A DNA stretch of 64,000 bases, from positions 1 through 64,000 of IMG/VR virus record IMGVR_UViG_3300025131_000017; one strand, given 5' to 3'. This document shows, piece by piece, positions 1 to 64,000 of this stretch. Both the position numbers and the translations under genes were made by a program. Origin of the DNA: a virus. The notes beneath the pieces were generated by a model. The model searched no databases. It was not told the origin of the DNA and saw only the letters and a program-made list of their open reading frames with translations. The first letter of the stretch is position 1; every line of letters begins with the position of its first letter.

Positions 1-2362
1 TTCCACCACTTGTTACTGTACCAGTGGCATCATCAGAAATTGCTGAATTTGCAATACCTATAAAATTACTACAATTATAAGGAACTGTTGGTAAGGTGGC
101 ATAGTGACCCTTAGTTGCAGTATTTGCCCAGTAAAAAATAGCGTGTTTATTAGAGTTTGTGTCATAAGCACTAGATATATAGGTAATATATCCACCATTT
201 GTCTCTCCGTTTTTCGGAACATATGCTATTGTATCGTCTATAGTATACGTTGCACTAGCTCCAGTTCCAGAAATGTCTCCTGTTTGAACTATCAAACCAC
301 TATAAGAATTAAAAACAACTATTCTTTCAAAGTCTGGATTATAGTCTGCTGCGATGTACCCACCAGTCTCATGACCTAAAGCGGCAATATCAGTTTCTGT
401 ATACATATCTCCCGCTGTTATTGTCCCTGAAGAACTTGTAAATGGCATATATAACAGATTTGTTCCACCTGAATTTCTAGTAACAAATAAATTAATGTTC
501 CTAGCTGCGTGATGTACAAGAGCACCTTCATAACCAGCATTTAGTGTTATAGTATCTAAAACTACTGGAGTACCTGCTGTAATAGAGTTGTCTCCAGTAG
601 ATACCGTAAGGGCAACTGCTGTTGCACGAGTGCTATTACTTGCATCTCCATAAACAAACATTACTTTGTTGTCATTAGAATCAAAACATAGACCTAGTAC
701 CTTACCATCAAGGTCATCAGCATCAGTAATATTGAATTTGGTACCTACATTTTGTATATCATTATCACTACTACCTCTTACAGTAAAAGCAAAAGCACTT
801 GTTTTATTTAAAGCATATTCATCTTCAAATACCATAATTATTCGGTTTGCGTTTGAGTCAAAAACCATCTCAAATATTGAGTCAGCACTCTCGTATATCG
901 TTTGCTCACTACCTGCTGTAATTGTATTAGTAGCGTCATCATTTACAGTACATATCTTAACATATGTAGTGTTAGAATATGTATAAGGAACAACAAATCT
1001 ATCTACATTTGTATCATATGGAATATTACCAGACCCAATATTATATGTGACACTACTTCTTAAAACTACAGCGGTTCCAAAAGCCATTGTGTGGGTACCT
1101 GCATTTGAAATATGACCCATTACCATAGTTGGATAGTTGCTATTATTAGCATCTCTATACGATACCATAAATTTATTATTATCTGGGTCAAATCCCATTG
1201 CAGCGTAATAACCATCTGTATTGTCCTCAACTTGTGTACCAGCATTTGATGTAAAACCAGCCCACGTCTTACCTGCTTGGATACCTTTAGCTACTTCTAT
1301 ATCACCATCAGCTTTAATAGCTACTGGGTCACCAGCTGAAATAGCACCATCTGCAGTGGCTGTAAACTCAACTCCCCCACCTCCAGCATCTTCCCAAGCT
1401 GGGGCTGCTCCTGCACCACCAGAAGTTAGTACTTGACCATCTGAACCATAATTAGCACCACCAATTCCAATTTCACCTTGTGATGTAAATCTAAATTTTT
1501 CCGTAGCGGCTTCAGAATGTCCTGTTTTAAATAATATATCGGTCGCATTGACAGAAGCACTAAATGTTCCTTGTGCTACAGCTTCAATAGCGGCAGCGAC
1601 AGTAATGGCATCCGTACCACCTGCTTCATGCGGTGCTTGAAATTCAACCTTTCCAAGAACATCATTTGCATTAATATCTGTAAGAGATGTTGCAAGTAAT
1701 AATTTTCCGGTACTTGTTGTAGCGTCAGCCGAAGCACCCATTATTCTTAATTGGTCTGCCGATTCGTCCCATTCCATATAGGAACCAGCGGAGGCACCAA
1801 AGAATTTCACATCATGTCCGGTATCGTCTACACCCACAACTAAGCCACCACCTGTGATAGTTAATAGATTAGCTGTATGAGTGACTGATACGTCACCATT
1901 ATTAAAATTGATTACACTCGCAGATGCTAAGAAAAGGTCTGACCACATTAAGCTACCAGTACCTAAAGCTACACCATCTGATGTTACGGGTGATAAGGCA
2001 TTTTGAACTAACTCAACCTCATTAACACCTTCTACTCGGAATATAAGTTTGTTATCTGTTGTTGCAAAATCAATAAGGTTGTCGGCATCTCTACCTATCT
2101 TAGTGCCTGCATTTAAAATTGTTGTTATCCCTGTTTGAGCCCCAGCCAATAAAACAGCAACACCTTCAACAGTAATTTGTCCTGAACTTGCTCGTGCTAT
2201 TGTAGTATCAGAAGCATGTCCTAATTCAATGTCTTGAGTAAATGTTACCGAACCATCAGCAGCAATTGCGATTGCATCTTCGTCAGAAGCGGAACCTATA
2301 GTCCCTGCGTCAGCAATAACTACATTAGAAGATACGGTTGGTTTTGTTCCTACGAATCCCAC
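1..2362 (-). CDS. Tail-fibre-like protein with beta-propeller-type repeats (3' end outside window)
   Basis: The minus frame is open from a GTG at 2362 to the window edge (about 787 residues). AGGAGG (complement at 2369-2374) lies 6 nt upstream of the GTG. The N-terminal part shares the module ELGHASDTTIAR with the neighbouring 1334-residue fibre, which suggests a common shaft or attachment fold. From about position 1150 leftwards there are about seven repeats of 50-60 residues, each beginning with a pattern like FDxxxNKxMVxYxD. This is what a beta-propeller of about seven blades would look like. I infer a receptor-binding virion protein. The fold assignment is inference; the repeats and the open frame are seen directly. 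Confidence 0.75.
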   Translation of the reverse strand, partial: MGFVGTKPTVSSNVVIADAGTIGSASDEDAIAIAADGSVTFTQDIELGHASDTTIARASSGQITVEGVAVLLAGAQTGITTILNAGTKIGRDADNLIDFATTDNKLIFRVEGVNEVELVQNALSPVTSDGVALGTGSLMWSDLFLASASVINFNNGDVSVTHTANLLTITGGGLVVGVDDTGHDVKFFGASAGSYMEWDESADQLRIMGASADATTSTGKLLLATSLTDINANDVLGKVEFQAPHEAGGTDAITVAAAIEAVAQGTFSASVNATDILFKTGHSEAATEKFRFTSQGEIGIGGANYGSDGQVLTSGGAGAAPAWEDAGGGGVEFTATADGAISAGDPVAIKADGDIEVAKGIQAGKTWAGFTSNAGTQVEDNTDGYYAAMGFDPDNNKFMVSYRDANNSNYPTMVMGHISNAGTHTMAFGTAVVLRSSVTYNIGSGNIPYDTNVDRFVVPYTYSNTTYVKICTVNDDATNTITAGSEQTIYESADSIFEMVFDSNANRIIMVFEDEYALNKTSAFAFTVRGSSDNDIQNVGTKFNITDADDLDGKVLGLCFDSNDNKVMFVYGDASNSTRATAVALTVSTGDNSITAGTPVVLDTITLNAGYEGALVHHAARNINLFVTRNSGGTNLLYMPFTSSSGTITAGDMYTETDIAALGHETGGYIAADYNPDFERIVVFNSYSGLIVQTGDISGTGASATYTIDDTIAYVPKNGETNGGYITYISSAYDTNSNKHAIFYWANTATKGHYATLPTVPYNCSNFIGIANSAISDDATGTVTSGG

Positions 2363-2372
2363 TTGTTACCTC

Positions 2373-2696
2373 CTAACTTATGTCACTAATTACACTAACC
2401 CATGTATCCAAAGAACTGGCTGTGTCTGTATCTACTTTTAAAGCATCTCCACTTTCTAATATAAATCGACTTCCACCATCAATTAATTCTAAAGAAGAGG
2501 CGGCAGGAATTGAAACACCTTTTATTAAATAATAATCATTACCACCCGTGGTGACAAAACAATCTACAGCAATCGCAGCAGAGTGAATATTAACTAATCG
2601 TATACTAACAACTGCATCATCACCGCCCGCAGTATAAAGAGTAGCCCCCGATGTTCCGGTTGCCCGTGCTATATGTCTTTCAAAATCTTGTGCCAT
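2373..2696 (-). CDS. Small virion-associated protein, 107 aa
   Basis: A 107-residue beta-rich acidic protein with no Cys and no membrane segment. It lies between two tail-fibre-like genes, 10 nt upstream of the next start, and is preceded by GGAG and a late-promoter-like AGTATAATA at 2714-2723. Its layout (short beta strands, SLELIDGGSRF) resembles small accessory proteins of tail or fibre modules. Function is not recognised; a structural role comes from context only. Confidence 0.6.
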   Translation of the reverse strand: MAQDFERHIARATGTSGATLYTAGGDDAVVSIRLVNIHSAAIAVDCFVTTGGNDYYLIKGVSIPAASSLELIDGGSRFILESGDALKVDTDTASSLDTWVSVISDIS

Positions 2697-2713
2697 TTGT
2701 GTCTCCTATAGTA

Positions 2714-2723
2714 TATTATACTA
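2714..2723 (-). promoter_or_regulatory. Late-promoter-like motif TAGTATAATA
   Basis: On the minus strand the site reads TAGTATAATA, 18 nt upstream of the start at 2696. No TTGACA-like box is found about 17 bp upstream. It belongs to the set of similar sites before late genes described in the findings. Confidence 0.5.
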
Positions 2724-2741
2724 TTCAGTATACTAAAAATT

Positions 2742-5700
2742 CTATAATGCAACCGCCATTGCTATTGCGAAACCCTTGCTTGGGGCATCTACATATGTTT
2801 TTATATCAGAGGCAGGAATAGTTTTCATTGTTCCATCGTCATTCATAACAAACCCATCAGCATCAGCAATTGTAATTGAACCTCCGACAGATGTTCCTCC
2901 ATCAAGTAAGTTCAATTCTGTCGCAGTTGCCCCTACGTTTGTTCCACCTATGTCTAGTGTAGTAACAGAAAGTTCCCCAGCCACCGTTACAATATTACCA
3001 CTAGCAGTAAGTGTTACTAAATCTGTATCCCCCACGGGTCCTATAGTTGCCCCTGTTGGAACTACTACATTACCACCAAAGGTTGCAGATAAATCATCAC
3101 TAAGTGTTAGAGCAGTAGCTAAAGAGTTTAATGAACTTCCTGAACCTCCTGCATTAGCAGTCTGGAATATAATATCTCCACCAGCCCCACTACCTTTTCC
3201 TTGCCCACCTTGAAGGGTAAGAGCCCCTCCAGCAATATTATTCGTAGTACCAGCTGTAGTTGTACCGGCTGACATAGTTAATGTTGTACCTGCTGTATCA
3301 TGAGCGGCAGCAGTTGGAATTAGTTTATTGCTTGAAAATAATAAATCGGTTTCGGCTTGAATAGCAGAAGTTCCGTTTCCTGTTAAAACTGCATTTGCGG
3401 TTAGACTAGAAGCACCTGTACCACCATGAGCAACGGCTACATCTGTAGCCTCCCATGTTCCTGTGGCAATTGTTCCTACTGCCGTAATTTGAGTCTGTGA
3501 TGCATCTACACCAATAACAGAACTACTAGCAGTCAAACCAGTACCAGCAAACAAAGTTGCTACATCTGCTAAGTCTCCTTTTACTGTTGCGTTACTGTCT
3601 GTAGTATCTGTAAATACTATATAGTCGCCATTAGCAATTGCAGTGTCAGTAAGTTCAGATAGGTCTAATGCAAGAGAAACTCCTCCACTACTCCCACCAC
3701 CTGAAAGTCCATTTCCTGCAGTTACACCAGTAATATCCCCAGTAGTTGGGGTTGCCCATGAAGGCACTCCAGATGCTAAAGTTAATACATCTGCATCAGA
3801 ACCTTTAGCTAATTTTGTTACTGTTCCAGAGGAGCCTCCATATAATATGTCTCCTTCTGCGGTCATAGGAGATAGGGCATCAAAACCAGCTGTGGCTGTT
3901 CCCGCACCCGTACCACCATCAGCAATAGCTACGTCTGTTCCACCAGCTCTATATACCGCATTCCCTTCAATAGTTATATCACCTGAACCAGAACGAGCAA
4001 TTGTAGTATCCGTTGCATGACCTAGTTCTATAGTAGATGCAGTAGTAAGAGAACCATCATCATTAATGGTTAAAGCTGTCGCAAGGGCGTTTAAGGAACT
4101 TCCAGACCCACCCGCATTTGCTGTTTGAAATATAATTGCCCCACCTGCACCAGAACCCTTACCTTGTCCACCTTGGAATGTTAAGGCACCACCTGCTTGG
4201 TTATTACTTGTTCCTGCAGTAGTAGCACCAGCCGACATAGTTAGTGTTGTTCCTGCGGCATCGTGGGCAGCAGCTGTTGGAATTAATTTATTACTTGAAA
4301 ACAATAAGTCTGTTTCAGCTTGTATTGCGGAAGTTCCATTACCAGTTAAAATTGCATTTGCAGTTAAAGACGATGCTCCAGTACCTCCATGAGCTACACC
4401 AATATCAGTCGCTTCCCATGTTCCAGTAGCGATTGTTCCTATTGCAGTAATACCTGTTTGAGAAGCATCTACACTAAGTGAGTGGGCAATATTTTCCCCA
4501 CTAGTGGCTCCTGTAGATGTAAGTCCTGTTCCAGCTGTAATGTTCTGAACATAATCTCCAGTTGTGTGGGTTGCTAATGTAATAAGGTTGTTAAGGGTGG
4601 TTGCACCTGTTCCACCTTGGGCAACCGCTACGGTAGTACCTTCCCATGTACCAGAAGAAATAGTACCTAAACCAGTAATACCTGACTGATTAGCCACGGA
4701 TAATAGTCCGGCATTAGTCATAGCTGCCGTAGTACCCATAGTTAAAGTTCCGGCAATTGTTGTGGTAGAAGCAGCACCTGCTCCTATAGTTACATCAATT
4801 TCTCCATCATCTGATGCTTGACCTTGTAAATGTAATCCTGTAGTAACAGTAGCATCATTCTCAGCCACATAAAATTTCATTCCTCCAGCCTCTGAACCAT
4901 GGTCGGCTTCAACTACGTAACTTTCTATTCGAGCCAATTCTTCTGGTGCATTGTTACTCGCATCAGTTCCTAAAAATGAAATGGTCCCTAAAATATCATT
5001 ATCAGCACCTTGACCTGAACCGGGGTCTTTTATAAATTGTAAATATCCTGCTGTTGCATCAGCATGAGTGTTTGTTATCTTTGCTACTGGTAAATTAGCA
5101 CTCGCTGAAGCTGCATCTAAACCAGAAGCAGTTCCTGCTGAAACAGTACCCCAAGTGGGTACCCCTGAAGCAAGTTTTAAAAACTCACCGTCAGAACCTT
5201 TAGCTAATTTTGTTACGGTTCCTGATGAACCTCCATACAATACATCTCCTTCCGCAGTCATAGGTGATAAGGCATCAAATCCAGCCGTAGCAGTACTTGC
5301 ACCAGTACCTCCATGGGCAACTGCCACATCTGTGGCTTCCCAAGTACCTGTTGCTATAGTTCCAACTGCGGTTATTTGAGTTTGTGAGGCATCTACTCCT
5401 ATAACAGAGCTTGAGGCTGTTAATCCTGTTCCTGCAAATAAAGTAGCTACATCAGCCAAATCTCCCTTGACTGTTGCATTACTATCAGTAGTATCCGTAA
5501 ATACTATGTAATCCCCATTGGCTATAGCTGTATCTGTTAATTCTGAAAGGTCTAGACTAAGGGTGTGTGCAATGCCTTCTCCACTCGTTGCCCCAGTTGA
5601 ATCAATTCCTGTTCCTCCAGTAATAGTTCCAACGTAATTTCCTGTTGTATGGGTTCCTAATGTAATAAGATTATTAAGTGAAGTTGCCCCTGTACCACCT

Positions 5701-6746
5701 TGGTCAACTGCTACTGTAGTTCCTTCCCAAGTACCTGATGTGATTGTTCCTACACCTGTTATATTAGATTGATTAGCAACGGTAACAAGTCCAGCTGAAC
5801 TAAGGGCTTCTGTTGTTCCTGAATAAATTGAACCATCAAATCTAGCATTACCTGTGTCAACCCACATTGCCCAATTTCTAGTAATAGTTTGGTTAGTTCC
5901 CGCAGTAGCTGCCGCATTAATATATAAAGTAGCTGCATCTGATGTTGTCACAGAAGAGTTTGTTGCCGCTAGTGTTGGGGCTTCAATCGTAACATGTGCA
6001 TATTTTGTAGCGGTTCCAGAGCCTGATGTATTACTATCTGTAATCGTAGATGTATCAACATGAATCATTGCCCCATCGCCCGGAGTTACACTCTTGTCTC
6101 CATCTAAAGTTAATCCTGTTAATGTTCCAAGAGAAGTAATATTTGTTTGAGCGGCAGTTGCTATGGTTCCTGTTAATTCATTTACTGATAAATTAGCTAA
6201 AGTAAATCCAGATGATGTATTTACTGTAGTTGTGGGTGCTTCATGACTATTACCTGTTGTGGCAAATAATTTCCACATATCTGAATCAGAAGCATCCCTA
6301 ACTAATCCTGAATATTTTGTACCACTATCTACATACTTACCATACCACCCAATATCAACAGAGTCCCCTGAGTTGTTGTCTGCTAAGGCAAACATTGGGT
6401 CGTCAATAGTTACAGTAGAAGTGTTTATAGTTACTGTACTACCATTTACTGTAAGGTCACCACTTAAAGTTAAATTAGTTGCTTCTATAGTTGATGGATA
6501 AGCAGCAACCCCTGAAGAGTTTATTGTAATAGCTCCAGAAATCCCTGAAAATACATATGTGGGTATTCTAGTTACAGCAGTTTTAGTGTTTGTTCCCCCA
6601 CCACCATTATCAATAATAAATAAATCGGCATCAGCAATAGCCTCCCCAATATCATCTAAACCATCAATATCAAGGCTAGATGAGGTTTCCCCAGCAAATT
6701 GTGACGACCTAGTATATAAAGTTCCTCTTAAACTGGATAAAGGCAT
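2742..6746 (-). CDS. Repetitive tail-fibre-like protein, 1334 aa
   Basis: The whole protein is low-complexity and Gly/Thr/Ala/Ser-rich with recurring motifs such as GTWEGTTVAVAQGGTGATT and LTGNGTSAIQAE. The GGTGAT repeat family is typical of long phage tail fibres and trimeric shafts. Several blocks recur almost verbatim as protein, for example the stretch from ELTDTAIANG to HGGTGAS, encoded near 3420-3660 and again near 5300-5560. Their DNA differs at many third codon positions. The C-terminus ends in a short hydrophobic tail. It lies in the late operon just before the other fibre gene. Host adsorption is the probable role. No catalytic motif was seen. Confidence 0.8.
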   Translation of the reverse strand: MPLSSLRGTLYTRSSQFAGETSSSLDIDGLDDIGEAIADADLFIIDNGGGGTNTKTAVTRIPTYVFSGISGAITINSSGVAAYPSTIEATNLTLSGDLTVNGSTVTINTSTVTIDDPMFALADNNSGDSVDIGWYGKYVDSGTKYSGLVRDASDSDMWKLFATTGNSHEAPTTTVNTSSGFTLANLSVNELTGTIATAAQTNITSLGTLTGLTLDGDKSVTPGDGAMIHVDTSTITDSNTSGSGTATKYAHVTIEAPTLAATNSSVTTSDAATLYINAAATAGTNQTITRNWAMWVDTGNARFDGSIYSGTTEALSSAGLVTVANQSNITGVGTITSGTWEGTTVAVDQGGTGATSLNNLITLGTHTTGNYVGTITGGTGIDSTGATSGEGIAHTLSLDLSELTDTAIANGDYIVFTDTTDSNATVKGDLADVATLFAGTGLTASSSVIGVDASQTQITAVGTIATGTWEATDVAVAHGGTGASTATAGFDALSPMTAEGDVLYGGSSGTVTKLAKGSDGEFLKLASGVPTWGTVSAGTASGLDAASASANLPVAKITNTHADATAGYLQFIKDPGSGQGADNDILGTISFLGTDASNNAPEELARIESYVVEADHGSEAGGMKFYVAENDATVTTGLHLQGQASDDGEIDVTIGAGAASTTTIAGTLTMGTTAAMTNAGLLSVANQSGITGLGTISSGTWEGTTVAVAQGGTGATTLNNLITLATHTTGDYVQNITAGTGLTSTGATSGENIAHSLSVDASQTGITAIGTIATGTWEATDIGVAHGGTGASSLTANAILTGNGTSAIQAETDLLFSSNKLIPTAAAHDAAGTTLTMSAGATTAGTSNNQAGGALTFQGGQGKGSGAGGAIIFQTANAGGSGSSLNALATALTINDDGSLTTASTIELGHATDTTIARSGSGDITIEGNAVYRAGGTDVAIADGGTGAGTATAGFDALSPMTAEGDILYGGSSGTVTKLAKGSDADVLTLASGVPSWATPTTGDITGVTAGNGLSGGGSSGGVSLALDLSELTDTAIANGDYIVFTDTTDSNATVKGDLADVATLFAGTGLTASSSVIGVDASQTQITAVGTIATGTWEATDVAVAHGGTGASSLTANAVLTGNGTSAIQAETDLLFSSNKLIPTAAAHDTAGTTLTMSAGTTTAGTTNNIAGGALTLQGGQGKGSGAGGDIIFQTANAGGSGSSLNSLATALTLSDDLSATFGGNVVVPTGATIGPVGDTDLVTLTASGNIVTVAGELSVTTLDIGGTNVGATATELNLLDGGTSVGGSITIADADGFVMNDDGTMKTIPASDIKTYVDAPSKGFAIAMAVAL

Positions 6747-6749
6747 TTT

Positions 6750-7076
6750 CTATCTCCCCCAAAGTATTCCACGAATTCTGGCATTTGTTCCGGCTGCCCT
6801 AATAATACTAATCTTGGTTCCAAAAGAAATTTTTTCGTCATAATAACCCTCATCTTGAGGAATTAACATTGTAGAAGTTGATGCAGTTCCATCAAACTCT
6901 ACATATGCATCAGCTAATTCAACTATAAAAGACACTCTATTACATTCTTCCATATTACCAGCAAGTGTTACTGCATCTTCTGCAGAAGCACTTGAAGTAG
7001 TGTAAGTAAATGCTTTATGTTTACTAAAATTTTGTAATATTTCTATTTCTGAACGCCATGGAGCTTTATCTGCCAT
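6750..7076 (-). CDS. Small structural protein, 108 aa
   Basis: A 108-residue beta-rich protein with the C-terminal segment ISIIRAAGTNARIRGILWGR. That end resembles the C-terminus of the 314-residue structural protein at 40414-41358 (phrases such as RISMIAAQ and GVIWG). This suggests a related small beta-sandwich or trimerisation fold. It overlaps the upstream coiled-coil gene by 11 nt and ends 4 nt before the fibre start, so the three are co-translated. The function is virion-associated by context. Confidence 0.6.
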   Translation of the reverse strand: MADKAPWRSEIEILQNFSKHKAFTYTTSSASAEDAVTLAGNMEECNRVSFIVELADAYVEFDGTASTSTMLIPQDEGYYDEKISFGTKISIIRAAGTNARIRGILWGR

Positions 7077-8079
7077 CGCTAACCTCCTCTTTTGGTTTGA
7101 ACTTTAATAGGGTTGGTTTTCCATATCCTAAATTGTGGGTTCTAATATTATCTTTACCTTGTGGCATAGTAAATCCTTCTGCTCGCATAATGGCTCCCAT
7201 TGAAGCATAACTTGGTTTAGATAGTTCTTCACGAAACTTACTATTCATAATTCTTAGATATGTCATTTCTTGTACCATATCATCCAATGTTTTTGTCATA
7301 TCACTAATAACAGATTGTTGTTTTATAATCTTTTTTCCTAAAGTTGTTTTAGAATTTTGATTTTTATTAGTTTCCACTTCTAAATCCGTTATCCACTTTC
7401 TTAATTTTGTTTCGAGTAGTTTTGCCTCTTCTAATTGAATTCCAAATTCCTTAGATTCAGTTTGCCAATAAACTAATTCATCTTTAATTTCTTTAGTTTC
7501 TTTTACTAGCTCTTTATTTATTCTACTCGTTTCGTTAGTAAAACTTTCAAATTCTTTTAACTTACCTCTCAATTCTTCAACTTCTGCTAAAATATCTTGT
7601 TTACCAATCGTAGCTCTATCTCTTTCTTGGAAAGCTATATCCATAGTAGAACCTTGAGTTTCAAGATTATTTTTTAACTGATTAATTTCAAGACTTTGTT
7701 TTTCTGCCCTCTTAGTCATTAAGTCTAGTTCATTAGATGTATTAGATAATTGACCATTAGTATCTTTATAGTCTTGCTCAAAATGTAAAAGTTTGGCATT
7801 TAAAGAATCAGCATATTCTAATTTAGCCTTAGAATCTTTTAATTTTTCTTCAATTGCAGAAATTTCATTCTTAGATAAGGTAAGGTTTTCTTCTAAGACA
7901 ATTTGTCTTTTAAGTGCCTCATCTTTTTCAACCTCTATGTTTTGATAAACAATAATTTTATTTTCTAACTCTTGAATTTGCTGTTGATATTCCTCCGCTG
8001 CCGAAAGATTTTCAACTATAATTTGAGGTTGTTTTCGATTATGCTTATTAGGTTTTTTGTTGAAATCACTAAGTTTCAT
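7066..8079 (-). CDS. Long coiled-coil protein
   Basis: About 337 residues from the ATG at 8079. A GTG at 8097 would add six residues, but the ATG lies just after GAG and beside the upstream stop. Most of the protein (roughly residues 40-280) is heptad-rich and charged, a long parallel coiled coil. It is followed by a short Gly/Pro-containing tail. No enzymatic motif is visible. Its place in front of the fibres suggests a fibre-shaft, spacer or assembly-chaperone role. This is inferred. Confidence 0.65.
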   Translation of the reverse strand: MKLSDFNKKPNKHNRKQPQIIVENLSAAEEYQQQIQELENKIIVYQNIEVEKDEALKRQIVLEENLTLSKNEISAIEEKLKDSKAKLEYADSLNAKLLHFEQDYKDTNGQLSNTSNELDLMTKRAEKQSLEINQLKNNLETQGSTMDIAFQERDRATIGKQDILAEVEELRGKLKEFESFTNETSRINKELVKETKEIKDELVYWQTESKEFGIQLEEAKLLETKLRKWITDLEVETNKNQNSKTTLGKKIIKQQSVISDMTKTLDDMVQEMTYLRIMNSKFREELSKPSYASMGAIMRAEGFTMPQGKDNIRTHNLGYGKPTLLKFKPKEEVSDGR

Positions 8080-8482
8080 AAATCTCTTGGGTCTCACTCG
8101 CTATAAATGGATTGCCAGAAAATTCTCTTGATTTCTTTAATCCTAAAATCCAACTTTGTGGTGTTTCGGCTTTTGAAATCATTTTAATACTACCAGATTT
8201 TTCTTCAATTCCTATATCTCCCTCAATAATCATTTCTATATGAGCTTCATGTTGAGGTGCGTGTGAATGTAACTCAAAAGTATTAGATGTAACATGATAA
8301 AATAAATCTGCTACATGAATATCTTTTTCAATTGGTTCTCGTTGAAAGTATATTGGTACAAGGTAAGAAACAACTTGTTTTTTAGGTTCTTCAACCTTTG
8401 TTATAGTTTCTTTCTTAGTTGCCGTGTTTATAACCTTTTTGGTTTTTGCTTTTTTTGCTACTTGTTTTTTTTCTTGAGTCAT
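8069..8482 (-). CDS. Small protein with basic N-terminus, 137 aa
   Basis: The start at 8482 is supported by GGAGGGG 7-8 nt upstream. The first 25-30 residues are Lys-rich (KKQVAKKAKTKK) and the remainder is a compact beta-rich domain of about 100 residues. It overlaps both neighbours (68 nt upstream, 11 nt downstream), as is usual in this compact operon. The family is not recognised; a virion or assembly role is inferred from position. Confidence 0.6.
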   Translation of the reverse strand: MTQEKKQVAKKAKTKKVINTATKKETITKVEEPKKQVVSYLVPIYFQREPIEKDIHVADLFYHVTSNTFELHSHAPQHEAHIEMIIEGDIGIEEKSGSIKMISKAETPQSWILGLKKSREFSGNPFIASETQEIYET

Positions 8483-9332
8483 GGGTAATCCCCTCCTTCT
8501 TTCTTGATGTTGCTAAATCTGTTTCACCTTTATATTTTCTTCCAGCCCCCTCTCCTCTAATTCTTCCTTTTCCATGTCCACTTACAGAACGTTCATGAGC
8601 TCCTGTTCCTGTACCCCTAATTCTCTTTTTACCCCCACGAGCATTATAAGTGTCTCCAACATTTTCTGGTTTTACCCATCTATGTGCTGTTGGGTCAAAT
8701 CTTGCCCCTTGAAAGGGAGGCATACTAAGAACTTTAAGGATGTCTATATCGTCTGCTTTTACAGCATTTGTGACAGGAGTCTTTCGTACATAAGTATCTG
8801 AACTATCAGAACTATTTTTGAAGAAAGTCTTCATTTTTTCTATGGCAGATTCTTTTCTCATTCGTCCACCTTTTTTTCTCATTGCTTGTTGAATTTGTCT
8901 TTCAAATTCTCTTTGTTGTGCTGGAGTAGGTTGTCCTGAACCACGAGTAATATTGTCGCTTAACCACCATCCAGCCAATGCTGCTGCGGCAGGTGAAACT
9001 CTTTTTTCAATCTTCTCGTCTTCGTCTTCTTCATCATCAGTTGTTTTTCCATCATAAAGAGGATAACTTTTAAACAAATCATCAAAGTCTTGTGGGTCAT
9101 CCATACTTTTATTATAAGGATTGTTTTCCATACCAGCCACTAATTTACCCGCTAAAGCCCGTTTTTCTTCACCAGTTTTTGCAGCCTTAATATCATCCAT
9201 ATGCAATTCTCTTACAGCATCAAAGTGTTTTCCTTTTCCACTTCCACTTATCAATGCCCATGCTACTGCCCAAGGATTCTGAATTTTTTGTGCCTTGTAT
9301 AACTCTTTAATTTTGTTTAAATTATTTGACAT
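8415..9332 (-). CDS. Uncharacterised virion-module protein, 305 aa
   Basis: The N-terminal about 90 residues form a helical domain with WAVAWALISGSGKGKHFDAV and YNKSMDDPQDFDDLF. A short hydrophobic segment (AAAALAGWWLSD) follows near residue 115. A basic Gly/Arg/Lys-rich C-terminus with GKGRIRGEGAGRKYKGET could bind nucleic acid. The short helical N-terminus resembles small domains at the ends of phage head-associated proteins, but I cannot name the family. A late-promoter-like site lies at 9350-9358 just upstream. Confidence 0.55.
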   Translation of the reverse strand: MSNNLNKIKELYKAQKIQNPWAVAWALISGSGKGKHFDAVRELHMDDIKAAKTGEEKRALAGKLVAGMENNPYNKSMDDPQDFDDLFKSYPLYDGKTTDDEEDEDEKIEKRVSPAAAALAGWWLSDNITRGSGQPTPAQQREFERQIQQAMRKKGGRMRKESAIEKMKTFFKNSSDSSDTYVRKTPVTNAVKADDIDILKVLSMPPFQGARFDPTAHRWVKPENVGDTYNARGGKKRIRGTGTGAHERSVSGHGKGRIRGEGAGRKYKGETDLATSRKKEGITHDSRKKTSSKKSKNQKGYKHGN

Positions 9333-9344
9333 AAATATACTCCA

Positions 9345-12300
9345 CTATCTATTATACCCCTTTTTAACCTTTTTTGTATCTTCTTCCTCTTCGATTCTTT
9401 CTAACAACTCACGTATTTGCATTCTATCATCATGAGGATTAATAACTTTTGAAATAAATAAATCTAAGGATTTGTTTACAGTTTTATCAGATTGACTCCA
9501 TCCTTTACCATAATTACCTTCCTTACCATAGGTGGCTTTAAAGTTTTTCAATGCACTTCCAATTTTACCTGTAATTTTTTCTGATGTTGCTGCCCCCTTT
9601 TTTTTACCTGCTTGATAAGCAGCACTAATTCCACCATCCGGAGATGTAGGAGCTAATTTCCCAGAGTTAGAGTCAAACCCTTTTAACTTCGTTACACCCA
9701 CACCTTTCTCATTATGTTTATCTAAGGCAGCCCCTAGATTTTGTTTTAAAGCATTCCCCGTTAATTTAGAGTAATGTGCTCCAACACCTTTAGGTTTTTC
9801 CCCATTTCCAATGGCATGTAAGTTTTTATCTCCATGTAGAACAAATTGACTTCCAGAATTATTTCCATGTTCATCAAGTGCAAAAGGAGCTCCAGCTTTG
9901 TTTGTATGTGCTCCATTCACTATGGATGCATTTCCTTCCCCATGTCCTCCATGAATACCATCTAATGTATCCTTTAATATCCAATGCCTTGTTTCTTCAT
10001 GCCATACATATCCTTCTGCCATTTTTTTAGCAGCAACTTCTGGGTCTGGTGGACCACTCTTAGGTGTATCATCTTCATGTGCCTCTAAGTGTTTCATATT
10101 AAATCCAGAGTCTTCTAAAGCTTTCTTAGCTTTATCCATTCCTTTTTTATCACCTATAACTTTTGCTGCTTTATAATTTTTAAGTTGTTCTTTTTCAAGC
10201 GGACCAAGATGTTTTAATGGGTGAACATCGTGTGAAGGTTCACCATCGTATTCAACATTTTTCTTTCCTGCGTATGCTTTTATACTTTCGTCATCCTCAC
10301 CATAATGGTTTGCAGCACCTTGATTAAATGCATGTTCTAATGTTTTAGCATGTTCCCCTTCACCAGAAATAATATCATCGTGTAATGCATGTGCTGTATG
10401 TAAATCTTTCATATCATTTAAGGTTTGTTTCAAATGTTCAGGATTCCCAAAATCATCTCCTAAATTATCATAGTCTTGTGCAATTTTTCCAAAATCTGCC
10501 CCATGTTCCTTAGCGTTCATCAAATTATCTTCTAATTTCTTCTTGGCTGCAGCATTCATGTGTTCATCATTTAATTTTTTATGAACTATTAATTCTAAAG
10601 CCTTATGTGTGGCTTCAGCATTTCCTATTTTATTTATAGGGTTATCATTTTTATCTGTTTTTATTGGTGGAATGTCATGTGGTAATACATTTGCATCCAC
10701 TTTCTTTTGTTTTAATTCATCAGCAGCAATTTTAGCTTGTGTTTTTTGTTCTTCTAATTTTGATTTGTTCTCAGCTTTAATTTTATCTTCCTTTTCTTTA
10801 GTAGCTGCTTTTTCTTTATCTGATTTAGCTTTAAGAGCATCTTTAGCTTTTTGTTTTTGTTTATTTACAATTTCTGAAATAACATGTTGTTTGTATGCAC
10901 TATCTAATTCATTTGGATTATCGTCTAAGTGGTCTGAATATATTTGTGCCTCTTCAGAACTAATATCATCACCAAACAAAGATTCCATAACTTTAGCTTT
11001 CTTAGTATCACTAGAAGTTTTAGGTTGTTTTGTTGGGGTAGTAGTTTGGGTTTGTTCAGGCTCTGGAGTTGTATCTGTTATAGATGAAGCATCAACTACT
11101 TCAACATTGTCTTCTATTTGTTGTGCTACATCGGAAGGAATAATATCTACTCCCTGAGCACTAGATGGAGCTGAATCATTTATATATTCAAAAGCATGTC
11201 CATGATGTTGTGGGTCAAGGAAATCTTTTACATATTTAGATGTTTGTTCAACACTATTAAAAGATGGGTTATCTCCTGTTATTCCACTTGCTGCCATATA
11301 TGCTTCTGCTATAGCGTCACTAGCATCTATTTTTGCCCCCGCACTAGCATCTCCACTACCCATAATAACATTGTATTTTGTAAGAGCATCTGTTAATGCA
11401 TTTCCTGTGTCTGGTTGTGTAGGTACATCAATAGCTTCAGATGTGTCATCTATCACATCTTGTGATGTAGGTACTGCTCCACCTTCAGGCATTTTTCCAG
11501 CAATTTGTGCTGCTATTTCATCCCATTTTCCTTTACCTGCAATATTTTCACCATAATTATCACCAGCAATTTTCTTAGCAAGTTCTTCATTAAGAGTAGG
11601 ATTTTGTAATCCATGATGGTCAATAATCTTTTCCATTCCCGGACCACTTACAACACCATGGGTTTCAGCATTATATACATCCTTTGTAGTTAATAATCCT
11701 TTATCGTACATATCATCTATTAGCGCTTGACCTATAGGGGTAAACTGTCCAAACTCATTTGTTATTCCATGCATTACGCCTAATGAGTGAGCTGAGTGCT
11801 TAGCAACTTTTTTCTCACCAAATTTTGATGCTCCTTCTCTACCCCAAGAACCAAATGCTACGTGAGGTTTACCTATACTATCTGATGTAATAGGTACTGT
11901 TTTAAGTTTTTTAGTTGCTTCTTTAAATGCTGATGTATCTTCTTCAATATCATTATCTATTTCAGCTTGCTTTGCATCTGCAGCTTGTTCGTCTTTTTCT
12001 GTTGGTTGTCCTTGTAAATGAATTATAGCATTCATTATTTCTGCTGTTGAGTGTGCTGATAATCCATCTTTTAAAATAGTATCATCTTCGTCAGTAGGAT
12101 TTTCTCCATTTATATAAGAACCATATATTCTTCCATCTGATTTATCAGGAAATGGATTAAACATATCACTTGCATGAGAAGAAGTAATTTTTAATTTTTG
12201 TGTACCACCAAATCCTACTGTCATATCTTTTCCCCAAGAAGTGTTTTGTAAGGCTTCATTTATACTGTCTTCAGTTGCGGCTACATTTAATCCTGTCTTA

Positions 12301-13010
12301 GTATTTGTACCATAAAAACCTGAATGGTCAGGTTTATATGCTTCTGGTTTATATGGTTTGGGGGGAGGAATACTATGACCAAACTCACTTTTTTTAAAAT
12401 TAGGATGATTTTGTAAGGTACTTTTCATACCGGGAGTAAACCCCACTTCTCCAGCCCACTTCTCGTCTTTAAATAGTTTACTTATTATATCAAAGTGCCA
12501 ATGTTCATCTTCAAAGAACGAAGCCTCACCAGCAGCAGGAGCACTTGATTGCCCTTTCTGTGCATTAGCTAGAGAAGAAAGTAATGGTTTTACTTGTGCT
12601 GTAGTTATACCCCCATCTAGAAGAGCTTTAAAAAGGGTTGTTCCATTTTCTCCTAAATTCTTAAGCATTGTGTTATACTGTGGTTTAATTGTTAAGGCTT
12701 CCATAGAATGGTCATCGTTATTTAAATTCAGTTCTTCAGAAAGTGTTCCTTTAACAATATCTTGAATAATAGATATAGTTCCACCCTCCATTGTTTTACC
12801 AATGCTTTTAATGTGGTTGGCAAGTGCCTTTAAATTAGATTTGGGTTCATCGTCTTGAGTTGCTAAAGATAAGGCTTGAACATTATTCATGAATTGTCTA
12901 GCTCTATGTTGAGCCTCTGCCCCAGCAGCCTCTTCTCGTGTTTGCCCAGCCCCTATTTCTAAGTCTGGGTCTTTAACAAGTGTATTATATATGTCTTGTG
13001 CGGTTGGCAT
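9345..13010 (-). CDS. Large charged virion-module protein, 1221 aa
   Basis: A very large, Lys/Glu/His/Ala-rich protein. Most of it is predicted helical, including a long KEKEDKIKAENKSKLEEQK coiled-coil region near residues 700-760. Several His/Gly-rich loops and a degraded segment near NEEGVGVTKLKGF follow, and the C-terminus is basic. No catalytic signature is evident. The size, late position and co-orientation with tail-fibre genes suggest an internal virion, ejection or baseplate-like protein. A tape measure is less likely because there is no hydrophobic repeat pattern. Function unknown. Confidence 0.65.
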   Translation of the reverse strand: MPTAQDIYNTLVKDPDLEIGAGQTREEAAGAEAQHRARQFMNNVQALSLATQDDEPKSNLKALANHIKSIGKTMEGGTISIIQDIVKGTLSEELNLNNDDHSMEALTIKPQYNTMLKNLGENGTTLFKALLDGGITTAQVKPLLSSLANAQKGQSSAPAAGEASFFEDEHWHFDIISKLFKDEKWAGEVGFTPGMKSTLQNHPNFKKSEFGHSIPPPKPYKPEAYKPDHSGFYGTNTKTGLNVAATEDSINEALQNTSWGKDMTVGFGGTQKLKITSSHASDMFNPFPDKSDGRIYGSYINGENPTDEDDTILKDGLSAHSTAEIMNAIIHLQGQPTEKDEQAADAKQAEIDNDIEEDTSAFKEATKKLKTVPITSDSIGKPHVAFGSWGREGASKFGEKKVAKHSAHSLGVMHGITNEFGQFTPIGQALIDDMYDKGLLTTKDVYNAETHGVVSGPGMEKIIDHHGLQNPTLNEELAKKIAGDNYGENIAGKGKWDEIAAQIAGKMPEGGAVPTSQDVIDDTSEAIDVPTQPDTGNALTDALTKYNVIMGSGDASAGAKIDASDAIAEAYMAASGITGDNPSFNSVEQTSKYVKDFLDPQHHGHAFEYINDSAPSSAQGVDIIPSDVAQQIEDNVEVVDASSITDTTPEPEQTQTTTPTKQPKTSSDTKKAKVMESLFGDDISSEEAQIYSDHLDDNPNELDSAYKQHVISEIVNKQKQKAKDALKAKSDKEKAATKEKEDKIKAENKSKLEEQKTQAKIAADELKQKKVDANVLPHDIPPIKTDKNDNPINKIGNAEATHKALELIVHKKLNDEHMNAAAKKKLEDNLMNAKEHGADFGKIAQDYDNLGDDFGNPEHLKQTLNDMKDLHTAHALHDDIISGEGEHAKTLEHAFNQGAANHYGEDDESIKAYAGKKNVEYDGEPSHDVHPLKHLGPLEKEQLKNYKAAKVIGDKKGMDKAKKALEDSGFNMKHLEAHEDDTPKSGPPDPEVAAKKMAEGYVWHEETRHWILKDTLDGIHGGHGEGNASIVNGAHTNKAGAPFALDEHGNNSGSQFVLHGDKNLHAIGNGEKPKGVGAHYSKLTGNALKQNLGAALDKHNEKGVGVTKLKGFDSNSGKLAPTSPDGGISAAYQAGKKKGAATSEKITGKIGSALKNFKATYGKEGNYGKGWSQSDKTVNKSLDLFISKVINPHDDRMQIRELLERIEEEEDTKKVKKGYNR
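9350..9358 (-). promoter_or_regulatory. Late-promoter-like motif GGTATAATA
   Basis: Minus-strand GGTATAATA between the 1221-residue gene and the gene starting at 9332. It lacks a -35 box and matches the AGTATAATA family. Confidence 0.45.
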
Positions 13011-13040
13011 AAATCTCCACTAATAATCAATGCTATATAT

Positions 13041-13049
13041 TATTATACT
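13041..13049 (-). promoter_or_regulatory. Late-promoter-like motif AGTATAATA
   Basis: Minus-strand AGTATAATA 31 nt upstream of the start at 13010, in an AT-rich 39-bp gap. No -35 box. Confidence 0.5.
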
Positions 13050-13499
13050 TTAACATTCCCAATTTATAGTGGAAATTCTTTCTTGTGGTTCTTTCTTTAT
13101 ATTATCTTCAGTTTTTTTAACTTCTAACCACCATTTAGTTTTGTTTTTTGTTCCCCCATAATAAGGAATAGCATGTCCTTCAGAAACAAGTAGGGCGTTT
13201 AGGTCTACCCCATCAGCAAAAAGAGTCCCCAAGATTCTTCCATATTTTCCTCGTGCTTTTTTGTCGATTTGTGTTCTAAGGATGAGTGTTTCAGCCCCCT
13301 CCAAAAGTTCTTTAAGTCTAGCTTTTGCAGCAAGTCCATATTTTTTTTCCTCTAAGTCTCTAGTTCTAGATTCTGGGGTATTTAATCCGAGTAGTCTAAT
13401 TCTTTGTTTCTTTAACATGACATCAAATCCTAATGCAATGTCTACATCTATAGTATCCCCATCTACAACCCTATCTAATTCAAATTTATATTCGTACAT
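13050..13499 (-). CDS. Staphylococcal-nuclease-like thermonuclease
   Basis: A 149-residue SNase (thermonuclease) domain, a Ca2+-dependent phosphodiesterase cutting DNA or RNA. The catalytic triad is intact at the canonical spacing: R35 (RIRLLGLNTPE), E43 (TPES) and R88 (KYGRILG). The acidic metal site VVDGDTID is at residues 11-18. The length equals the bare catalytic domain, and there is no signal peptide. It sits in the late virion operon, so it may be packaged or act late on host nucleic acid. Family assignment is firm; role inferred. Confidence 0.92.
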   Translation of the reverse strand: MYEYKFELDRVVDGDTIDVDIALGFDVMLKKQRIRLLGLNTPESRTRDLEEKKYGLAAKARLKELLEGAETLILRTQIDKKARGKYGRILGTLFADGVDLNALLVSEGHAIPYYGGTKNKTKWWLEVKKTEDNIKKEPQERISTINWEC

Positions 13500-13503
13500 A
13501 TAT

Positions 13504-13638
13504 TCACCTTTTACTAACCTTTACTCCTTTGCGTTCATTTTTTCTTGCTCTGATTACACAAGGATAACATTGTGTTCTATCAGATTTTTTATGAACTTTA
13601 GCTCCACAGGTACACCTAAGCCATGTTCTTCTAGCCAT
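13504..13638 (-). CDS. Zinc-ribbon micro-protein, 44 aa
   Basis: A 44-residue basic protein (MARRTWLRCTCGAK...) with C9/C11 and C24/C27. The two Cys pairs make a small zinc ribbon, and the C-terminus is Lys/Arg-rich. It starts 2 nt downstream of the upstream stop and ends 5 nt before the SNase start, so it is translated within the operon. A nucleic-acid-binding role is plausible but unproven. Confidence 0.6.
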   Translation of the reverse strand: MARRTWLRCTCGAKVHKKSDRTQCYPCVIRARKNERKGVKVSKR

Positions 13639-13640
13639 GA

Positions 13641-13835
13641 CTACGGAGTAGATGTTGTCGGTTCTGATATTGATACTTCTACATTATCGGTTACATTCCA
13701 ATTTGCACCCTGTACAGCAGATGTTATTGTAAATTCCTTAGTAGCAAAACCATTACCGGCACCAGTTAAAGTGCCAAGAAATATTTCCAAAGATTTCTTA
13801 AAAATCTTACCTAGATGTGGTTTTTTTATTTTCAT
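13641..13835 (-). CDS. Small protein, 64 aa
   Basis: A 64-residue protein with a basic helical N-terminus (KIKKPHLGKIFKKSLEIF) and a beta-rich Thr/Ser C-terminus. It ends directly before the zinc-ribbon gene and starts 21 nt after the 1036-residue gene's stop. No family recognised; operon membership supports it being real. Confidence 0.5.
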   Translation of the reverse strand: MKIKKPHLGKIFKKSLEIFLGTLTGAGNGFATKEFTITSAVQGANWNVTDNVEVSISEPTTSTP

Positions 13836-13855
13836 GTTTTTGCCCCCATGAATAT

Positions 13856-16800
13856 TTATTCAGTTTTATAAAAATCCTCTAACTCCTTAAATTGTTTATC
13901 AATTCTTGCTCTTTCCTCCTTAGATTCCTTTATTCTGCCACTAGCAGAAGGTTCATCTAGGAAAATGTCAATTCCATAATCTTCGTCATTATCTGACGCT
14001 TTCAATAAAGAAGTGGAGTTTTGAATCTCCTCTAAACTATTATACTTAACTCCATGATTTTTTGTGACCCATTTTAAGGCATTATCTCTTCGTCTTTTTA
14101 AAGTCTCAATCATATGAGATTTACTTCGTGCAGAAATTCGTGAATCTATAACTAAATCTTCTATTACAGAATCCTTCATCTGAATTAATTTATCAGTAGC
14201 GGTTTGCCATTTATCTTTCATTCCGTCTCCACCACCGAAAACATGTGCGGTTGTGGGGTTAACATTTTCATCCAAGAATTTATCTAACTCTGGCAAGTAA
14301 TCCTGTTTCCAATCGTGGAAGTTGTCCTTTTTTCCACTTAAACCCTTGTGTTCTAATGCACCACCTTGGTCGAGTCTATAAAATTTACCTTCGTGTTCTA
14401 ATATGTTTCCATAAGGTTTTTCACTTCCTGCCCCAATAACATCATGATTGGCTAATACAGCATCAACTAAGAAACCATCCTTTATATCAGGTTGGTCTTG
14501 TAGTGCTTCAGTACCTTGATGGTATTTACCACCTGATAACCATTTTGATTTTAAAGCAGTTTTGTCTTTCCATGTAACAAGTTCTGTTTCAGGAACATTA
14601 AAACCTAATTTCTTATAAAATTGGTTTGCTAATTGTTCTGAAGCATGTTTGTCTTCATGGTCGTTCTTAACATAAAAATTATTTCCTTGTGAATCTTTGT
14701 ATGTTCCACCGGGATTTGTTCCTAACTTTCCAGCAGGAACTTCATCACTAGTAGTTATAGGAGTTAATGTTTCATGATAATCTTGTGATGGATTCGTAAG
14801 TCCTTTAGCCAGAATATCACCAAAAATATTTGTGGGAAATAATCCATTAGTGTCAGGACCTTTTGTCCAATCTCCCTTATAGGTTTTTGCTTTATCAAAA
14901 TATTTAGATTCATAATTACCATCATAAATAAGTCTAGATTCTGAGTCGGGGTTATTTAAAACTACTAATTCCCCTTCGTGATGGTGATTATTTCCTGCTT
15001 TTGCTGCTGCATCTCCATAAAGAGCTGGGTGCATAACTATATCTCTTTTATTTAATTTTCTTACAACACCATAGGCACCATTCCATTTCCTTGGGTCAAC
15101 TGTATAACCAGAAAGAGGTGCAGAGTGAGGATTAACTTTTACTCCTTCACCTGTCTTCTCTGCCTTGTCTATCAGTTTGTCAAGGGCTTCTTCTGTCATA
15201 GGTGTCCCGTGAGAACCAAAATCTCCAGTAACTTCTCTAACTGAATCCATTTTTCTTATGGCATAAAAATGACTTGTGTCTGGATAAACTTCATTCAAAA
15301 CACTATTAGTTAGTTTCTGAGCATGTTCTAAATATGTTTGGCAGAATTTTTCTCCTGTTTTAATTTTTGATAACAACTCTCCGTTTTCATCTTGAAAGGT
15401 TTTCTTTTGTTCATCAGGCATCTTATCGTAATCTTTGTGAATACGGTCACCTATATCTTGATAGTTATTTTCTGCATGGTCAGTAGCTAGTTTCTTGTTA
15501 CCTTCATTGGACACTTCCATTTTTACTGATATCGAATCTCTCATATGTCTAAATTTCCATGCATCTTTAACTGTTGCTTCACCACCTTTTTTGTCAGGAA
15601 CTTTAAAAGAAACTTTATTTTCAAAATCAATAATTTCTCCATCAGACAATTTAATATGGTAGGGAGGGTTTGTACCATCACCCTCTATTTTGTCTAGCCC
15701 TTCAGTTTTAAATTTCTGGTAGGCTTCAACATACGCTTTTTTATCTTCATAACTTCTATAACAATTTTTACCAGAATTATCTACTGATGCTGGAGTAACT
15801 TCTGAAAAATTAAAAGTATTAGGTATATTAAACATCTTACCGGCTTGTTCATTTAAAAGATTGGGTTCTGCCCGAAATTTAAGGGCATCTGCCTTCCACC
15901 CGGTGAGGAATTGGGAGTGGAGGTCACTAAATTCTTTTGTACCATATTTCTTATCTAACAGATTCATGTAATCAGACGACATTGAATTGACAGTTGAGTC
16001 AGCTTTAAAATCAGAAGGGTGAATTATTGCCCACTCTAATGCTTCAAAAGCAACTGAATACTTAGGGTTTGTAGAAAAATCGTCTGGAAATTCTCCATGT
16101 TCAGACAAATGTTCTAACATTGAATTAAAAACCTCCTTTTTATCTAGTTTAATTGTTTTAGCGTTTTCAGACACTTGTGCCAAAGTACTAGAAGTTTTAT
16201 TATTGTTGTTATGTTCATTAATTCCTGCAGCAATCGCATCCTTATCCCTTCTGGCAGCATCATTGTCTAACTTATCTAAAGTCTTATATGCTTCGTCTGC
16301 AGACATCCATTTAACATCTGAAGTTTCATCTCCAAGGTCTTTTGATGTTGATTCTACTTCCATAACATAATATTTGTGGTCATTTTTTCCAGACTGATAA
16401 TGTCCGGGGATTTCTGCGGTAACCTTACACTTCATCCCTGTTTCTTCTTCAACTTCACGAAGTGCTGCTTGTTCAGGGGTTTCTCCTTCATTTGCCCCAC
16501 CTTTAGCAAGTGTCCATCTATTTCCATAAGCCTCACTACTAGGTTGTCTCATAAGAACACTCCCGTTTTTGGGGTCAATGATTACACCTCCAAATCTAAT
16601 CGATTCATCATCACCTTGTCTACCATGATGTTTTTCATAGATAGAACTATATTTTCGTTGAATAAGTTTTTTATCAACATATTTCCCCTTTTGCTCTCCA
16701 ACATAAACATGTAATTTTAAATCTTGTGGTGTTGAATCTGTGTTAGGAATTTTACCATCTGGAGTTAAATATAATCGTTGCTCTGATGGAAGTTGGTCTA

Positions 16801-16966
16801 ACCCTCCGGGTGCTTGTGGAGTTGCAGAAGGCATACCTGATAATTTACCTTGTTGAGCAGCAAATGGAAGACTACCATCTATTTCAGCTTTGTAAAACTT
16901 TTCTTCTTTGGTATTTTCTTCTTTAGTTAAATCTATCAATCTTTTAATTAATTTATTAGTAGTCAT
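13856..16966 (-). CDS. Multidomain virion-module protein: Nudix, ADP-ribosyltransferase-like and kinase-like domains
   Basis: This is a 1036-residue protein. Residues 120-230 are a Nudix hydrolase: the Nudix box runs from G156 to M178 with E162, R170-E171 and E174-E175 in place. Residues 560-680 resemble an R-S-E class ADP-ribosyltransferase: R571 in FYAIRKM, S619-G-Y-T in LSGYTVDP, and E664-x-E666 in HHHEGELVVL. Residues 754-880 resemble a kinase or HipA/PI-kinase-like fold: FYVKND Lys, LANHDVIG, and RLDQGGAL at 863-870. The Nudix assignment is firm, the other two are inference. Encoded among tail genes, it could be a virion-delivered NAD-using modifier, by analogy with T4 Alt. A helical C-terminal region follows. 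Confidence 0.7.
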   Translation of the reverse strand: MTTNKLIKRLIDLTKEENTKEEKFYKAEIDGSLPFAAQQGKLSGMPSATPQAPGGLDQLPSEQRLYLTPDGKIPNTDSTPQDLKLHVYVGEQKGKYVDKKLIQRKYSSIYEKHHGRQGDDESIRFGGVIIDPKNGSVLMRQPSSEAYGNRWTLAKGGANEGETPEQAALREVEEETGMKCKVTAEIPGHYQSGKNDHKYYVMEVESTSKDLGDETSDVKWMSADEAYKTLDKLDNDAARRDKDAIAAGINEHNNNNKTSSTLAQVSENAKTIKLDKKEVFNSMLEHLSEHGEFPDDFSTNPKYSVAFEALEWAIIHPSDFKADSTVNSMSSDYMNLLDKKYGTKEFSDLHSQFLTGWKADALKFRAEPNLLNEQAGKMFNIPNTFNFSEVTPASVDNSGKNCYRSYEDKKAYVEAYQKFKTEGLDKIEGDGTNPPYHIKLSDGEIIDFENKVSFKVPDKKGGEATVKDAWKFRHMRDSISVKMEVSNEGNKKLATDHAENNYQDIGDRIHKDYDKMPDEQKKTFQDENGELLSKIKTGEKFCQTYLEHAQKLTNSVLNEVYPDTSHFYAIRKMDSVREVTGDFGSHGTPMTEEALDKLIDKAEKTGEGVKVNPHSAPLSGYTVDPRKWNGAYGVVRKLNKRDIVMHPALYGDAAAKAGNNHHHEGELVVLNNPDSESRLIYDGNYESKYFDKAKTYKGDWTKGPDTNGLFPTNIFGDILAKGLTNPSQDYHETLTPITTSDEVPAGKLGTNPGGTYKDSQGNNFYVKNDHEDKHASEQLANQFYKKLGFNVPETELVTWKDKTALKSKWLSGGKYHQGTEALQDQPDIKDGFLVDAVLANHDVIGAGSEKPYGNILEHEGKFYRLDQGGALEHKGLSGKKDNFHDWKQDYLPELDKFLDENVNPTTAHVFGGGDGMKDKWQTATDKLIQMKDSVIEDLVIDSRISARSKSHMIETLKRRRDNALKWVTKNHGVKYNSLEEIQNSTSLLKASDNDEDYGIDIFLDEPSASGRIKESKEERARIDKQFKELEDFYKTE

Positions 16967-17065
16967 AATTATATAGGTTTCTTTGTTATTAGTTAATTAT
17001 TTATAATCTTTATATAATAATTATATATTATAATATATATTATATATAATATAAGTTATATAGTT

Positions 17066-17075
17066 TATTATACTA
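17066..17075 (-). promoter_or_regulatory. Late-promoter-like motif TAGTATAATA
   Basis: Minus-strand TAGTATAATA overlapping the stop codon of the HAD-like gene, about 100 nt upstream of the 1036-residue gene. The roughly 90 bp between them (16975-17065) are almost pure A/T with nested TATA palindromes. They form an unusually long AT leader. Confidence 0.5.
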
Positions 17076-17456
17076 TAGCTTGTCAAGTTCTCGAAGTTTA
17101 CCTTCAACATAATTGACAAATTCTGGAGGGGAAAAAACTAAAGCAAATTTTTCAAGATAATAACGGTCCTTTTGGTTTCTATCATCCACAGCAATACAGT
17201 TATAGGGAACTTTGTAATAAGTTGCTTTAGAATAAAAAGGTAATTTATATTCTTTGAAAAGTGCCTTAGCAATCATTTCTGCATACTTTTTCCCACCATA
17301 TGACCAAATAGATACCCTAAAAAGATTTTTGTCTAACCCTTTTTTCAGTACGTCAATTAAATTATGATTTATTTTAAAATTTCCATAGTATGGTAGATTT
17401 GGGTTTTCCCAAAATATTAATGTCTCATCTACGTCTATATACACTTTTGTAAGCAT
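17073..17456 (-). CDS. HAD-like phosphatase
   Basis: A 127-residue protein with HAD motif I DVDET (D8, D10, T12), motif II IWSYGG (S52) and motif IV DDR (D91-D92). It has a minimal core and no large cap. Members of this size dephosphorylate small substrates such as nucleotides or polynucleotide 3' ends. The substrate cannot be told from sequence. It is transcribed away from the plus-strand operon from a promoter sharing its -35 region at 17504-17511. Confidence 0.75.
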   Translation of the reverse strand: MLTKVYIDVDETLIFWENPNLPYYGNFKINHNLIDVLKKGLDKNLFRVSIWSYGGKKYAEMIAKALFKEYKLPFYSKATYYKVPYNCIAVDDRNQKDRYYLEKFALVFSPPEFVNYVEGKLRELDKL

Positions 17457-17482
17457 TTCTTCTCCATTTCTTTCATAATTAC

Positions 17483-17531
17483 ATTATATACCATCAATGT
17501 AAATTTGACAAAATTCATGGGATGATATAAT
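17483..17531. promoter_or_regulatory. Divergent promoter pair sharing a -35 region
   Basis: Plus: TTGACA at 17505-17510 and TATAAT at 17526-17531 (15-bp spacer). Minus: TTGTCA at 17506-17511 (complement) and TATAAT at 17483-17488 (complement; 17-bp spacer). The two -35 boxes overlap, so only one polymerase can occupy the site at a time. Confidence 0.6.
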
Positions 17532-17566
17532 CTATCTATATACACAAGTATAAACAAGGAGAAAAA

Positions 17567-18094
17567 ATGATTATTGATTATATAGATACAACAGAAAAAA
17601 TTTCTATACTAGATTTGCTCTATGATAACTGGGAAAATTTGGTAAAAGAGTACGTAGTTGGGAGAGATAGAATGTTCATACTTAAAAAAGATTATTACGA
17701 TTATGAATGTTGCTTAAGGTGTCATTTGATAAAGCAAAACTTTTATTCTGGGTTGTTTGGAATATACTCTTATGATAATTGTATTAAAAATTTGAGAGAA
17801 GATTTATTCAATATTTTAAATGAAAAACAAAATAAAGTGATTTTAGATATTCTTGAATCTAATTTAAAAGATGACTTAGATACTTACTCGTATGAAGATT
17901 TACCAGATTGTTTTGGTGTAGAAGAGTTAATTGATGATGGTATATGTGAAATTGTACATGATAGTAAATCATCACCAATAAACAGGATTAATAATCTCAG
18001 AAAGAGAGTTGGATATATAAGAGAAGAAATTTTAAGTTATCCAGAATATTTTAAAAAGAAAAACAAACAACTATCCAGTAAAGGAATAAAATAA
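17567..18094 (+). CDS. Uncharacterised early protein, 175 aa
   Basis: First gene of the plus-strand operon, with AAGGAG 6-7 nt before the ATG and a sigma70-like promoter 35 nt upstream. A 175-residue acidic, mostly helical protein with a short basic C-terminus (KKKNKQLSSKGIK). It has no recognised domain. Overlaps the next start (TAATGATG). Probably an early accessory or host-takeover protein, by position. Confidence 0.6.
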   Translation: MIIDYIDTTEKISILDLLYDNWENLVKEYVVGRDRMFILKKDYYDYECCLRCHLIKQNFYSGLFGIYSYDNCIKNLREDLFNILNEKQNKVILDILESNLKDDLDTYSYEDLPDCFGVEELIDDGICEIVHDSKSSPINRINNLRKRVGYIREEILSYPEYFKKKNKQLSSKGIK

Positions 18095-18387
18095 TGATGC
18101 AGAGAAAGATGTGTAGTAACTACGAATGTAGAAACCAAAACGTTGTTGAGGGGTATCAACTAAAAACAATTTATGGAGAAAACAAACATTGGTGTAAAAA
18201 TTGTTTAGTAGACTATACTAAATCAACCATAAAACCAAGCTGGGATAAAGCAATACCACTTTTGACAGATACGAAGATGGAAGAATATTTAGAGGCTCAA
18301 AAAGACGCACGATTTATTTCAGCAGCTGTTAAAGAAAAGGAAGGATATTTTTATTTTCAGAGTAAAATAAATTATAATGAAAAATAA
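18094..18387 (+). CDS. Small Cys-containing protein, 97 aa
   Basis: N-terminal Cys pattern CSNYECRNQN followed by HWCKNC suggests a treble-clef or zinc-ribbon fold in residues 5-40. A helical acidic C-terminus follows. It overlaps its upstream neighbour by one base. Function unknown; zinc binding inferred from the spaced Cys/His residues. Confidence 0.6.
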   Translation: MMQRKMCSNYECRNQNVVEGYQLKTIYGENKHWCKNCLVDYTKSTIKPSWDKAIPLLTDTKMEEYLEAQKDARFISAAVKEKEGYFYFQSKINYNEK

Positions 18388-18523
18388 ATGGGAACGCAGA
18401 GATGCGAAAGAACAGAATAAGAAAAACTTTATTTCAGACAATAGAAGGTCTGTACAAATAAGTGCTCGTATGTGGTTAGAACCCAATAAACTAAAACAAG
18501 ATAAAAAGAAAAAATATCGGTAG
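18377..18523 (+). CDS. Basic micro-protein, 48 aa
   Basis: A 48-residue Lys/Arg-rich protein starting inside the previous gene (11-nt overlap). It carries NRRSVQISARMWLEP. Tight overlap and consistent spacing in the operon support it; function unknown. Confidence 0.45.
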   Translation: MKNKWERRDAKEQNKKNFISDNRRSVQISARMWLEPNKLKQDKKKKYR

Positions 18524-18541
18524 GGGAGTATAAATAGTAGA

Positions 18542-18637
18542 ATGTTATCCTTAGTAGATAAACTAAATTTAGTAGCTGTCTTTTTTATTGTTCTATTCTT
18601 AATTGCCCTAACTTATCCACCTAATTTTAGAAGGTAA
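18542..18637 (+). CDS. Single-pass membrane peptide, 31 aa
   Basis: A 31-residue peptide made almost wholly of one transmembrane helix (LVAVFFIVLFLIALTY), flanked by charged residues and ending FRR. GGGGAG lies about 12 nt before the ATG. Candidate small holin-like or membrane-modulating peptide. Function is inferred from the segment only. Confidence 0.4.
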   Translation: MLSLVDKLNLVAVFFIVLFLIALTYPPNFRR

Positions 18638-18641
18638 AAGT

Positions 18642-18860
18642 ATGGTAAAGAAAACAAAAATAATACGAATTAATACTACTTATTTGGTAGAAGTTAACGA
18701 TAAAGATTTATCAAATATTAAAAAATATAGTTTAGAAAACTTTTTACTTAATGATTTGCTTTCAAAACGTAAATTAGTAGTTGATGGAAAAAGTACGATG
18801 AGAGAATCATCTGAAGCTGTATGGAAAACTGAAGAAAAGAAACAGGAGGCAGAAGGATAA
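18642..18860 (+). CDS. Small protein, 72 aa
   Basis: A 72-residue protein with an alternating beta N-terminus (KIIRINTTYLVEV) and a charged helical tail. Start supported by AAGG just upstream. It ends overlapping the next start by one base. No family recognised. Confidence 0.55.
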   Translation: MVKKTKIIRINTTYLVEVNDKDLSNIKKYSLENFLLNDLLSKRKLVVDGKSTMRESSEAVWKTEEKKQEAEG

Positions 18861-19066
18861 TGGCAATAGATAAAGAAGATAAAATATGGAAAATATTTTT
18901 GGAATATAACACCTTAATAGCTACTGAAAGTAAAGAGAGAGGTATGGATATGTATGGTACTGAAATAATCAGTCAAATGGCACTATCTATGACTACAGCA
19001 CATTTTCTTGACCAAGTAGCAACTAGATTGAAAGAAAACAATAAGATAAACTTACGGAAAAACTAA
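18860..19066 (+). CDS. Small helical protein, 68 aa
   Basis: A 68-residue helical protein (YNTLIATESKERGMDM, MALSMTTAHFLDQ). AGGAGG sits 12 nt before its ATG, and both its ends overlap neighbours by one base (TAATG junctions). Function unknown. Confidence 0.55.
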   Translation: MAIDKEDKIWKIFLEYNTLIATESKERGMDMYGTEIISQMALSMTTAHFLDQVATRLKENNKINLRKN

Positions 19067-19251
19067 TGCCAAATTATTCATATAAGTGTTTAAAATGTGA
19101 CTTAGATGATGTTAAAAGATTTCTTTATAAAATGAATCCTGAAACAGGGCATATAGATTTAAGAGTATGTGAAGATTGTGGGGAACCTGTAGAAAGGGTA
19201 TGGAAGAGACCTTCAGCAGATTGGTACAAGAGTATAAGAAGACCAAGTTAA
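19066..19251 (+). CDS. FmdB-like zinc-ribbon protein
   Basis: A 61-residue protein beginning MPNYSYKCLKCD, with a second pair CEDCGEPVERVWKRP near the middle. This CxxC-CxxC layout and the N-terminal PxYxYxC match the FmdB putative-regulator zinc-ribbon family. Such phage copies are of unknown function; DNA or RNA binding is plausible. It belongs to the plus-strand operon by one-base overlap. Confidence 0.75.
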   Translation: MPNYSYKCLKCDLDDVKRFLYKMNPETGHIDLRVCEDCGEPVERVWKRPSADWYKSIRRPS

Positions 19252-19288
19252 TTCCTAAAATAAAGAAACCAAGAAAGAGAAGGAAATA

Positions 19289-19432
19289 ATGGATATTTTA
19301 ACAATTAATATAATCTGGCTACTAGCCCTATTATTTCATAAATTTTATAAGGATGGTATAATAAACAGACAACGACAAAAGATAAGAATGTTGGAGGAAG
19401 TATGGACAAGAAAAAAACACGAACTACAATAG
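19289..19432 (+). CDS. Membrane-anchored micro-protein, 47 aa
   Basis: Forty-seven residues: a transmembrane segment (ILTINIIWLLALLFHKF) followed by a basic helix. GGAAATA lies just before the ATG, and its end overlaps the next gene by 31 nt. Candidate membrane peptide. Confidence 0.4.
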   Translation: MDILTINIIWLLALLFHKFYKDGIINRQRQKIRMLEEVWTRKKHELQ

Positions 19433-19668
19433 GAGTAGCTATCGGTGCAGCCATAGTTGGTGGACTCATAACGTATAAAAACCGAAAGAAGATAAAATCT
19501 TCGGCTGATAAATCTGTCCGAAATGTTAAGATTAAAGTAGATAACAAGAAGTTTGATGCTTTAAGATGGAAAGACCAAAAGGTTTGGAATTTCTGGGAAA
19601 AAATAGAGGACATTGGTAATGACCGTAAACTTAAAAGTACTAGTATCCGTGACATAGCTTGGGGGTAG
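19402..19668 (+). CDS. Small membrane-anchored protein, 88 aa
   Basis: Residues 8-25 (TTIGVAIGAAIVGGLITY) form an uncleaved N-terminal anchor, followed by a basic cytoplasmic domain of about 60 residues. GGAGGA lies 6-7 nt before the ATG. Unknown function. Confidence 0.6.
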   Translation: MDKKKTRTTIGVAIGAAIVGGLITYKNRKKIKSSADKSVRNVKIKVDNKKFDALRWKDQKVWNFWEKIEDIGNDRKLKSTSIRDIAWG

Positions 19669-19709
19669 TGATATACTATATATATATAAAGTACTAGAAA
19701 GGCAATACA

Positions 19710-20129
19710 TTGGAAAAGAAAAAATATGAGTTAAATAAGAACTTTACACATGATGTTAAGGTTCAAGAGGTTAGAGAAAAGGCATTAGGAGAACTACTAA
19801 CAAATAAGACCATTGAACTAAAGACTGAAATGGGTATGTGGAAAGACACAGGTAACATTGCAGTAGAAGTAAAATTTGACGGTAAACTCTCTGGGATTGC
19901 TAAAACTAAGGCAGACCTTTGGTGGCATACCCTAGAACTAAATGGTAAACCCTTCGTCCATATCGTATTCGATACAGAAACTTTTAAAAAACATATTAAG
20001 AGCCTTAAGAGACAAGGTAAGGTTACAATAAAAGATGGTGGTGATGATAACCTCTCTAGCATTTGGCTTATTAAATTAACTGATTTACTAGACCCTAAAA
20101 ATATTAAAGAAGAAGAATTAGGATTATAG
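19710..20129 (+). CDS. Probable PD-(D/E)XK-like nuclease, 139 aa
   Basis: The start is TTG at 19710, with AAAGG 7-8 nt upstream. It contains MWKDTGNIAVEVKFDGKLSG followed by KADLWWHTLE and FVHIVFDTETFK. The pattern [acidic]...GN-(I/V)-E-x-K...SGI...KAD resembles small phage nucleases of the PD-(D/E)XK superfamily. It would act on DNA, perhaps recombination intermediates. The start and frame are firm. The fold is inferred and not certain. Confidence 0.55.
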   Translation: MEKKKYELNKNFTHDVKVQEVREKALGELLTNKTIELKTEMGMWKDTGNIAVEVKFDGKLSGIAKTKADLWWHTLELNGKPFVHIVFDTETFKKHIKSLKRQGKVTIKDGGDDNLSSIWLIKLTDLLDPKNIKEEELGL

Positions 20130-20623
20130 TGGGTTTTTTTAAAAAACAAAAACAAGCTAGAAGAGCCAATACCTTTGTTTCTAGAAAATGTAAGGTATGT
20201 GAAAAACCTACACGCTTTCCTAAATATACCAAAAGAGGTATTAAAGTAGGAGCAGAACGTACTCTTAGTAAAAACTTAGAAAAATATGAAATGAAGCCAC
20301 AGGAACGACAAAGAATTAATGGACATTCTGTCTTAGTATGTTCTGTATCATGTGATTTTAAATATATGCAAAAACAAGCTGTGAATACCTTTACTTTGAA
20401 AGAAGATGCTAATAAAGAAGCTAAGGAACTCTTACTTATAATACGAGAAGAAGCTAGGAGAAAAAAAGATACTAGCATTTTAGCTCTGTCGGATGCCCAA
20501 ATATTACATAAGATAAGGAAAAAAAGAATCTGGGGTGAAAAAATAGAGCCTCCTTCTAGGAATACTTTTGGTAGACGAAAGTCTGACCTCTATGGATATC
20601 ACGAATTTAGTGGTTATTACTAA
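20129..20623 (+). CDS. Small zinc-binding protein, 164 aa
   Basis: GTG start at 20129, overlapping the previous TAG. N-terminal CKVCEKPT and later CSVSCDFKYMQ give two Cys pairs (about C25/C28 and C71/C75), consistent with a zinc ribbon. A basic helical C-terminus follows. Its stop begins the 20-bp direct repeat described separately. Function unknown. Confidence 0.6.
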   Translation: MGFFKKQKQARRANTFVSRKCKVCEKPTRFPKYTKRGIKVGAERTLSKNLEKYEMKPQERQRINGHSVLVCSVSCDFKYMQKQAVNTFTLKEDANKEAKELLLIIREEARRKKDTSILALSDAQILHKIRKKRIWGEKIEPPSRNTFGRRKSDLYGYHEFSGYY

Positions 20624-20641
20624 ACTATCACTGCAAATAAG
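20621..20641 (+). repeat. Direct repeat copy 1 flanking the following gene
   Basis: The sequence TAAACTATCACTGCAAATAA starts with this gene's stop codon. It recurs with one difference within the first 19 bases directly at the next gene's stop codon (21083). Confidence 0.7.
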
Positions 20642-21085
20642 ATGATGCCAATACATAAACCATTTGATGTAGACAACTATGATGCTAATGATGCTTCTGG
20701 AAAAGAAGCCGTTATGCGTTTTCTACAAACACAAGGGTTGTCTGCTGAAGAAAACCCTGATAAATATGGAATAGACTTAATAGCAAATGGTACAACCTAT
20801 AATGGACAAGTATTTGATAATGTACCTGTTGAAGTAGAGAGAAGAATTATATGGAATAAAAATTTTCCTTTTTCTACAGTACATGTACCTGAAAGAAAAA
20901 CTAAGTTTCTTAAACATTATATGTTATATGCAGTAGTTAACTTAAATTATGACAAAGTTATGTTCTGTACTTCAAATATCATTAAACAATATGAACCTAT
21001 AGAAGTGCCAAATAAATCTATAGCAAATGATGAATACTTTTATAATGTTCCATTAAATCTTTGGAAAACTTATGATATTAATTAA
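20642..21085 (+). CDS. Possible endonuclease-fold protein, 147 aa
   Basis: Contains DKYGIDLIANG followed by NVPVEVERRI, i.e. an Asp, a short spacer and E-x-E, as in PD-(D/E)XK nucleases. A second beta-rich half follows (YMLYAVVNLNYDKVMF). The conserved-looking motif sits in the right order, but the Lys of E-x-K is replaced. It is bracketed by 20-bp direct repeats, suggesting it was inserted or moved as a unit. The fold is tentative. Confidence 0.5.
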   Translation: MMPIHKPFDVDNYDANDASGKEAVMRFLQTQGLSAEENPDKYGIDLIANGTTYNGQVFDNVPVEVERRIIWNKNFPFSTVHVPERKTKFLKHYMLYAVVNLNYDKVMFCTSNIIKQYEPIEVPNKSIANDEYFYNVPLNLWKTYDIN

Positions 21086-21103
21086 ACTATCACTACAAAT
21101 AGA
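21083..21103 (+). repeat. Direct repeat copy 2
   Basis: TAAACTATCACTACAAATAG at the stop codon of the previous gene. Matches the copy at 20621-20641 apart from one internal base and the end. Confidence 0.7.
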
Positions 21104-21181
21104 CCCATAAGTATATATAGGAATATAATGACGAATATAAACATTTTAATTTCAGAACTCATATATAAATTATACCAGTTG

Positions 21182-22363
21182 TTATAATACTAACATTCGT
21201 TCTAAGGCGATTTTTGAGTAAAGTTGTACTGAATCATCGACTTTTATTTGATTTATAACAATTCCAGCTATTAATCCCTCTAAAACCCATAGTAAATATG
21301 CTGGGTGAACCCTATACATAGTAGCACAAGGACAAATCATCTCATCCAAACAAAAAATATTTTTCTCCGGGTAAGTATGTGCTAACCTCTTAACCAAATT
21401 TATTTCAGTACCTATAGCCCAACTAGAACCATTAGGAGCATTATGAACCATGTCTTTTATATATTCTGTACTTCCAACATAATCAGATATACTAACAACT
21501 TCATTTGTACATTCTGGGTGAACAAGGATATTAACTTCTGAATTTTTTGTTCTAGCCTCGTTAATTTGATTAACAGAAAATCTAGTATGAACGGAACAAT
21601 GTCCTTTCCAAAGAATCATTTTAGCTTTATCTAAATCATAGTCAGAGATACCACCACCTACCTTATAAGGGTCCCAAATAACCATCTCATCTTCTGGTAT
21701 ACCATACTTAAGAGCAGTATTCCTCCCTAAGTGCTGGTCTGGTATAAACAGAACCTTCTCTCCTTGGTCGAACGCCCAAGATAGAGCATGACCAGCATTA
21801 CTTGAAGTACATACTAAACCATTATTTTGACCACAAAGAGATTTTATTTCTGCCGTAGAATTCATATAAGTAAGGGGAGTAATAGGTACCTTTAACTTTT
21901 TAGTTAGATAATCCCAACAGTCTTCAACTTGCTCTGTACTAGCCATATCTGCCATAGAACAACCCGCTGCCATATTAGGTAATATTACTCGTTGATTAGA
22001 ACTACTTAGTATCTCCGCAGTCTCTGCCATGAAGTGTACTCCACAAAATATTATTATTTCGGCATCTTGCTCACTTGCTAACTTAGCTAACTTATAACTA
22101 TCTCCCTGTAAATCAGAATGCTTTATAACATCCTCCCTTTGGTAATGATGCCCTAAGACTACAACCTTATCCCCTAAGACAGCCCTAGCCTTCTTTATAG
22201 CCCCATTTAATTCATCCATAGGTATCCTTAAGTACCTAGATGGTATCTTCTGCCATCTTACACCAGATTGAAACTCTTCTCCTAGTGTCTTAGTCCGAAA
22301 ATTATCCTCTGTAGTACAGAATGAACTTTGTTCTAATTCAGTTATCGGTATATTTAATGTCAT
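21182..22363 (-). CDS. nadA: Quinolinate synthase NadA
   Basis: NadA makes quinolinate from iminoaspartate and dihydroxyacetone phosphate, using a [4Fe-4S] cluster, in de novo NAD synthesis. All signature blocks are present: HHYQ at about residues 72-75, FMAETA, C135 in LPNMAAGCSMADM, C185 in CTSSNA, IPDQHLGRN, HPEC and a C-terminal CPCATMYR (C344/C346). The three cluster Cys positions are retained, so the enzyme looks intact at 393 residues. I start it at the ATG 22363. A possible TTG start upstream overlaps the promoter. nadB and nadC are absent here, so the host must supply iminoaspartate and downstream steps. It is transcribed alone, converging on the plus-strand operon. Confidence 0.95.
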   Translation of the reverse strand: MTLNIPITELEQSSFCTTEDNFRTKTLGEEFQSGVRWQKIPSRYLRIPMDELNGAIKKARAVLGDKVVVLGHHYQREDVIKHSDLQGDSYKLAKLASEQDAEIIIFCGVHFMAETAEILSSSNQRVILPNMAAGCSMADMASTEQVEDCWDYLTKKLKVPITPLTYMNSTAEIKSLCGQNNGLVCTSSNAGHALSWAFDQGEKVLFIPDQHLGRNTALKYGIPEDEMVIWDPYKVGGGISDYDLDKAKMILWKGHCSVHTRFSVNQINEARTKNSEVNILVHPECTNEVVSISDYVGSTEYIKDMVHNAPNGSSWAIGTEINLVKRLAHTYPEKNIFCLDEMICPCATMYRVHPAYLLWVLEGLIAGIVINQIKVDDSVQLYSKIALERMLVL

Positions 22364-22373
22364 CTTACTATAA

Positions 22374-22402
22374 ATTATACACCAATAACCCAACTATTTC
22401 AA
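22374..22402 (-). promoter_or_regulatory. nadA promoter
   Basis: Minus strand: TTGAAA (complement 22397-22402), 17-bp spacer, perfect TATAAT (complement 22374-22379). The expected start site lies at about 22366, only a few bases before the ATG at 22363. The mRNA would therefore be leaderless or nearly so. Confidence 0.65.
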
Positions 22403-22516
22403 ATTTTTTATTTTTTTTTAATGTATACACTTTTAAGGTTTTTATGACGTTTTTAAATATTAGCCAAAAGATGTCACAAATAAGGCTTTTTGTTAACACT
22501 TTATGATATACTAGTA

Positions 22517-22560
22517 AGGTAATTACATTTGTAATTACTTAAACAACATTTGTTTAATTA
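22517..22560. repeat. Two tandem perfect inverted repeats
   Basis: GTAATTAC-ATTT-GTAATTAC followed by TTAAACAA-CAT-TTGTTTAA, two 8-bp-arm palindromes a few bases apart. They could be twin operators, or hairpins at the start of an RNA. Confidence 0.7.
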
Positions 22561-22563
22561 TAG

Positions 22564-22609
22564 CTGTCCTAGTGTTTGAAGTTTCTATGCCTCATTCATT
22601 AGGGCAGTT
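22564..22609 (+). other. Potential long hairpin
   Basis: CTGTCCTA and TAGGGCAG pair over 8 bp (one G-U) around a loop of about 30 nt. With the adjacent inverted repeats this could be part of an RNA or a structured DNA element. No promoter-terminator pair clearly frames it. Confidence 0.35.
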
Positions 22610-22732
22610 GGTCTCTATACCTACCCACTTTACCCCAATTATATCTCTTTATATTTAGATATTTCAAATATTACTTTCTGTAGATAAGTAAGTACTCATG
22701 GCTAACTCCCCTGCAGGATTTTTTGCACAACC

Positions 22733-22880
22733 GGGGGGTGGAAGGCAGGGGGGGGATAGGCAGTAATTCCACTTCGTCTTTGCAGATTCGTTGGGTTTTT
22801 TGGGTTGGGTTGGTTGGGTGGGAAAAGGGCGACAGTTGGTAGGGGGGTTGGTTTTGGTGGAGGATTTTGGGTAGGGGGGC
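22733..22880 (+). other. G-rich island with G-quadruplex potential
   Basis: Runs of G6 and G8 at 22733-22755, then six G3 tracts between 22793 and 22829 with short T/A loops, then G6 runs at 22842-22847 and 22874-22879. This is extreme G/T strand bias in an otherwise AT-rich genome. It lies directly upstream of promoter 22938. Confidence 0.75.
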
Positions 22881-22937
22881 TGACGAAATTCGGAATACAG
22901 ATTTTTAATATTGGTTGAAATTGGTGAGACCTTGGGG

Positions 22938-22967
22938 TTGACAAAAGTTGACAACGTGTGATATACT
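22938..22967 (+). promoter_or_regulatory. Early promoter (TTGACA-18-TATACT)
   Basis: TTGACA 22938-22943 and TATACT 22962-22967, with an extended -10 TGA and a second TTGACAA at 22948. Drives the 72- and 76-residue genes. Confidence 0.7.
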
Positions 22968-23000
22968 AATAATGTAAGGTAAATAAATAAGGAGAATAAA

Positions 23001-23219
23001 ATGAATTTACGAGAAACAATAAAACACAAGATAGGATTATTCATAGAGAATCATAAGGTAACAAGATGTTATGATTGTGGTAAATGGAGTTTCAGAAAAA
23101 ATCTTCAAGATACTATGGAAGGAAATCCAATGTGGATTCAAGGCGATTTATTATGTAACCATGATGATTTAAATTCTTGTTATGCACATCTTGTGGCAAG
23201 TCATGAAGGAGAGGTTTAA
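23001..23219 (+). CDS. Small zinc-ribbon protein, 72 aa
   Basis: AAGGAG lies 7 nt before the ATG. CYDCGKW near residues 25-31 and a later C...C pair (LLCNHDDLNSCYAHL) with His suggest a zinc-binding fold. First gene of a short unit running from promoter 22938 to the terminator at 23474. Function unknown; possible host-interaction protein. Confidence 0.6.
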   Translation: MNLRETIKHKIGLFIENHKVTRCYDCGKWSFRKNLQDTMEGNPMWIQGDLLCNHDDLNSCYAHLVASHEGEV

Positions 23220-23220
23220 A

Positions 23221-23451
23221 ATGTATTATGCAAAAACACAAGGTCTTAAGTATGACTATATGGTTATAAGTAAGACAAAAAATGGGGCATGGAAACAACT
23301 AGAAAAGTGGTGGAACAAGACTTGGAGGGAAAAATATGGTGGGTGTTGTTCAATTGACCACGAAAACAATTTTAAGGATGCTATTGAATGGCATGGATTC
23401 TATCTTTGTGAAGATAAAATAGAATTAGATAAAGAATTTTTTATACAATAG
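23221..23451 (+). CDS. Small protein, 76 aa
   Basis: I start it at the ATG 23221, two bases after the upstream stop and 6 nt after GGAGAGG. A frame extension upstream exists but overlaps the first gene. Aromatic-rich (YYAKTQGLKYDYMV, WKQLEKWWNKTWR) with a Cys pair and His. Unknown family. Followed by a terminator at 23474-23503. Confidence 0.6.
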   Translation: MYYAKTQGLKYDYMVISKTKNGAWKQLEKWWNKTWREKYGGCCSIDHENNFKDAIEWHGFYLCEDKIELDKEFFIQ

Positions 23452-23473
23452 AAAAGTAATAAAATTCACAAGA

Positions 23474-23503
23474 TGCCCCCAAGAAATTGGGGGTATTTTT
23501 TTG
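23474..23503 (+). terminator. Rho-independent terminator
   Basis: Stem CCCCCAA-GAAA-TTGGGGG (GNRA loop), then TATTTTTTT. Confidence 0.85.
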
Positions 23504-23541
23504 CCCAAAATTTAACTGAGTCGGAGCTGGCAGGAGGCAGC

Positions 23542-23553
23542 ACGATATATCGT
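23542..23553. repeat. Gap palindrome copy 1 (ACGATATATCGT)
   Basis: Perfect 12-bp palindrome, followed by AGGGAGACCATG. It lies between the terminator ending at 23503 and the promoter at 23629. Confidence 0.8.
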
Positions 23554-23628
23554 AGGGAGACCATGTGGGAAAATTCTGGAAGAGAGAATGGTAGGGAGTC
23601 AGAATTTTAAGAGTCGGTAAAAAGGGGG

Positions 23629-23658
23629 TTGACAAAAGTTGTCAAGTTGTGATAGAAT
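23629..23658 (+). promoter_or_regulatory. Early promoter (TTGACA-18-TAGAAT)
   Basis: TTGACA 23629-23634, TAGAAT 23653-23658. Inverted repeat TTGACAA-AAG-TTGTCAA spans the -35 region. Drives the 130-residue gene. Confidence 0.65.
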
Positions 23659-23689
23659 AATATTATAATAGTTAAATAAGGAGAACTAA

Positions 23690-24082
23690 ATGGGATATAC
23701 AAATTATTGGTATCAAAAAGAAAGTTTCACAAAGGGAGAATGGGATGTTCTAAAAGAGGTGGCGAACAAACTTATAGAACCTTTTAGAAATGATTTAGAT
23801 ATAGTAGAAGATGACGAGAACGTTATTAATTTAAATGGTGTGGGGGAAAACTCTCACGAAACTTTTATTCTTACTAAAGAAAAAAGAGAGTTAGATGATT
23901 GGGAAAAAAAGTCTGACTGGATTGTGAACGATTACAAAGAAAAGGGTGCATTTAGATTTTGCAAGACTAATAGAAAACCTTACGACATAATTGTTTGGAA
24001 TATTTTATTAAAGGCATATGAGATTGCCCCAATCAAACTTAGTATTTCTAATGATGATGGGGAAAAACATGGTTCACAATAA
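23690..24082 (+). CDS. Uncharacterised protein, 130 aa
   Basis: Promoter at 23629-23658 and AAGGAG 7 nt before the ATG. A 130-residue acidic alpha/beta protein (MGYTNYWYQKESFTKGEWD) with Trp-rich N-terminus and a FRFCKTNRKPYD segment. Resembles small uncharacterised phage/bacterial proteins that begin MGYTNYW, which I know only as a family without a function. Single-gene unit. Confidence 0.6.
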   Translation: MGYTNYWYQKESFTKGEWDVLKEVANKLIEPFRNDLDIVEDDENVINLNGVGENSHETFILTKEKRELDDWEKKSDWIVNDYKEKGAFRFCKTNRKPYDIIVWNILLKAYEIAPIKLSISNDDGEKHGSQ

Positions 24083-24103
24083 TAAAAAAGAAATATAAAA
24101 GAC

Positions 24104-24133
24104 TTGACAAAACTTGTCAACTTATGGTATACT
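24104..24133 (+). promoter_or_regulatory. Early promoter (TTGACA-18-TATACT)
   Basis: TTGACA 24104-24109, TATACT 24128-24133. Perfect inverted repeat TTGACAA-AAC-TTGTCAA at 24104-24120 overlaps the -35, a likely operator. Confidence 0.7.
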
Positions 24134-24178
24134 AATAAGTACAAGATAAAGAAAGAGAGAACAGGAAGGAGAAATTGT

Positions 24179-24352
24179 ATGGTGATGAAAGAAAAGGAAC
24201 TTTGTACACACAAGTGGGAAAGTCTTTGTTGTAAAGAAGAAGAACAAGATAACCTACAATTCATCTGCCCAAAATGTTTTGGGTGGAGCGACATGAAGTG
24301 TTTCAAATGTTATAACTATAAAAGGAGAGAAGTAAATGAAAACGGAAAATAA
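24179..24352 (+). CDS. Cys-rich zinc-binding protein, 57 aa
   Basis: I start at the ATG 24179, 6 nt after AAGGAG. Longer TTG starts would lie inside the promoter. CTHKW...CC...CPKCFGW...MKCFKCYNY gives at least four Cys pairs or singles, a zinc-ribbon-like protein. Overlaps the next gene by 17 nt. Function unknown. Confidence 0.6.
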   Translation: MVMKEKELCTHKWESLCCKEEEQDNLQFICPKCFGWSDMKCFKCYNYKRREVNENGK

Positions 24353-24503
24353 TAATGACTTACTAACAAAAGGGATTGAAGTGGCACTGGTTGATACAAT
24401 TAAAAAAAGTGCAACACCTTTGAAGATGCACATTTCAAATAATCGTGCTAGTATAATTGCAAAAGTAATTATGAATGAATGGGAAATAGAACCTAAAAAC
24501 TAG
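24336..24503 (+). CDS. Small protein, 55 aa
   Basis: A 55-residue helical protein, start 24336 with AAGGAGAGA 6-8 nt upstream and stop 24503. Middle gene of the unit running from promoter 24104 to the terminator at 24753. Unknown function. Confidence 0.5.
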   Translation: MKTENNNDLLTKGIEVALVDTIKKSATPLKMHISNNRASIIAKVIMNEWEIEPKN

Positions 24504-24513
24504 GAGTAATAAA

Positions 24514-24732
24514 ATGGAGAATGTGGATAGAAAAATCTTTGATGAACTATTCTACTTTAAACAAGAAGTGGAAAAGGAACTCAAAGAATTGAGGGGAATT
24601 ATGGGAGAACTTATACAAGTAATTAACTCGTTAAAGGAAAACTCTAATAAAGAAATCCTAATGATGAAAGACTTACTAGAAAAGTTTACTGATGAGAACA
24701 ACTTTTTGAAACATGAACTAACAAAGAAATAG
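24514..24732 (+). CDS. Coiled-coil protein, 72 aa
   Basis: AGGAG lies 7 nt before the ATG. Nearly the whole protein (EKELKELRGIMGELIQ...) is an amphipathic heptad coil, so an oligomerising small protein. Last gene before the terminator at 24753-24787. Confidence 0.6.
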   Translation: MENVDRKIFDELFYFKQEVEKELKELRGIMGELIQVINSLKENSNKEILMMKDLLEKFTDENNFLKHELTKK

Positions 24733-24752
24733 AAAATAGGTTCACTCAAAAA

Positions 24753-24787
24753 CAAAGATGCCCAATCGAAAGGTTGGGTATTTTTTT
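24753..24787 (+). terminator. Rho-independent terminator
   Basis: Stem CCCAATC-GAAA-GGTTGGG (GNRA loop) followed by a T7 run at 24781-24787. Confidence 0.85.
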
Positions 24788-24839
24788 GTCTTCTTCACCA
24801 GCATGGGACCGGCAGCATCACCGGAAAAAACAGCTCCAC

Positions 24840-24851
24840 ACGATATATCGT
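24840..24851. repeat. Gap palindrome copy 2 (ACGATATATCGT)
   Basis: Followed by AGAGCAGACCATGCGGG, similar to copy 1's flank. Lies in the gap between the terminator at 24787 and the next promoter near 24914. Confidence 0.8.
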
Positions 24852-24913
24852 AGAGCAGACCATGCGGGAAAAATACTGGAGGAAGGCTGGATAAATTCTG
24901 GAGAAATTCTAAG

Positions 24914-24942
24914 TAGACCTTTTTTACGAGGTGTGATAAAAT
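24914..24942 (+). promoter_or_regulatory. Weak early promoter
   Basis: TAGACC, 17 bp, TAAAAT preceded by TTTACGAGGTGTGA, similar to other spacers in this region. Drives the 28- and 38-residue genes. Weaker match than the others. Confidence 0.35.
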
Positions 24943-24968
24943 ATAAGTATAAGGAGAAAAGGAAACCA

Positions 24969-25055
24969 ATGATTATTAAACTACTCAAAAAGTTTAAACT
25001 ACCAATATATGTTTTGGGCATAATTGGATTAACTATTATTAATGTTATTTATTAG
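24969..25055 (+). CDS. Single-pass membrane peptide, 28 aa
   Basis: A 28-residue peptide from the ATG 24969, after AAGGAG. Residues 10-28 (KLPIYVLGIIGLTIINVIY) are a transmembrane helix following a basic N-terminus. Upstream in-frame sequence is non-coding-like, so I take the short start. Possibly a small membrane toxin or modulator. Confidence 0.4.
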   Translation: MIIKLLKKFKLPIYVLGIIGLTIINVIY

Positions 25056-25064
25056 GAGGCAACA

Positions 25065-25181
25065 ATGACAATGCAAAATGATTTAGATTATGACGAACTC
25101 TATGAAAACCTAAAAGAAGAATTAGGAAGAGAACCCAATGAAGATGAGATTAATGAAAGATTTGAAAACTCGTCTAATTAG
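25065..25181 (+). CDS. Acidic micro-protein, 38 aa
   Basis: A 38-residue highly acidic peptide with AGGAGG 5 nt before the ATG. Contains LKEELGREPNEDEINERFE, an amphipathic helical segment like short DNA-mimic or antitoxin-like peptides. That last point is conjecture. In the same unit as the membrane peptide. Confidence 0.4.
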   Translation: MTMQNDLDYDELYENLKEELGREPNEDEINERFENSSN

Positions 25182-25184
25182 GTC

Positions 25185-25214
25185 TTGACAATATTTGACA
25201 ACTTATGATATACT
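25185..25214 (+). promoter_or_regulatory. Early promoter (TTGACA-18-TATACT)
   Basis: TTGACA 25185-25190, second TTGACAA at 25195, TATACT 25209-25214 with extended -10. Confidence 0.7.
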
Positions 25215-25244
25215 TATTAATATAAAGAAAAAAGAAAGATAATC

Positions 25245-25481
25245 ATGACAAAAAGAAAAGCCCTTAAAGATATAAAATTTCACATTGATATTAATAATGG
25301 GTATTTAAATGGTTTATTAAATAGAAATGCCCAGAGATATTATACTAAAGAAATGCAAGATAAATTTTTTAAAGATATTAATAAAATTATTGAACAAGCA
25401 AAACTGACTTATAATGATTTAATAAGTTATGGAATTATTGGCAAAGATAATTCATTTAATATTAAAACTTTGCATAAGTAA
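25245..25481 (+). CDS. Small protein, 78 aa
   Basis: Own promoter at 25185. AGAAAGATAATC precedes the ATG. Mixed helical protein rich in Asn/Lys/Tyr, no motif recognised. Unknown function. Confidence 0.5.
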   Translation: MTKRKALKDIKFHIDINNGYLNGLLNRNAQRYYTKEMQDKFFKDINKIIEQAKLTYNDLISYGIIGKDNSFNIKTLHK

Positions 25482-25492
25482 TAAAAAAACAC

Positions 25493-25522
25493 TTGACAAT
25501 ATTTGACAAGGTATGTTATAAT
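25493..25522 (+). promoter_or_regulatory. Early promoter (TTGACA-18-TATAAT)
   Basis: TTGACA 25493-25498, second TTGACAA at 25503, TATAAT 25517-25522. Drives the 93- and 50-residue genes. Confidence 0.7.
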
Positions 25523-25562
25523 ATAGATATAGGAAATAAAAAAAGTCATAAGGAGAATAAAA

Positions 25563-25844
25563 ATGGCAATCAAGATTTCAAGAAAAGATGGAGTGGAACT
25601 ACTAAAGAACTCTAATGGATTAATGGTAGGAACAGACTTCATAAAGAAAAACGGAGACGATAGAAAATTGAATGGTAGATTAGGTGTTAAGAAACACCTT
25701 AAAGGTGGAGAGTTAAAATACAATCCATCTGACTATGGATTAATGACTATCTTCGATGTTCAGAAAAAAGAATACCGAATGGTAAACTTAGAAACATTAT
25801 ATGCAATGAGAATTCAAGGAGTAGAATATGAAATCGTTGACTAG
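25563..25844 (+). CDS. Small basic protein, 93 aa
   Basis: AAGGAG lies 8 nt before the ATG. Compact beta-rich protein (AIKISRKDGVELLKNSNGLMVG) with basic residues; overlaps the next gene by 17 nt. No family recognised. Its own promoter upstream makes it an independently regulated early gene. Confidence 0.55.
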   Translation: MAIKISRKDGVELLKNSNGLMVGTDFIKKNGDDRKLNGRLGVKKHLKGGELKYNPSDYGLMTIFDVQKKEYRMVNLETLYAMRIQGVEYEIVD

Positions 25845-25980
25845 AATATGGATAGGTAAAATAAAAAATGGGGTACATGAATTAACTCATGTACCTACCG
25901 AAACCATTTTCACAAGTATTGAAGATGCAATTATCTTTGATAAAATGTGGAAAAGTGAACAACAAGACAAAATGAATTAA
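25828..25980 (+). CDS. Small protein, 50 aa
   Basis: Fifty residues, start 25828 inside the previous gene, stop 25980. Contains TRIWIGKIKNGVHELTH. Unknown function; last gene before the terminator at 25998-26040. Confidence 0.5.
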   Translation: MKSLTRIWIGKIKNGVHELTHVPTETIFTSIEDAIIFDKMWKSEQQDKMN

Positions 25981-25997
25981 CCTCATTTTTTATCCTC

Positions 25998-26040
25998 CAA
26001 AAATTATCCTCCTAGATTAATTTCTAGGGGGATTTTTTTT
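25998..26040 (+). terminator. Rho-independent terminator
   Basis: Imperfect stem CCTCCTAGA...TCTAGGGGG followed by T8. Confidence 0.8.
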
Positions 26041-26375
26041 ACCCCAGTTTTCGGCAAAGACAAGAGTCAGATTTTTTTGGTCCAGCATGGTCTTCCTACG
26101 ATATATCGTACAACCTTATCCAGCTGAGTTTTGTGACCGAAGTGTGACTGGGGTTCTCCAGCTGAGTCGGTATTTTTTAAGGGTCGGTAAAACTCGTAAT
26201 GAAATAACTAGGAAGATATAAACAATTTGGAATAGGGTGGAATAGTGGGGGGAACAATACCTACCTCTCAATCCCTCCACACTAGATGAATGCCTAGGGT
26301 CTATGGGGAAGTAGTCGAAGGGTAAGAAGTCTAAGGGTCTTACCGAAGGGTCTTAAACGAAAGAAACCAAGACAC
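26041..26375. other. Untranscribed spacer between convergent units
   Basis: Lies between two convergent terminators and holds no gene. It is more GC-rich than its surroundings. It carries gap palindrome 3, several CCAGC/GCTGG words, two GAGTCGGTA-like words (26163, 26181) and AAGGGTCTTA at 26333 and 26346, with looser copies upstream. Confidence 0.6.
26097..26110. repeat. Gap palindrome copy 3 (TACGATATATCGTA)
   Basis: Full 14-bp palindrome between the terminators at 26040 and 26376. On the minus strand it is followed by GGAAGACCATGCTGG, matching copies 1 and 2. Confidence 0.8.
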
Positions 26376-26408
26376 AAAAAAAGACACCCTCCTAAGAGAG
26401 TGCCTCTT
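26376..26408 (-). terminator. Rho-independent terminator
   Basis: Minus strand: GGCACTC...GGGTGTC stem (two G-U pairs) followed by T7. Ends the 26588 gene. Confidence 0.7.
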
Positions 26409-26420
26409 TATGATTGGTTC

Positions 26421-26588
26421 TTATGGGGCTTGAAACTTATATCCCATGCGTTCTAACCGTTTAGGAATAACCACTTCGCCATTACACTTTAGACAACACC
26501 TGCCGTTTGTAACGGGTTGTGCGTTATGTCCTTGTGTCCAACCACCGAACTCTACGCCAATCTCATTATTACAAATATCGCAATTCAT
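26421..26588 (-). CDS. Zinc-ribbon micro-protein, 55 aa
   Basis: Fifty-five residues with CDIC (residues 3-6) and CCLKC (31-35) pairs, giving a compact zinc ribbon of the kind found in small phage proteins. GGAGG lies 7 nt before the ATG (26588). Preceded by promoter 26638-26667 and followed by a terminator. Confidence 0.65.
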   Translation of the reverse strand: MNCDICNNEIGVEFGGWTQGHNAQPVTNGRCCLKCNGEVVIPKRLERMGYKFQAP

Positions 26589-26637
26589 AATATCCTCCTT
26601 GTTTGTTGTTCCTAACTTGTAGGAACTTGTTTCTTTA

Positions 26638-26667
26638 ATACTACACTGGTAGTAAGTCTTTTGTCAA
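26638..26667 (-). promoter_or_regulatory. Early promoter (TTGACA-18-TAGTAT)
   Basis: Minus strand TTGACA (complement 26662-26667), TAGTAT (26638-26643). Drives the zinc-ribbon gene at 26588. Confidence 0.55.
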
Positions 26668-26697
26668 ATCTTGCCAAATCAAAAAGGTCTACGTTGA

Positions 26698-26883
26698 TTA
26701 GTCCCATTTATATCGAAATGATTTTCGAGCTATCACGTTCTTCCCCATAGCATTGCTTACTTCTTCCTGAATGTCGGCTGGGATAGATGTTCCTTGGTAA
26801 CTACAAGCCATACACTTTCTTTCCTCGTGTGCGTACATCTTTGTGTAACTCTTACTATTACATCGTGGGCATTGGTTGTTCAT
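26698..26883 (-). CDS. Zinc-ribbon protein, 61 aa
   Basis: MNNQCPRCNSKSYTKMY...CMACSYQG: two CxxC pairs 19 residues apart, a classic zinc ribbon. A helical basic tail (VIARKSFRYKWD) follows. Start 26883 has AGGAG upstream. Single-gene unit under promoter 26906-26935. Confidence 0.7.
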   Translation of the reverse strand: MNNQCPRCNSKSYTKMYAHEERKCMACSYQGTSIPADIQEEVSNAMGKNVIARKSFRYKWD

Positions 26884-26905
26884 ATTTATTCTCCTTTCGC
26901 CACTT

Positions 26906-26935
26906 GTTATACTTTCATTATATCATGAGTGTCAA
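26906..26935 (-). promoter_or_regulatory. Early promoter (TTGACA-18-TATAAC)
   Basis: Minus strand TTGACA (26930-26935) and TATAAC (26906-26911). Confidence 0.45.
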
Positions 26936-27002
26936 CCTAACAAGACTCGTGTTAAGTTATCCAGCAAAGGTGTGGCAGGAAAGAACCCAGAAGTCACCAG
27001 AG

Positions 27003-27012
27003 CGATATATCG
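27003..27012. repeat. Gap palindrome copy 4 (CGATATATCG)
   Basis: Ten-bp palindrome core extended by TA on one side; followed by TAGACC. Lies between promoter 26935 and the terminator at 27075. Confidence 0.7.
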
Positions 27013-27074
27013 TATAGACCTATTTTCTGGTGATGCCGGTGAAGTTTGCTGGTGAATACCAAGATGCTGGGGGA

Positions 27075-27112
27075 ATAAAAAAATCCCCTACCAACTTAAT
27101 GGTAGAGGACTT
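27075..27112 (-). terminator. Rho-independent terminator
   Basis: Minus strand stem CCTCTACCA-TTAAGT-TGGTAGGGG followed by T7. Confidence 0.8.
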
Positions 27113-27137
27113 CGTTTTTATGAGTCGGTAAATTTCT

Positions 27138-27299
27138 TTACATATCTATATTGAACTCTTTAGGTTTCTTTACATAGAACTTAGCAATGTTTCCTATTGT
27201 TTCTATAACCGTTTCCTCAGTAATCTTGCCTCCATCGAATTCATCTAGTAGGCTTCGCAAGTCCTCTGAGAGAGTCGTTGTGATTTCATCCTGTGCCAT
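27138..27299 (-). CDS. Small acidic protein, 53 aa
   Basis: Fifty-three residues, helical and acidic (LSEDLRSLLDEFDGGKITEE). AAGGAG lies 7 nt before the ATG. Sole gene of its unit (promoter 27372-27400, terminator 27075-27112). Unknown function; not long enough to classify. Confidence 0.55.
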   Translation of the reverse strand: MAQDEITTTLSEDLRSLLDEFDGGKITEETVIETIGNIAKFYVKKPKEFNIDM

Positions 27300-27371
27300 C
27301 TTATTCTCCTTAGTATTACCCTATTTAATTAAACTCCCCAAGAGGGCAACCTTAAGGAGTATACATATATA

Positions 27372-27400
27372 GAATAACATAATGATTAGACTTTTGTCAA
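27372..27400 (-). promoter_or_regulatory. Early promoter (TTGACA-17-TTATTC)
   Basis: Minus strand TTGACA (complement 27395-27400), weak -10 TTATTC (27372-27377). Confidence 0.5.
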
Positions 27401-27506
27401 GTCTTGCCAAGGTCTTATACAAATTTAATTTATCTGCCCAGCCGTTGGTACAGGAATCGAATGCTGGAGGAAGACCATAGTTCTCAGCTGGAAAAGGTCT
27501 GCAGAG

Positions 27507-27516
27507 CGATATATCG
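27507..27516. repeat. Gap palindrome copy 5 (CGATATATCG)
   Basis: On the minus strand followed by CTCTGCAGACC, as in copies 1-3. Lies between promoter 27400 and the terminator at 27551. Confidence 0.7.
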
Positions 27517-27552
27517 TAGAACCCCCCTCCTGCAAAATTTTACAGGGGGTGA

Positions 27553-27767
27553 TAAAAAAAGAAACCCCAACCTTTCGATTGGGGCTTCCCGTGTTTGATA
27601 GTTTCCTATCTTACACAATCCAAGGAGAATACATGGATTTGTGGTGAACTCACTTCCTGTACTACATGGGGGTTATTTCCCCTCGCTTAGTGTGAGCCTC
27701 TTCTCTTGTATTATAGGATGCTTATAAACCCACCCCACAGGAATCAGACCATTATTACTTCCTTGAT
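27553..27767 (-). ncRNA. Probable structured non-coding RNA 1 (about 210 nt)
   Basis: Minus strand: promoter TTGACA (complement 27796-27801), 16-bp spacer, TATAAT (27774-27779). It ends at a strong terminator, CCCCAATC-GAAA-GGTTGGGG plus T7 (27553-27584). No reading frame longer than a few codons is present. Internal pairings: outer helix AATCAAGG with CCTTGGATT (27761-27768 / 27617-27625, one bulge), TTCCTGT with ACAGGAA (27737-27743 / 27654-27660), GGGG/CCCC (27669-27672 / 27679-27682), CTCAC/GTGAG (27692-27696 / 27649-27653) and GATAG-GAAA-CTATC (27597-27610). The CTCAC and TTCCTGT helices cross, so a pseudoknot or alternative folds are possible. Function unknown. It lies next to the C5-methyltransferase gene. 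Confidence 0.7.
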
Positions 27768-27773
27768 TATTCT

Positions 27774-27801
27774 ATTATAACATTTCTTTCCTTTGTGTCA
27801 A
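27774..27801 (-). promoter_or_regulatory. Promoter of ncRNA 1
   Basis: TTGACA, 16-bp spacer, perfect TATAAT; among the best promoter matches in the window. Confidence 0.75.
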
Positions 27802-27843
27802 GGGGTTGGAACTACCTTTCCTTCCCCTCGCCACTCGGTTGTT

Positions 27844-28530
27844 CTATCGGTTCGCTTCAAAGAATGCTTTCGCAAATCCTTGAGGTGTGATACTTCGATA
27901 GTACTTCCTTCCTAAATCTTTCCCACTAGGAGTCGTAAATTCTCCCTTGTCTATTTTATTCTTATAGTACAAACCACTCATTGGTTCTTTGATTCTTTCC
28001 CCTTTTAATAAAGGTGAACCCTCGAACATGTTTATCTTTGATTTATCATAAGATTGTTTTGTGGGTTTGTTAAACCATCCCCATAAATAAGTGTACTTAG
28101 AATAGTAATCACCAAATTCATAAGGGTGAAATTTGAAGAGAGGTTCTCCCAAAAACTTCTTTAGTTTACCTACGGGATTTTCCAATGCAAACCATTGTGG
28201 TTGAAGTGCATATGCAATTCTAAAACATGCATCCACGACTCCTATGCCTTCCACGATTTGTTGGTCACTTCTCTTCCATGCATTTCCTGCAATCGAAAAG
28301 TAAGTACAATCTGGGGCGGCAAGAATGCCTCGAACTCTCCCTTGATACTTCTTTATATCTATCCATTCTCCATTGCCTCGTGGTTCGTCTGAAGATTGTG
28401 ATGGAAATAATCTTACATCATATTGTGGAAAAGTAATTGGTATAACTTCATACTCTCCACTTTCGATATAAGGAATTTCCCAACTTCCACTACCACTACA
28501 AAGGGATAGGATAATTGGTTTCTCATCCAT
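27844..28530 (-). CDS. C5-cytosine DNA methyltransferase-like, compact
   Basis: Motif I LCSGSGSWE (residues 10-18), the catalytic block is PDCTYFS rather than PCQ, and ENPVG carries the ENV-like motif. The C-terminal ITPQGFAKAFF resembles motif X. At 228 residues it is shorter than the usual Dcm enzymes and its target-recognition region is reduced. It would methylate phage DNA for restriction avoidance, or act as an accessory. The catalytic Cys is present. Own promoter at 28573-28601. Confidence 0.75.
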   Translation of the reverse strand: MDEKPIILSLCSGSGSWEIPYIESGEYEVIPITFPQYDVRLFPSQSSDEPRGNGEWIDIKKYQGRVRGILAAPDCTYFSIAGNAWKRSDQQIVEGIGVVDACFRIAYALQPQWFALENPVGKLKKFLGEPLFKFHPYEFGDYYSKYTYLWGWFNKPTKQSYDKSKINMFEGSPLLKGERIKEPMSGLYYKNKIDKGEFTTPSGKDLGRKYYRSITPQGFAKAFFEANR

Positions 28531-28572
28531 ATTATTTTCTCCTTGTTGTATGGTTTTATACCTTACATTATT

Positions 28573-28601
28573 AGTATAACATTTTTAACCGATTGTGTCA
28601 A
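28573..28601 (-). promoter_or_regulatory. Early promoter (TTGACA-17-TATACT)
   Basis: Minus strand TTGACA (complement 28596-28601), TATACT (28573-28578). The -35 lies in the end of the gene at 28585. Confidence 0.65.
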
Positions 28602-28800
28602 TATCATACTTCCATCCTTTTGGGGCTTTGATATCTCCATTTTCAATCATTGCATGTGCGATTCTACCAAATCTTCCTTGTAAAGACCATGCTAATCCTG
28701 TATCTACAAGATGTTGCCATGCTTCCTTAAGTTCTTCTTCAGTACCTTCTATTATTCCTTCCGCTAGTTCAACGGCAGTTATATTATCCATCTTAATCAT
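28585..28800 (-). CDS. Conserved small phage protein, 71 aa
   Basis: MIKMDNITAVELAEGI...GLAWSLQGRFGRIAHAMIENGDI. The motif GLAWxLQGxFGRxAxxxI is recognisable from a small family in actinophages (DUF7417-like in my memory; not certain). GGAGG sits 8 nt before the start. It overlaps the upstream gene's stop (TAATG). Function unknown. Confidence 0.65.
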   Translation of the reverse strand: MIKMDNITAVELAEGIIEGTEEELKEAWQHLVDTGLAWSLQGRFGRIAHAMIENGDIKAPKGWKYDIDTIG

Positions 28801-28982
28801 TAAACTTCCTCCTCACAAACATCCCCTTTGTTCAACCAAGTTCCATGTTCACACTTGTCTATGATTTCCCAGTTGTCCATGTCGGCTCTACGAAGACCAT
28901 TTTCTATAAGTTGTTCTAGTTCTTCATGGGACCCACTAATTGTGATTTCACTATATTCCACATCTTGATTACATGTTGCCAT
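28800..28982 (-). CDS. Small acidic protein, 60 aa
   Basis: Sixty acidic residues with scattered Cys. It ends at the start of the following gene (TAATG). AAGGAG lies 9 nt before the ATG. Promoter 29016-29042 has a short 15-bp spacer. No recognised family. Confidence 0.5.
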   Translation of the reverse strand: MATCNQDVEYSEITISGSHEELEQLIENGLRRADMDNWEIIDKCEHGTWLNKGDVCEEEV

Positions 28983-29015
28983 ATCTTTTTCTCCTTGTAA
29001 CTATTATATTAATAT

Positions 29016-29042
29016 ATTATAACAGTTGGTAAAAAAAGTCAA
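29016..29042 (-). promoter_or_regulatory. Early promoter, short spacer
   Basis: TTGACT and TATAAT (minus) separated by 15 bp, overlapping the T-run of the next unit's terminator. Confidence 0.4.
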
Positions 29043-29050
29043 GGGGGTAT

Positions 29051-29295
29051 AAAAAAGAAACCAGCTATGTTCACTACTAAGATTATTATTAGTGACTTTC
29101 ATAACTGGTCTCTAGTGTGGAATGTTTTAAGAAGGTGCAATGCATCGTAAATCATTCCTTCCTTTGCTTCCTTGTATCTCTTTCCCTGCGCTGAGAAGAG
29201 ATGGTTCCACTACAGCAAAAGCAGTTTAATGACATAATGTATTAAGAGAAGCTTTCTCATCTTCAATCCCATACTATTACTTAGGTCAGTTCCAT
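29051..29295 (-). ncRNA. Probable structured non-coding RNA 2 (about 245 nt)
   Basis: Minus strand: promoter TTGACA-17-TATAAT (29302-29330). The terminator is a two-part stem, AACCAG..CTGGT outside and TCACTA..TAGTGA inside (29057-29109), followed by T6. No convincing gene: the longest frame is about 20 residues without a ribosome binding site. Internal hairpins: ATCTCTT/AAGAGAT (29176-29182 / 29196-29202), GGAATG/CATTCC (29119-29124 / 29153-29158) and GAGAA-AGC-TTCTC. Function unknown. Together with ncRNA 1 it makes a pair of phage RNA genes in the accessory region. Confidence 0.65.
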
Positions 29296-29301
29296 ATTAT
29301 T

Positions 29302-29330
29302 ATTATACTACACTTTTTAGTTTTTGTCAA
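29302..29330 (-). promoter_or_regulatory. Promoter of ncRNA 2
   Basis: TTGACA (complement 29325-29330), 17-bp spacer, perfect TATAAT (29302-29307). Confidence 0.75.
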
Positions 29331-29360
29331 CTCCCGCATCAAGGTCTAAAAATACCCCCG

Positions 29361-29374
29361 TACGATATATCGTA
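29361..29374. repeat. Gap palindrome copy 6 (TACGATATATCGTA)
   Basis: Full 14-bp palindrome between promoter 29330 and the terminator at 29396. Confidence 0.8.
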
Positions 29375-29395
29375 GAACGCTATTTTTCAGGACAA

Positions 29396-29440
29396 AAAAA
29401 ATCACCTACTAAATTAATAATAGGTGACCTTGTTTTTTAT
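29396..29440. terminator. Bidirectional-looking terminator
   Basis: Stem TCACCTA...TAGGTGA with T8 on the minus strand and GTTTTTT on the plus strand. Ends the GP88-like gene. Confidence 0.7.
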
Positions 29441-29480
29441 CGGTTGGGGAATTTACTTCCTTGCTTCCTTCCCCTTCCTT

Positions 29481-30233
29481 CTATTTCTTATAACTAAATT
29501 CTATTCCTTCTTTTGTCATAGTCTTTAATGCTTCCCCCGCTTCAGTCCCCTTCCCTTGGGTCCCATGCAGTACTAAGGCAAAAGAACCCTTCCCTGTAAT
29601 TGCGAGCTCTTCGGTTTTATCAACTGGTAAATTCCTTTCCTTTGCTTCCTTAGGATGGAATACAACTTCAGCACTCTTCAAATTAAGTTCATCAATTAAG
29701 GTGTCATGTTTGCTTCCTCTACTTGCATTCATAGAAAAGTTTGATGGTCTACTTCCTTCTAGTTCATGCATCCAATTAATGCTTTTAGTATACGCCCAGA
29801 ATTGAATGTTCTTATAATACCTTGCTGCCCAATACCAAGCTTCCATATATTCCTTACTAAAAAAATCTCCCCCAACATGCACCCTTATATAATTGGCATT
29901 TTGTGGGATTGATTTAAAAATTAAATTTAACAACTCATTAAAAGACTTCTTTTTTAATAAGTCAAAGTTATATTTCCTTTGGTTGAAGGTGTCATTAAAT
30001 GCCGCTTCTTGGGTGGCACTAAAACATCTAAACTTTGTTTTCTTACCTTCTTGGATAGTTCGCTTTCCTGTCTTCTTATTTACCCTTGCATAAGCATAAC
30101 AATCTTCTGCCCCCGGACAGCTATATCCACTTAGCAAACTAAAAGAATAAACTCTAGGGTTTTTAATAGGTGACCATGTTTTTATAGCTTTTAGCTTTGC
30201 ATTCTTATCTTTACTAAACTTTAAGTAATCCAT
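29481..30233 (-). CDS. GP88-like phage protein
   Basis: A 250-residue protein with SCPGAEDCYAYA, RVHVGGDFFSKEYMEAW and FWAYTKS. These resemble the conserved blocks of the mycobacteriophage gene-product-88 family as I remember them. The CPGxxxC pattern suggests metal or cluster binding. Function of the family is not established. Promoter 30265-30293 upstream, terminator 29396-29440 downstream, so a single-gene unit. Confidence 0.65.
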   Translation of the reverse strand: MDYLKFSKDKNAKLKAIKTWSPIKNPRVYSFSLLSGYSCPGAEDCYAYARVNKKTGKRTIQEGKKTKFRCFSATQEAAFNDTFNQRKYNFDLLKKKSFNELLNLIFKSIPQNANYIRVHVGGDFFSKEYMEAWYWAARYYKNIQFWAYTKSINWMHELEGSRPSNFSMNASRGSKHDTLIDELNLKSAEVVFHPKEAKERNLPVDKTEELAITGKGSFALVLHGTQGKGTEAGEALKTMTKEGIEFSYKK

Positions 30234-30264
30234 ATTATCTCCTTTATTTAATTACTATAACTAT

Positions 30265-30293
30265 ATTTTATCAGTTGTTAAAATATTTGTCAA
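30265..30293 (-). promoter_or_regulatory. Early promoter (TTGACA-17-TAAAAT)
   Basis: Minus strand TTGACA (complement 30288-30293), spacer with TTAACAACTGA, -10 TAAAAT. Confidence 0.6.
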
Positions 30294-30300
30294 CCCCATA

Positions 30301-30337
30301 AAAAAACCCCCCTAGCGAAATTATAAACTAGGGGGGC
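30301..30337 (-). terminator. Rho-independent terminator
   Basis: Stem CCCCCCTAG...CTAGGGGGG followed by T7 on the minus strand. Confidence 0.85.
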
Positions 30338-30391
30338 TGGAGTAAGGGTTAATAATAGCCCACCAAAACTATTATTAATCTATTATATTGG

Positions 30392-30775
30392 TTAGACCTT
30401 GGGGTAAGTTTTATTTCTTATTCCATAAGATTGACCATTATACTTAACAAGTAATTTGTACTTCCTTGCTCTCATATTGAACCCCTTAACAATTGCTATT
30501 CCAAGTCCTTCAACTTTAATTTCATCGCCCCTCTTATAGTCAGTAAATCTCTCAAGATGTTCTACTTCCAACTCTTTCCTTACTTCCTCTTGACTCTTCG
30601 TTCCTTCAACCCTTACATTAGTTTTAAAATCAAAAGAATCATTAGTATATGAAAACCTTCCTATTTTAAAAATTATTCCATACTTCCCTGAAACTTGTTC
30701 CAAGGCTACTTCCAATTCTTCCCTTAATTCATCAAGGTTAGAAGGTTTAAATCCATCAATTTTTTTGTTTGGCAT
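30392..30775 (-). CDS. Conserved phage protein of unknown function, 127 aa
   Basis: Alpha/beta protein with a helical N-terminus and a C-terminal beta-rich half (IVKGFNMRARKYKLLVKYNGQSYGIR). Resembles small uncharacterised phage proteins. Two promoters lie upstream (30811-30839 and 30912-30940). Single-gene unit ending in the terminator at 30301. Confidence 0.55.
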   Translation of the reverse strand: MPNKKIDGFKPSNLDELREELEVALEQVSGKYGIIFKIGRFSYTNDSFDFKTNVRVEGTKSQEEVRKELEVEHLERFTDYKRGDEIKVEGLGIAIVKGFNMRARKYKLLVKYNGQSYGIRNKTYPKV

Positions 30776-30810
30776 AATATTCTCCTTAATTATTTTTTAC
30801 CATTTGTTAA

Positions 30811-30839
30811 ATTATATATTATTCTGTTTAAAAAGTCAA
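30811..30839 (-). promoter_or_regulatory. Early promoter (TTGACT-17-TATAAT)
   Basis: Minus strand AGTCAA complement at 30834-30839, TATAAT at 30811-30816. Confidence 0.6.
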
Positions 30840-30911
30840 CCCAGCGAATAGGATTCCTTCCTACAAAATATTTTTGAAAATTTTCTCTTACTAGGTCTTT
30901 TTATTTGAATT

Positions 30912-30940
30912 TATATAATATTCTTTGTGTAGGTTGTCAA
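30912..30940 (-). promoter_or_regulatory. Early promoter (TTGACA-17-TATATA)
   Basis: Minus strand TTGACA (complement 30935-30940), weak -10 TATATA. Second promoter ahead of the 30775 gene. Confidence 0.45.
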
Positions 30941-30954
30941 CTAAAACCAATTAA

Positions 30955-31311
30955 TTATCTAACTCCTTGATATTGTTCATAGTATTTTTTTTCTTTTGGA
31001 ATCGCATGTAAACAACTAACTTGATAGGTTGATTGATTAACTTTCCAACCATACAAACTGTCATTGTCACATTCAAGACAAGCACCTTTGAGAGCAAGTC
31101 GTTCTTGAATAAAATATCTTCTAACAGGATTAGACCAACTCTTATATGTAGTGTTTATAGGATTGAATTTACCTATAAAAAAATCTACAACTTTCTTATA
31201 GTTTTCATTATCACTTTGGCATTGATTATCACAATACTTGTAACCTTTATAATGTTTGTCTTGCATAACCTTATTGCACCAAGCACATTTTGTTTGTTCT
31301 TTATTAAACAC
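30955..31311 (-). CDS. Zinc-binding protein, 118 aa
   Basis: GTG start at 31311. N-terminal CAWCNKVM...YCDNQC and later CLECDN...CLHAIP give several Cys/His pairs. Possible HNH-like or treble-clef fold, but no clear HNH catalytic triad is visible. It starts inside the 25-residue basic peptide frame. Function unknown. Confidence 0.55.
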   Translation of the reverse strand: MFNKEQTKCAWCNKVMQDKHYKGYKYCDNQCQSDNENYKKVVDFFIGKFNPINTTYKSWSNPVRRYFIQERLALKGACLECDNDSLYGWKVNQSTYQVSCLHAIPKEKKYYEQYQGVR

Positions 31312-31381
31312 TTCTTTTTTTCCTTTCCTTGATTATCTTTAGTTTCTTCTTTCTTCGTCTATTAAACATTCTCTTAGTCAT
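31304..31381 (-). CDS. Hyperbasic micro-peptide, 25 aa
   Basis: MTKRMFNRRRKKKLKIIKERKKRSV: 14 of 25 residues basic. GGGGG upstream and TAATG overlap with the previous gene's stop support translation. Could be a nucleic-acid-binding or membrane-active peptide, or spurious. Confidence 0.35.
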   Translation of the reverse strand: MTKRMFNRRRKKKLKIIKERKKRSV

Positions 31382-32103
31382 TATATTATTCCCCCATCTT
31401 CATCAGTCATCGAGATAACATCAGAATAGATACTCTCTAATGGGTTTCCATCTCCATCCACACACATGGCTGTGACTCTTACATCTGTAGTGTTATTTAA
31501 ATCATATCCAAATACCTCAACGGTTAAGTATCTTCTTTGTGGTCTTATCCTTAGTTCGTCATCTAAGTTTGTTCCATGTAGGATTATCTCTTTAGCCACC
31601 CACACTTTATCTTCTGATATTAGTTTTTCTATATCAGATTTACTTAGTTTGTCCTCATGCCATTCCACTAACTCATCAAGTTCTATGCTCTCTTCTAACA
31701 ATGCTCTTAGTTGGTCTTGGTCTAACTTGAATAGTTCTCTAACAATTGCTCTTTCCATAGGTTCATCATATAGATTTATGATTTCCTCATAGTCTATTTC
31801 CCCACTGGCATCTACTCCTAACTGACAAGCTAACTCTCCTAGAGTAGCACAACCATCATGGTCATTCATAGAAGCTTCTACAAGTTGTTCCACTAACCAT
31901 TCTTTATTTTTATCTAAGTCTCCATAATTATTCTCGGAGAAATATTTGTCAGTCGTTCCTGACCAGTATGCTTCTTCACTAGCAACAACATCATAATCTA
32001 AGTGTTGATTGAATATCTTTTGTACTTCTTCTAGTGACATCTTATTCAGATGTTTAGTTACTACTTCTTTTAGTTGGTTATCTAAATCTTTTGTGTTTAA
32101 CAT
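31381..32103 (-). CDS. Uncharacterised protein, 240 aa
   Basis: A 240-residue acidic helical protein with phrases such as LGELACQLGVDASGEIDYEEI. Its C-terminal third is beta-rich. Its start overlaps the previous gene's stop by one base. No family recognised. Member of the 33.9-31 kb accessory block. Confidence 0.5.
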   Translation of the reverse strand: MLNTKDLDNQLKEVVTKHLNKMSLEEVQKIFNQHLDYDVVASEEAYWSGTTDKYFSENNYGDLDKNKEWLVEQLVEASMNDHDGCATLGELACQLGVDASGEIDYEEIINLYDEPMERAIVRELFKLDQDQLRALLEESIELDELVEWHEDKLSKSDIEKLISEDKVWVAKEIILHGTNLDDELRIRPQRRYLTVEVFGYDLNNTTDVRVTAMCVDGDGNPLESIYSDVISMTDEDGGII

Positions 32104-32753
32104 TATTTCTTCCCCCCATCCATCATTCCTAAATCTAAATCTCCTGCATCTTCCATTTTGGCAACAAGTTCTTCAACCTTAGAATTAAATACTTCTAGGT
32201 TATCTCTTCCTAATTGTCCTATTTGATGAACAAAGAAAGTAAATTCTCCATACTTTGTAGAGTCTTTTAGTCTATGGAATAATAACCCTAATTGAATGTC
32301 CATTATTTTCATAGACTTCAATTGACTATTAATGTTCTTTTGTAGGTTTTTGTTTTTCTTCCTTAGTTCCTCATCAGTTGTTAAAGAATCAAGGTGACTT
32401 TTATTATGTTGCCCCACAATTTGTTCTTTCAACTTTTGGTTTTCTTCCTCTAGTTGTTTTCCTTTTTTGTAGTGTTTAAGATGTAACTTGGCAAGTTTAA
32501 TATTTTCTTCCCTAAGTTTGTTTCTTTCATCTAGGAAACCTTGAGTTTCATTCTCCTCAAGATAAATCCTGTAGTGAGTTGCTTCTTCTTTCCTAGTATG
32601 AGCTCCAAGACTATTTCCACTAAATCTTCTCCACATTTTATATGTGTCTTTGTTTAGATGTTTTGATAAAGTCTTAAATAGTTTGTCAGTTTCCTCATTC
32701 TTTGGAATTTTGAAAACTAGTTTATCATGTATTTTTTTCTTTGGTTTATCCAT
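32103..32753 (-). CDS. Coiled-coil protein, 216 aa
   Basis: A short basic/aromatic N-terminal region (residues 10-60, TYKMWRRFSGNSLGAHTRKEE) followed by a long heptad coiled coil (80-180) and an acidic C-terminus. Function unknown; possibly oligomeric. Confidence 0.55.
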   Translation of the reverse strand: MDKPKKKIHDKLVFKIPKNEETDKLFKTLSKHLNKDTYKMWRRFSGNSLGAHTRKEEATHYRIYLEENETQGFLDERNKLREENIKLAKLHLKHYKKGKQLEEENQKLKEQIVGQHNKSHLDSLTTDEELRKKNKNLQKNINSQLKSMKIMDIQLGLLFHRLKDSTKYGEFTFFVHQIGQLGRDNLEVFNSKVEELVAKMEDAGDLDLGMMDGGKK

Positions 32754-32786
32754 TAGTTTCTCCTAATCTTTTTTTATTATATCTCT

Positions 32787-32815
32787 ATTATTACACCAAC
32801 TGTTAAAAAAGTCAA
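32787..32815 (-). promoter_or_regulatory. Early promoter (TTGACT-17-AATAAT)
   Basis: Minus strand AGTCAA complement at 32810-32815, -10 near 32787-32793 (AATAAT or TAATAA). The spacer contains TTAACAGTTGGTG. Confidence 0.45.
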
Positions 32816-32847
32816 GGGGTATATTTCAACCCCCCAACTTTCTCTAA

Positions 32848-33897
32848 TTATTTTACAAAATTTAAAGCACTATTGAATGCTCTTGCTTTTGCATTTGCTC
32901 TTTGTCCATAAAGAGCCGTTCCACTTCCATCCCATCCTCTTCGATAGTCTTCAGTTTCTACGATTGCATTGTAGACTGCCCAAGGAGTGTTTGCATATTT
33001 TGAAAAGTCTTGATTAAAAACATCTAGTCTTTCCTTAGCATTATCCTTGATTCTATCTACTCGTGCTTGTCTTTTCTCCCAAAGTTCCTTTTGTTCTTTC
33101 CTATCACTCAAGATACGATTCCAAACTATTGGAGGAACGTCACCAACACCTATTCCATTTGTATGATTTAACTTTGTTGGTTGTGATGCATTTGGATATG
33201 CGGCACTAAGAATTGCTTCCACTTGTCTTTCCACTAGTGTGGCTTTTGTTAGTGAATTCATTGCTGTTACAACTGATTCCTGTGTCTTTGTCATTTGTCC
33301 AAAAATATCTAAGTAAAATGCTGCATCGTTTTGAATACTTTTTGTGTGTTTTAGATTAATAGAAATCTTTGAACTTCTTAATCCAGTGACTAAAGTATTT
33401 TGACATACAACTCTAACAGGAGTAAAGGCAACTGTTAATGCCCCTGTTCCATCTCTATGGTCAGTTACTAACCAATAAAGTTCATGGTCTTCCCCTGCAA
33501 TTGTACTTTCCCCAGCATCCATAGTTAAAAAGATTTTCTCTCCCTTTCCTATTGCCCCCGCAGTTTCAATTGGGAACTTTTCAGAAATAGGGTTTAACAT
33601 CTTTCCTAACTCTTTAGCTTGGATTGCAGTCCAATCATTTCCTACTGTTGCCAATACTCTTGGCTCTGGGTCTTCTGCTACAGGGTCTCTAACAACTGCA
33701 AATGATTCTGTTGCTAGTTCTGTACCATCTTCCATCTTTACGACTTGTGGATATTTATTTATTCCAAAAAGAATATCAGCTTTTGTCATAGCTTCGGATG
33801 CATTTAATTTTAAGTCTTTATTAAATACTTCTCCTAGTCCATGCCATGCTGGTTCTCTCCGACTAATAAATCTTTCTCCGAATAATGTTGCGGGCAT
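32848..33897 (-). CDS. DUF932 / TIGR03299 phage-plasmid-like protein
   Basis: MPATLFGERFISRREPAWHG is the typical start of the DUF932 (TIGR03299) family. Further matches are NDWTAIQA, VAFTPVRVVCQNTL and TPWAVYNAIVETEDYRRG. Length 349 agrees with the family. It is common in phages and plasmids and its biochemical role is unknown. AGGAGACAAAT precedes the ATG. Promoter 33942-33970 upstream. Confidence 0.85.
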   Translation of the reverse strand: MPATLFGERFISRREPAWHGLGEVFNKDLKLNASEAMTKADILFGINKYPQVVKMEDGTELATESFAVVRDPVAEDPEPRVLATVGNDWTAIQAKELGKMLNPISEKFPIETAGAIGKGEKIFLTMDAGESTIAGEDHELYWLVTDHRDGTGALTVAFTPVRVVCQNTLVTGLRSSKISINLKHTKSIQNDAAFYLDIFGQMTKTQESVVTAMNSLTKATLVERQVEAILSAAYPNASQPTKLNHTNGIGVGDVPPIVWNRILSDRKEQKELWEKRQARVDRIKDNAKERLDVFNQDFSKYANTPWAVYNAIVETEDYRRGWDGSGTALYGQRANAKARAFNSALNFVK

Positions 33898-33941
33898 ATT
33901 TGTCTCCTTTTTTGCTGAACATTTATTTTTTTACACTTCTA

Positions 33942-33970
33942 ACTTTATCACTTGTTAAAAAATAAGTCAA
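33942..33970 (-). promoter_or_regulatory. Early promoter (TTGACT-17-TAAAGT)
   Basis: Minus strand, complement AGTCAA 33965-33970 and ACTTTA 33942-33947. The spacer contains TTAACAAGTGA. Confidence 0.5.
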
Positions 33971-33998
33971 CCATAAAAATACGTACATTTTGGGAATT

Positions 33999-34187
33999 TT
34001 ATGGAGATTTTACAAATAACCCCTTCATACGAGCCATTTTAAGACGTTCTTTTAATGTAAGTGATATCAAAGTATCACTCGGCTCCTTTGAAGCCCCTCT
34101 ATGAAACCACCTTTTATTATATAGAAGATTTTCTCTTGTTTGGTATAGGTTCTCCAAGATTCTGTCTAAGCAATTTAGTTTCTTCAA
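33999..34187 (-). CDS. Doubtful small protein, 62 aa
   Basis: TTG start, no good ribosome binding site, and overlaps the next upstream gene by 71 nt. Basic peptide with no motif. Could be real (a short C-terminal part after AAAGGAG) or a chance frame. Confidence 0.25.
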   Translation of the reverse strand: MKKLNCLDRILENLYQTRENLLYNKRWFHRGASKEPSDTLISLTLKERLKMARMKGLFVKSP

Positions 34188-34368
34188 AAACTGATTCTGA
34201 AACTTCCCTAATCTTTATGGTCTCTACTCTTATTATAATTGTTTCTTTGAGTAATGCTTTAGACACATCTAAAATATTTACACTTATTTGTAGTATCTTC
34301 CAATTTATAACAACGAGTATAAATGAAAGTGATAGTATTATACTGGAGAAAATTATAGTTAGTAACAT
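34117..34368 (-). CDS. Membrane-anchored protein, 83 aa
   Basis: Residues 2-22 (LLTIIFSSIILSLSFILVV) are a transmembrane helix, followed by a helical cytoplasmic region. Starts one base before the previous gene's stop. Spanin- or holin-like roles are possible but unsupported. Confidence 0.5.
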   Translation of the reverse strand: MLLTIIFSSIILSLSFILVVINWKILQISVNILDVSKALLKETIIIRVETIKIREVSESVFEETKLLRQNLGEPIPNKRKSSI

Positions 34369-34369
34369 A

Positions 34370-34834
34370 TTAGTAAGGATATTTGGCTTCTTCTGATTCG
34401 CTAGGGTTTGTGATTTCCTCTAGCCTCTTCCCTGCTTCCATGTTCTCTTCATTGATGGTTTTATCTTTGTCTAAGAAAGAACCTTTGTTCTCTTCTTTTC
34501 TATTATCTTCTTCCATCCAAGATTTTTCATTCTTTATTAAAGTGTTAGTAATCTCCTTCAACATTTGTTTCTTCCTTGATTCCCATTTTTTGTCATCGTA
34601 TTTATTAGGAATATTAAATGACTTACCAATATTTTTCTCGACTTCCTGTAAGGTGGCAGTTCTTCCAATTTGTCTCTTTTCATCTAAAATGAAAACAGCA
34701 CCAAGAGCTTGGATTACCTTTCCTCTTTTATAAAACTTTTCGGCATTGTTCTTTGTTATTTTACTTATACCCACAAAGTCAGCTTGAACTTGCAATGCTT
34801 CTTCAAGTGTCTTGGGTAAATTAGGTTGTACCAT
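34370..34834 (-). CDS. Charged protein, 154 aa
   Basis: Helical N-terminal domain (residues 1-100, QVQADFVGISKITKNNAEKFY, DEKRQIGRTATLQE) and a disordered acidic C-terminus. Overlaps its upstream gene by 14 nt. No recognised family. Confidence 0.5.
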   Translation of the reverse strand: MVQPNLPKTLEEALQVQADFVGISKITKNNAEKFYKRGKVIQALGAVFILDEKRQIGRTATLQEVEKNIGKSFNIPNKYDDKKWESRKKQMLKEITNTLIKNEKSWMEEDNRKEENKGSFLDKDKTINEENMEAGKRLEEITNPSESEEAKYPY

Positions 34835-35354
34835 TATTTTCCTCTGCTATGTTATTCTTTTTTAATATGTCCTGTTCAAATTGTGCATTTAAATCAACAT
34901 TCCCTAGTATTCTCTCAAAATCTACTCTTTCTTTCAAGTCTGATTCTAATATTAAAACATATATTTTTCTTAATAGATTATATCCTACAGGTTCATTTCC
35001 ATATGCTTTAAATGATTGACAAACCTCTCTCAATAGAAATAGTTCAGATATGTTAATAGCCATTGTTGAAATCCCTTCATGATTATTAGGGTCGGTTGCT
35101 TGTAATAAAGCCATTCCTATTCTTTGTATTAATTCAAGGGGAACTGCAACTCCTCCACTAGGTTGAAGGGTTTTTGCGGGAAGTTGGTATTTACCTTGTT
35201 CCACCTCATTCTCTAATAGTAAAGTAACAGAGTCAGACAAGAATAAACTTTCAGCTTTGGTTAAAGTAAGATGTTTTACTTCTTCCAGTTTCTGAATAAA
35301 CTTTTTAAAGTCTTCTTCATTCATCCCCTCTGGAAACTTTCCATCATCGTTCAT
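34821..35354 (-). CDS. Acidic helical protein, 177 aa
   Basis: Predominantly helical, acidic, with LPAKTLQPSGGVAVPLELIQRIGMALLQATDP. Overlaps both neighbours. No catalytic motif. Function unknown. Confidence 0.5.
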   Translation of the reverse strand: MNDDGKFPEGMNEEDFKKFIQKLEEVKHLTLTKAESLFLSDSVTLLLENEVEQGKYQLPAKTLQPSGGVAVPLELIQRIGMALLQATDPNNHEGISTMAINISELFLLREVCQSFKAYGNEPVGYNLLRKIYVLILESDLKERVDFERILGNVDLNAQFEQDILKKNNIAEENNGTT

Positions 35355-35496
35355 GGTACCATTTTTCTCCCAAACGGCTTGAGCATCTTCTACAAATATA
35401 AAAAGATTTTTTCATGCCATTCTTAGAAGCCCAGACTTCCACGATTGGTGGGTTGTCTTCATGCCCCCATAGTTTACATAGGATTTTCTTAATCAT
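35344..35496 (-). CDS. Zinc-ribbon-like micro-protein, 50 aa
   Basis: Fifty residues with C7..H12 and C35xxC38. Basic overall (KKILCKLWGHEDN, CRRCSSRLGEKW). The stop overlaps the next start. A late-promoter-like AGTATAATA sits 8-13 nt upstream (35504-35509). Confidence 0.5.
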   Translation of the reverse strand: MIKKILCKLWGHEDNPPIVEVWASKNGMKKSFYICRRCSSRLGEKWYHER

Positions 35497-35503
35497 ATAT
35501 ATT

Positions 35504-35509
35504 ATTATA
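35504..35509 (-). promoter_or_regulatory. Late-promoter-like motif AGTATAATA
   Basis: Minus-strand TATAAT core within GAGTATAATAAT, 8 nt upstream of the 35496 start. No -35. Confidence 0.45.
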
Positions 35510-35520
35510 CTCTAAGACTC

Positions 35521-35682
35521 TTAATCTTGTCTATTTGGGTTAATACGTATTTCTATTTCTTGAACCTTACTTTCTAAAATAGTAAGTTTATCAAGAATCT
35601 CTTCGGCTTTTTTATTAATCTCTTCGTATCTCTCACGAAACTCGTCAGACATTTCAAGCATATATGCCATTACATTGGACAA
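35521..35682 (-). CDS. Coiled-coil micro-protein, about 53 aa
   Basis: TTG start at 35682 coupled to the upstream stop (TAATTG), with GGAG upstream; an ATG at 35670 is the alternative. All-helical acidic/basic heptads. Function unknown. Confidence 0.4.
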   Translation of the reverse strand: MSNVMAYMLEMSDEFRERYEEINKKAEEILDKLTILESKVQEIEIRINPNRQD

Positions 35683-35760
35683 TTATATAACTCCTACTAC
35701 ATCTAGTACTATTGAAAAAACTGCGAAGAATACAAAAAATTTAACTGTATCTACTATCAT
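35683..35760 (-). CDS. Single-pass membrane peptide, 25 aa
   Basis: MIVDTVKFFVFFAVFSIVLDVVGVI: a single transmembrane helix. Its stop couples to the next start. Holin-like or regulatory membrane peptide, inferred. Confidence 0.35.
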   Translation of the reverse strand: MIVDTVKFFVFFAVFSIVLDVVGVI

Positions 35761-35769
35761 GATGACTCC

Positions 35770-36252
35770 TTAGTCAATTATTTTATTGGATAATATAAGA
35801 ATATCATTTATAGAATTGGAAGTCAAATAATCTACTTTATACTTCTCAAATGCTTTAACTAACTCTAGGTGTGCATTAGCACTTATAAAGTTCTTGACTA
35901 CTAGTAAATATGTACCACAAAAATACTTACCATGGTGGTCTGCATTTAATGTATTGTAATTAATAACGTGTGCCATTTCATGACAAACAGTTGGTCGATT
36001 CTTTGTATTAGGATAGGGAATTACAATTTCTGTTGGGGTTGCATATACCAACTCATGCCCTTCGGTTATAATCTTTGGAACCTGTATCTTACCCCAATTA
36101 GCAATTTGATTTATTACTTCTTTAAATGAACGTTCTATAAGTGTTTTTGGAGACTCCCAGAAAGAACAATCTGCTTCAGCTTCGTAAACTTTCTTACGTT
36201 GATAATCTCTTAGGTGGGTGTTTGGAATATTTCCTATCCAACTCTTTTGCAT
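35770..36252 (-). CDS. Metallohydrolase (TIGR04338-like) with HExxH motif
   Basis: The N-terminus RDYQRKKVYEAEAD matches the start of the actinobacterial/phage TIGR04338 family. VCHEMAHVINY contains HExxH, and HHGKYFCGTYL follows, a zinc-metalloprotease-like layout with a third ligand region. Length 160 fits. Substrate unknown. It is one of the best pointers to an actinobacterial-type phage lineage. Confidence 0.7.
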   Translation of the reverse strand: MQKSWIGNIPNTHLRDYQRKKVYEAEADCSFWESPKTLIERSFKEVINQIANWGKIQVPKIITEGHELVYATPTEIVIPYPNTKNRPTVCHEMAHVINYNTLNADHHGKYFCGTYLLVVKNFISANAHLELVKAFEKYKVDYLTSNSINDILILSNKIID

Positions 36253-36256
36253 AGTA

Positions 36257-36508
36257 TTAGTCCTTCCCTAACCATTCCTTTACTCTTTGTATTCTAGCTA
36301 TCCCAGCTATTATAGCACTTAGTAAAAGTGTCCCAAGTAATAATATAAAAAAATTGACCTCGGTATATCTACCAAGACCAATCAAAATAGAATCTTCAAT
36401 AAGATGAAGAACTGATATAAGTATTGTTATTGAACCAAATTTTTTCACTATATACCCCTGTATTCCTTTATAAACCTTACCTTGTCGGATTATAACAGTT
36501 CTAGGCAT
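36257..36508 (-). CDS. Two-helix membrane protein, 83 aa
   Basis: Two hydrophobic segments (SITILISVLHLIEDSILIGLG and FFILLLGTLLLSAIIAGIA). The layout fits a small holin. It lies next to other tiny membrane genes, but no lysin is in the window, so the lysis role is tentative. Confidence 0.5.
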   Translation of the reverse strand: MPRTVIIRQGKVYKGIQGYIVKKFGSITILISVLHLIEDSILIGLGRYTEVNFFILLLGTLLLSAIIAGIARIQRVKEWLGKD

Positions 36509-36519
36509 CAGTACTAGGG

Positions 36520-36867
36520 TTATTTATAGTTGTCGTACCCACCATAGGTTCTAGTGTCACCATAACCACTTATTCCAATGGTCTTTAGTACATCATTAAA
36601 CCCATTGTGGTCACCCATAATTGTCCTCATCTCATTGTCTATGAGGGCATCCTTCTTCTCTAGCTCTGCCATTTGTCTATCAAGCTTCTCAGTTAGTTCC
36701 ACAACCCTTCTAGTTGCTTCCATGTGTTGAGCTTGTAACTCTGATATGTTCTTTGCGTTCTCTTCAACAGTACTATCCAGCTGAGCCATATACCAAATAA
36801 TCCCAAAGGCTTGGGCTAATACGATTCCAATAATACCTATGGGTAATTTTATCTTACTTATATCCAT
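36520..36867 (-). CDS. Membrane-anchored coiled-coil protein, 115 aa
   Basis: N-terminal anchor (LPIGIIGIVLAQAFGIIWYM) followed by a heptad coil (residues 30-85) and a Gly/Tyr-rich tail. This is the shape of an inner-membrane spanin component or a holin partner. No lipobox seen. Confidence 0.5.
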   Translation of the reverse strand: MDISKIKLPIGIIGIVLAQAFGIIWYMAQLDSTVEENAKNISELQAQHMEATRRVVELTEKLDRQMAELEKKDALIDNEMRTIMGDHNGFNDVLKTIGISGYGDTRTYGGYDNYK

Positions 36868-36993
36868 CTACTTACCTATTCTAAGTCCTCTAATTACATA
36901 GTATTCCAATGCTTCCTTTGTAACAAAAAACCCTGCAATCGCAGAAACAGTTATTACTAAAGGCTTTACTAATTTCTTTGTATTCATATTCAT
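36868..36993 (-). CDS. Small membrane peptide, 41 aa
   Basis: Residues 14-30 (ITVSAIAGFFVTK) are hydrophobic. Stop TAG directly precedes the next ATG. Two ATGs (36993, 36987); GAGGGG spacing favours 36987. Confidence 0.4.
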   Translation of the reverse strand: MNMNTKKLVKPLVITVSAIAGFFVTKEALEYYVIRGLRIGK

Positions 36994-37151
36994 TCCCCTC
37001 GTAACTTTTTTATGTTGTTATAATAATATGCATTGTGGTTTTGCATTAGTAGGGTGTTATGTTGTTTCAAACAATCCATACACCAATCAGTTCCTTTTAT
37101 TTGGAACTCTTTTATGGATTCTCTTTCCCCACATATTATACATGCTTCCAT
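36990..37151 (-). CDS. Zinc-ribbon micro-protein, 53 aa
   Basis: C4xxC7 and C24xxC27 form a zinc ribbon; basic tail. Start overlaps the upstream stop by one base and its own stop overlaps the next start. Confidence 0.6.
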   Translation of the reverse strand: MEACIICGERESIKEFQIKGTDWCMDCLKQHNTLLMQNHNAYYYNNIKKLRGE

Positions 37152-37432
37152 TATCGAATAGATGCATCGAGTTGGTCTAACTGCTTTTCTAGATATTCTA
37201 GGGTAACCCCTATGGTATCTAAGTTACCTCTAACTTCTATTAATCCAGTTACACCAGAAGCGTCTTGGGTTTCGACAAGTGCTACTTCCAACCTCTCAAT
37301 GTCTTCTTGCATATTAGATATGTTATTCTGTAGTGTCAGGAACGCCCCAATTGCTGTTATTAGCATTGAAAGACCAAACACTACCATACCCATACTTATG
37401 TTGTGTGTACTATTTCCTATCTTTATTTCCAT
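37151..37432 (-). CDS. Membrane-anchored coiled-coil protein, 93 aa
   Basis: N-terminal transmembrane segment (ISMGMVVFGLSMLITAIGAF), then heptads (NISNMQEDIERLEVALVE). Looks like a small membrane-anchored spanin- or holin-antagonist-like protein. Function inferred only. Confidence 0.45.
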   Translation of the reverse strand: MEIKIGNSTHNISMGMVVFGLSMLITAIGAFLTLQNNISNMQEDIERLEVALVETQDASGVTGLIEVRGNLDTIGVTLEYLEKQLDQLDASIR

Positions 37433-37671
37433 TATTCTGATTCTGGAATTGTTATTTTCTCAATTGCCTCTATGGTTGCACTACAGAACTGTTCAACTTC
37501 ACCAACTATGACTTCTTTTTCAGCGTTAGTAATTTTATTATCCTTTAATGCCTGACTTATGGATTGAAGAATATCAACTCCCTCTCCCATAATTTCCTTC
37601 CCACGCCCCGCTAAACCCTTGTTGAGGTTATAGAAAGTCATTCCCATAGTTATAATTTTCATTATGTTCAT
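37432..37671 (-). CDS. Small helical protein, 79 aa
   Basis: Helical protein (KIITMGMTFYNLNKGLAGRGKE) with acidic residues; one-base overlap with the next gene. No recognised family; part of the small-protein cassette. Confidence 0.45.
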   Translation of the reverse strand: MNIMKIITMGMTFYNLNKGLAGRGKEIMGEGVDILQSISQALKDNKITNAEKEVIVGEVEQFCSATIEAIEKITIPESE

Positions 37672-37688
37672 CGATAATCCCCCTTAGA

Positions 37689-37919
37689 TTAACATTGACG
37701 AGGTTTATCCTCATCATCGATTATTATTGATTCTTCGCTTGAACTAGAATTACATCCACAATTGCCACCACAAGGGCAGCCTTCCATGGACAATGCGTTA
37801 TCAATGTTATCCATCATAATAGCATCACATGAATCACATGAACATTCACACACACAATTGTCTGTGTCACAACTACAAATATTAGTTTCAAAACAACTAC
37901 AGTCATTTTGTAAAGTCAT
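37689..37919 (-). CDS. Metallothionein-like Cys-rich protein, 76 aa
   Basis: Fourteen Cys in 76 residues, in CSC, CVCECSC, CPC and CGC arrangements, split by a short acidic helix-like linker. This pattern is typical of metallothioneins and other metal-thiolate proteins. An acidic tail (EESIIIDDEDKP) follows. It may bind Zn, Cd or Cu, or be oxidised in the virion. The class is inferred from composition and CxC motifs; no known family matched. Confidence 0.6.
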   Translation of the reverse strand: MTLQNDCSCFETNICSCDTDNCVCECSCDSCDAIMMDNIDNALSMEGCPCGGNCGCNSSSSEESIIIDDEDKPRQC

Positions 37920-37921
37920 AT

Positions 37922-38074
37922 TTACTCTCCCTCCAGTACTTTCATCCCAAGGGCTATGATTCCCCCTGTACAGCCTGTGGCTATCTCATTCATTCCGTAA
38001 TACAATCCTACTCCGGATAGTATTCCTAGAACTATTATAGCTAAAAATATCTGCGGTCTTAGTTTTCCAAACAT
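37922..38074 (-). CDS. Holin-like two-helix protein, 50 aa
   Basis: Residues 8-26 and 30-47 are hydrophobic, giving a hairpin. GGAGAG 6 nt before the ATG. Small-holin shape; no lysin nearby to confirm. Confidence 0.45.
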   Translation of the reverse strand: MFGKLRPQIFLAIIVLGILSGVGLYYGMNEIATGCTGGIIALGMKVLEGE

Positions 38075-38085
38075 AAGCTTCTCTC

Positions 38086-38226
38086 CTATATCCTACGATT
38101 CCTTGCATGAAATGTGTCTTTAATGTGTTCGGCTTGTTTAAAGCCTTTTAATGCTTCGTTAATCTCAGCATCATCTAACATGTCTTCCCACTTGTGTAAC
38201 CACCCAAATACATTGAATCGTTTCAA
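38086..38226 (-). CDS. Small protein, 46 aa
   Basis: TTG start at 38226 with GAGG 9 nt upstream. Helical, basic/acidic mix (WLHKWEDMLDDAEINEALKGFKQ). A late-promoter-like site precedes it at 38280-38285. Confidence 0.45.
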   Translation of the reverse strand: MKRFNVFGWLHKWEDMLDDAEINEALKGFKQAEHIKDTFHARNRRI

Positions 38227-38279
38227 TTTTATTTTACCTCGCCTATAATTTGTATTAACAACTATCTGTTGCCCTTACT

Positions 38280-38285
38280 ATTATA
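38280..38285 (-). promoter_or_regulatory. Late-promoter-like motif GTATAATA
   Basis: Minus-strand TATAAT core within TTGTATAATAGTAAG; no -35. Confidence 0.4.
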
Positions 38286-38318
38286 CAAACAAAATAAGAT
38301 AAATTTGTTAAATTTTTG

Positions 38319-38651
38319 TTACGCTGTTCCGTAAGCGACAATTCTAATGTACACTGCAGATAAGTCAGTAGTGTTAGCTACTTCGTCTAGTGCAGCACCA
38401 TCAGACCCAGCTTCGTACACTTCAACTTTACTGTTAGTGTAGTCGTATTGAGCTACGTAACCTGAAGTTTCAGTATCAATCATAACTGCGTGTATTGCAG
38501 TGAAACCAAGGTCTCCTGCTGTTAGTGATTCTCCACCTGTTGGGTAAGAACTATCAAATTGTATTCTTTTAATAGTAAACTTACTAGGTGTTCCTCCAGC
38601 AATAGCTGGTCCCACACTAGCAGCACCCGGTGTTGTTATTGTTAATGCCAT
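38319..38651 (-). CDS. Small head/structural protein, 110 aa
   Basis: Beta-rich protein, no Cys, with FDSSYPTGGESLTAGDLGF. Similar small proteins lie downstream of capsid genes in marine phages and may decorate capsids. This role is inferred. Follows the protease frameshift gene. Confidence 0.55.
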   Translation of the reverse strand: MALTITTPGAASVGPAIAGGTPSKFTIKRIQFDSSYPTGGESLTAGDLGFTAIHAVMIDTETSGYVAQYDYTNSKVEVYEAGSDGAALDEVANTTDLSAVYIRIVAYGTA

Positions 38652-38697
38652 ATTTAGTTTCCTCCTAAAATATCAATGATAGTTTTTCTATCTATTT

Positions 38698-38703
38698 ATT
38701 ATA
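38698..38703 (-). promoter_or_regulatory. Late-promoter-like motif AGTATAATA
   Basis: Minus-strand TAGTATAATAAATAG, 47-52 nt upstream of the 38651 start. No -35. Confidence 0.45.
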
Positions 38704-39051
38704 CTAGCGTCTGCTAGATTTCCTTTTAAGTGCCTCAGCGATTTCATCTCGTTTGTTTTCACCGGGACTTCCCTCTTTAAATTTCTTATACCCCATCTTC
38801 TTTGCTTGAGCCGTAGCAACTGCAAAAGGATTGTCTACTTCCTTTTGTAAGTTCTTTTTAGAAATAATAGATGTGGCTTTATCTTTTGCTTTATCTCTTA
38901 CTTTGTCTGCTATTATTTTCCCAGCAACAGTTCTACCTACAGTAGTAGCTCCAGCCAATACCCTCGCTGGAAGGGAAGCAACACCAAGAGCAGCACCAGC
39001 TGCCACTCGACCAGCTAGTTTTTGCAGTGGGGTGTCTATGCCCCTTGAGCT
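38704..39051 (-). CDS. -1 frame extension of the prohead protease gene
   Basis: The frame contains GTAGKII..., a basic helical tail (KDKATSIISKKNLQ, KYKKFKEGSPG). It has no ATG; the only usable start is a GTG at 39006 without a ribosome binding site. It overlaps the protease gene and follows a slippery T-TTT-TTA at 39051-39057, so it is probably translated by -1 frameshift as a C-terminal 115-residue extension (about 569 residues in total). Confidence 0.6.
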   Translation of the reverse strand, partial: SSRGIDTPLQKLAGRVAAGAALGVASLPARVLAGATTVGRTVAGKIIADKVRDKAKDKATSIISKKNLQKEVDNPFAVATAQAKKMGYKKFKEGSPGENKRDEIAEALKRKSSRR

Positions 39052-39057
39052 AAAAAA
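39029..39057 (-). promoter_or_regulatory. Programmed -1 ribosomal frameshift signal
   Basis: Slippery heptamer T-TTT-TTA (39057-39051) in frame with the protease codons AAT-TTT-TTA. A 6-nt spacer follows, then stem GGGG-CATAGACA-CCCC (39044-39029). The -1 frame stays open to 38704. Confidence 0.55.
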
Positions 39058-40412
39058 TTTGTAGCCTTCTCAACTATCCCTTTGTAATCAGCAGCCTTTT
39101 GAAAACAAGACTCACATGGACAAGACTTTTTAAATGAATGTACATTTTCCATCCAATTAAAGAAATCCTGTGATTTAGAAATTGTAGTGTTAAGTTCACT
39201 AACAGGAGTTTCCATAGAGTTCCCACCTTCTACAACCCCACGCTTAGTATGTCTACCTAGTTGAGGCATAGTTAATGCATCATCGTAATGACGTACTCCT
39301 AGATTTTGTCCTGCTTCATTTACTACCCATGGTACGTATTTATGTCCTAGTGGGTCGTCTTCAATAACAGGAGTATATCTAGCATTCTCAGGTTCTAGTT
39401 CTCCGGGAAATCCTAGTTCATCAAGAAATCTATGATGTTCTTCTTGACGAGCTTGTGTGTTAATCAAAGTTGGAAAACTCTGCCCATACTCTTGCCCATC
39501 GATTTGAACTATCTTTTGTAGTTCTTTGTTACCTTTTACGAAATTCATAAAAGATTTTGTAAAATCAATATCTCCATCTGATTTAAACATAAGTTGTACT
39601 CCCCCGGATTCTTCCTCCGAATTAACAAGGCAACTACCATCTATACATGATGAAGTAGCTCCTTCAGCTTTTATAATATCAAAAGAGGCTGCTTGGTTTA
39701 CACCCTTTTCACATACCGTAACTTCTGCAAGTTCTAATTCATCTACTTGCATTACATCTTGCAAACCTTTTTGAATAGTTTGTGTCTTAATTGCAGACCC
39801 AGCAATAGAGTAACTCTTTAATTTACCACTATTAATTTGTTCTGCAACTTTCTTTGCAATCTTAGTGTCATTCCGTAATTCAGTAATAAAAAATAATCCC
39901 TTTCCATCCACACCAGATTTAAATATTTGACCTCCCTTACTTATATAAGCAGGTAAAGCCCAACCAACTTGAACATCAGAATGTAATACCATTGCGTTTC
40001 TAGTTCTAAAGTTAGCCATATATTTTTGAAATGCTTTACCAAGTGCATCAGTAGTAATTAAGTGTCCTTCCCTATCAACTAACTCGATAGATGCTGGTCC
40101 ACCTACTACTAAAGAATCATCATCAGCAATTTCCATTTTGGATAAAGCATTTTGATATACTTTATTATTTGGGTATGCCCTTGATAAAGTTAGAAGTTCC
40201 GCAGGAGATGAAATTCCTGCTTTGTGTAATCTTTTGTATTCGCTTAAAGCACTTTGAATATCATCCATTGTCACTCTACCATCAGTAGCTTTCTCTAAGA
40301 ATAGTACTTTCTCAATAGAGTTGTTCTCATTCATCATCTCATTCATGTCAGATGACCAATTAGATGGATGAGGTATATTTCCTACAGGAGTTGTAATTGC
40401 TTCTGTCGTCAT
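39036..40412 (-). CDS. Prohead protease, XkdF-like
   Basis: Protease-like core at about residues 105-250: ASIELVDREGHLIT, VLHSDVQVGWALP, LKSYSIAGSAI (Ser-Gly-containing), ELAEVTVCEKGVNQAASF. This layout matches the XkdF / phage-prohead serine-protease group (S14-like or U35-like in my recollection). It would cut capsid and scaffold proteins during head maturation. N-terminal helical region and a C-terminal Cys pair (CPCESC). Placed between the capsid operon and small genes. Stop at 39036. Confidence 0.75.
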   Translation of the reverse strand: MTTEAITTPVGNIPHPSNWSSDMNEMMNENNSIEKVLFLEKATDGRVTMDDIQSALSEYKRLHKAGISSPAELLTLSRAYPNNKVYQNALSKMEIADDDSLVVGGPASIELVDREGHLITTDALGKAFQKYMANFRTRNAMVLHSDVQVGWALPAYISKGGQIFKSGVDGKGLFFITELRNDTKIAKKVAEQINSGKLKSYSIAGSAIKTQTIQKGLQDVMQVDELELAEVTVCEKGVNQAASFDIIKAEGATSSCIDGSCLVNSEEESGGVQLMFKSDGDIDFTKSFMNFVKGNKELQKIVQIDGQEYGQSFPTLINTQARQEEHHRFLDELGFPGELEPENARYTPVIEDDPLGHKYVPWVVNEAGQNLGVRHYDDALTMPQLGRHTKRGVVEGGNSMETPVSELNTTISKSQDFFNWMENVHSFKKSCPCESCFQKAADYKGIVEKATNFLAQGA

Positions 40413-40413
40413 A

Positions 40414-41358
40414 TTATTCAGCTACTCCCCAGATTACACCTGTAAGTGTTGGGGTGTTTTGTGCCGCTATCATTGAAATCCTTCCTCTAAAGTCTAGAGG
40501 CATTTCAACATTTAGTTCCTGTCCCCCATAAATTGGTATACCATTAGCAGAAGTTGCAGTCTGGTCAAAGGCTATATATATTATATCGGCAGCTGTTCCA
40601 GATTGATTTTTAAATTGGAAACCTTTAATTCTTGTCATAGAAGGTTTCTTTATAGATGAAGATGCGTTTGCTGCTCCTGTCCATTCATATAAAGGTCCCT
40701 CACCACCTGTTTGGTTACCATCTAAATAAGTTGAAACATCTATAGTATCTTCTCTAACTTCAAACATTATTTTATCTGCATAGAAATCTATATTGTGTTG
40801 TGCAGTTGTTGTTAGATATAATCTATATGTAGTTGCGGCAGTACTTCCGGGAATTGCGTATGTTGCAGTTAGTCTTCTCCATGAAGCTGCTAGGTCATCT
40901 GTACCTGAAGTTCCAAGGTTTGAAGTACCTGCGGCATCTCTTAAAGTTAAAGTTACCGCTCCTGAAGCAGAAGCACCTCGATGTTCTAATTGAACTGATA
41001 TATATTGTGGGTTAACACTAAATGGAATTGTTGGTGATTCCCAATAAAACCCTTCCCCTGCAGCAGAGTTATCTGGGTTTACTAGTAGTGATGCAGCTCC
41101 TTCTGATTGTTGTGCAGTACTTCTAGATACCGCAGACCCAGTTGCTACAAATTCAGTAATAGTAGTTCCTTCCACACCCGGATTCAAAACCCAGTTAGTT
41201 GCTTTCTCTCCACCATTTGCAACTAGAGAATATACATCTTCAGCGGTAGTACTTGCAGCATTTGAGATTGCCACGTATCTATTAGCTGGATGTACTGATT
41301 GTCTGGTAGAACTATCTATATCCCATCCTCTATAATCCGTATGTCTTTCATTAGCCAT
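40414..41358 (-). CDS. Jelly-roll structural protein, 314 aa
   Basis: Residues 45-215 resemble a carbohydrate-binding-module jelly roll (WVLNPGVEGTTITEF..., YISVQLEHRG, YRLYLTTTAQHN). A C-terminal beta-rich part ends in GVIWGVAE. Likely a capsid or tail decoration protein with carbohydrate-binding potential. Fold and role are inferred from beta pattern. Confidence 0.65.
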   Translation of the reverse strand: MANERHTDYRGWDIDSSTRQSVHPANRYVAISNAASTTAEDVYSLVANGGEKATNWVLNPGVEGTTITEFVATGSAVSRSTAQQSEGAASLLVNPDNSAAGEGFYWESPTIPFSVNPQYISVQLEHRGASASGAVTLTLRDAAGTSNLGTSGTDDLAASWRRLTATYAIPGSTAATTYRLYLTTTAQHNIDFYADKIMFEVREDTIDVSTYLDGNQTGGEGPLYEWTGAANASSSIKKPSMTRIKGFQFKNQSGTAADIIYIAFDQTATSANGIPIYGGQELNVEMPLDFRGRISMIAAQNTPTLTGVIWGVAE

Positions 41359-41363
41359 AATTT

Positions 41364-41369
41364 ATTATA
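41364..41369 (-). promoter_or_regulatory. Late-promoter-like motif AGTATAATAAA
   Basis: Minus-strand TATAAT core in GGAGTATAATAAATTATG, 6 nt before the 41358 ATG. This could give a very short leader; no -35. Confidence 0.45.
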
Positions 41370-41383
41370 CTCCAATTATCTAT

Positions 41384-41635
41384 TTATTTAAAATTTATGA
41401 TAGCTACAAAGCTACCCAGTACAGCTGAGGTATGTACAACTAATATCCCTATTGCTAAAAGAATACTTTTCATTCCATACATTTTGTTACGCCATTCAGA
41501 TATATTATCGACTTTAGTTTCAACCTTCTCTAGGTTTAAGGAAAGTTTTTCGTTAAGGGCGTTTTGACTGGAAATATAGGAATCTAATCGTTCCATATAA
41601 ACTGCTAAATTCACTTGTGTGTCCTTGTTGACCAC
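41384..41635 (-). CDS. Coiled-coil membrane protein, 83 aa
   Basis: Heptad N-terminus, then a transmembrane segment (SILLAIGILVVHTSAVLG). Shape of XhlA-like or stopper proteins; role not established. Located after the capsid gene. Confidence 0.5.
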   Translation of the reverse strand: MVNKDTQVNLAVYMERLDSYISSQNALNEKLSLNLEKVETKVDNISEWRNKMYGMKSILLAIGILVVHTSAVLGSFVAIINFK

Positions 41636-41674
41636 TAATCAGTCCCCGCAAAATGTTTGTTTTCTAAATTAGTA

Positions 41675-41692
41675 GGGGGACCGAAGTCCCCC
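41675..41692 (-). terminator. Hairpin after the capsid gene
   Basis: Minus-strand stem GGGGGAC-TTCG-GTCCCCC (UUCG tetraloop) 21 nt after the capsid stop. No T-run follows, so it is more likely a stabilising or weak attenuating hairpin than a terminator. Confidence 0.6.
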
Positions 41693-41712
41693 CACATGTA
41701 TCATCACTAAAC

Positions 41713-43047
41713 TTATGAGTTTAGGTCAGCAATTTTTGCTTGAGTAAAGATGTTCTTACATCGCATCTCAGCCATAGTGTAGAGTAATCCTCTAACAACT
41801 AGTGCATTTGCTGCGAAGTAATCTCTGTTCTCTACATACTGAGTAGGTTGAGCAACAGCGATTTCAAGATAATCTGTATCCAAAACATAAACGTTTGAAC
41901 CTAGAACTGCATCAGCAGAAGAAACAGACTTTGGAACATCTGCATCTGGAAGAATTGGAATACCTTGATAGGTAGCCAATACTAGTCCAGTTCTTGTACC
42001 GGGGTAAGTTCTTTCAGCTCCTACACCCACTTGGTACTCTTCTTGACCTAGATACCTCTGGTTACTGTTAAGCAATCTTTCAAGGTTGAAGTATTGGTCG
42101 TGACCCAAAAGGATTAGTTTTGGTTCTCCACCATTCTCTCTTACTTTCTGAATTGCTGTATCAAGTAATGTCAATGACAATGCTCTACCTGTTCCTGAGT
42201 TATAAGAAACAGAAGCACCAGCGTTCCATGCACCAGCTGTTCTTCCAGCCAATGTTAGGTCATAAGCTCTTGTTCTTGCTACACCACCACCAACAGCAGC
42301 ACCATCTTCTGAAACGACATCGTCAATAGAAGTCATACCTGCTCTTGAATAAATGTAAGCAACATCACCATCAGCAAATGCAGTACCTGAAGCAACAGTT
42401 ACAGCACCTGTAGAGGTGTTTACTGCAGAAATAACTGAACCTGAAGTTCTGTCATGTGCAGTTCCTGAAACATCGTATTGAGCTACAGCATCACCAACTT
42501 TAAAGTGTTTGGCGTAAGCAGCTGGAACTGTGAACGATGTAGCACCACCAGCAGAAGCAATGGATGCTGAACCTGCTAATAGTTCTTCGTTAATTTCTTT
42601 GATGTGGTCTAATTGAGCATTTTCATTCTCTAGAGCCAAAACATCTCCGACACCACCTTCTAGCTGTGCAGTAAAGACTGACTTTACTGAAGCACCGAAT
42701 GTAGTTGAAACAATTCTAGGTAAACTAGAAACTGTTTGTATGTCGGAAACATCGACTGTAGGCAATGAGCCTGTCTCTGTTACCGGTCTAGAACGACCAG
42801 AACCTCTATCAGTCCTGACCCTCCAACCAGCAGTATTTCCCCAGACCACCCTTGGGATAGCATTAAAGAATCTGGTTTGGTTGTTTAGAGCCTGCCAGAC
42901 TTTTCTGCCGTATGTTGTATTGAATATTCCTGTACTAGAGTCTACAGTAAAATAAGATTGTTTCTGAAGGTATTCTGGACCGAATACAGACTGATACAAA
43001 CCTCTCTGCGACTGTGCAAGATATTCCGATAAACTTGGGTTAGCCAT
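41713..43047 (-). CDS. Major capsid protein
   Basis: A 444-residue protein with a long N-arm (MANPSLSEYLAQSQRG), a central beta-rich inserted region (about residues 150-240) and C-terminal ILPDADVPKS...YVLDTDYLEIA, as in HK97-fold capsids. Placed after the scaffold protein, 40 nt apart. The identification rests on operon position, size and pattern. AGGAG upstream of the ATG. Confidence 0.85.
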   Translation of the reverse strand: MANPSLSEYLAQSQRGLYQSVFGPEYLQKQSYFTVDSSTGIFNTTYGRKVWQALNNQTRFFNAIPRVVWGNTAGWRVRTDRGSGRSRPVTETGSLPTVDVSDIQTVSSLPRIVSTTFGASVKSVFTAQLEGGVGDVLALENENAQLDHIKEINEELLAGSASIASAGGATSFTVPAAYAKHFKVGDAVAQYDVSGTAHDRTSGSVISAVNTSTGAVTVASGTAFADGDVAYIYSRAGMTSIDDVVSEDGAAVGGGVARTRAYDLTLAGRTAGAWNAGASVSYNSGTGRALSLTLLDTAIQKVRENGGEPKLILLGHDQYFNLERLLNSNQRYLGQEEYQVGVGAERTYPGTRTGLVLATYQGIPILPDADVPKSVSSADAVLGSNVYVLDTDYLEIAVAQPTQYVENRDYFAANALVVRGLLYTMAEMRCKNIFTQAKIADLNS

Positions 43048-43086
43048 TTTAAATGTCTCCTAATTTGTTTGGTTTATATTTATTAA

Positions 43087-43926
43087 TTACCCTAATAGTT
43101 CCCTAGGAATACCATCGGTATTTCCAGCTTCTATTTGAGTTTGCATTCTTCTTAACTCTGAGTAAGATAGACCTGCGAGTTGTTCTGCTGTGTCAGCACC
43201 TGCTGATTTTTGTAATACAGGTGTGTCATCAACTCCTAATCCTTTTGTAAGTTTTGGAGCTTGCAGACCAGTCTCTTCTCTGAATCCCATCTTTCTTAGT
43301 CTGGCTTCAGATTCAGCTGTAACAGCTTTCTGCATGTCAGTCTTAGTAGCAGCTAATGCTTTTTCCAAAGCAGCAACTTGCTTTTTCATGGATTTCATCT
43401 CATCGGACTCATCGTCTTCATCATCCATTCCTTTCTCTTCTATAGGCTCGTCAGCAGCTTCGTCTTCTGCATCATCCTGTTTGTAAGCCATTCCACCCTT
43501 CTCTTCTTCTTCATCTTCATCGCCATCTTTGTCGATTTCTTCTTCTTCTTCATCCTCATCCTGCTTTCGCATGGCTTGGATTGTGTTTTGCTGGTCTTCT
43601 ATTTTTGTAGTCGGTGTGACTCCAGATTCAGAATCGTCAGCATTTTGTGGTGTTCCACCACTAGCTTTCGCTTTTCGTTCTTTACCATCAACATCAAGTC
43701 CAGCTTCTGAGCCTTCTTTCTTAATGTTAGCGATAACTTCGTTTGCGATTGATTTTACAAGGTCGGCTCTTGCAGCGGCTTGTGCATCAGCTTCATTAGC
43801 AGCAACTAGGTCTTGTTCTTCCTTTGCCAATCTTCCATCCATTTTTTGTAGGACTTCAGCTACAGCGGCTAGAGCAAGGTTAGTTCCTTCCATTTGCTTT
43901 TCAATCTTTTCAGATATGTCTGCCAT
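43087..43926 (-). CDS. Capsid scaffolding protein
   Basis: A 279-residue highly charged protein with a helical N-terminal coil and a central polyacidic stretch (EDEEEEEIDKDGDEDEEEEK). Directly precedes the capsid gene. This combination is typical of HK97-type scaffold proteins. No protease domain visible. The leader contains a late motif (44050-44055). Confidence 0.75.
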   Translation of the reverse strand: MADISEKIEKQMEGTNLALAAVAEVLQKMDGRLAKEEQDLVAANEADAQAAARADLVKSIANEVIANIKKEGSEAGLDVDGKERKAKASGGTPQNADDSESGVTPTTKIEDQQNTIQAMRKQDEDEEEEEIDKDGDEDEEEEKGGMAYKQDDAEDEAADEPIEEKGMDDEDDESDEMKSMKKQVAALEKALAATKTDMQKAVTAESEARLRKMGFREETGLQAPKLTKGLGVDDTPVLQKSAGADTAEQLAGLSYSELRRMQTQIEAGNTDGIPRELLG

Positions 43927-43949
43927 GGGTTTTTCCCTCCTATATGGTT

Positions 43950-44055
43950 TTCCATTCTTTTGTTTTGTTCCACCAAAAGAGGTTGGTCTAAGCCACCTCC
44001 GACCTGTTTCTATAGAACATAATATAACGTTTATATTTAACGTTACTTCATTATA
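43950..44055 (-). promoter_or_regulatory. Late promoter and structured leader of the scaffold-capsid operon
   Basis: TATAAT core (complement 44050-44055) within TAGTATAATG. The leader of about 120 nt contains AACGTT...AACGTT and a hairpin GAGGTGG-CTTAGA-CCAACCTC, near 43979-44002. Confidence 0.5.
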
Positions 44056-44101
44056 CTAAATAAATATAATTTTCCTACAGAATTATAATATAATTTCTTA
44101 A

Positions 44102-44320
44102 TTAATCCTGTAATGGATTTGTTGGGGTGCCTGTAGAATCTAATTGTAACATATCGTTACGATAATCATAGAGAGGAACTTGAATAAGTTTCTTGAGTTT
44201 ATCACATTGATTCCCTTCTGGGAGTGATGCTTCTACTAAATCTAATACTTTCCCCACCATCTTTGAATGTTTTGCTATTATATATTCTTGTGTTGGTGTT
44301 ACTTTCTTTATATCAACCAT
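44102..44320 (-). CDS. Small conserved-type protein, 72 aa
   Basis: Helical protein with YIIAKHSKMVGKVLDLVEAS and LIQVPLYDYRND. Part of the head operon. Family not named here; likely an assembly factor by position. Confidence 0.5.
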   Translation of the reverse strand: MVDIKKVTPTQEYIIAKHSKMVGKVLDLVEASLPEGNQCDKLKKLIQVPLYDYRNDMLQLDSTGTPTNPLQD

Positions 44321-44330
44321 GTCTTACCTC

Positions 44331-44819
44331 CTAAGCAAGTCCTGTACTTATTGCTATTTTTTTAGGCAAGAGCTTTCGTTCATTCTTATCTAGCCTATTA
44401 TATACTTTTTTGTATGCCCTTTGTATCCATTCATTTTTATTATAAGAACTAGGGTCATCCACATTTTTTGAGTACCAAGCTTCATTTCTTGTTGGTACTG
44501 GTTTCCATCCTTGTTTAAATGTTTTAGTGTGTGCCTTGACTTTTACCTTTCCCTTTGGAGTATTTCTCCAATGAGAAGGAACATTTTGTACATGGGGCTC
44601 TGTTAATGGAGTTAAAAACTTAGGGTTATAGACTGGAGCTGCATAATCTGTATCATACTTAATTATAAATCCATCATCCTTTTTTATAAGTGATACTGAA
44701 TTTCTTAATTTACCACTCGCTACAGGAACAAGATTTTGGGCTTCAATTAACACCTCTTCTCCTATTTCCCAAAGCCATTCCTTTAAACCTTTTTCTATAG
44801 TGTCTTCTGTTTTTCCCAT
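44331..44819 (-). CDS. HK97-gp10-like tail-completion protein
   Basis: EAQNLVPVASGKLRNSVSLI and DTDYAAPVYNPKF match the HK97 gp10 (neck/tail completion) family, at 162 residues. It acts in connecting head and tail. Reading frame and position (head module) agree. Preceded by late motif 44842-44847. Confidence 0.75.
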   Translation of the reverse strand: MGKTEDTIEKGLKEWLWEIGEEVLIEAQNLVPVASGKLRNSVSLIKKDDGFIIKYDTDYAAPVYNPKFLTPLTEPHVQNVPSHWRNTPKGKVKVKAHTKTFKQGWKPVPTRNEAWYSKNVDDPSSYNKNEWIQRAYKKVYNRLDKNERKLLPKKIAISTGLA

Positions 44820-44824
44820 ATATA

Positions 44825-44847
44825 AAAACCCCCTTGGGTTTATTATA
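44825..44847 (-). promoter_or_regulatory. Late-promoter-like motif AGTATAATAAA followed by a short hairpin
   Basis: Minus strand TATAAT core (44842-44847) followed by AAACCC-AAGG-GGGTTTTTA, which could be a small terminator for the preceding gene. Confidence 0.4.
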
Positions 44848-46182
44848 CTAACTTATTGCGGGTTTTATTAAATCTGCCCAAGTAGATGGGATGGTGTCAA
44901 CGAATTCTCTTTTAGAATCATCATACTTATTTAAATAAATAATCTCTTTCCCCACAAATCCATATCTAGGATGCCAATAAGTAATTATTTGTTTTGGTTT
45001 AGATGCTGCATGTAATCTTTGTAAGGCAAACTCATCAGGACCTTTCATACAACCACAAATAAATAGTTCACCTGTTCCAATATCAACTTCATCAACTCTA
45101 TGGAAGTGTCCAATCATCACACTATCAAAATCTACTTCTCCAAGTATATCTGTAGCATCTTCTAATTCAGCTTGTAAACTCTTTCTATATTGAAGAACTC
45201 CTCTTAGTTTAGATATTGCCCCGGTGATTGCCATACTACTTCCTGCACCAGAGATAGAATCTCCATGCATAATTAATATGTTTCGATTATAAACTGAGAA
45301 AACATTTATAAAACTCTTTGGAATATCGAATTCAATATTGTTTTGGTTCTTACAAAATGCCGCTAAGAATTGATATAGTAAATAATCCCAATCCATATAC
45401 TTATCTTTCATAGGTGGCTTTCGAGTCATTCTTCCATGATTACCAACTACACAGGGAACGGTAATCTTTGTGAAATGTGGTGCTAATAACATTAAGGATT
45501 GAGCAATTAAGTTTGCACCCCTAATCATTTGTTCCATACAGTTTGCAATATTAGACCTAGCTAACTCTTCATGAATATCACCACTAATCATATCACCTAA
45601 CATTGGAACTATTAGTTCATTAACAGGTGCAATTTGTCTTCGATACTCAACATGCTTTAATACTTGGTTTGACCACCCATAAAGTCTTTTATTAAATATT
45701 TCAAAACTATAATCATTAAGTCCTTTCATTTGTTCTTTATGGACTTGCTCTCCTATATGCGTATCAGTTAATGGGGAAATTACAATTTGTGCTTGATGTC
45801 CTTGTGGACTTGATGGATTAACATGTTTAATTGGAACTTTAGGAAGAGATTTAGTATGTTCTTTAATTGCATCAACAATAATTTCTTTTTTAGCATTATC
45901 TTTAAGAGATGCTTGATAAAGTTTTTTGTAAAAGTCTGCTTCACTTTTATAAGTGGCTACTTTTTTATCTAGTTTAACTCTTGTCTCTAGATTATCTTGA
46001 GGAGGCGAGAGTTCCTCGTTGGGGTCTAGAACCAAGGGTTCTTCTTTGTTGTGCCACTTTTGAATTGTGGTTCGATGAATGATTACTCCATGAACCTTTT
46101 CTAACCATTTCGCTATAGATGTCCAAGTCGCTCCCAAGGCTCTTCTTCTTTTTATCTCTAATTTTACCTTCTCTGGAATCAT
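44848..46182 (-). CDS. Calcineurin-like metallophosphoesterase with N-terminal HTH
   Basis: Residues 1-60 resemble a helix-turn-helix (RALGATWTSIAKWLE, HRTTIQKW). Then the phosphoesterase blocks: TDTHIGE (D-x-H), LGDMISGDIHEE (GD), VGNHGR (GNH), IMHGDS and IGHFHRVD (GHxH). This fits an SbcD/Mre11-like metal phosphoesterase. Acts on DNA or nucleotides; partners unknown. Placed in the head operon, between portal and capsid genes. Confidence 0.8.
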   Translation of the reverse strand: MIPEKVKLEIKRRRALGATWTSIAKWLEKVHGVIIHRTTIQKWHNKEEPLVLDPNEELSPPQDNLETRVKLDKKVATYKSEADFYKKLYQASLKDNAKKEIIVDAIKEHTKSLPKVPIKHVNPSSPQGHQAQIVISPLTDTHIGEQVHKEQMKGLNDYSFEIFNKRLYGWSNQVLKHVEYRRQIAPVNELIVPMLGDMISGDIHEELARSNIANCMEQMIRGANLIAQSLMLLAPHFTKITVPCVVGNHGRMTRKPPMKDKYMDWDYLLYQFLAAFCKNQNNIEFDIPKSFINVFSVYNRNILIMHGDSISGAGSSMAITGAISKLRGVLQYRKSLQAELEDATDILGEVDFDSVMIGHFHRVDEVDIGTGELFICGCMKGPDEFALQRLHAASKPKQIITYWHPRYGFVGKEIIYLNKYDDSKREFVDTIPSTWADLIKPAIS

Positions 46183-46321
46183 ATCTTCTCCTGACTGTTA
46201 AAACTATGGTTTTCCCACACATGAAACAATGTAAGTCCTTGTCTTCGTTTATGTTCATATGCCCAGTACATTTAGGGCATAATGTATTCATACTATCATA
46301 TTTAATAGACATATTCAACAA
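45992..46321 (-). CDS. Zinc-ribbon protein overlapping the phosphoesterase
   Basis: TTG at 46321 with AGGA upstream; the N-terminus has C15xxC18 (LCPKCTGH) and C33xxC36 (CFMCGKT), a clear zinc ribbon. Its last 60 residues overlap the phosphoesterase frame and look out-of-frame. It may be a short zinc-ribbon gene with a long overlap, or a sign of a frameshift or fusion with the phosphoesterase. Confidence 0.4.
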   Translation of the reverse strand: MLNMSIKYDSMNTLCPKCTGHMNINEDKDLHCFMCGKTIVLTVRRRYDSREGKIRDKKKKSLGSDLDIYSEMVRKGSWSNHSSNHNSKVAQQRRTLGSRPQRGTLASSR

Positions 46322-46322
46322 T

Positions 46323-47054
46323 TTATCCTATTAACTTATTATATAAATCTTTTCCTATAAATTTTTTAAAGGGTGATTCTTTCTCTTTAGGCAACTCATC
46401 CTCATCAATTTCTCCTTGTTCTTTATCTTTATCCCCACCTTGATGTAAGTCATCTTGTGCGGGACCAGATTCCCAACCAGCTAATTGAATTTCTAATCCT
46501 GCTGGTGCTGCTTCGGATGCATCCCCTTGTTCGTCTTTATCATTATGTTTAATATCATCTTTATCATCTAATGCTCTGATTTTTTGTTCCATATCTTTTT
46601 GTTCAATATCAGCTTGTTCATCAGGGTCGGCATCGAATTCAACAGGGTTTTGCACTTGGTCATTCATAGAAGTACTAGATGTTTGTTGTCTAAATTTAAC
46701 ATCATCCTTACGAAGTTCTTTAGTTACCCATTGAAGTAAGTCTACAAAAAACTTGTTGTTTTTTGCTTTTGCCATTTTTCGTTCAGGTGAATTATCTGTA
46801 ATGAAATCGGCAAGTCTTCCAATACCACTTTTTCTCTTCTTTTCTGGTTTTCTCTTATTATCTCCATAAGTTGGGGTAAATATTCCGGAGTTGGATGAGG
46901 TAAATACAGTACCCCCACTATCACCAAAAGACCCGCTAGTTCCAGCACCACCCCCACCATCTCCTTCTTTACGAAGTTTCTTTTCCTTTTTATAGGTGTC
47001 ATCTTGCCCTCTAGGGTTAGTTATCCAAGCCTTGTTTAATTTATTCTTCTTCAT
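46323..47054 (-). CDS. Head-module protein of unknown function, 243 aa
   Basis: Low-complexity N-terminus (Gly/Thr/Ser, then basic), central FFVDLLQWVTKELRKDDVKF and long acidic segments (DPDEQADIEQKDMEQKIRA). Between portal and phosphoesterase. Possibly an internal or assembly protein; unknown. Confidence 0.5.
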   Translation of the reverse strand: MKKNKLNKAWITNPRGQDDTYKKEKKLRKEGDGGGGAGTSGSFGDSGGTVFTSSNSGIFTPTYGDNKRKPEKKRKSGIGRLADFITDNSPERKMAKAKNNKFFVDLLQWVTKELRKDDVKFRQQTSSTSMNDQVQNPVEFDADPDEQADIEQKDMEQKIRALDDKDDIKHNDKDEQGDASEAAPAGLEIQLAGWESGPAQDDLHQGGDKDKEQGEIDEDELPKEKESPFKKFIGKDLYNKLIG

Positions 47055-48990
47055 CTATATTTAGTTCGGTTGGTTGTTTAGCTTTAGGATTCTTTTGTTG
47101 TGTTCTACTAAATCTAGTTGGGTCACCAAAGATTGCCTTTTCTACATTGGTAATTCCTGTAGGACTTAAATCAGCAACATAATCAACTCCACTTTGCTCA
47201 AACCACATTTGGCTCATATCTGGGGTTACTTCTTTAATTAAAGGAGAACTAAATCCTTTTTCTAAAAGACTTTCAACCCAAGTTTTAGATAAAGTTAATT
47301 CATTCTTAGACCTTGCCTCAGCATATTTATCTATATCTCGTTCTTCGTCAGGTGTTTTATCGTGCCAATCTGGAGTCTTTCCTCCTGTCCTACCTTTAAA
47401 CTTTCGTTGTGAAGGTGGAATATGTGCATTTTGAATTACGTCTGGTTCACCTAATTCTTCAACTCCTAATCCTTCTTCTTCACCCTCTTCTCCTTGAGCC
47501 TGTTGTTGTTGCTCCATTTCTTGTTGTTGAGCTGCTTGTTCCATTTGGTCTTTCTGTTGTTGTATACCCATAGCCATTTGTTCTGCTTGCATTTGTGCAG
47601 TTGGTACGGGTTCTCCACTAATCATAAAGTCAGCATCCCAAAGGGGAACATCTTGTTCTTTTAATTTTACATCAAAACCTAATCCAGCAAACTGATTTGC
47701 AATCTGTATTTTTTGTTGTGCAAATGTTAATCTAGTATTCTCTGCCTTTTCTTCAGGTTGTGGTAATAGTATTTCATAATCGGTTACACCAAAAGCATCC
47801 AATAGTTGTGGGAATACTTTCTCATGCATTAATCGTTGGTCACCTTCAACCACACGACTCATAACAACTAGTTGTTGAGTTTGAGAAGACATACCCCCAA
47901 ACGCTTCTGGAGCTCCTTGCCATGCTGGAGTAACACCCCACATTGAGGCAACTCTTTCTCTAATTTCATCCTTAACAGGAAGATAATCCATTTCATTTAA
48001 ACTGTGAAATAGTCTTACCATGTCTACTCTACCTCTTTGGTTTCTAGCAGAAACTGCTACCATAGGTATATAGTTAGGGTCTAATCTTGTTTGTGCGGCA
48101 ATATGTTCTCTTTCTCTACGTAATGACTCTGGGTCATCTGTGGTTACCATTAACATACTGGCGGGCATTTTTCTCTCGTAGAAATATCTATATAGGTTTT
48201 TATCCATACCAACCAAAGTTAATGCTTTTTCAAAGATTGTTAAAATTGGTGACCATCCATAAGTTTCTGATGGTGAGAATTTACTTAAGTGAATAATTTC
48301 TTTATCAGAGAAATACATGTGTTTACTTCTATGATAATACTTATACATCGCAGGGTGAAGGTCTACATTACAATCATCCTTCACACACTTACCTTGGGTA
48401 TCTTGGACTATCTCTCTATGAATAGGACAAATGTAATGAGCATTCTTTGGTAATCCAGCTTGGTCTAAATCAAATTCCACTAGTGCTGGATTTATTCGTC
48501 TAATTTCTTGAAGTCTTGAAGATACAGTTCCATCGCCATTATCTTTATATTCTTTCGCCATATATAAAAACCCATCATCTAATGTGTTCACATCATAATG
48601 AAATTGTCGAAGGACTTCTTCTAGAGACTGGTCAAAAACATTACAGTCTTTAATCCAATTTGTAACTAATTCTTTTTGTTCTTTCTTAGGATTTTCTATT
48701 TTAGGAACAATTGTTATACCTCTCCTAAAAACTTCTCCTGTAATATGAGAAACAGGACCTCTAATTTCCTCGACTGACATTGAGACAGTTTGTAAATCTT
48801 GCACCAATTGTTGGCGATAAGCCATTTGATGTCTTACCCATGTATTTACTATTTGGTCTAAACCAATAGTTTGGGCTTTACCCACATCCCCAGCAGATTT
48901 CATTACATCTAGTAGACTTATTTGTTTATTCAAATCAGCCATTTGTTGCTGCATTTGAGGAACTTGAGGTATATATTCAGATAATTTCAT
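47041..48990 (-). CDS. Portal protein
   Basis: Portal-like: ISLLDVMKSAGDVGK at the N-terminus, then VSMSVEEIRGPVSHITGEVF, FHYDVNTLDDGFLYM and a C-terminal Gln/Glu-rich tail (QQQEMEQQQQAQGEEGEEE). A CPIH...CVKDDC insertion (about residues 190-210) could bind zinc, unusual in portals. It sits at the capsid entrance and moves DNA with terminase. 649 residues. Identified by position and these blocks. Confidence 0.8.
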   Translation of the reverse strand: MKLSEYIPQVPQMQQQMADLNKQISLLDVMKSAGDVGKAQTIGLDQIVNTWVRHQMAYRQQLVQDLQTVSMSVEEIRGPVSHITGEVFRRGITIVPKIENPKKEQKELVTNWIKDCNVFDQSLEEVLRQFHYDVNTLDDGFLYMAKEYKDNGDGTVSSRLQEIRRINPALVEFDLDQAGLPKNAHYICPIHREIVQDTQGKCVKDDCNVDLHPAMYKYYHRSKHMYFSDKEIIHLSKFSPSETYGWSPILTIFEKALTLVGMDKNLYRYFYERKMPASMLMVTTDDPESLRREREHIAAQTRLDPNYIPMVAVSARNQRGRVDMVRLFHSLNEMDYLPVKDEIRERVASMWGVTPAWQGAPEAFGGMSSQTQQLVVMSRVVEGDQRLMHEKVFPQLLDAFGVTDYEILLPQPEEKAENTRLTFAQQKIQIANQFAGLGFDVKLKEQDVPLWDADFMISGEPVPTAQMQAEQMAMGIQQQKDQMEQAAQQQEMEQQQQAQGEEGEEEGLGVEELGEPDVIQNAHIPPSQRKFKGRTGGKTPDWHDKTPDEERDIDKYAEARSKNELTLSKTWVESLLEKGFSSPLIKEVTPDMSQMWFEQSGVDYVADLSPTGITNVEKAIFGDPTRFSRTQQKNPKAKQPTELNIDEEE

Positions 48991-48992
48991 TC

Positions 48993-49433
48993 TTAATCCC
49001 TACTTAGTTTAGTCATATCCTGCATGGATACTAACTTTAATATATTATCCATTGCTTTTTCTTTTAACTCATAATCTTCTGAATGAGTGACATCTCTAGT
49101 AATTTCAGATTTTTCTTCTTTTAGTTTTAATATTTTCTCATTCAAGGATTGTATCTCTTGGTCTTTGTCTAAAATTATTGATTCAAGCTCAGCTTCACCT
49201 GTTCCAAAAGAAGCATTTTCTAATACCCCTAAACTACCAGCTGTTTTTATTAAAGCTATGAATTCTCCTTCTGATAATATTTTGACAGCAGTGCTATCAT
49301 CAGGGATATCATCATCGGCATTAAGCATTTTTAAATCTTGATGCCAAGTATCTAATATTCTCCAAGTACCATTATCGTCTTTGTTTGCTACGTATTGCTG
49401 TCCTGAATCAGAAAGCATATTTCCTATTGTCAT
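48993..49433 (-). CDS. Small helical protein, 146 aa
   Basis: N-terminal globular part (WRILDTWHQDLKMLNADDD) and a coiled-coil C-terminal half (LDKDQEIQSLNEKILKLKEEK). Stop close to the portal start. Unknown, possibly assembly-linked. Confidence 0.5.
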   Translation of the reverse strand: MTIGNMLSDSGQQYVANKDDNGTWRILDTWHQDLKMLNADDDIPDDSTAVKILSEGEFIALIKTAGSLGVLENASFGTGEAELESIILDKDQEIQSLNEKILKLKEEKSEITRDVTHSEDYELKEKAMDNILKLVSMQDMTKLSRD

Positions 49434-49464
49434 AAAATGACTCCTTTTCTTCTTCTATATTTAT

Positions 49465-49470
49465 ATTATA
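49465..49470 (-). promoter_or_regulatory. Late-promoter-like motif TAGTATAATA
   Basis: Minus strand TATAAT core within TTTAGTATAATATAAATA; upstream of the 146-residue gene; no -35. Confidence 0.45.
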
Positions 49471-49489
49471 CTAAACTTTTTATAATTAC

Positions 49490-51418
49490 CTATGCAATTA
49501 TACATTTACTAGAACCACAATTTTTGCATGTTTCACATCCACCTTCATTTATAATGTGGGGAGAAGTACAACATAAGTCTTGATTTTTTAATATTTTTTC
49601 TTCAATAGAAAAACCATCCATAACTAATTGTTTATCTTCTTTAGCATTACCTTTAACTAAGACTTCCACTTCTCTTGACCCCGCTCTATAAACTGTAATT
49701 CCTTTACATCTTTTTTTCCATGCTAACATATATGCATTTTCAACATCTTCTATAGTAGCAGAGTTTGCAAAGTTAATTGTTTTTGAAATTCCTGAATCAC
49801 AATTCTCTTGGAAGGAAGCTTGCATTAATACATGAGCCTCTGGACTAATTGAAGGTGCAGTTCTATATACATCTTTCGCCCAATCTGGAACTTGAGGAAC
49901 AGTACTTAAGTCACCACCCTCTGCTAAGTAATCCATTAAATCTTCTGAATAAAAACCATATTCTTTAGCATCAGCCTCAAAATATTTGTTTACATAATTT
50001 AAAGTTTTACCTTCTAATATGTTTTGTTTCTTCCAAGCTAATGCAAATGTTGGTTCAACACCACTAGACGTATCAGCAATCATAGAAATAGTTCCTGTTG
50101 GTGCAACTGTTAATCTACAATGATTTCTAAATTTTTGATTGTCTACCTTATAGTAATCACTTTTTTCCCACGCAGGAAATGTTCCTCTTTCCATTGCAAG
50201 ATGTTTAGATTCAGAATCGGACCAAGTTTGTATATTTCCCATAATAAGTTTACCAATCTTTCTTGCTTCTTCAGAATCATATGGAATCTTTAATTGAATT
50301 AATAAGTCAGCAAACCCCATAACTCCCAAACCAATCTTTCGAGTTGCTTTTGTCATCTCTTCAATTTCAGGAGTTGCATAATAGTTTGCATCAATAACAT
50401 TATCTAAGAATCTAGTAGCCTTTCTAGTAACCCATTCTAATCTTGCCCAATCAATTTTCTTAAACCATTCACCATCAAAGTTATTCATATCTGATTCACT
50501 TCTATAAAATTTAGCAAGGTTAACTGAACCTAAGTTACAAGATTCATTTGGTAACAAAGGTTGTTCTCCACATGGATTTGTAGCAATCATGTGTCCATAT
50601 TCTTGGATAACATGGTTATCTTCATTTACTCTATCTAGAAATATCATTCCCGGTTCACCATTTCTCCACGCACCCTCAACAATTTTATTAAAAACCTCTC
50701 GTGCATTTACCTTTTTAACGAGTGATAAATCTTTAGGGTTGATTAAACCATACTCCATATTATTTTCAACTGCTTTCATAAAATTAGAATCAACCCCAAC
50801 TGAAATATTAAAATTATGTATATCTCCTTCAATGGATTTACATGATATAAACTCTAGTATATCTGGGTGATATATTGACATAACAGCCATATTGGCTCCA
50901 TCCCTCTTACCTCCTTGTGTTATCATAGAAGATACTCTTGATAACGTCTTTAGAACTTCAATAGGACCACAAGCTATACCATGTGTTGACCTTATTCTAT
51001 CTCCTCTTGGTCTAACATTAGATAAGGCAAACCCTGTACCCCCTCCGAATTTTTGAACCATCGCTGTGTCAGTAGCTGCTTTCATTATTCCTTCCATACT
51101 ATCTTCTAGTGGAAGCACAAAACATGCTGATAAAGTTCCTTGTTCTGTTCCTGCATTCATTAGTGTTGGAGAGTTTGGAATGAATTCTAACTTTGACATC
51201 ATTACAAAGAAATCATTTTCTTCTAAAGTAGCCTCAACAGGAAGTTTTCCATAATCTAATTCTATTTTTGCGATTGCTTTTGCAACTCTTCTAAATAGTC
51301 CATTAGGGTCTTCAATTACTTTATTATCCGAGTCTTTTAAAAAATATCTATGCTCTAAAATTACTTGGGCTTGGTCTGAAATTTGTGTTGTTTTACTTGA
51401 AAAATTGACTAACGTCAT
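49490..51418 (-). CDS. nrdJ: Class II (adenosylcobalamin) ribonucleotide reductase
   Basis: Blocks for RNR large subunit: FIPNSPTLMNAG, QKFGGGTGFALS, RDGANMAVM, NPCGEQPLLPNESCNLGS (catalytic NPCGE) and APTGTISMIADTSSGVEP. The C-terminus is CCTSPHI...CETCKNCGSSKC. These support a single-chain class II enzyme (642 residues, no nrdB seen). It reduces ribonucleotides using B12. It lies inside the packaging-head module, between terminase and portal, rather than with the replication genes. Confidence 0.9.
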   Translation of the reverse strand: MTLVNFSSKTTQISDQAQVILEHRYFLKDSDNKVIEDPNGLFRRVAKAIAKIELDYGKLPVEATLEENDFFVMMSKLEFIPNSPTLMNAGTEQGTLSACFVLPLEDSMEGIMKAATDTAMVQKFGGGTGFALSNVRPRGDRIRSTHGIACGPIEVLKTLSRVSSMITQGGKRDGANMAVMSIYHPDILEFISCKSIEGDIHNFNISVGVDSNFMKAVENNMEYGLINPKDLSLVKKVNAREVFNKIVEGAWRNGEPGMIFLDRVNEDNHVIQEYGHMIATNPCGEQPLLPNESCNLGSVNLAKFYRSESDMNNFDGEWFKKIDWARLEWVTRKATRFLDNVIDANYYATPEIEEMTKATRKIGLGVMGFADLLIQLKIPYDSEEARKIGKLIMGNIQTWSDSESKHLAMERGTFPAWEKSDYYKVDNQKFRNHCRLTVAPTGTISMIADTSSGVEPTFALAWKKQNILEGKTLNYVNKYFEADAKEYGFYSEDLMDYLAEGGDLSTVPQVPDWAKDVYRTAPSISPEAHVLMQASFQENCDSGISKTINFANSATIEDVENAYMLAWKKRCKGITVYRAGSREVEVLVKGNAKEDKQLVMDGFSIEEKILKNQDLCCTSPHIINEGGCETCKNCGSSKCIIA

Positions 51419-51455
51419 CTAGGGTTCCCTCCTCGGTTTTAAAAAATTTATTACT

Positions 51456-53126
51456 TTATTGTCTATATCCACAATAGAGGCATAAACCTCTTTCAGGAAC
51501 CCAGAAATTTGAGTTACAAACTGTTTCAGCACATTGTGGATTCGGTGCTGAACTAGCCTTCTCCAAAGGATTAACAGGCTCCATCCCTAAAGGATTAATA
51601 GAGGATTCTCCCTCCTTTGTTGACCCCTTTGTTTCATCAAGCATTTCTTGTTTGCTTTCAGGGGTTTCGCCCGGACTGATAGCATTAAACCAATCTGTTG
51701 CACTACCCAAGTCAACGAACTTATAGGCAGTATCGTGTACAGCTTGAAGAGCCATAGCGATTGAGAAAAAGGCATCCCCATGTCCCATAGGTGTGTTGGG
51801 TGCCTTTAAATCATTGCTCACAGACAAGATTTGTTGCTTCTGTCTTTCATCCTTTATTATAGATAGTATACCTGAATGAACAAAGTTTTCAAGCACTCCA
51901 GCCATAGTATTTTTAGATTTTCTTGTAAAAGTCATAGGTCTCCATCTAGTGTCCAAACCTCTATCCTCTAATTCTCCACGAGTGTTGTCAATATATCCTG
52001 AAGTTAAATTAAAATTATCGGCTACTTCATTCAAATATTCTATCTGGTCAGAGTAATTCCACCCCTCTAAAAAGGATTGATGAACCTGTTCTATCTTGTC
52101 CCCTCGTTTTCTAAAAATAACTAAATGAGATGGGTGTCTTTTCTTGCCCACATCAAACCCTCCAAACATTTGGTCACCACTTTCCCAGTCTGAAAACTCC
52201 TTAGTTGCAGGAGCAGACCTTAAATTTTCATCTTCACATTTTGAAATGTCTTCTTCATTAAAATAGGATACAGTAGCAAAGTGAGGTACAAGCATAAACT
52301 CTGAGGCAAACGATTTTGGTCTTGCTTTTTGTTGTGCTAATAAATATTCTTCACTCATTATCTCAGGTGCTAATACCCTTCGCCCCGGAACAGGGTCTAA
52401 TGCTGGAAGAACCCTAGACTTGAATCTAGCATCATCTTGTAGTTTGGCTAACAAATCTCCGGGCATCATAGGTGTTCCCACCACAATTACAGGAGCTTCT
52501 TTTAAAGGTATGAACATTGATTCTGTCATGAAGTGGTCTTCTACTTTAGTTATCTGCCCCATGTTCAATGGGTTCTCTGGGTCTCTCAATACATCATCAG
52601 CAACCAAGGCTCCATTAACATGCATTCCTCTTTTGAAAGAAAACAGTCCACCATGCATAATCTCCATAGGTTTATTGTTTTTATAAAATCTAGCAGAAAA
52701 ATCTGCTTTGGGGTTTCGATTGATAAGTAATTCTGGGATAATTGGATTCCTACTAACAACCTTATTTATCTCCGCAATATGATATTTAGCCATACCATCA
52801 CTATAAGATAGATATAATACAGCCATATCTCTAGGAGCCTTCAACAATCTCCAAACACTAAAGGCATGTCCTAATATTGTAGACTTGAAATGCCCTCTAG
52901 GTAATACTGCCACATAATTTAAACCTTCTGCTAAACATTCTTCAATGTCCTCAGCTAAAAGACTTACATGCCATGCTTTAAAGTACTCAGGATTATCATA
53001 AGAGTATGCCCATATATTTTCAATGAATTCTCTAAAGGTTCCTACTTCATATCTCTTTTGTTCTTGAAGCCCCCCAGCAAGTACGTCAAATGCTTTGCCT
53101 ATAGATACAATGTCTTTGTTTGCCAC
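51456..53126 (-). CDS. terL: Terminase large subunit
   Basis: Walker A LPRGHFKST (residues 75-83), Walker B-like region GALVADDVL, and nuclease-domain acidic residues (FGGFDVGKKRHPS). ATP-driven DNA packaging motor and endonuclease. The 556-residue protein ends with C-x4-C ... C-x2-C, a zinc ribbon (CAETVC / CLYC), an uncommon C-terminal tail. Follows the small terminase gene. Confidence 0.9.
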   Translation of the reverse strand: MANKDIVSIGKAFDVLAGGLQEQKRYEVGTFREFIENIWAYSYDNPEYFKAWHVSLLAEDIEECLAEGLNYVAVLPRGHFKSTILGHAFSVWRLLKAPRDMAVLYLSYSDGMAKYHIAEINKVVSRNPIIPELLINRNPKADFSARFYKNNKPMEIMHGGLFSFKRGMHVNGALVADDVLRDPENPLNMGQITKVEDHFMTESMFIPLKEAPVIVVGTPMMPGDLLAKLQDDARFKSRVLPALDPVPGRRVLAPEIMSEEYLLAQQKARPKSFASEFMLVPHFATVSYFNEEDISKCEDENLRSAPATKEFSDWESGDQMFGGFDVGKKRHPSHLVIFRKRGDKIEQVHQSFLEGWNYSDQIEYLNEVADNFNLTSGYIDNTRGELEDRGLDTRWRPMTFTRKSKNTMAGVLENFVHSGILSIIKDERQKQQILSVSNDLKAPNTPMGHGDAFFSIAMALQAVHDTAYKFVDLGSATDWFNAISPGETPESKQEMLDETKGSTKEGESSINPLGMEPVNPLEKASSAPNPQCAETVCNSNFWVPERGLCLYCGYRQ

Positions 53127-53630
53127 TTATTTTATATCCTCTGAATTTTGTACTAATGTTTTTAATTTTATTGCTATTTTTTGTAAGGTATCTTGATTCT
53201 CTATTTCTTCAACTAAAATATTTAAAACATCTTGTACAAATTGAAGATTAATCATTCCTTGAAGAACTTCTCTTTGACCTTTAACACCGATATCTACAGC
53301 TCTCGCTGCATCTAATGCTCTATCAAAATGAAGCTCTGTAATTTCTCGTGTTGCTTTATTAGCAATAGATGTATAACTATCTAATTGTTCTGCTTGTAAT
53401 CTCGCAAACCTTTGGGCTTCTGTTTCTGCAATCTCTTGTTTTTTCTCAGCAATTGCAACAGACTTTTGTTCTGCCCACTTTTCCTTTTTCGCCCATGCAT
53501 AAATAGTAGGTGGTTTAACTACTACACCATCTATAGATACTTGTTCAGCTATTTCTTTAGCAGTTAAATCTCCTCTTAGAAATAACTTCATAGCTTCTAA
53601 TTTTACATTATCAGGAATATATTTAGGCAT
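53127..53630 (-). CDS. terS: Terminase small subunit
   Basis: HTH (NVKLEAMKLFLRGDLTAKEIAEQVS, PTIYAWAKKEKW) followed by a helical region (about 60-160). I start at MPKYIPDNV (ATG 53630); a longer frame overlaps the upstream gene by about 50 nt. Position directly before terL supports it. Confidence 0.75.
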   Translation of the reverse strand: MPKYIPDNVKLEAMKLFLRGDLTAKEIAEQVSIDGVVVKPPTIYAWAKKEKWAEQKSVAIAEKKQEIAETEAQRFARLQAEQLDSYTSIANKATREITELHFDRALDAARAVDIGVKGQREVLQGMINLQFVQDVLNILVEEIENQDTLQKIAIKLKTLVQNSEDIK

Positions 53631-53634
53631 CGGT

Positions 53635-54138
53635 TTACTCGTATATATTATTTGAATCCAGCGCACCATATCCTTCATCTGACACATGTTGCGAATCTAT
53701 ATTTCCACCCAAGGCACTTCCATCAGGGTTTAAAAATTTAGTAAAGTCAACTTTACCGGCACTCTTAGTAGATGATGTGAAACAATGAGGTACTTTAATT
53801 TTAGTTCTACTAGCAGTGATTACTTCTTCATATTTAATAGCAATCTCATTTCTAGTACAAATACCTTCCCAAATATGGTCTTGTTCATTTATAGGTTGAT
53901 ACCTTAAATTCTTTAAGATTGTACTTGAAGTTCTTTGGAGTCCTTTTATTTCTTGATAGTTTTTACATTTAGCATATTTACACCAAACAACTACTCCATG
54001 TTTCTTTTTTATATCTTCAAGAGTAGGTAACTTCTTAGGAAATTTGTCTTTATACTCTTTCTTTTTCTTTTCCTTCTTCCCCGGAAAAGCCATCTGAAAT
54101 CCTCTAACTACTTTAGTTAATCCTCCAGCTCCTATCAT
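53635..54138 (-). CDS. Zinc-binding phage protein, 167 aa
   Basis: N-terminal basic stretch (GKKEKKKKEYKDKFPKK), then Cys-containing segments (VVWCKYAKCKNYQE, GICTRNEI, PHCF). Possible four-Cys zinc site. Unknown function; next to terminase and resolvase genes. Confidence 0.5.
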   Translation of the reverse strand: MIGAGGLTKVVRGFQMAFPGKKEKKKKEYKDKFPKKLPTLEDIKKKHGVVVWCKYAKCKNYQEIKGLQRTSSTILKNLRYQPINEQDHIWEGICTRNEIAIKYEEVITASRTKIKVPHCFTSSTKSAGKVDFTKFLNPDGSALGGNIDSQHVSDEGYGALDSNNIYE

Positions 54139-54593
54139 CTAGACCTCCTTTTGTTCCATAATGCTATACATGCTGCATCAGCATAATCTTGTTCAGGGAA
54201 TTTATCTCCCCACTTATCTATTGCACAATTCTTAATATCTTCTTTCTTTGCATTACCCTTACCAATAATTTCTTTCTTCCAACTTCGATTATCTATAATT
54301 GAAGTAGGAATACCTTCTTTTAATAAAAATGCCCATACAGCCCCAACAACATTTGCTATTGCTATTGTAGTTTTAGGATTCTGTATAAAAATAGCTGCTT
54401 CAATGGCAGCAGAATCTATTATATCTATTGTACTTAATTCTTCTGAAAATTCTTTGGTCATGATAGGGAATCTTAAATCAAAACTTTTTTCTTTACTAGA
54501 CCATTTATCTAAAGACAATAACCTCTCTTTGTCATCTATTAAAGCCCCATGAATAGCTAAACTAGAACAATCTAATCCTAAAAATTTCTTCAT
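54135..54593 (-). CDS. RuvC-like Holliday junction resolvase
   Basis: Core: LGLDCSSLAIHG (D8), DSAAIEAAIF (E near 66), DYADAACIALW (D near 137), the arrangement of RuvC-like resolvases. 152 residues. Resolves branched DNA during recombination or packaging. Starts overlap its neighbour by 4 nt. Confidence 0.8.
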   Translation of the reverse strand: MKKFLGLDCSSLAIHGALIDDKERLLSLDKWSSKEKSFDLRFPIMTKEFSEELSTIDIIDSAAIEAAIFIQNPKTTIAIANVVGAVWAFLLKEGIPTSIIDNRSWKKEIIGKGNAKKEDIKNCAIDKWGDKFPEQDYADAACIALWNKRRSR

Positions 54594-55096
54594 TGTTGTG
54601 TTGTTCCATACGTTCTTAACGCAACTATTCTACTAACTGTATTATAAGCAGTAGAATAAGTATTAAGCAATCCTTGAGTTTTTTTCATTAATGCTTGTTG
54701 TTCAATTAATTCTCTTTTTAAATCTTTTAGTGAAGAGTGTCGAGTAAGTATTTCTCCCCTTAATTCTTCACGAGTTGGTTTTTTCTTCTCTAATTCATTA
54801 TACTCACTAGTTACTTTAAATAGAGCTGTGTTATAACCTTCTGTGAAGGCAGCTTCAAATGCCCCTACTGTAGCTTCAATAGTAGATACCTTAGTTTCAA
54901 GATATCCTTTATAGCCACCATATAGAACTAAAAAGTCTTCTAATTGTTTATTATCATAATTCATTAATTTAGAGAAATCTAAGTCGGGTCTTTCATCTAA
55001 ATCAACTTTAAAATTAGGTAACCCTAAGTGTTCGATTTCTTTTTGAGCTTTTCCTAATGCTTTCATAGGAGTCCACTTTGTTTCTCTCTGTTGCAC
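54590..55096 (-). CDS. Helical protein, 168 aa
   Basis: Mostly helical, charged, with a C-terminal coiled coil. Co-translated with the resolvase (4-nt overlap). Unknown function, replication-recombination module. Confidence 0.5.
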   Translation of the reverse strand: MQQRETKWTPMKALGKAQKEIEHLGLPNFKVDLDERPDLDFSKLMNYDNKQLEDFLVLYGGYKGYLETKVSTIEATVGAFEAAFTEGYNTALFKVTSEYNELEKKKPTREELRGEILTRHSSLKDLKRELIEQQALMKKTQGLLNTYSTAYNTVSRIVALRTYGTTQQ

Positions 55097-55097
55097 T

Positions 55098-55805
55098 TTA
55101 CACCTTCACTAAAGAATTACTAATATGTGGTTCAATATAATTAATAATTTCCATCACTTTAGTTAAATCAAACTTACCATTTGAACGTATACCTGTCTCC
55201 ATGTCAATCCAATTAATAATTTTGTCTCTCTTATCCCACACTTCAACTGCCTGTGGTAAGGTATTAATGTTTAATCCCCCGGAGTAACCATATTTTCGGT
55301 CTCCAAAGTCTAACCAACTATTTTGGAAAATTCCAGCCCCACTAGAAAAATCTTGGAAAACTGCTATATTTGGCAAGTCAAGATTATACATAAAGTGATT
55401 TCCTTCATCAACTTGTAAGATAAACTCAATATGAGAGTTTCTTTTCATCTCATTAATAAACTCATCATTAATTTTATATTTTATTCCATGTGTATTTATT
55501 TGAGCTCTTGAAAAAATCTCAGGAATACTTTGTTCCTTCATAATTTGCTCTAATGATAATCCTTCAGTTACAAGTTGATATACCATTGGTTCACATAAAT
55601 GCATCGAAAGATTCATTGTAGGTAAAGTCTTTTTTATTTTTTCTAATTCTGATATCCAATTAAAATTAGGAAATCTACTAAACCCTTCCATTCCACTAGG
55701 GAATAGAATACCCCACTCTACCCAAGGGTAAGCCTCTGAAATCTTTGCTAATTCAACAGGATGAACTGAATTATCAGCTCCTGTAAATGTTACTCGTTCT
55801 ATCAT
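55098..55805 (-). CDS. TIM-barrel-type protein, PRAI-like
   Basis: VEWGILFPSGMEGFSRFPNFNWI, SMHLCEPMV, IAVFQDFSSGAGIFQNSW and KYGYSGGLN recall a beta/alpha barrel close to the phosphoribosylanthranilate isomerase fold. Seen in bacterial and phage proteins of unknown role. Enzymatic activity is not shown; one active-site-like Cys in HLC. One-base overlap with the next gene. Confidence 0.55.
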   Translation of the reverse strand: MIERVTFTGADNSVHPVELAKISEAYPWVEWGILFPSGMEGFSRFPNFNWISELEKIKKTLPTMNLSMHLCEPMVYQLVTEGLSLEQIMKEQSIPEIFSRAQINTHGIKYKINDEFINEMKRNSHIEFILQVDEGNHFMYNLDLPNIAVFQDFSSGAGIFQNSWLDFGDRKYGYSGGLNINTLPQAVEVWDKRDKIINWIDMETGIRSNGKFDLTKVMEIINYIEPHISNSLVKV

Positions 55806-56476
55806 TATTCTTCTCCTATCTTTCTACAATCACACCAAGTTTCGCCTGAACACTCTTCTGGTCTTGTTAACATATCTTGTATTCTAAAACAACGTTTTAA
55901 TATATTATCCCATTCTATCACATCTCGTTCTATAATAAAACCCTTTAACCTTTGGTCGTCTTTACATTCATATAGAACCGTTCCTCTTTCATAATTACCC
56001 ATATTTAAATACATTTGTAATTGTAGTGCATGTTCAGGTTTAGCATTTTTCAACTTTGTAAAGTTTAATTTGTTAATTGATTTTAACTCTACGGCAATAA
56101 CACCTAAGTCATAATGATTAATGATAAAGTCTATTCGCCCTGAAATTGGTGGTATATCGGTCTTTAGAGGCACTTCTCTACCTCTAAGTATACCTAACCC
56201 ATCAAACCAGTTAGCAACCCTATCTTCTAGAGAACTACCACATTGGAATATTCTTTGAAGAAGAGCTGGAAGTGGTTTGGCTTCTAGTTTACCATTATAA
56301 GCTAACCATAAATATCTATCACAAGGATTACCTAATGATGAAGGATAGAATACACCAGCTCGTGGTGGAGTCATTGTTCCAGTAAGATGCTCCTCAAGAA
56401 TATCTGTTAACCAAATATCTTGTTTTCCTACAGGTGTAATTTTTGTATTGGGTTTTACTTGTTGAATTCCTGCCAT
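55805..56476 (-). CDS. Cas4/RecB-like PD-(D/E)XK nuclease
   Basis: SGRIDFI, AVELKSIN (E-x-K) and ALQLQMYLN supply the nuclease core (D about residue 116, E129, K131). An N-terminal Cys (NPCDRYLW) and a C-terminal CSGETWCDCRK give the Cys set of Cas4-like iron-sulfur nucleases. A 5'/3' DNA exonuclease in recombination is likely. 223 residues. Confidence 0.75.
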   Translation of the reverse strand: MAGIQQVKPNTKITPVGKQDIWLTDILEEHLTGTMTPPRAGVFYPSSLGNPCDRYLWLAYNGKLEAKPLPALLQRIFQCGSSLEDRVANWFDGLGILRGREVPLKTDIPPISGRIDFIINHYDLGVIAVELKSINKLNFTKLKNAKPEHALQLQMYLNMGNYERGTVLYECKDDQRLKGFIIERDVIEWDNILKRCFRIQDMLTRPEECSGETWCDCRKIGEE

Positions 56477-56751
56477 AATTTTTCCTTTATCTCTTTTAAT
56501 GTTTTTTCTTTAATATGTACTATGTGAGTAATATTTTTATTTTTTAATAAATACTCATCTCTTTTTTTATCCTTTTTTTGAAGGTGACCATAAATTCCAT
56601 CAGCCTCAATAACCATCTCTACTTCAGCTACAAAAAAATCTACTATGTATGGAAAAAATTCCAACTGTTGTTCATAACGTATACCAAACTCATCTAAACA
56701 TTCAGCAATTAAATTTTCTTGTTTCGTAAAATCTCTAGGTGGTAAGTTCAT
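56455..56751 (-). CDS. DUF559/VSR-like endonuclease-fold protein
   Basis: 98 residues: FFPYIVDFFV, VEMVIEADGIYGH, and RDEYL follow the layout of the DUF559/Vsr nuclease-fold family (D, E...D/E). Small stand-alone nuclease. Overlaps the upstream gene's stop by 17 nt. Confidence 0.7.
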   Translation of the reverse strand: MNLPPRDFTKQENLIAECLDEFGIRYEQQLEFFPYIVDFFVAEVEMVIEADGIYGHLQKKDKKRDEYLLKNKNITHIVHIKEKTLKEIKEKLWQEFNK

Positions 56752-57688
56752 CTTTTAGGTTCTGAAAATCATCAGGATTTTCTGTAAAGTATTCTTTAAT
56801 ACTATTTAATCCCATTACTTTAGTTTCTCCATAAGTATACCAAGCCCCTGCTTGAGTAATCATCTTTTGAGCAATACCTTCTCTTATATAACTTTCTAGA
56901 ATATCTATTCCACCATCTACCCTAAAAGGAACTATAGCAGATTTCCAATTTTCTCCACCTACTTTAGTCTTTCGTAGTCTGATTTCCATATCAAATCCTA
57001 CGTTTTGTTCTGTTTTACCTTGTTTTTCTTTTATCCACCCAGCCCTTCTAACTTGCATTAAAAAGTGTGCAAAGAATGATTGTGCTACTCCACCGGGCAT
57101 GTTGTCCAATGCAACAGGACCTAAACTTTGTCTTACTTGATTAATTGCTACGAAAGCTGAACCCTTACCTAAATGTGCTAATAACTTTGGTAAAGCACTA
57201 TTAACAAATCTAGCTTGCCAAGCCATAGGATTATATCCGAATTCTTCTTCTTGTACTACTGAAGGAACTAACCCCGCAATACTATCTAATATGATTATAT
57301 CAATTCCTGCATTCATTAATTCTCTTATAGTATTTAAAGCATCTTCACCATTAGTAGGTTGAGACACTAGTATACTAGATGTATCTATTCCACACTTAGC
57401 CATCCACTTAGAATCCCATGATAACTCTGTATCAATCCATGCGGCATTTCCCCCATCTTTTTGTACATTTACCACAACTTGTGATGCTAAGTAAGACTTA
57501 CCAACATTTGTTGGACCATATATTAAGGTGAATCTTTTCTTTGGAATCCCTCCACCTGTAAGTTGGTCAAGGGCTGGAATATTAAATGGTATCCTTCCAT
57601 AGTTAAATGTATCACTATCACCTAGTTCTAAATTTAAATTCTTATCTTTTAACAATTGTTGTATTGCTTCTTCTGCATTATCTTTCAT
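56735..57688 (-). CDS. RecA-like recombinase/ATPase
   Basis: Walker A GPTNVGKS (residues 58-65), IIILDSIAGL (Walker B-like), AINQVRQS and PGGVAQSFFAHF. Resembles RecA/UvsX/Sak4-class single-strand DNA ATPases. 317 residues. With the nucleases and SSB-like protein it would form the phage recombination set. Confidence 0.85.
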   Translation of the reverse strand: MKDNAEEAIQQLLKDKNLNLELGDSDTFNYGRIPFNIPALDQLTGGGIPKKRFTLIYGPTNVGKSYLASQVVVNVQKDGGNAAWIDTELSWDSKWMAKCGIDTSSILVSQPTNGEDALNTIRELMNAGIDIIILDSIAGLVPSVVQEEEFGYNPMAWQARFVNSALPKLLAHLGKGSAFVAINQVRQSLGPVALDNMPGGVAQSFFAHFLMQVRRAGWIKEKQGKTEQNVGFDMEIRLRKTKVGGENWKSAIVPFRVDGGIDILESYIREGIAQKMITQAGAWYTYGETKVMGLNSIKEYFTENPDDFQNLKDELTT

Positions 57689-57947
57689 AATTACTCCATT
57701 TCTTTTTGTTGTTTAAGTGCATTGCTTCTGCCCATGCGAATAGAACAGCAGCGGTTTGTACAAGTTCAATGAATAGTTTGTTATCATCTTGTTCTTGAAT
57801 TCTTCTAGAAATATCTCCCATATGTTTAGTAGTTAAAACGTTCCAAAAGTTATTGGCATGGTTTTGTACTCCATAAACTTTTTCTTGTCTCTCACGTTCT
57901 GCTACAACAGCCTCTAAGACAACTAGTCTACTTGGACTATCAGGCAT
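57678..57947 (-). CDS. Degenerate MazG-like protein
   Basis: AVVAERERQEKVYG and FWNVL...ELVQTAAVLFAWAEA resemble phage MazG-like NTP pyrophosphohydrolases, but the EExxE site reads TKHMGD. Hydrolase activity is therefore doubtful. 89 residues. One-base overlap. Confidence 0.5.
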   Translation of the reverse strand: MPDSPSRLVVLEAVVAERERQEKVYGVQNHANNFWNVLTTKHMGDISRRIQEQDDNKLFIELVQTAAVLFAWAEAMHLNNKKKWSNYER

Positions 57948-58180
57948 TATTTCTTTTCTCCTTCTGGGTTAGCGTCTAAAACTTCTTCTACAGCGGCATC
58001 AACTTTTGCATCTAGTACTTTGTGAATCTCTGTAATAGTAATACTAGCGTCTTCTAATTGTGGTGCAGTAGGTAAGTTTGTATCTACTTTAGCTATTTCG
58101 ATATCTATTCTTGCAAATTGCATGTTGTTTATTGGACCTACTCTAAAGGTATATCCTTTTTTATAACTAATTTCTGGCAT
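57947..58180 (-). CDS. Small protein, 77 aa
   Basis: Beta/alpha protein (YTFRVGPINNMQFARIDIEIAKV) with an acidic C-terminus. One-base overlap with the MazG-like gene. Unknown function. Confidence 0.5.
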   Translation of the reverse strand: MPEISYKKGYTFRVGPINNMQFARIDIEIAKVDTNLPTAPQLEDASITITEIHKVLDAKVDAAVEEVLDANPEGEKK

Positions 58181-58205
58181 TCTTTGTCTCCTCTAATTTA
58201 ATCAT

Positions 58206-58412
58206 TTATTTTCCTTGTCGTTTTTGTATACCATAAAAACCTAAAATCTTGTTATTACTAAGTCTTTTGTCATGCCCTATATGATACCCCCTATGACCAG
58301 AACAATAATAATGGTTTATACTTGAAAATAAGACATTGTTTCTGTAGGCAGAGGCTGCTTGTAAGGCACCACTTTTATTATATATTCTTTTGGTATTACA
58401 GTTTAGTTTCAT
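58206..58412 (-). CDS. Small zinc-finger-like protein, 68 aa
   Basis: N-terminal CNTKRIY, AYRNNVLFSS, then YYCSGHRGYHIGHD. Similar to the small phage/bacterial proteins with Y-x-C-x-x-C-x-x-W-H, here with Cys/His partly replaced. Overlaps its neighbour's end. Basic; perhaps nucleic-acid binding. Confidence 0.5.
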   Translation of the reverse strand: MKLNCNTKRIYNKSGALQAASAYRNNVLFSSINHYYCSGHRGYHIGHDKRLSNNKILGFYGIQKRQGK

Positions 58413-58920
58413 TTTCTTCTAACTTTGAAATAGGTAAGTTCCACATATCTACTAACGTAGTAAAATTATTGGACTTATCTACATCTCCTTTATTCCATTT
58501 AGTTGCCTCTTTAAAATACTCTTTTGCATCCTTACTTCCCAAATACCACACATTTTTTAGGTCTTTATAAGCCGTCTGACCATTTGGTTTTTTTATAGCC
58601 TCACCAAACTCTAAGCTTATAAAAGCATATTTGTCGGGATTCTGGTGAGTACTAGTGTTCGCTACTGAAACATCATAATTTTGTCGAGGAGCCACTGTCC
58701 TTCTTTTAGTCTTTACTTCAACTTTTTCATTATTTAACACCACATCATAATCTTTCCCCCCAACGACTGCTGCCCCTGTATAAGCACAAAAAGCTTCTTC
58801 TCCTAAAAACCCTGCTAAGTTTCCTGTCCCTTTTGTTATAGAGTTTTTTATAGCCCCCATTTGAGTAGCTCGAACCTTAGCTCTGTCTATCATGTCTGGT
58901 GTGTGAGGAATTACAATCAT
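58396..58920 (-). CDS. PD-(D/E)XK nuclease-like protein, 174 aa
   Basis: GEEAFCAYT, KDYDVVLNNEKVEVKTKRR (D...E-x-K), NYDVSV and DKYAFISLEF. The D-(10)-E-x-K spacing is that of a PD-(D/E)XK nuclease. Possibly a Holliday-junction or phage DNA nuclease. Located in the replication module. Confidence 0.65.
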   Translation of the reverse strand: MIVIPHTPDMIDRAKVRATQMGAIKNSITKGTGNLAGFLGEEAFCAYTGAAVVGGKDYDVVLNNEKVEVKTKRRTVAPRQNYDVSVANTSTHQNPDKYAFISLEFGEAIKKPNGQTAYKDLKNVWYLGSKDAKEYFKEATKWNKGDVDKSNNFTTLVDMWNLPISKLEENETKL

Positions 58921-59183
58921 TTTTTCTCCTTATCTTCAAAATGCAATAGTAACATTGCATAATGTATTATTTTTAATAAATCTTTTCGTGGAGTACCTTT
59001 CTTATCATATCGAGCTGCATACTTTAAAATGTTGCCTCTACAGAATGATTTAGCATCTCCACATGCCTCAATGAAATCTAAGGTTTGGACATCCCCTTCA
59101 CTATAATGTTGCCCATAAGTATTTTTTACATACTCCTCAATCTCATCTAAAATTTCCCATTCACCATACTTCATATTATTCAT
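58917..59183 (-). CDS. DUF3310 protein
   Basis: GDVQTLDFIEACGDAKSFCRGNILKYAARYDKKG contains the DUF3310 pattern, a small phage family often annotated as nucleotide-kinase-like. About 88 residues. Stop/start overlap with the methyltransferase (ATG 59183). Confidence 0.8.
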   Translation of the reverse strand: MNNMKYGEWEILDEIEEYVKNTYGQHYSEGDVQTLDFIEACGDAKSFCRGNILKYAARYDKKGTPRKDLLKIIHYAMLLLHFEDKEKK

Positions 59184-60300
59184 TATATATTGCATCCATT
59201 ATTTTTTCAACTACATTTACTGTTACTGCATTACCTAAAGTTTTATATCTTTGGGTATCTGATACTCCTTCAGTCCAACCATCTGGGAATCCTTGGAGCC
59301 GCTCGTACTCCGTAGGTGTGAGTCTTCTAATTCTGAAGTATGGGTTCTTTTTAAGTAAATAATGTTCCTTATCTCGTACTGATGTAGTTAAAGTACCAAC
59401 TAAGTTATCTGTTCTAGGTTCATATTGTTTACCGTTCCAAGGGGTATAATCTTTATCTTTTCTTTCCTTCCTTATCTTCTTGGCTTCATCGGTTCTTTTT
59501 TCTGTTAGCATTGTGTAAATACCACTTAATGAATATGATGTGTTTAAGGTATTTGATAAACCATTTTCAGATTTATAGATTCTTTGACCTTGTGGTTTGT
59601 TTCTTGTTAATTCAAATAACACTCCATGTGTATCTGTTGCTGTTAGAGTATGACTTGGTGCATTATTTTTTTTAAATCTTGTTCCATTCTGTTTCTTATT
59701 TATTCTTTGAGTATCTTGAACAGAATAAACATTTACTATTTCGTCTCTAGTAATTGTTGAGCCTTCTCCTGTGATAGGAAATATTTTTCGTCCACACTCT
59801 CCTCTAAGATGTCCGACAATATAGACCCGTTCTCTGTTTTGGGGAACTCCGAAGTCTTTGCTGTTAAGTACCTGCCATTCAACATCGTACCCCATGTCGG
59901 AGAGAACTTTAAGTATCGTATGGAAAGTTTGTCCAGATTCATGAGATAGTAAACCTTTAACGTTTTCAAGTACCAAATGTCTGGGTCTTTTTTCGGAACA
60001 AATCCTTGCGATGTCAAAAAAGAGTGTTCCTCTTGTATCGTCAAATCCTCTCCGCTTTCCAGCCACGCTGAATGCTTGGCAAGGAAATCCTGCACAAAGT
60101 AATTCAAATTCTGGGAGTTCATCTCCCATAATGTTAGTTGCATCTCCATAATTCTTAACTCCTTTAATTCTTTCTTCAAATATTTGTATAGCATATTTAT
60201 TTATTTCAGAATATCCTACTAGTTCAGCATCCATTGTTGATTGTTGAATACCTAATTCAAACCCACCTATTCCTGAAAACATTGAAAATACTTTTACCAA
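59176..60300 (-). CDS. C5-cytosine DNA methyltransferase
   Basis: Motif I FSGIGGFELG, motif IV GFPCQAFS (catalytic Cys), motif VI ENVKGLL, motif VIII QNRERVYIVG, motif X GNAVTVNVV, with a target-recognition region about 190-300. 374 residues, a full Dcm-type enzyme that adds 5-methylcytosine. Likely protects phage DNA from restriction. No partner endonuclease was recognised beside it. Confidence 0.92.
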   Translation of the reverse strand: MVKVFSMFSGIGGFELGIQQSTMDAELVGYSEINKYAIQIFEERIKGVKNYGDATNIMGDELPEFELLCAGFPCQAFSVAGKRRGFDDTRGTLFFDIARICSEKRPRHLVLENVKGLLSHESGQTFHTILKVLSDMGYDVEWQVLNSKDFGVPQNRERVYIVGHLRGECGRKIFPITGEGSTITRDEIVNVYSVQDTQRINKKQNGTRFKKNNAPSHTLTATDTHGVLFELTRNKPQGQRIYKSENGLSNTLNTSYSLSGIYTMLTEKRTDEAKKIRKERKDKDYTPWNGKQYEPRTDNLVGTLTTSVRDKEHYLLKKNPYFRIRRLTPTEYERLQGFPDGWTEGVSDTQRYKTLGNAVTVNVVEKIMDAIYNE

Positions 60301-62303
60301 TCTATAAACTCCTTGTCTGTTGTGGGTAGATTATCCCAATCAATCCAATCTTCAATAGCAGCTGGGTTTAAATCTTTCTTACTTGCCCAAGATGGTGAAC
60401 ACATTTCCATATCAACTACTAGAGGAATATTTAAACTATTAGTTTGTAATAAATCTCTAATTTCATATGGAACTGAATCTAATTCAGTATTATGTATTTC
60501 ACATATAATTTCATCATGTACTTGTAGAAGTATATTACTTTTCTTAGATTCTAAATATTTATCTACTTCTAACATTCTTTCAGATAACAAATCAGCACTA
60601 GTACCTTGAACTAAATAGTTAACACCCTTATATGCAAAGTCTTTATTAATTAGGTATTTTCTACCATATCTATTCTTTATCCATCCTCGACTTTCAACAG
60701 TCTGAACCACTTTATCAAAAAAATCTTTTGAACCTTTCATACCTTCAAAGTATTGTTTTTTATATTTCCCAGCTTCTTTAGGTGTAGTTCCTAATTGTTG
60801 GGAAAGTTTTTTATTACCAATACCATAAATAGTTCCAAAGGTTATTGCCTTTGCCATTTGTCTATAGAATTTATATTGTTCATCATCTTCGTTTATATTG
60901 AAAGCTAACTTTGCAGCCTCTCCATGAAAATCTACATCATCTTTATTTAGAATTGCATTAATTATTTCATTTCTAAAATAAGACATAAATACCCTAACTT
61001 CCATTTGTTGATAATCAAATCCAACTAGTGTGTAATTATGTCGAGGAATAAACAATCGTCTAATAGCTATTTGGGTTTTATCATTATCATCATAAGATTC
61101 ATCACCTATAAATGACCATGTACCTAATACATCATTAGATAATTCGTCTTCCATAATAATACCTTTTTGTCCTACTATTGCGGCAATCTTATCCTTCATA
61201 CCTTGAACACCTTTATCGTCTAGTAAAGGTTCAACTAATTTAAAATGGTTTCTAGGGATATTTTGTAGGTTAGGTTCTCTACTAGATAGTCTACCTGTAG
61301 CAGTTCCCCAATTACAGAAATTAGTATGCATTGTATCTACTTCAAGATACGGGTCTATATAAGTAGACCTAAGTTTATCAATTGTCCTATATTGACGTAT
61401 AAGACCTGCTATTCGATGATTAATATTGATTAGTGCTGCCTCATTCCATGAATCTTGCCCCTTTGGTGTCTTTATTGGAGATTCAATACCCATGTTATTA
61501 AAAATCTCACCTATTTGTTTAGGACTAGAGATATTAAACTCTTGCCCCGCCAAAGTATGGATTTCTTGTTGAACATTTTCTAATCTAGATATAATGGAGT
61601 CCTTAGTAGTTTTAGCATATTGTTTATCTATACTTATCCCTCTTTGTTCCATCTTGTACAATACTTTAGTTAAATCGCATTCTAAGTCAAATATTTTAAG
61701 TTGTTGAGTTTTCTGTATCTTTTTTAAATAATCTGTATATATTCTTGCAGTTAAAAGCACATCTTTTTTACAATAATCACCCAACATCTCTGGAGGTGCT
61801 AATGAAAAATCTTTGTACCATTTATTTGATTTTAATAGTTTCTTTGTTTCAATATCATATGCAACTGCCTCTTCCCCATAGTTTCGTTTACCTGTAGGTG
61901 TAAGGGCAAGTTCTTTAGTATCACTATGTTCAATCAATCTCACCATAACAATAACATCGATTAACTTCTTACTAAGAACCTCTAATCCCTCTTTTTCTAA
62001 GAAATGTAAGTCAAATTTAATATTATAACCAATATAGTTTTTTACCAATTGGTTTAAAACAGAGATTAATTCCTCTACCAAACCCCAATCAAGATTTTCT
62101 CCTTGATGGTGTCTTATAGGATAATATTGAGATAAACCTTTGTGATTAGGTTCTCCTAATCCTATCCCACAAATTTGATTATAACCAAACGAATCTAACC
62201 CATTAGTTTCTACATCAACTACTATTGTTGGGTCTACCTCAAGAACTTGTTTTAATTTATTTAGTTCCTCTTGAAAGGTTTTGTTGGTTATTATTGACAT
62301 CAT
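60294..62303 (-). CDS. polA: DNA polymerase, family A
   Basis: N-terminal 3'-5' exonuclease signatures VVDVETNG and DYCKKDVLL. Polymerase motifs A GFDYQQMEVR, B RQMAKAITFGTIYG and C QVHDEIICE. 669 residues, T7-like size. Replicative polymerase of the phage. No separate helicase was recognised in this window. Overlaps the dCMP deaminase gene by 47 nt. Confidence 0.93.
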   Translation of the reverse strand: MMSIITNKTFQEELNKLKQVLEVDPTIVVDVETNGLDSFGYNQICGIGLGEPNHKGLSQYYPIRHHQGENLDWGLVEELISVLNQLVKNYIGYNIKFDLHFLEKEGLEVLSKKLIDVIVMVRLIEHSDTKELALTPTGKRNYGEEAVAYDIETKKLLKSNKWYKDFSLAPPEMLGDYCKKDVLLTARIYTDYLKKIQKTQQLKIFDLECDLTKVLYKMEQRGISIDKQYAKTTKDSIISRLENVQQEIHTLAGQEFNISSPKQIGEIFNNMGIESPIKTPKGQDSWNEAALININHRIAGLIRQYRTIDKLRSTYIDPYLEVDTMHTNFCNWGTATGRLSSREPNLQNIPRNHFKLVEPLLDDKGVQGMKDKIAAIVGQKGIIMEDELSNDVLGTWSFIGDESYDDNDKTQIAIRRLFIPRHNYTLVGFDYQQMEVRVFMSYFRNEIINAILNKDDVDFHGEAAKLAFNINEDDEQYKFYRQMAKAITFGTIYGIGNKKLSQQLGTTPKEAGKYKKQYFEGMKGSKDFFDKVVQTVESRGWIKNRYGRKYLINKDFAYKGVNYLVQGTSADLLSERMLEVDKYLESKKSNILLQVHDEIICEIHNTELDSVPYEIRDLLQTNSLNIPLVVDMEMCSPSWASKKDLNPAAIEDWIDWDNLPTTDKEFIDW

Positions 62304-62733
62304 GTACGTCTACTTTTATTTGTGCTTTGTTTAATATTTCTGTGGCTAAAGATTGATTGTATTGAATATTTGCAACGATTCTTTTAACTTTACTATTAGC
62401 TATCATCTTAGCACAAGGAATACATGGTGTAACTGTTAAATATGCAGTTAGAATGTCATTTGACCTTAATTGAAGGAATGCGTTTTGTTCAGCATGTACA
62501 GCTAAACATTTCTCCAAATCTTCTCCTGAATTAGATGTTGCACCTTCGCAAGGTACATCTAAACAATGTGGAAATTGTGTTGGTACACCATTATAACCTG
62601 TCGCCACAACATGGTTATTAGAATCTACCAACACACATCCAACTCTTCGTCTTCTACATGTAGACCTTTTGCCTACAAGTATAGCCATTTCTAGAAAATA
62701 ATCGTCTACTTCTAGTCTAGAATAATTCTTCAT
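62257..62733 (-). CDS. dCMP deaminase
   Basis: Catalytic HAEQNAF (His, Glu) and TPCIPCAKM (PCxxC) zinc-binding residues, as in CMP/dCMP deaminases. Makes dUMP for dTTP synthesis. Start placed at the ATG 62733, because the longer frame overlaps the SSB-like gene. Near the polymerase and SSB genes. Confidence 0.88.
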   Translation of the reverse strand: MKNYSRLEVDDYFLEMAILVGKRSTCRRRRVGCVLVDSNNHVVATGYNGVPTQFPHCLDVPCEGATSNSGEDLEKCLAVHAEQNAFLQLRSNDILTAYLTVTPCIPCAKMIANSKVKRIVANIQYNQSLATEILNKAQIKVDVHDVNNNQQNLSRGTK

Positions 62734-63421
62734 CACCCAATGCACTATTCTCGGTTTCAACATTAGGTGCATTGAACTTACCATATCTTTCTAAAAAGTA
62801 AGATTTAATTGCTGGTAAGTCTTTAATTTCCTTTTGTCTATCTTCAGGAATTACATCGGTTTTAGGGGTTGCAACAATTTGATACGAAGTATCATACATA
62901 CCAGTTCCTGTTCTTTTGAATCGGATTACACCTTTATTCAAGGAACCCCAATCACTATAACAATCTACTAACTGATTCCATGTAGCATCTCTCATACCGA
63001 AACCTAATGAAACGATTCTAAAATCATTTACATCTTCTCGATACATTTTCTTGCCACTAGGACCTTCTATTTCTACCCAATCATCTACTTTCTTTGAAGT
63101 ATGTATTATATGGTATATATAAACCCAAAGAGCAAATTTGTGTTGTAGAATGGCATCTTCTGGTACCCCTGATGTATCCACACCCTCAGCCTTAATTACA
63201 TTTGTCCAATTACTACCACCAAAATTATTCTGGACTTGAAATGTATACAAATTAATGTCATCAAGATGTCCGGTGGTATCGTTGTCCTTTCCTGTAGCAA
63301 TAGATGTAGCAAAAATTTGGTCACCATCTTTTAACCAAACCTCTTTACCTCGGTCTTCAGGATTAGATGCTGGACCTCTAACTTCTTCTCTTCCTTTTGA
63401 AATTCTAGATATTCCACTCAT
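62717..63421 (-). CDS. SSB-like protein
   Basis: A 234-residue protein with an OB-fold-like central region and an acidic C-terminal tail ending DEELF, as in single-strand-binding proteins. Found in the replication module before dCMP deaminase. Assigned from tail, size and context; the fold is inferred. Confidence 0.55.
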   Translation of the reverse strand: MSGISRISKGREEVRGPASNPEDRGKEVWLKDGDQIFATSIATGKDNDTTGHLDDINLYTFQVQNNFGGSNWTNVIKAEGVDTSGVPEDAILQHKFALWVYIYHIIHTSKKVDDWVEIEGPSGKKMYREDVNDFRIVSLGFGMRDATWNQLVDCYSDWGSLNKGVIRFKRTGTGMYDTSYQIVATPKTDVIPEDRQKEIKDLPAIKSYFLERYGKFNAPNVETENSALGDEELF

Positions 63422-63439
63422 AATGAATTTTCTCCTTAT

Positions 63440-64000
63440 TTAAAAAATTGTTTTATTATTTGTAATTACGTTATTTAGTACTTTAATGTCTTGTATTTCT
63501 TGAACATCTTTGTATTTTTTAGGTAACTGTAAATATGATAACATGAAACGCTTAGACATGTCAACTGTAGCTTTTGATATTCCTTTTTGCCCAGCCTCAT
63601 CATTATCTAATGCTAAGACTACTTCGTCTGGATGTAAAGAACTTATTAAATCCATTTGTGTTGGGGATATTGATGCCCCTAAAATAGCGACTGCAGAATA
63701 TCCATTTTGTTGTAACCACATACAATCTAATGCACCTTCAACTACAAATAAAGTTTCAGCACTATAAATTTGATTTATTCCAAACAAACTATGAGACTTT
63801 GCAAACCCATATGAAAATAAATATTTAGGTATTGCAGCCCTTCTTCGGTTAATCCAACCTAGAATTTCATCTTTGGTATTTTCAACCGGAATTAAAAAAT
63901 CATCATAATTATTTGACTTACATCCCCATTGAGCAACACAATCCCTTGAAAACCCTCGTTTGTATATCCAATGATTAGTTGGTACGTCTTTTAAATTCTC
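63440..64000 (-). CDS. DnaG-like primase, C-terminal/Toprim part (5' end outside window)
   Basis: The frame is open from the window edge to 63440. LFVVEGALDCMWLQ and EVVLALDNDEAGQKG are the Toprim acidic motifs (E...DxD) of DnaG-type primases. GWINRRRAAIPKYLF upstream fits the RNA-polymerase-fold domain. Start codon lies beyond the window. A helicase domain, if fused, would lie past the right edge. Confidence 0.8.
   Translation of the reverse strand, partial: ENLKDVPTNHWIYKRGFSRDCVAQWGCKSNNYDDFLIPVENTKDEILGWINRRRAAIPKYLFSYGFAKSHSLFGINQIYSAETLFVVEGALDCMWLQQNGYSAVAILGASISPTQMDLISSLHPDEVVLALDNDEAGQKGISKATVDMSKRFMLSYLQLPKKYKDVQEIQDIKVLNNVITNNKTIF

What the first reader, a model, noticed from the sequence alone, without database searches (positions are those of the whole stretch)
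21182..22363. Phage-encoded quinolinate synthase
A complete nadA with its three cluster-type Cys positions is unusual in a phage, because most phage NAD genes known to me concern salvage. A de novo NAD step in an otherwise phage-only module suggests NAD is limiting during infection.
Basis: partly seen in the sequence, partly recalled or inferred. Interest (0 to 1): 0.7.

Follow-up and report, generated by a model that had tools for sequence, protein, structure and literature searches.

The report
Ocean phage NAD-making gene, nadA
A virus that probably infects SAR202 ocean bacteria carries an intact host-derived gene for quinolinate synthase, a step in making the coenzyme NAD from scratch; related and unrelated phages have picked up this gene several separate times, although the phage NAD genes described so far recycle NAD instead.

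Summary
The ORF at 21182-22363 (-) is a complete quinolinate synthase: NCBIfam TIGR00550 304 bits (cut-off 262.9), all three [4Fe-4S] cysteines, AlphaFold pLDDT 93, TM 0.91 to T. maritima NadA. The window is part of an 81.6-kb tailed-phage record, and nadA is not an assembly error: a second phage, with 76% identical DNA here, has it at the same place with the same promoter. Further intact phage copies lie in ten other IMG/VR contigs, at different positions. A tree nests the copies in separate SAR202 (Chloroflexota) clades; one shared phage origin of the SAR202-type copies is rejected (AU p=1.4e-6). Three jumbo-phage contigs hold an independent fourth origin, and two of these also carry NAD salvage genes. 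dN/dS is 0.07-0.19. No phage record carries nadB, nadX or nadC, so the enzyme must plug into the host pathway. Best reading: a repeatedly acquired, host-matched metabolic gene supplying the oxygen-sensitive Fe-S step of de novo NAD synthesis during infection. Whether this serves metabolism or offsets defence-driven NAD depletion is untested. Phage NAD salvage is known; de novo nadA was absent from PHROGs, BFVD and the papers found. Interest 0.62.

The parts
21182..22363 (-). nadA, quinolinate synthase, 393 aa
   Evidence: TIGR00550 304 bits; PF02445 320 bits; AF2 pLDDT 93.1, TM 0.91 to 4p3x; cluster Cys C135/C256/C346
22374..22402 (-). likely nadA promoter (TTGAAA-17-TATAAT), only ~10 nt before the ATG, so a nearly leaderless mRNA is predicted
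   Evidence: 11 of 12 consensus matches; near-identical hexamers stand before nadA in phage G006. The number of promoter-like sites in the region is at chance level, so conservation is the evidence
22505..22619 (-). conserved non-coding element upstream of nadA, candidate small RNA or regulatory site
   Evidence: 93% identical to phage G006 over 117 bp, against ~76% for the nadA region as a whole; folds with z = -2.7; no Rfam match; no match in the phage collection
22638..22667 (-). promoter-like site (TTGAAA-18-TATAAT) just upstream of the conserved element
   Evidence: consensus match only
41713..43047 (-). major capsid protein (phage context)
   Evidence: NF033394 capsid_maj_Podo 79.6 bits, just under cut-off 80; SU10_MCP family among members of A3; 392 related viral stretches
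49490..51418 (-). adenosylcobalamin-dependent ribonucleotide reductase NrdJ (phage context)
   Evidence: TIGR02504 674 bits, cut-off 400

Best explanation
The gene encodes a working [4Fe-4S] quinolinate synthase that a tailed phage took from a SAR202-group (Chloroflexota) host. SHOWN by sequence: intact enzyme, phage location, SAR202 donor, repeated independent capture, purifying selection, own conserved promoter, no other de novo NAD gene on the phage. INFERRED: during infection the phage expresses NadA, the host's Fe-S machinery loads its cluster, and it condenses host-made iminoaspartate with dihydroxyacetone phosphate to quinolinate. Host NadC then turns this into nicotinate mononucleotide and on to NAD. 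By supplying extra copies of the oxygen-labile step the phage would keep NAD up while it makes DNA and virions.
For: Family, fold and active-site matches. Phage genome with nadA at the same place and orientation in an independent phage, G006. Intact nadA in 11 other IMG/VR contigs at differing positions. Window and L009 copies nest with three SAR202-order genomes, L003/L005/L006 with another SAR202 trio; one clade for the eight SAR202-type phage copies rejected, p=1.4e-6. dN/dS or pN/pS 0.07-0.19. Host relatives carry miaB-nadA-nadC, some with nadX, and 127 of 147 genomes of that order have a match to this NadA. Jumbo phages G009 and G011 with nadA also carry a NAMPT/NAPRTase-type enzyme, one with PRPP synthetase, the other with a NadM-like protein. 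Phage contig L007 has TusA-like, SufT-like Fe-S assembly and ThyX genes just before nadA. NadA activity is known to be limited by oxygen and by Fe-S supply (PMC8896826).
Against: No expression or activity data. Only 2 of 46 contigs with a related capsid gene carry nadA (many are fragments), so it is optional. No host link by prophage, CRISPR or co-binning; the capsid gene was not found in 147 genomes of the presumed host order. In the three host genomes nearest the window copy no nadB or nadX was recognised, so the source of iminoaspartate there is unclear.
Confidence: 0.72

Rival explanations
1. Same enzyme, different purpose: a counter-defence gene. NadA re-supplies NAD after host NAD-cleaving defences (TIR, SIR2 and similar) fire, doing through de novo synthesis what NARP1, NARP2 or NadV/NadM do through salvage. 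It would suit hosts without nicotinamide salvage.
For: Phage NAD replenishment against NAD-depleting defences is established (PMC12774641, PMC13232231). Six SAR202 genomes nearest the phage copies (G056, G093, G163, G057, G177, G150) show no NAPRTase/NAMPT family gene, so salvage enzymes would be of little use there. Jumbo phages combine nadA with NadV-type genes.
Against: No NAD-depleting defence was looked for or shown in SAR202 here. De novo synthesis may be too slow for an acute NAD collapse. The contrast of 0 of 6 against 17 of 41 other genomes of the order is weak and MAGs are incomplete.
Confidence: 0.3
2. Passenger: a captured host gene that is neutral to the phage.
For: Rare within the phage group (2 of 46 capsid-bearing contigs) and in variable positions.
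Against: At least four phage-cell switches forced on the tree, long phage residence (window against L009 dS 0.94) with dN/dS 0.19, conserved promoter.
Confidence: 0.06
3. Artefact: host DNA joined to a phage contig by assembly or binning.
For: The near-identical second assembly G012 starts at window 23678 and so does not cover nadA.
Against: Independent phage G006 carries nadA at the same place with homologous DNA running beyond both gene ends (window 21096-22619, 76%); host neighbours miaB and nadC are absent here; the best cellular match is only 72% identical.
Confidence: 0.02

Closest known systems
Cellular NadA of SAR202-order Chloroflexota (e.g. PAOY01000033.1, G093)
   Same: 70-72% identity, same N-terminal ELEQxxFC extension, all active-site and cluster residues
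   Different: In cells it sits in miaB-nadA-nadC; in phage it stands alone with its own promoter and without nadC
Phage NAD salvage (NadV + NadM/NadR, e.g. Vibrio phage KVP40)
   Same: Phage-encoded enzyme raising NAD
   Different: Salvage starts from nicotinamide; NadA works from aspartate and triose and needs host NadC. A survey of 21,191 viral proteomes describes NadV, NadM and NadR as the phage NAD-synthesis enzymes (PMC9503650)
NARP1/NARP2 NAD reconstitution pathways
   Same: Possible role in restoring NAD
   Different: Use ADP-ribose or nicotinamide; no NAMPT-type enzyme in G000
Phage auxiliary metabolic genes (psbA type)
   Same: Host-derived, host-matched, repeatedly captured
   Different: Coenzyme synthesis by an oxygen-labile Fe-S enzyme, not photosynthesis or nucleotide supply

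Membership tests
Quinolinate synthase NadA (TIGR00550 / PF02445) | Curated profile score above cut-off | tested here: met
   304.4 against 262.9 bits; 319.9 against 27 bits. The narrower model NF006884 scores 537, under its own cut-off of 691
Quinolinate synthase NadA (TIGR00550 / PF02445) | Three cysteine ligands of one [4Fe-4S] cluster | tested here: met
   C135, C256, C346 invariant in 31 homologues and aligned with the PDB cysteines
Quinolinate synthase NadA (TIGR00550 / PF02445) | Three-domain NadA fold | tested here: met
   pLDDT 93.1; TM 0.91 to 4p3x; the 19 PDB hits at E<=0.001 are all NadA
Quinolinate synthase NadA (TIGR00550 / PF02445) | Makes quinolinate from iminoaspartate and DHAP | not testable with these tools
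   needs enzyme assay or complementation
Phage auxiliary metabolic gene | Host-derived metabolic gene inside a real phage genome | tested here: met
Phage auxiliary metabolic gene | Expressed and useful in infection | not testable with these tools
   only purifying selection and promoter conservation as proxies
Phage NAD salvage / NARP2 | NAMPT/NadV phosphoribosyltransferase on the same phage | tested here: not met
   none in G000 or the SAR202-type phage contigs; present in jumbo phages G009 and G011
NARP1 | Adps and Namat genes | not tested
   no specific profile was run

The most novel reading that the evidence does not exclude
A de novo counterpart of phage NAD salvage: phages match their NAD gene to the host's NAD economy, using nadA where the host lacks nicotinamide/nicotinate salvage and stacking nadA on NadV/NadM in jumbo phages, to withstand NAD depletion by host immunity; a conserved upstream RNA-like element may regulate it.
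Probability: 0.25. Interest if true: 0.82.

Novelty: new variant of a known kind. Interest (0 to 1): 0.62.

Why it matters
It would extend phage control of host NAD from recycling to new synthesis, and through an enzyme known for oxygen sensitivity and dependence on Fe-S supply. Several independent captures from SAR202, a major but largely uncultured deep-ocean group, mark NAD as a recurrent pressure point in infection. The gene also gives a marker linking otherwise hostless phages to SAR202 clades. All of this can be tested in laboratory E. coli.

Tried and rejected
Chimera or host contamination: rejected by synteny with G006. INPHARED 'phage' nadA hits as precedents: MT835574.1 has ABC-transporter and other chromosomal genes around it, and Listeria phage LM 4-14-1 is a chromosomal nadB-nadC-nadA stretch with ileS and divIVA (gene names are my reading of the translations); both look like mislabelled host DNA. 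The two Acinetobacter hits and two further fecal hits were not inspected. One shared ancestral phage nadA: rejected, though window plus L009 as one capture is not rejected (p=0.46). nadB in the nearest hosts: the best hits are SdhA (TIGR01812 725-729 bits). nadC, nadX, nadB in phages: none. Known riboswitch upstream: no Rfam match worth noting. Capsid gene in SAR202 genomes: none of 147, which without a positive control shows little. Literature: no paper found with nadA as a viral gene.

Full report
The finding was checked first. The minus-strand ORF at 21182-22363 is open throughout and is NadA by two curated profiles: TIGR00550 304.4 bits against a cut-off of 262.9 and PF02445 319.9 against 27. 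It aligns to solved NadA structures. C135, C256 and C346 match the three cluster cysteines and are invariant in 31 homologues, as are the surrounding motifs GHxYQR, GDS, FCGVxFMAE, GCSMADMA, YxNS, HPEC and GST. AlphaFold gives pLDDT 93.1, and Foldseek puts T. maritima NadA first with TM 0.91 (target-normalised); all 19 PDB hits at E<=0.001 are NadA. The ATG at 22363 is preferred over a TTG at 22393 because a -10 box lies between them.

It is phage DNA. The window is bases 1-64000 of an 81,555-bp IMG/VR record. The genes to the right include an SU10-type major capsid protein, portal, prohead protease, large terminase, NrdJ, DNA polymerase A, RecA/UvsX, DnaB, primase and dCMP deaminase. A second contig, G012, is 99.99% identical from 23678 to 81555 but stops short of nadA. 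The junction is supported by phage G006 instead: its nadA lies in the matching region, opposite in direction to the neighbouring gene block, and DNA similarity (76%) runs from 21096 to 22619, beyond both ends of the gene.

Further intact copies lie in ten other IMG/VR contigs: G001/G002 (L003/L004, the same identity to the query), G003/G004 (98.5% identical proteins), G005, G007, G008 and three jumbo-phage contigs G009-G011; a truncated copy sits at the end of another contig. In G001-G004 nadA lies between a cytosine methyltransferase and a GroES gene; in G005 between structural genes; in G007/G008 downstream of a small conserved early gene. So the gene sits at different sites. Among 46 contigs with a related capsid gene only two carry nadA; many are fragments, so this is a lower bound.

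Origin. The best cellular matches are SAR202-order Chloroflexota: 127 of 147 genomes of the order have a match, and the nearest, a 0.9-Mb marine MAG (PAOY01000033.1), has miaB-nadA-nadC. A 67-protein maximum-likelihood tree places window and L009 with three small, low-GC SAR202 genomes (support 100/100), L003/L005/L006 with a different SAR202 trio (100/95), L007/L010/L011 near the base of SAR202, and jumbo phages outside, beside an Acidobacteriota MAG. Starred branches force at least four changes between phage and cell. One clade of the eight SAR202-type phage genes is rejected, p=1.4e-6. dN/dS or pN/pS is 0.07-0.19 in phage-phage pairs, so the protein is kept functional in phages. The host is inferred from gene origin only; no direct link was found.

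Mechanism. No phage record has nadC, nadB or nadX, so quinolinate must feed host NadC. Relatives of the host have nadA and nadC, and the larger-genome clades have NadX; the three genomes nearest the window copy show no recognisable NadB or NadX, their best nadB-profile hits being SdhA where this was checked. Six host genomes nearest to phage copies lack the NAPRTase/NAMPT family, against 17 of 41 others that have it. This is suggestive only, since MAGs are incomplete, but it would explain why these phages carry a de novo enzyme rather than NadV. Two jumbo phages carry nadA with salvage genes: G009 (with a T4-type gp23 capsid gene) has a NAPRTase/NAMPT-type enzyme and PRPP synthetase, G011 a NAMPT and a NadM-like Nudix/adenylyltransferase protein. 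G005 encodes TusA- and SufT-type Fe-S proteins next to ThyX and nadA. Published work shows that NadA activity is limited by oxygen and Fe-S delivery (PMC8896826). Together these point to NAD supply with the Fe-S step as the bottleneck; whether for metabolism or against NAD-depleting defence cannot be told from sequence.

Regulation. A TTGAAA-17-TATAAT box ends 10 nt before the ATG and is conserved in G006. Further upstream, 117 bp are 93% identical between the two phages, more than the gene itself, and fold better than shuffled sequence (z=-2.7). No Rfam family matches, nothing similar exists in the annotated phage collection, and the exact 23-mer core occurs in only one IMG/VR contig apart from the window. 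Only two sequences are available, so no covariation test was possible.

Novelty. PHROGs has no matching family, BFVD no matching structure, and a survey of 21,191 viral proteomes describes NadV, NadM and NadR only (PMC9503650). Literature searches found no viral nadA, with the limit that supplementary tables and subscription papers were not searched. It is a new variant of phage NAD metabolism. Statements on KVP40, on psbA-type genes, on NARP pathways beyond the cited papers, and on SAR202 ecology rest on general knowledge.

Noticed in passing
window 22505-22619 (-): Non-coding element more conserved than the adjacent nadA between two phages, with two hairpins and a promoter-like site upstream; in G006 67 bp of this region are duplicated just upstream.
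   Followed up: partly
L007 5651-6871: Phage contig with TusA-like, SufT/DUF59-like and ThyX genes directly before nadA; Fe-S assembly genes on a phage are unusual.
   Followed up: partly
L268 3882-6611; L269 1383-4231: Jumbo-phage contigs with nadA also carry a NAMPT-type PRTase plus PRPP synthetase (G009) or a NadM-like protein (G011).
   Followed up: partly
window 13856-16966 (-): 1036-aa probable structural protein with an internal Nudix domain (residues ~127-246), possibly a virion-carried NAD/ADP-ribose-related hydrolase.
   Followed up: no
window 55098-55805 (-); L003 7932-8684: Conserved phage protein; the L003 copy matches phosphoribosylanthranilate isomerase (PF00697, 8e-7) and sits two genes upstream of nadA.
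   Followed up: no
G056, G093, G163 (SAR202-order genomes; L263-L266): Small low-GC genomes with nadA and nadC but no recognisable nadB or nadX; the iminoaspartate source is unknown.
   Followed up: partly
MT835574.1 (L008); OR848117.1 (L283): Records filed as phage whose nadA region looks like bacterial chromosome.
   Followed up: partly
window 41713-43047 (-): Capsid gene with at least 392 related stretches in IMG/VR: this phage group is widespread.
   Followed up: no
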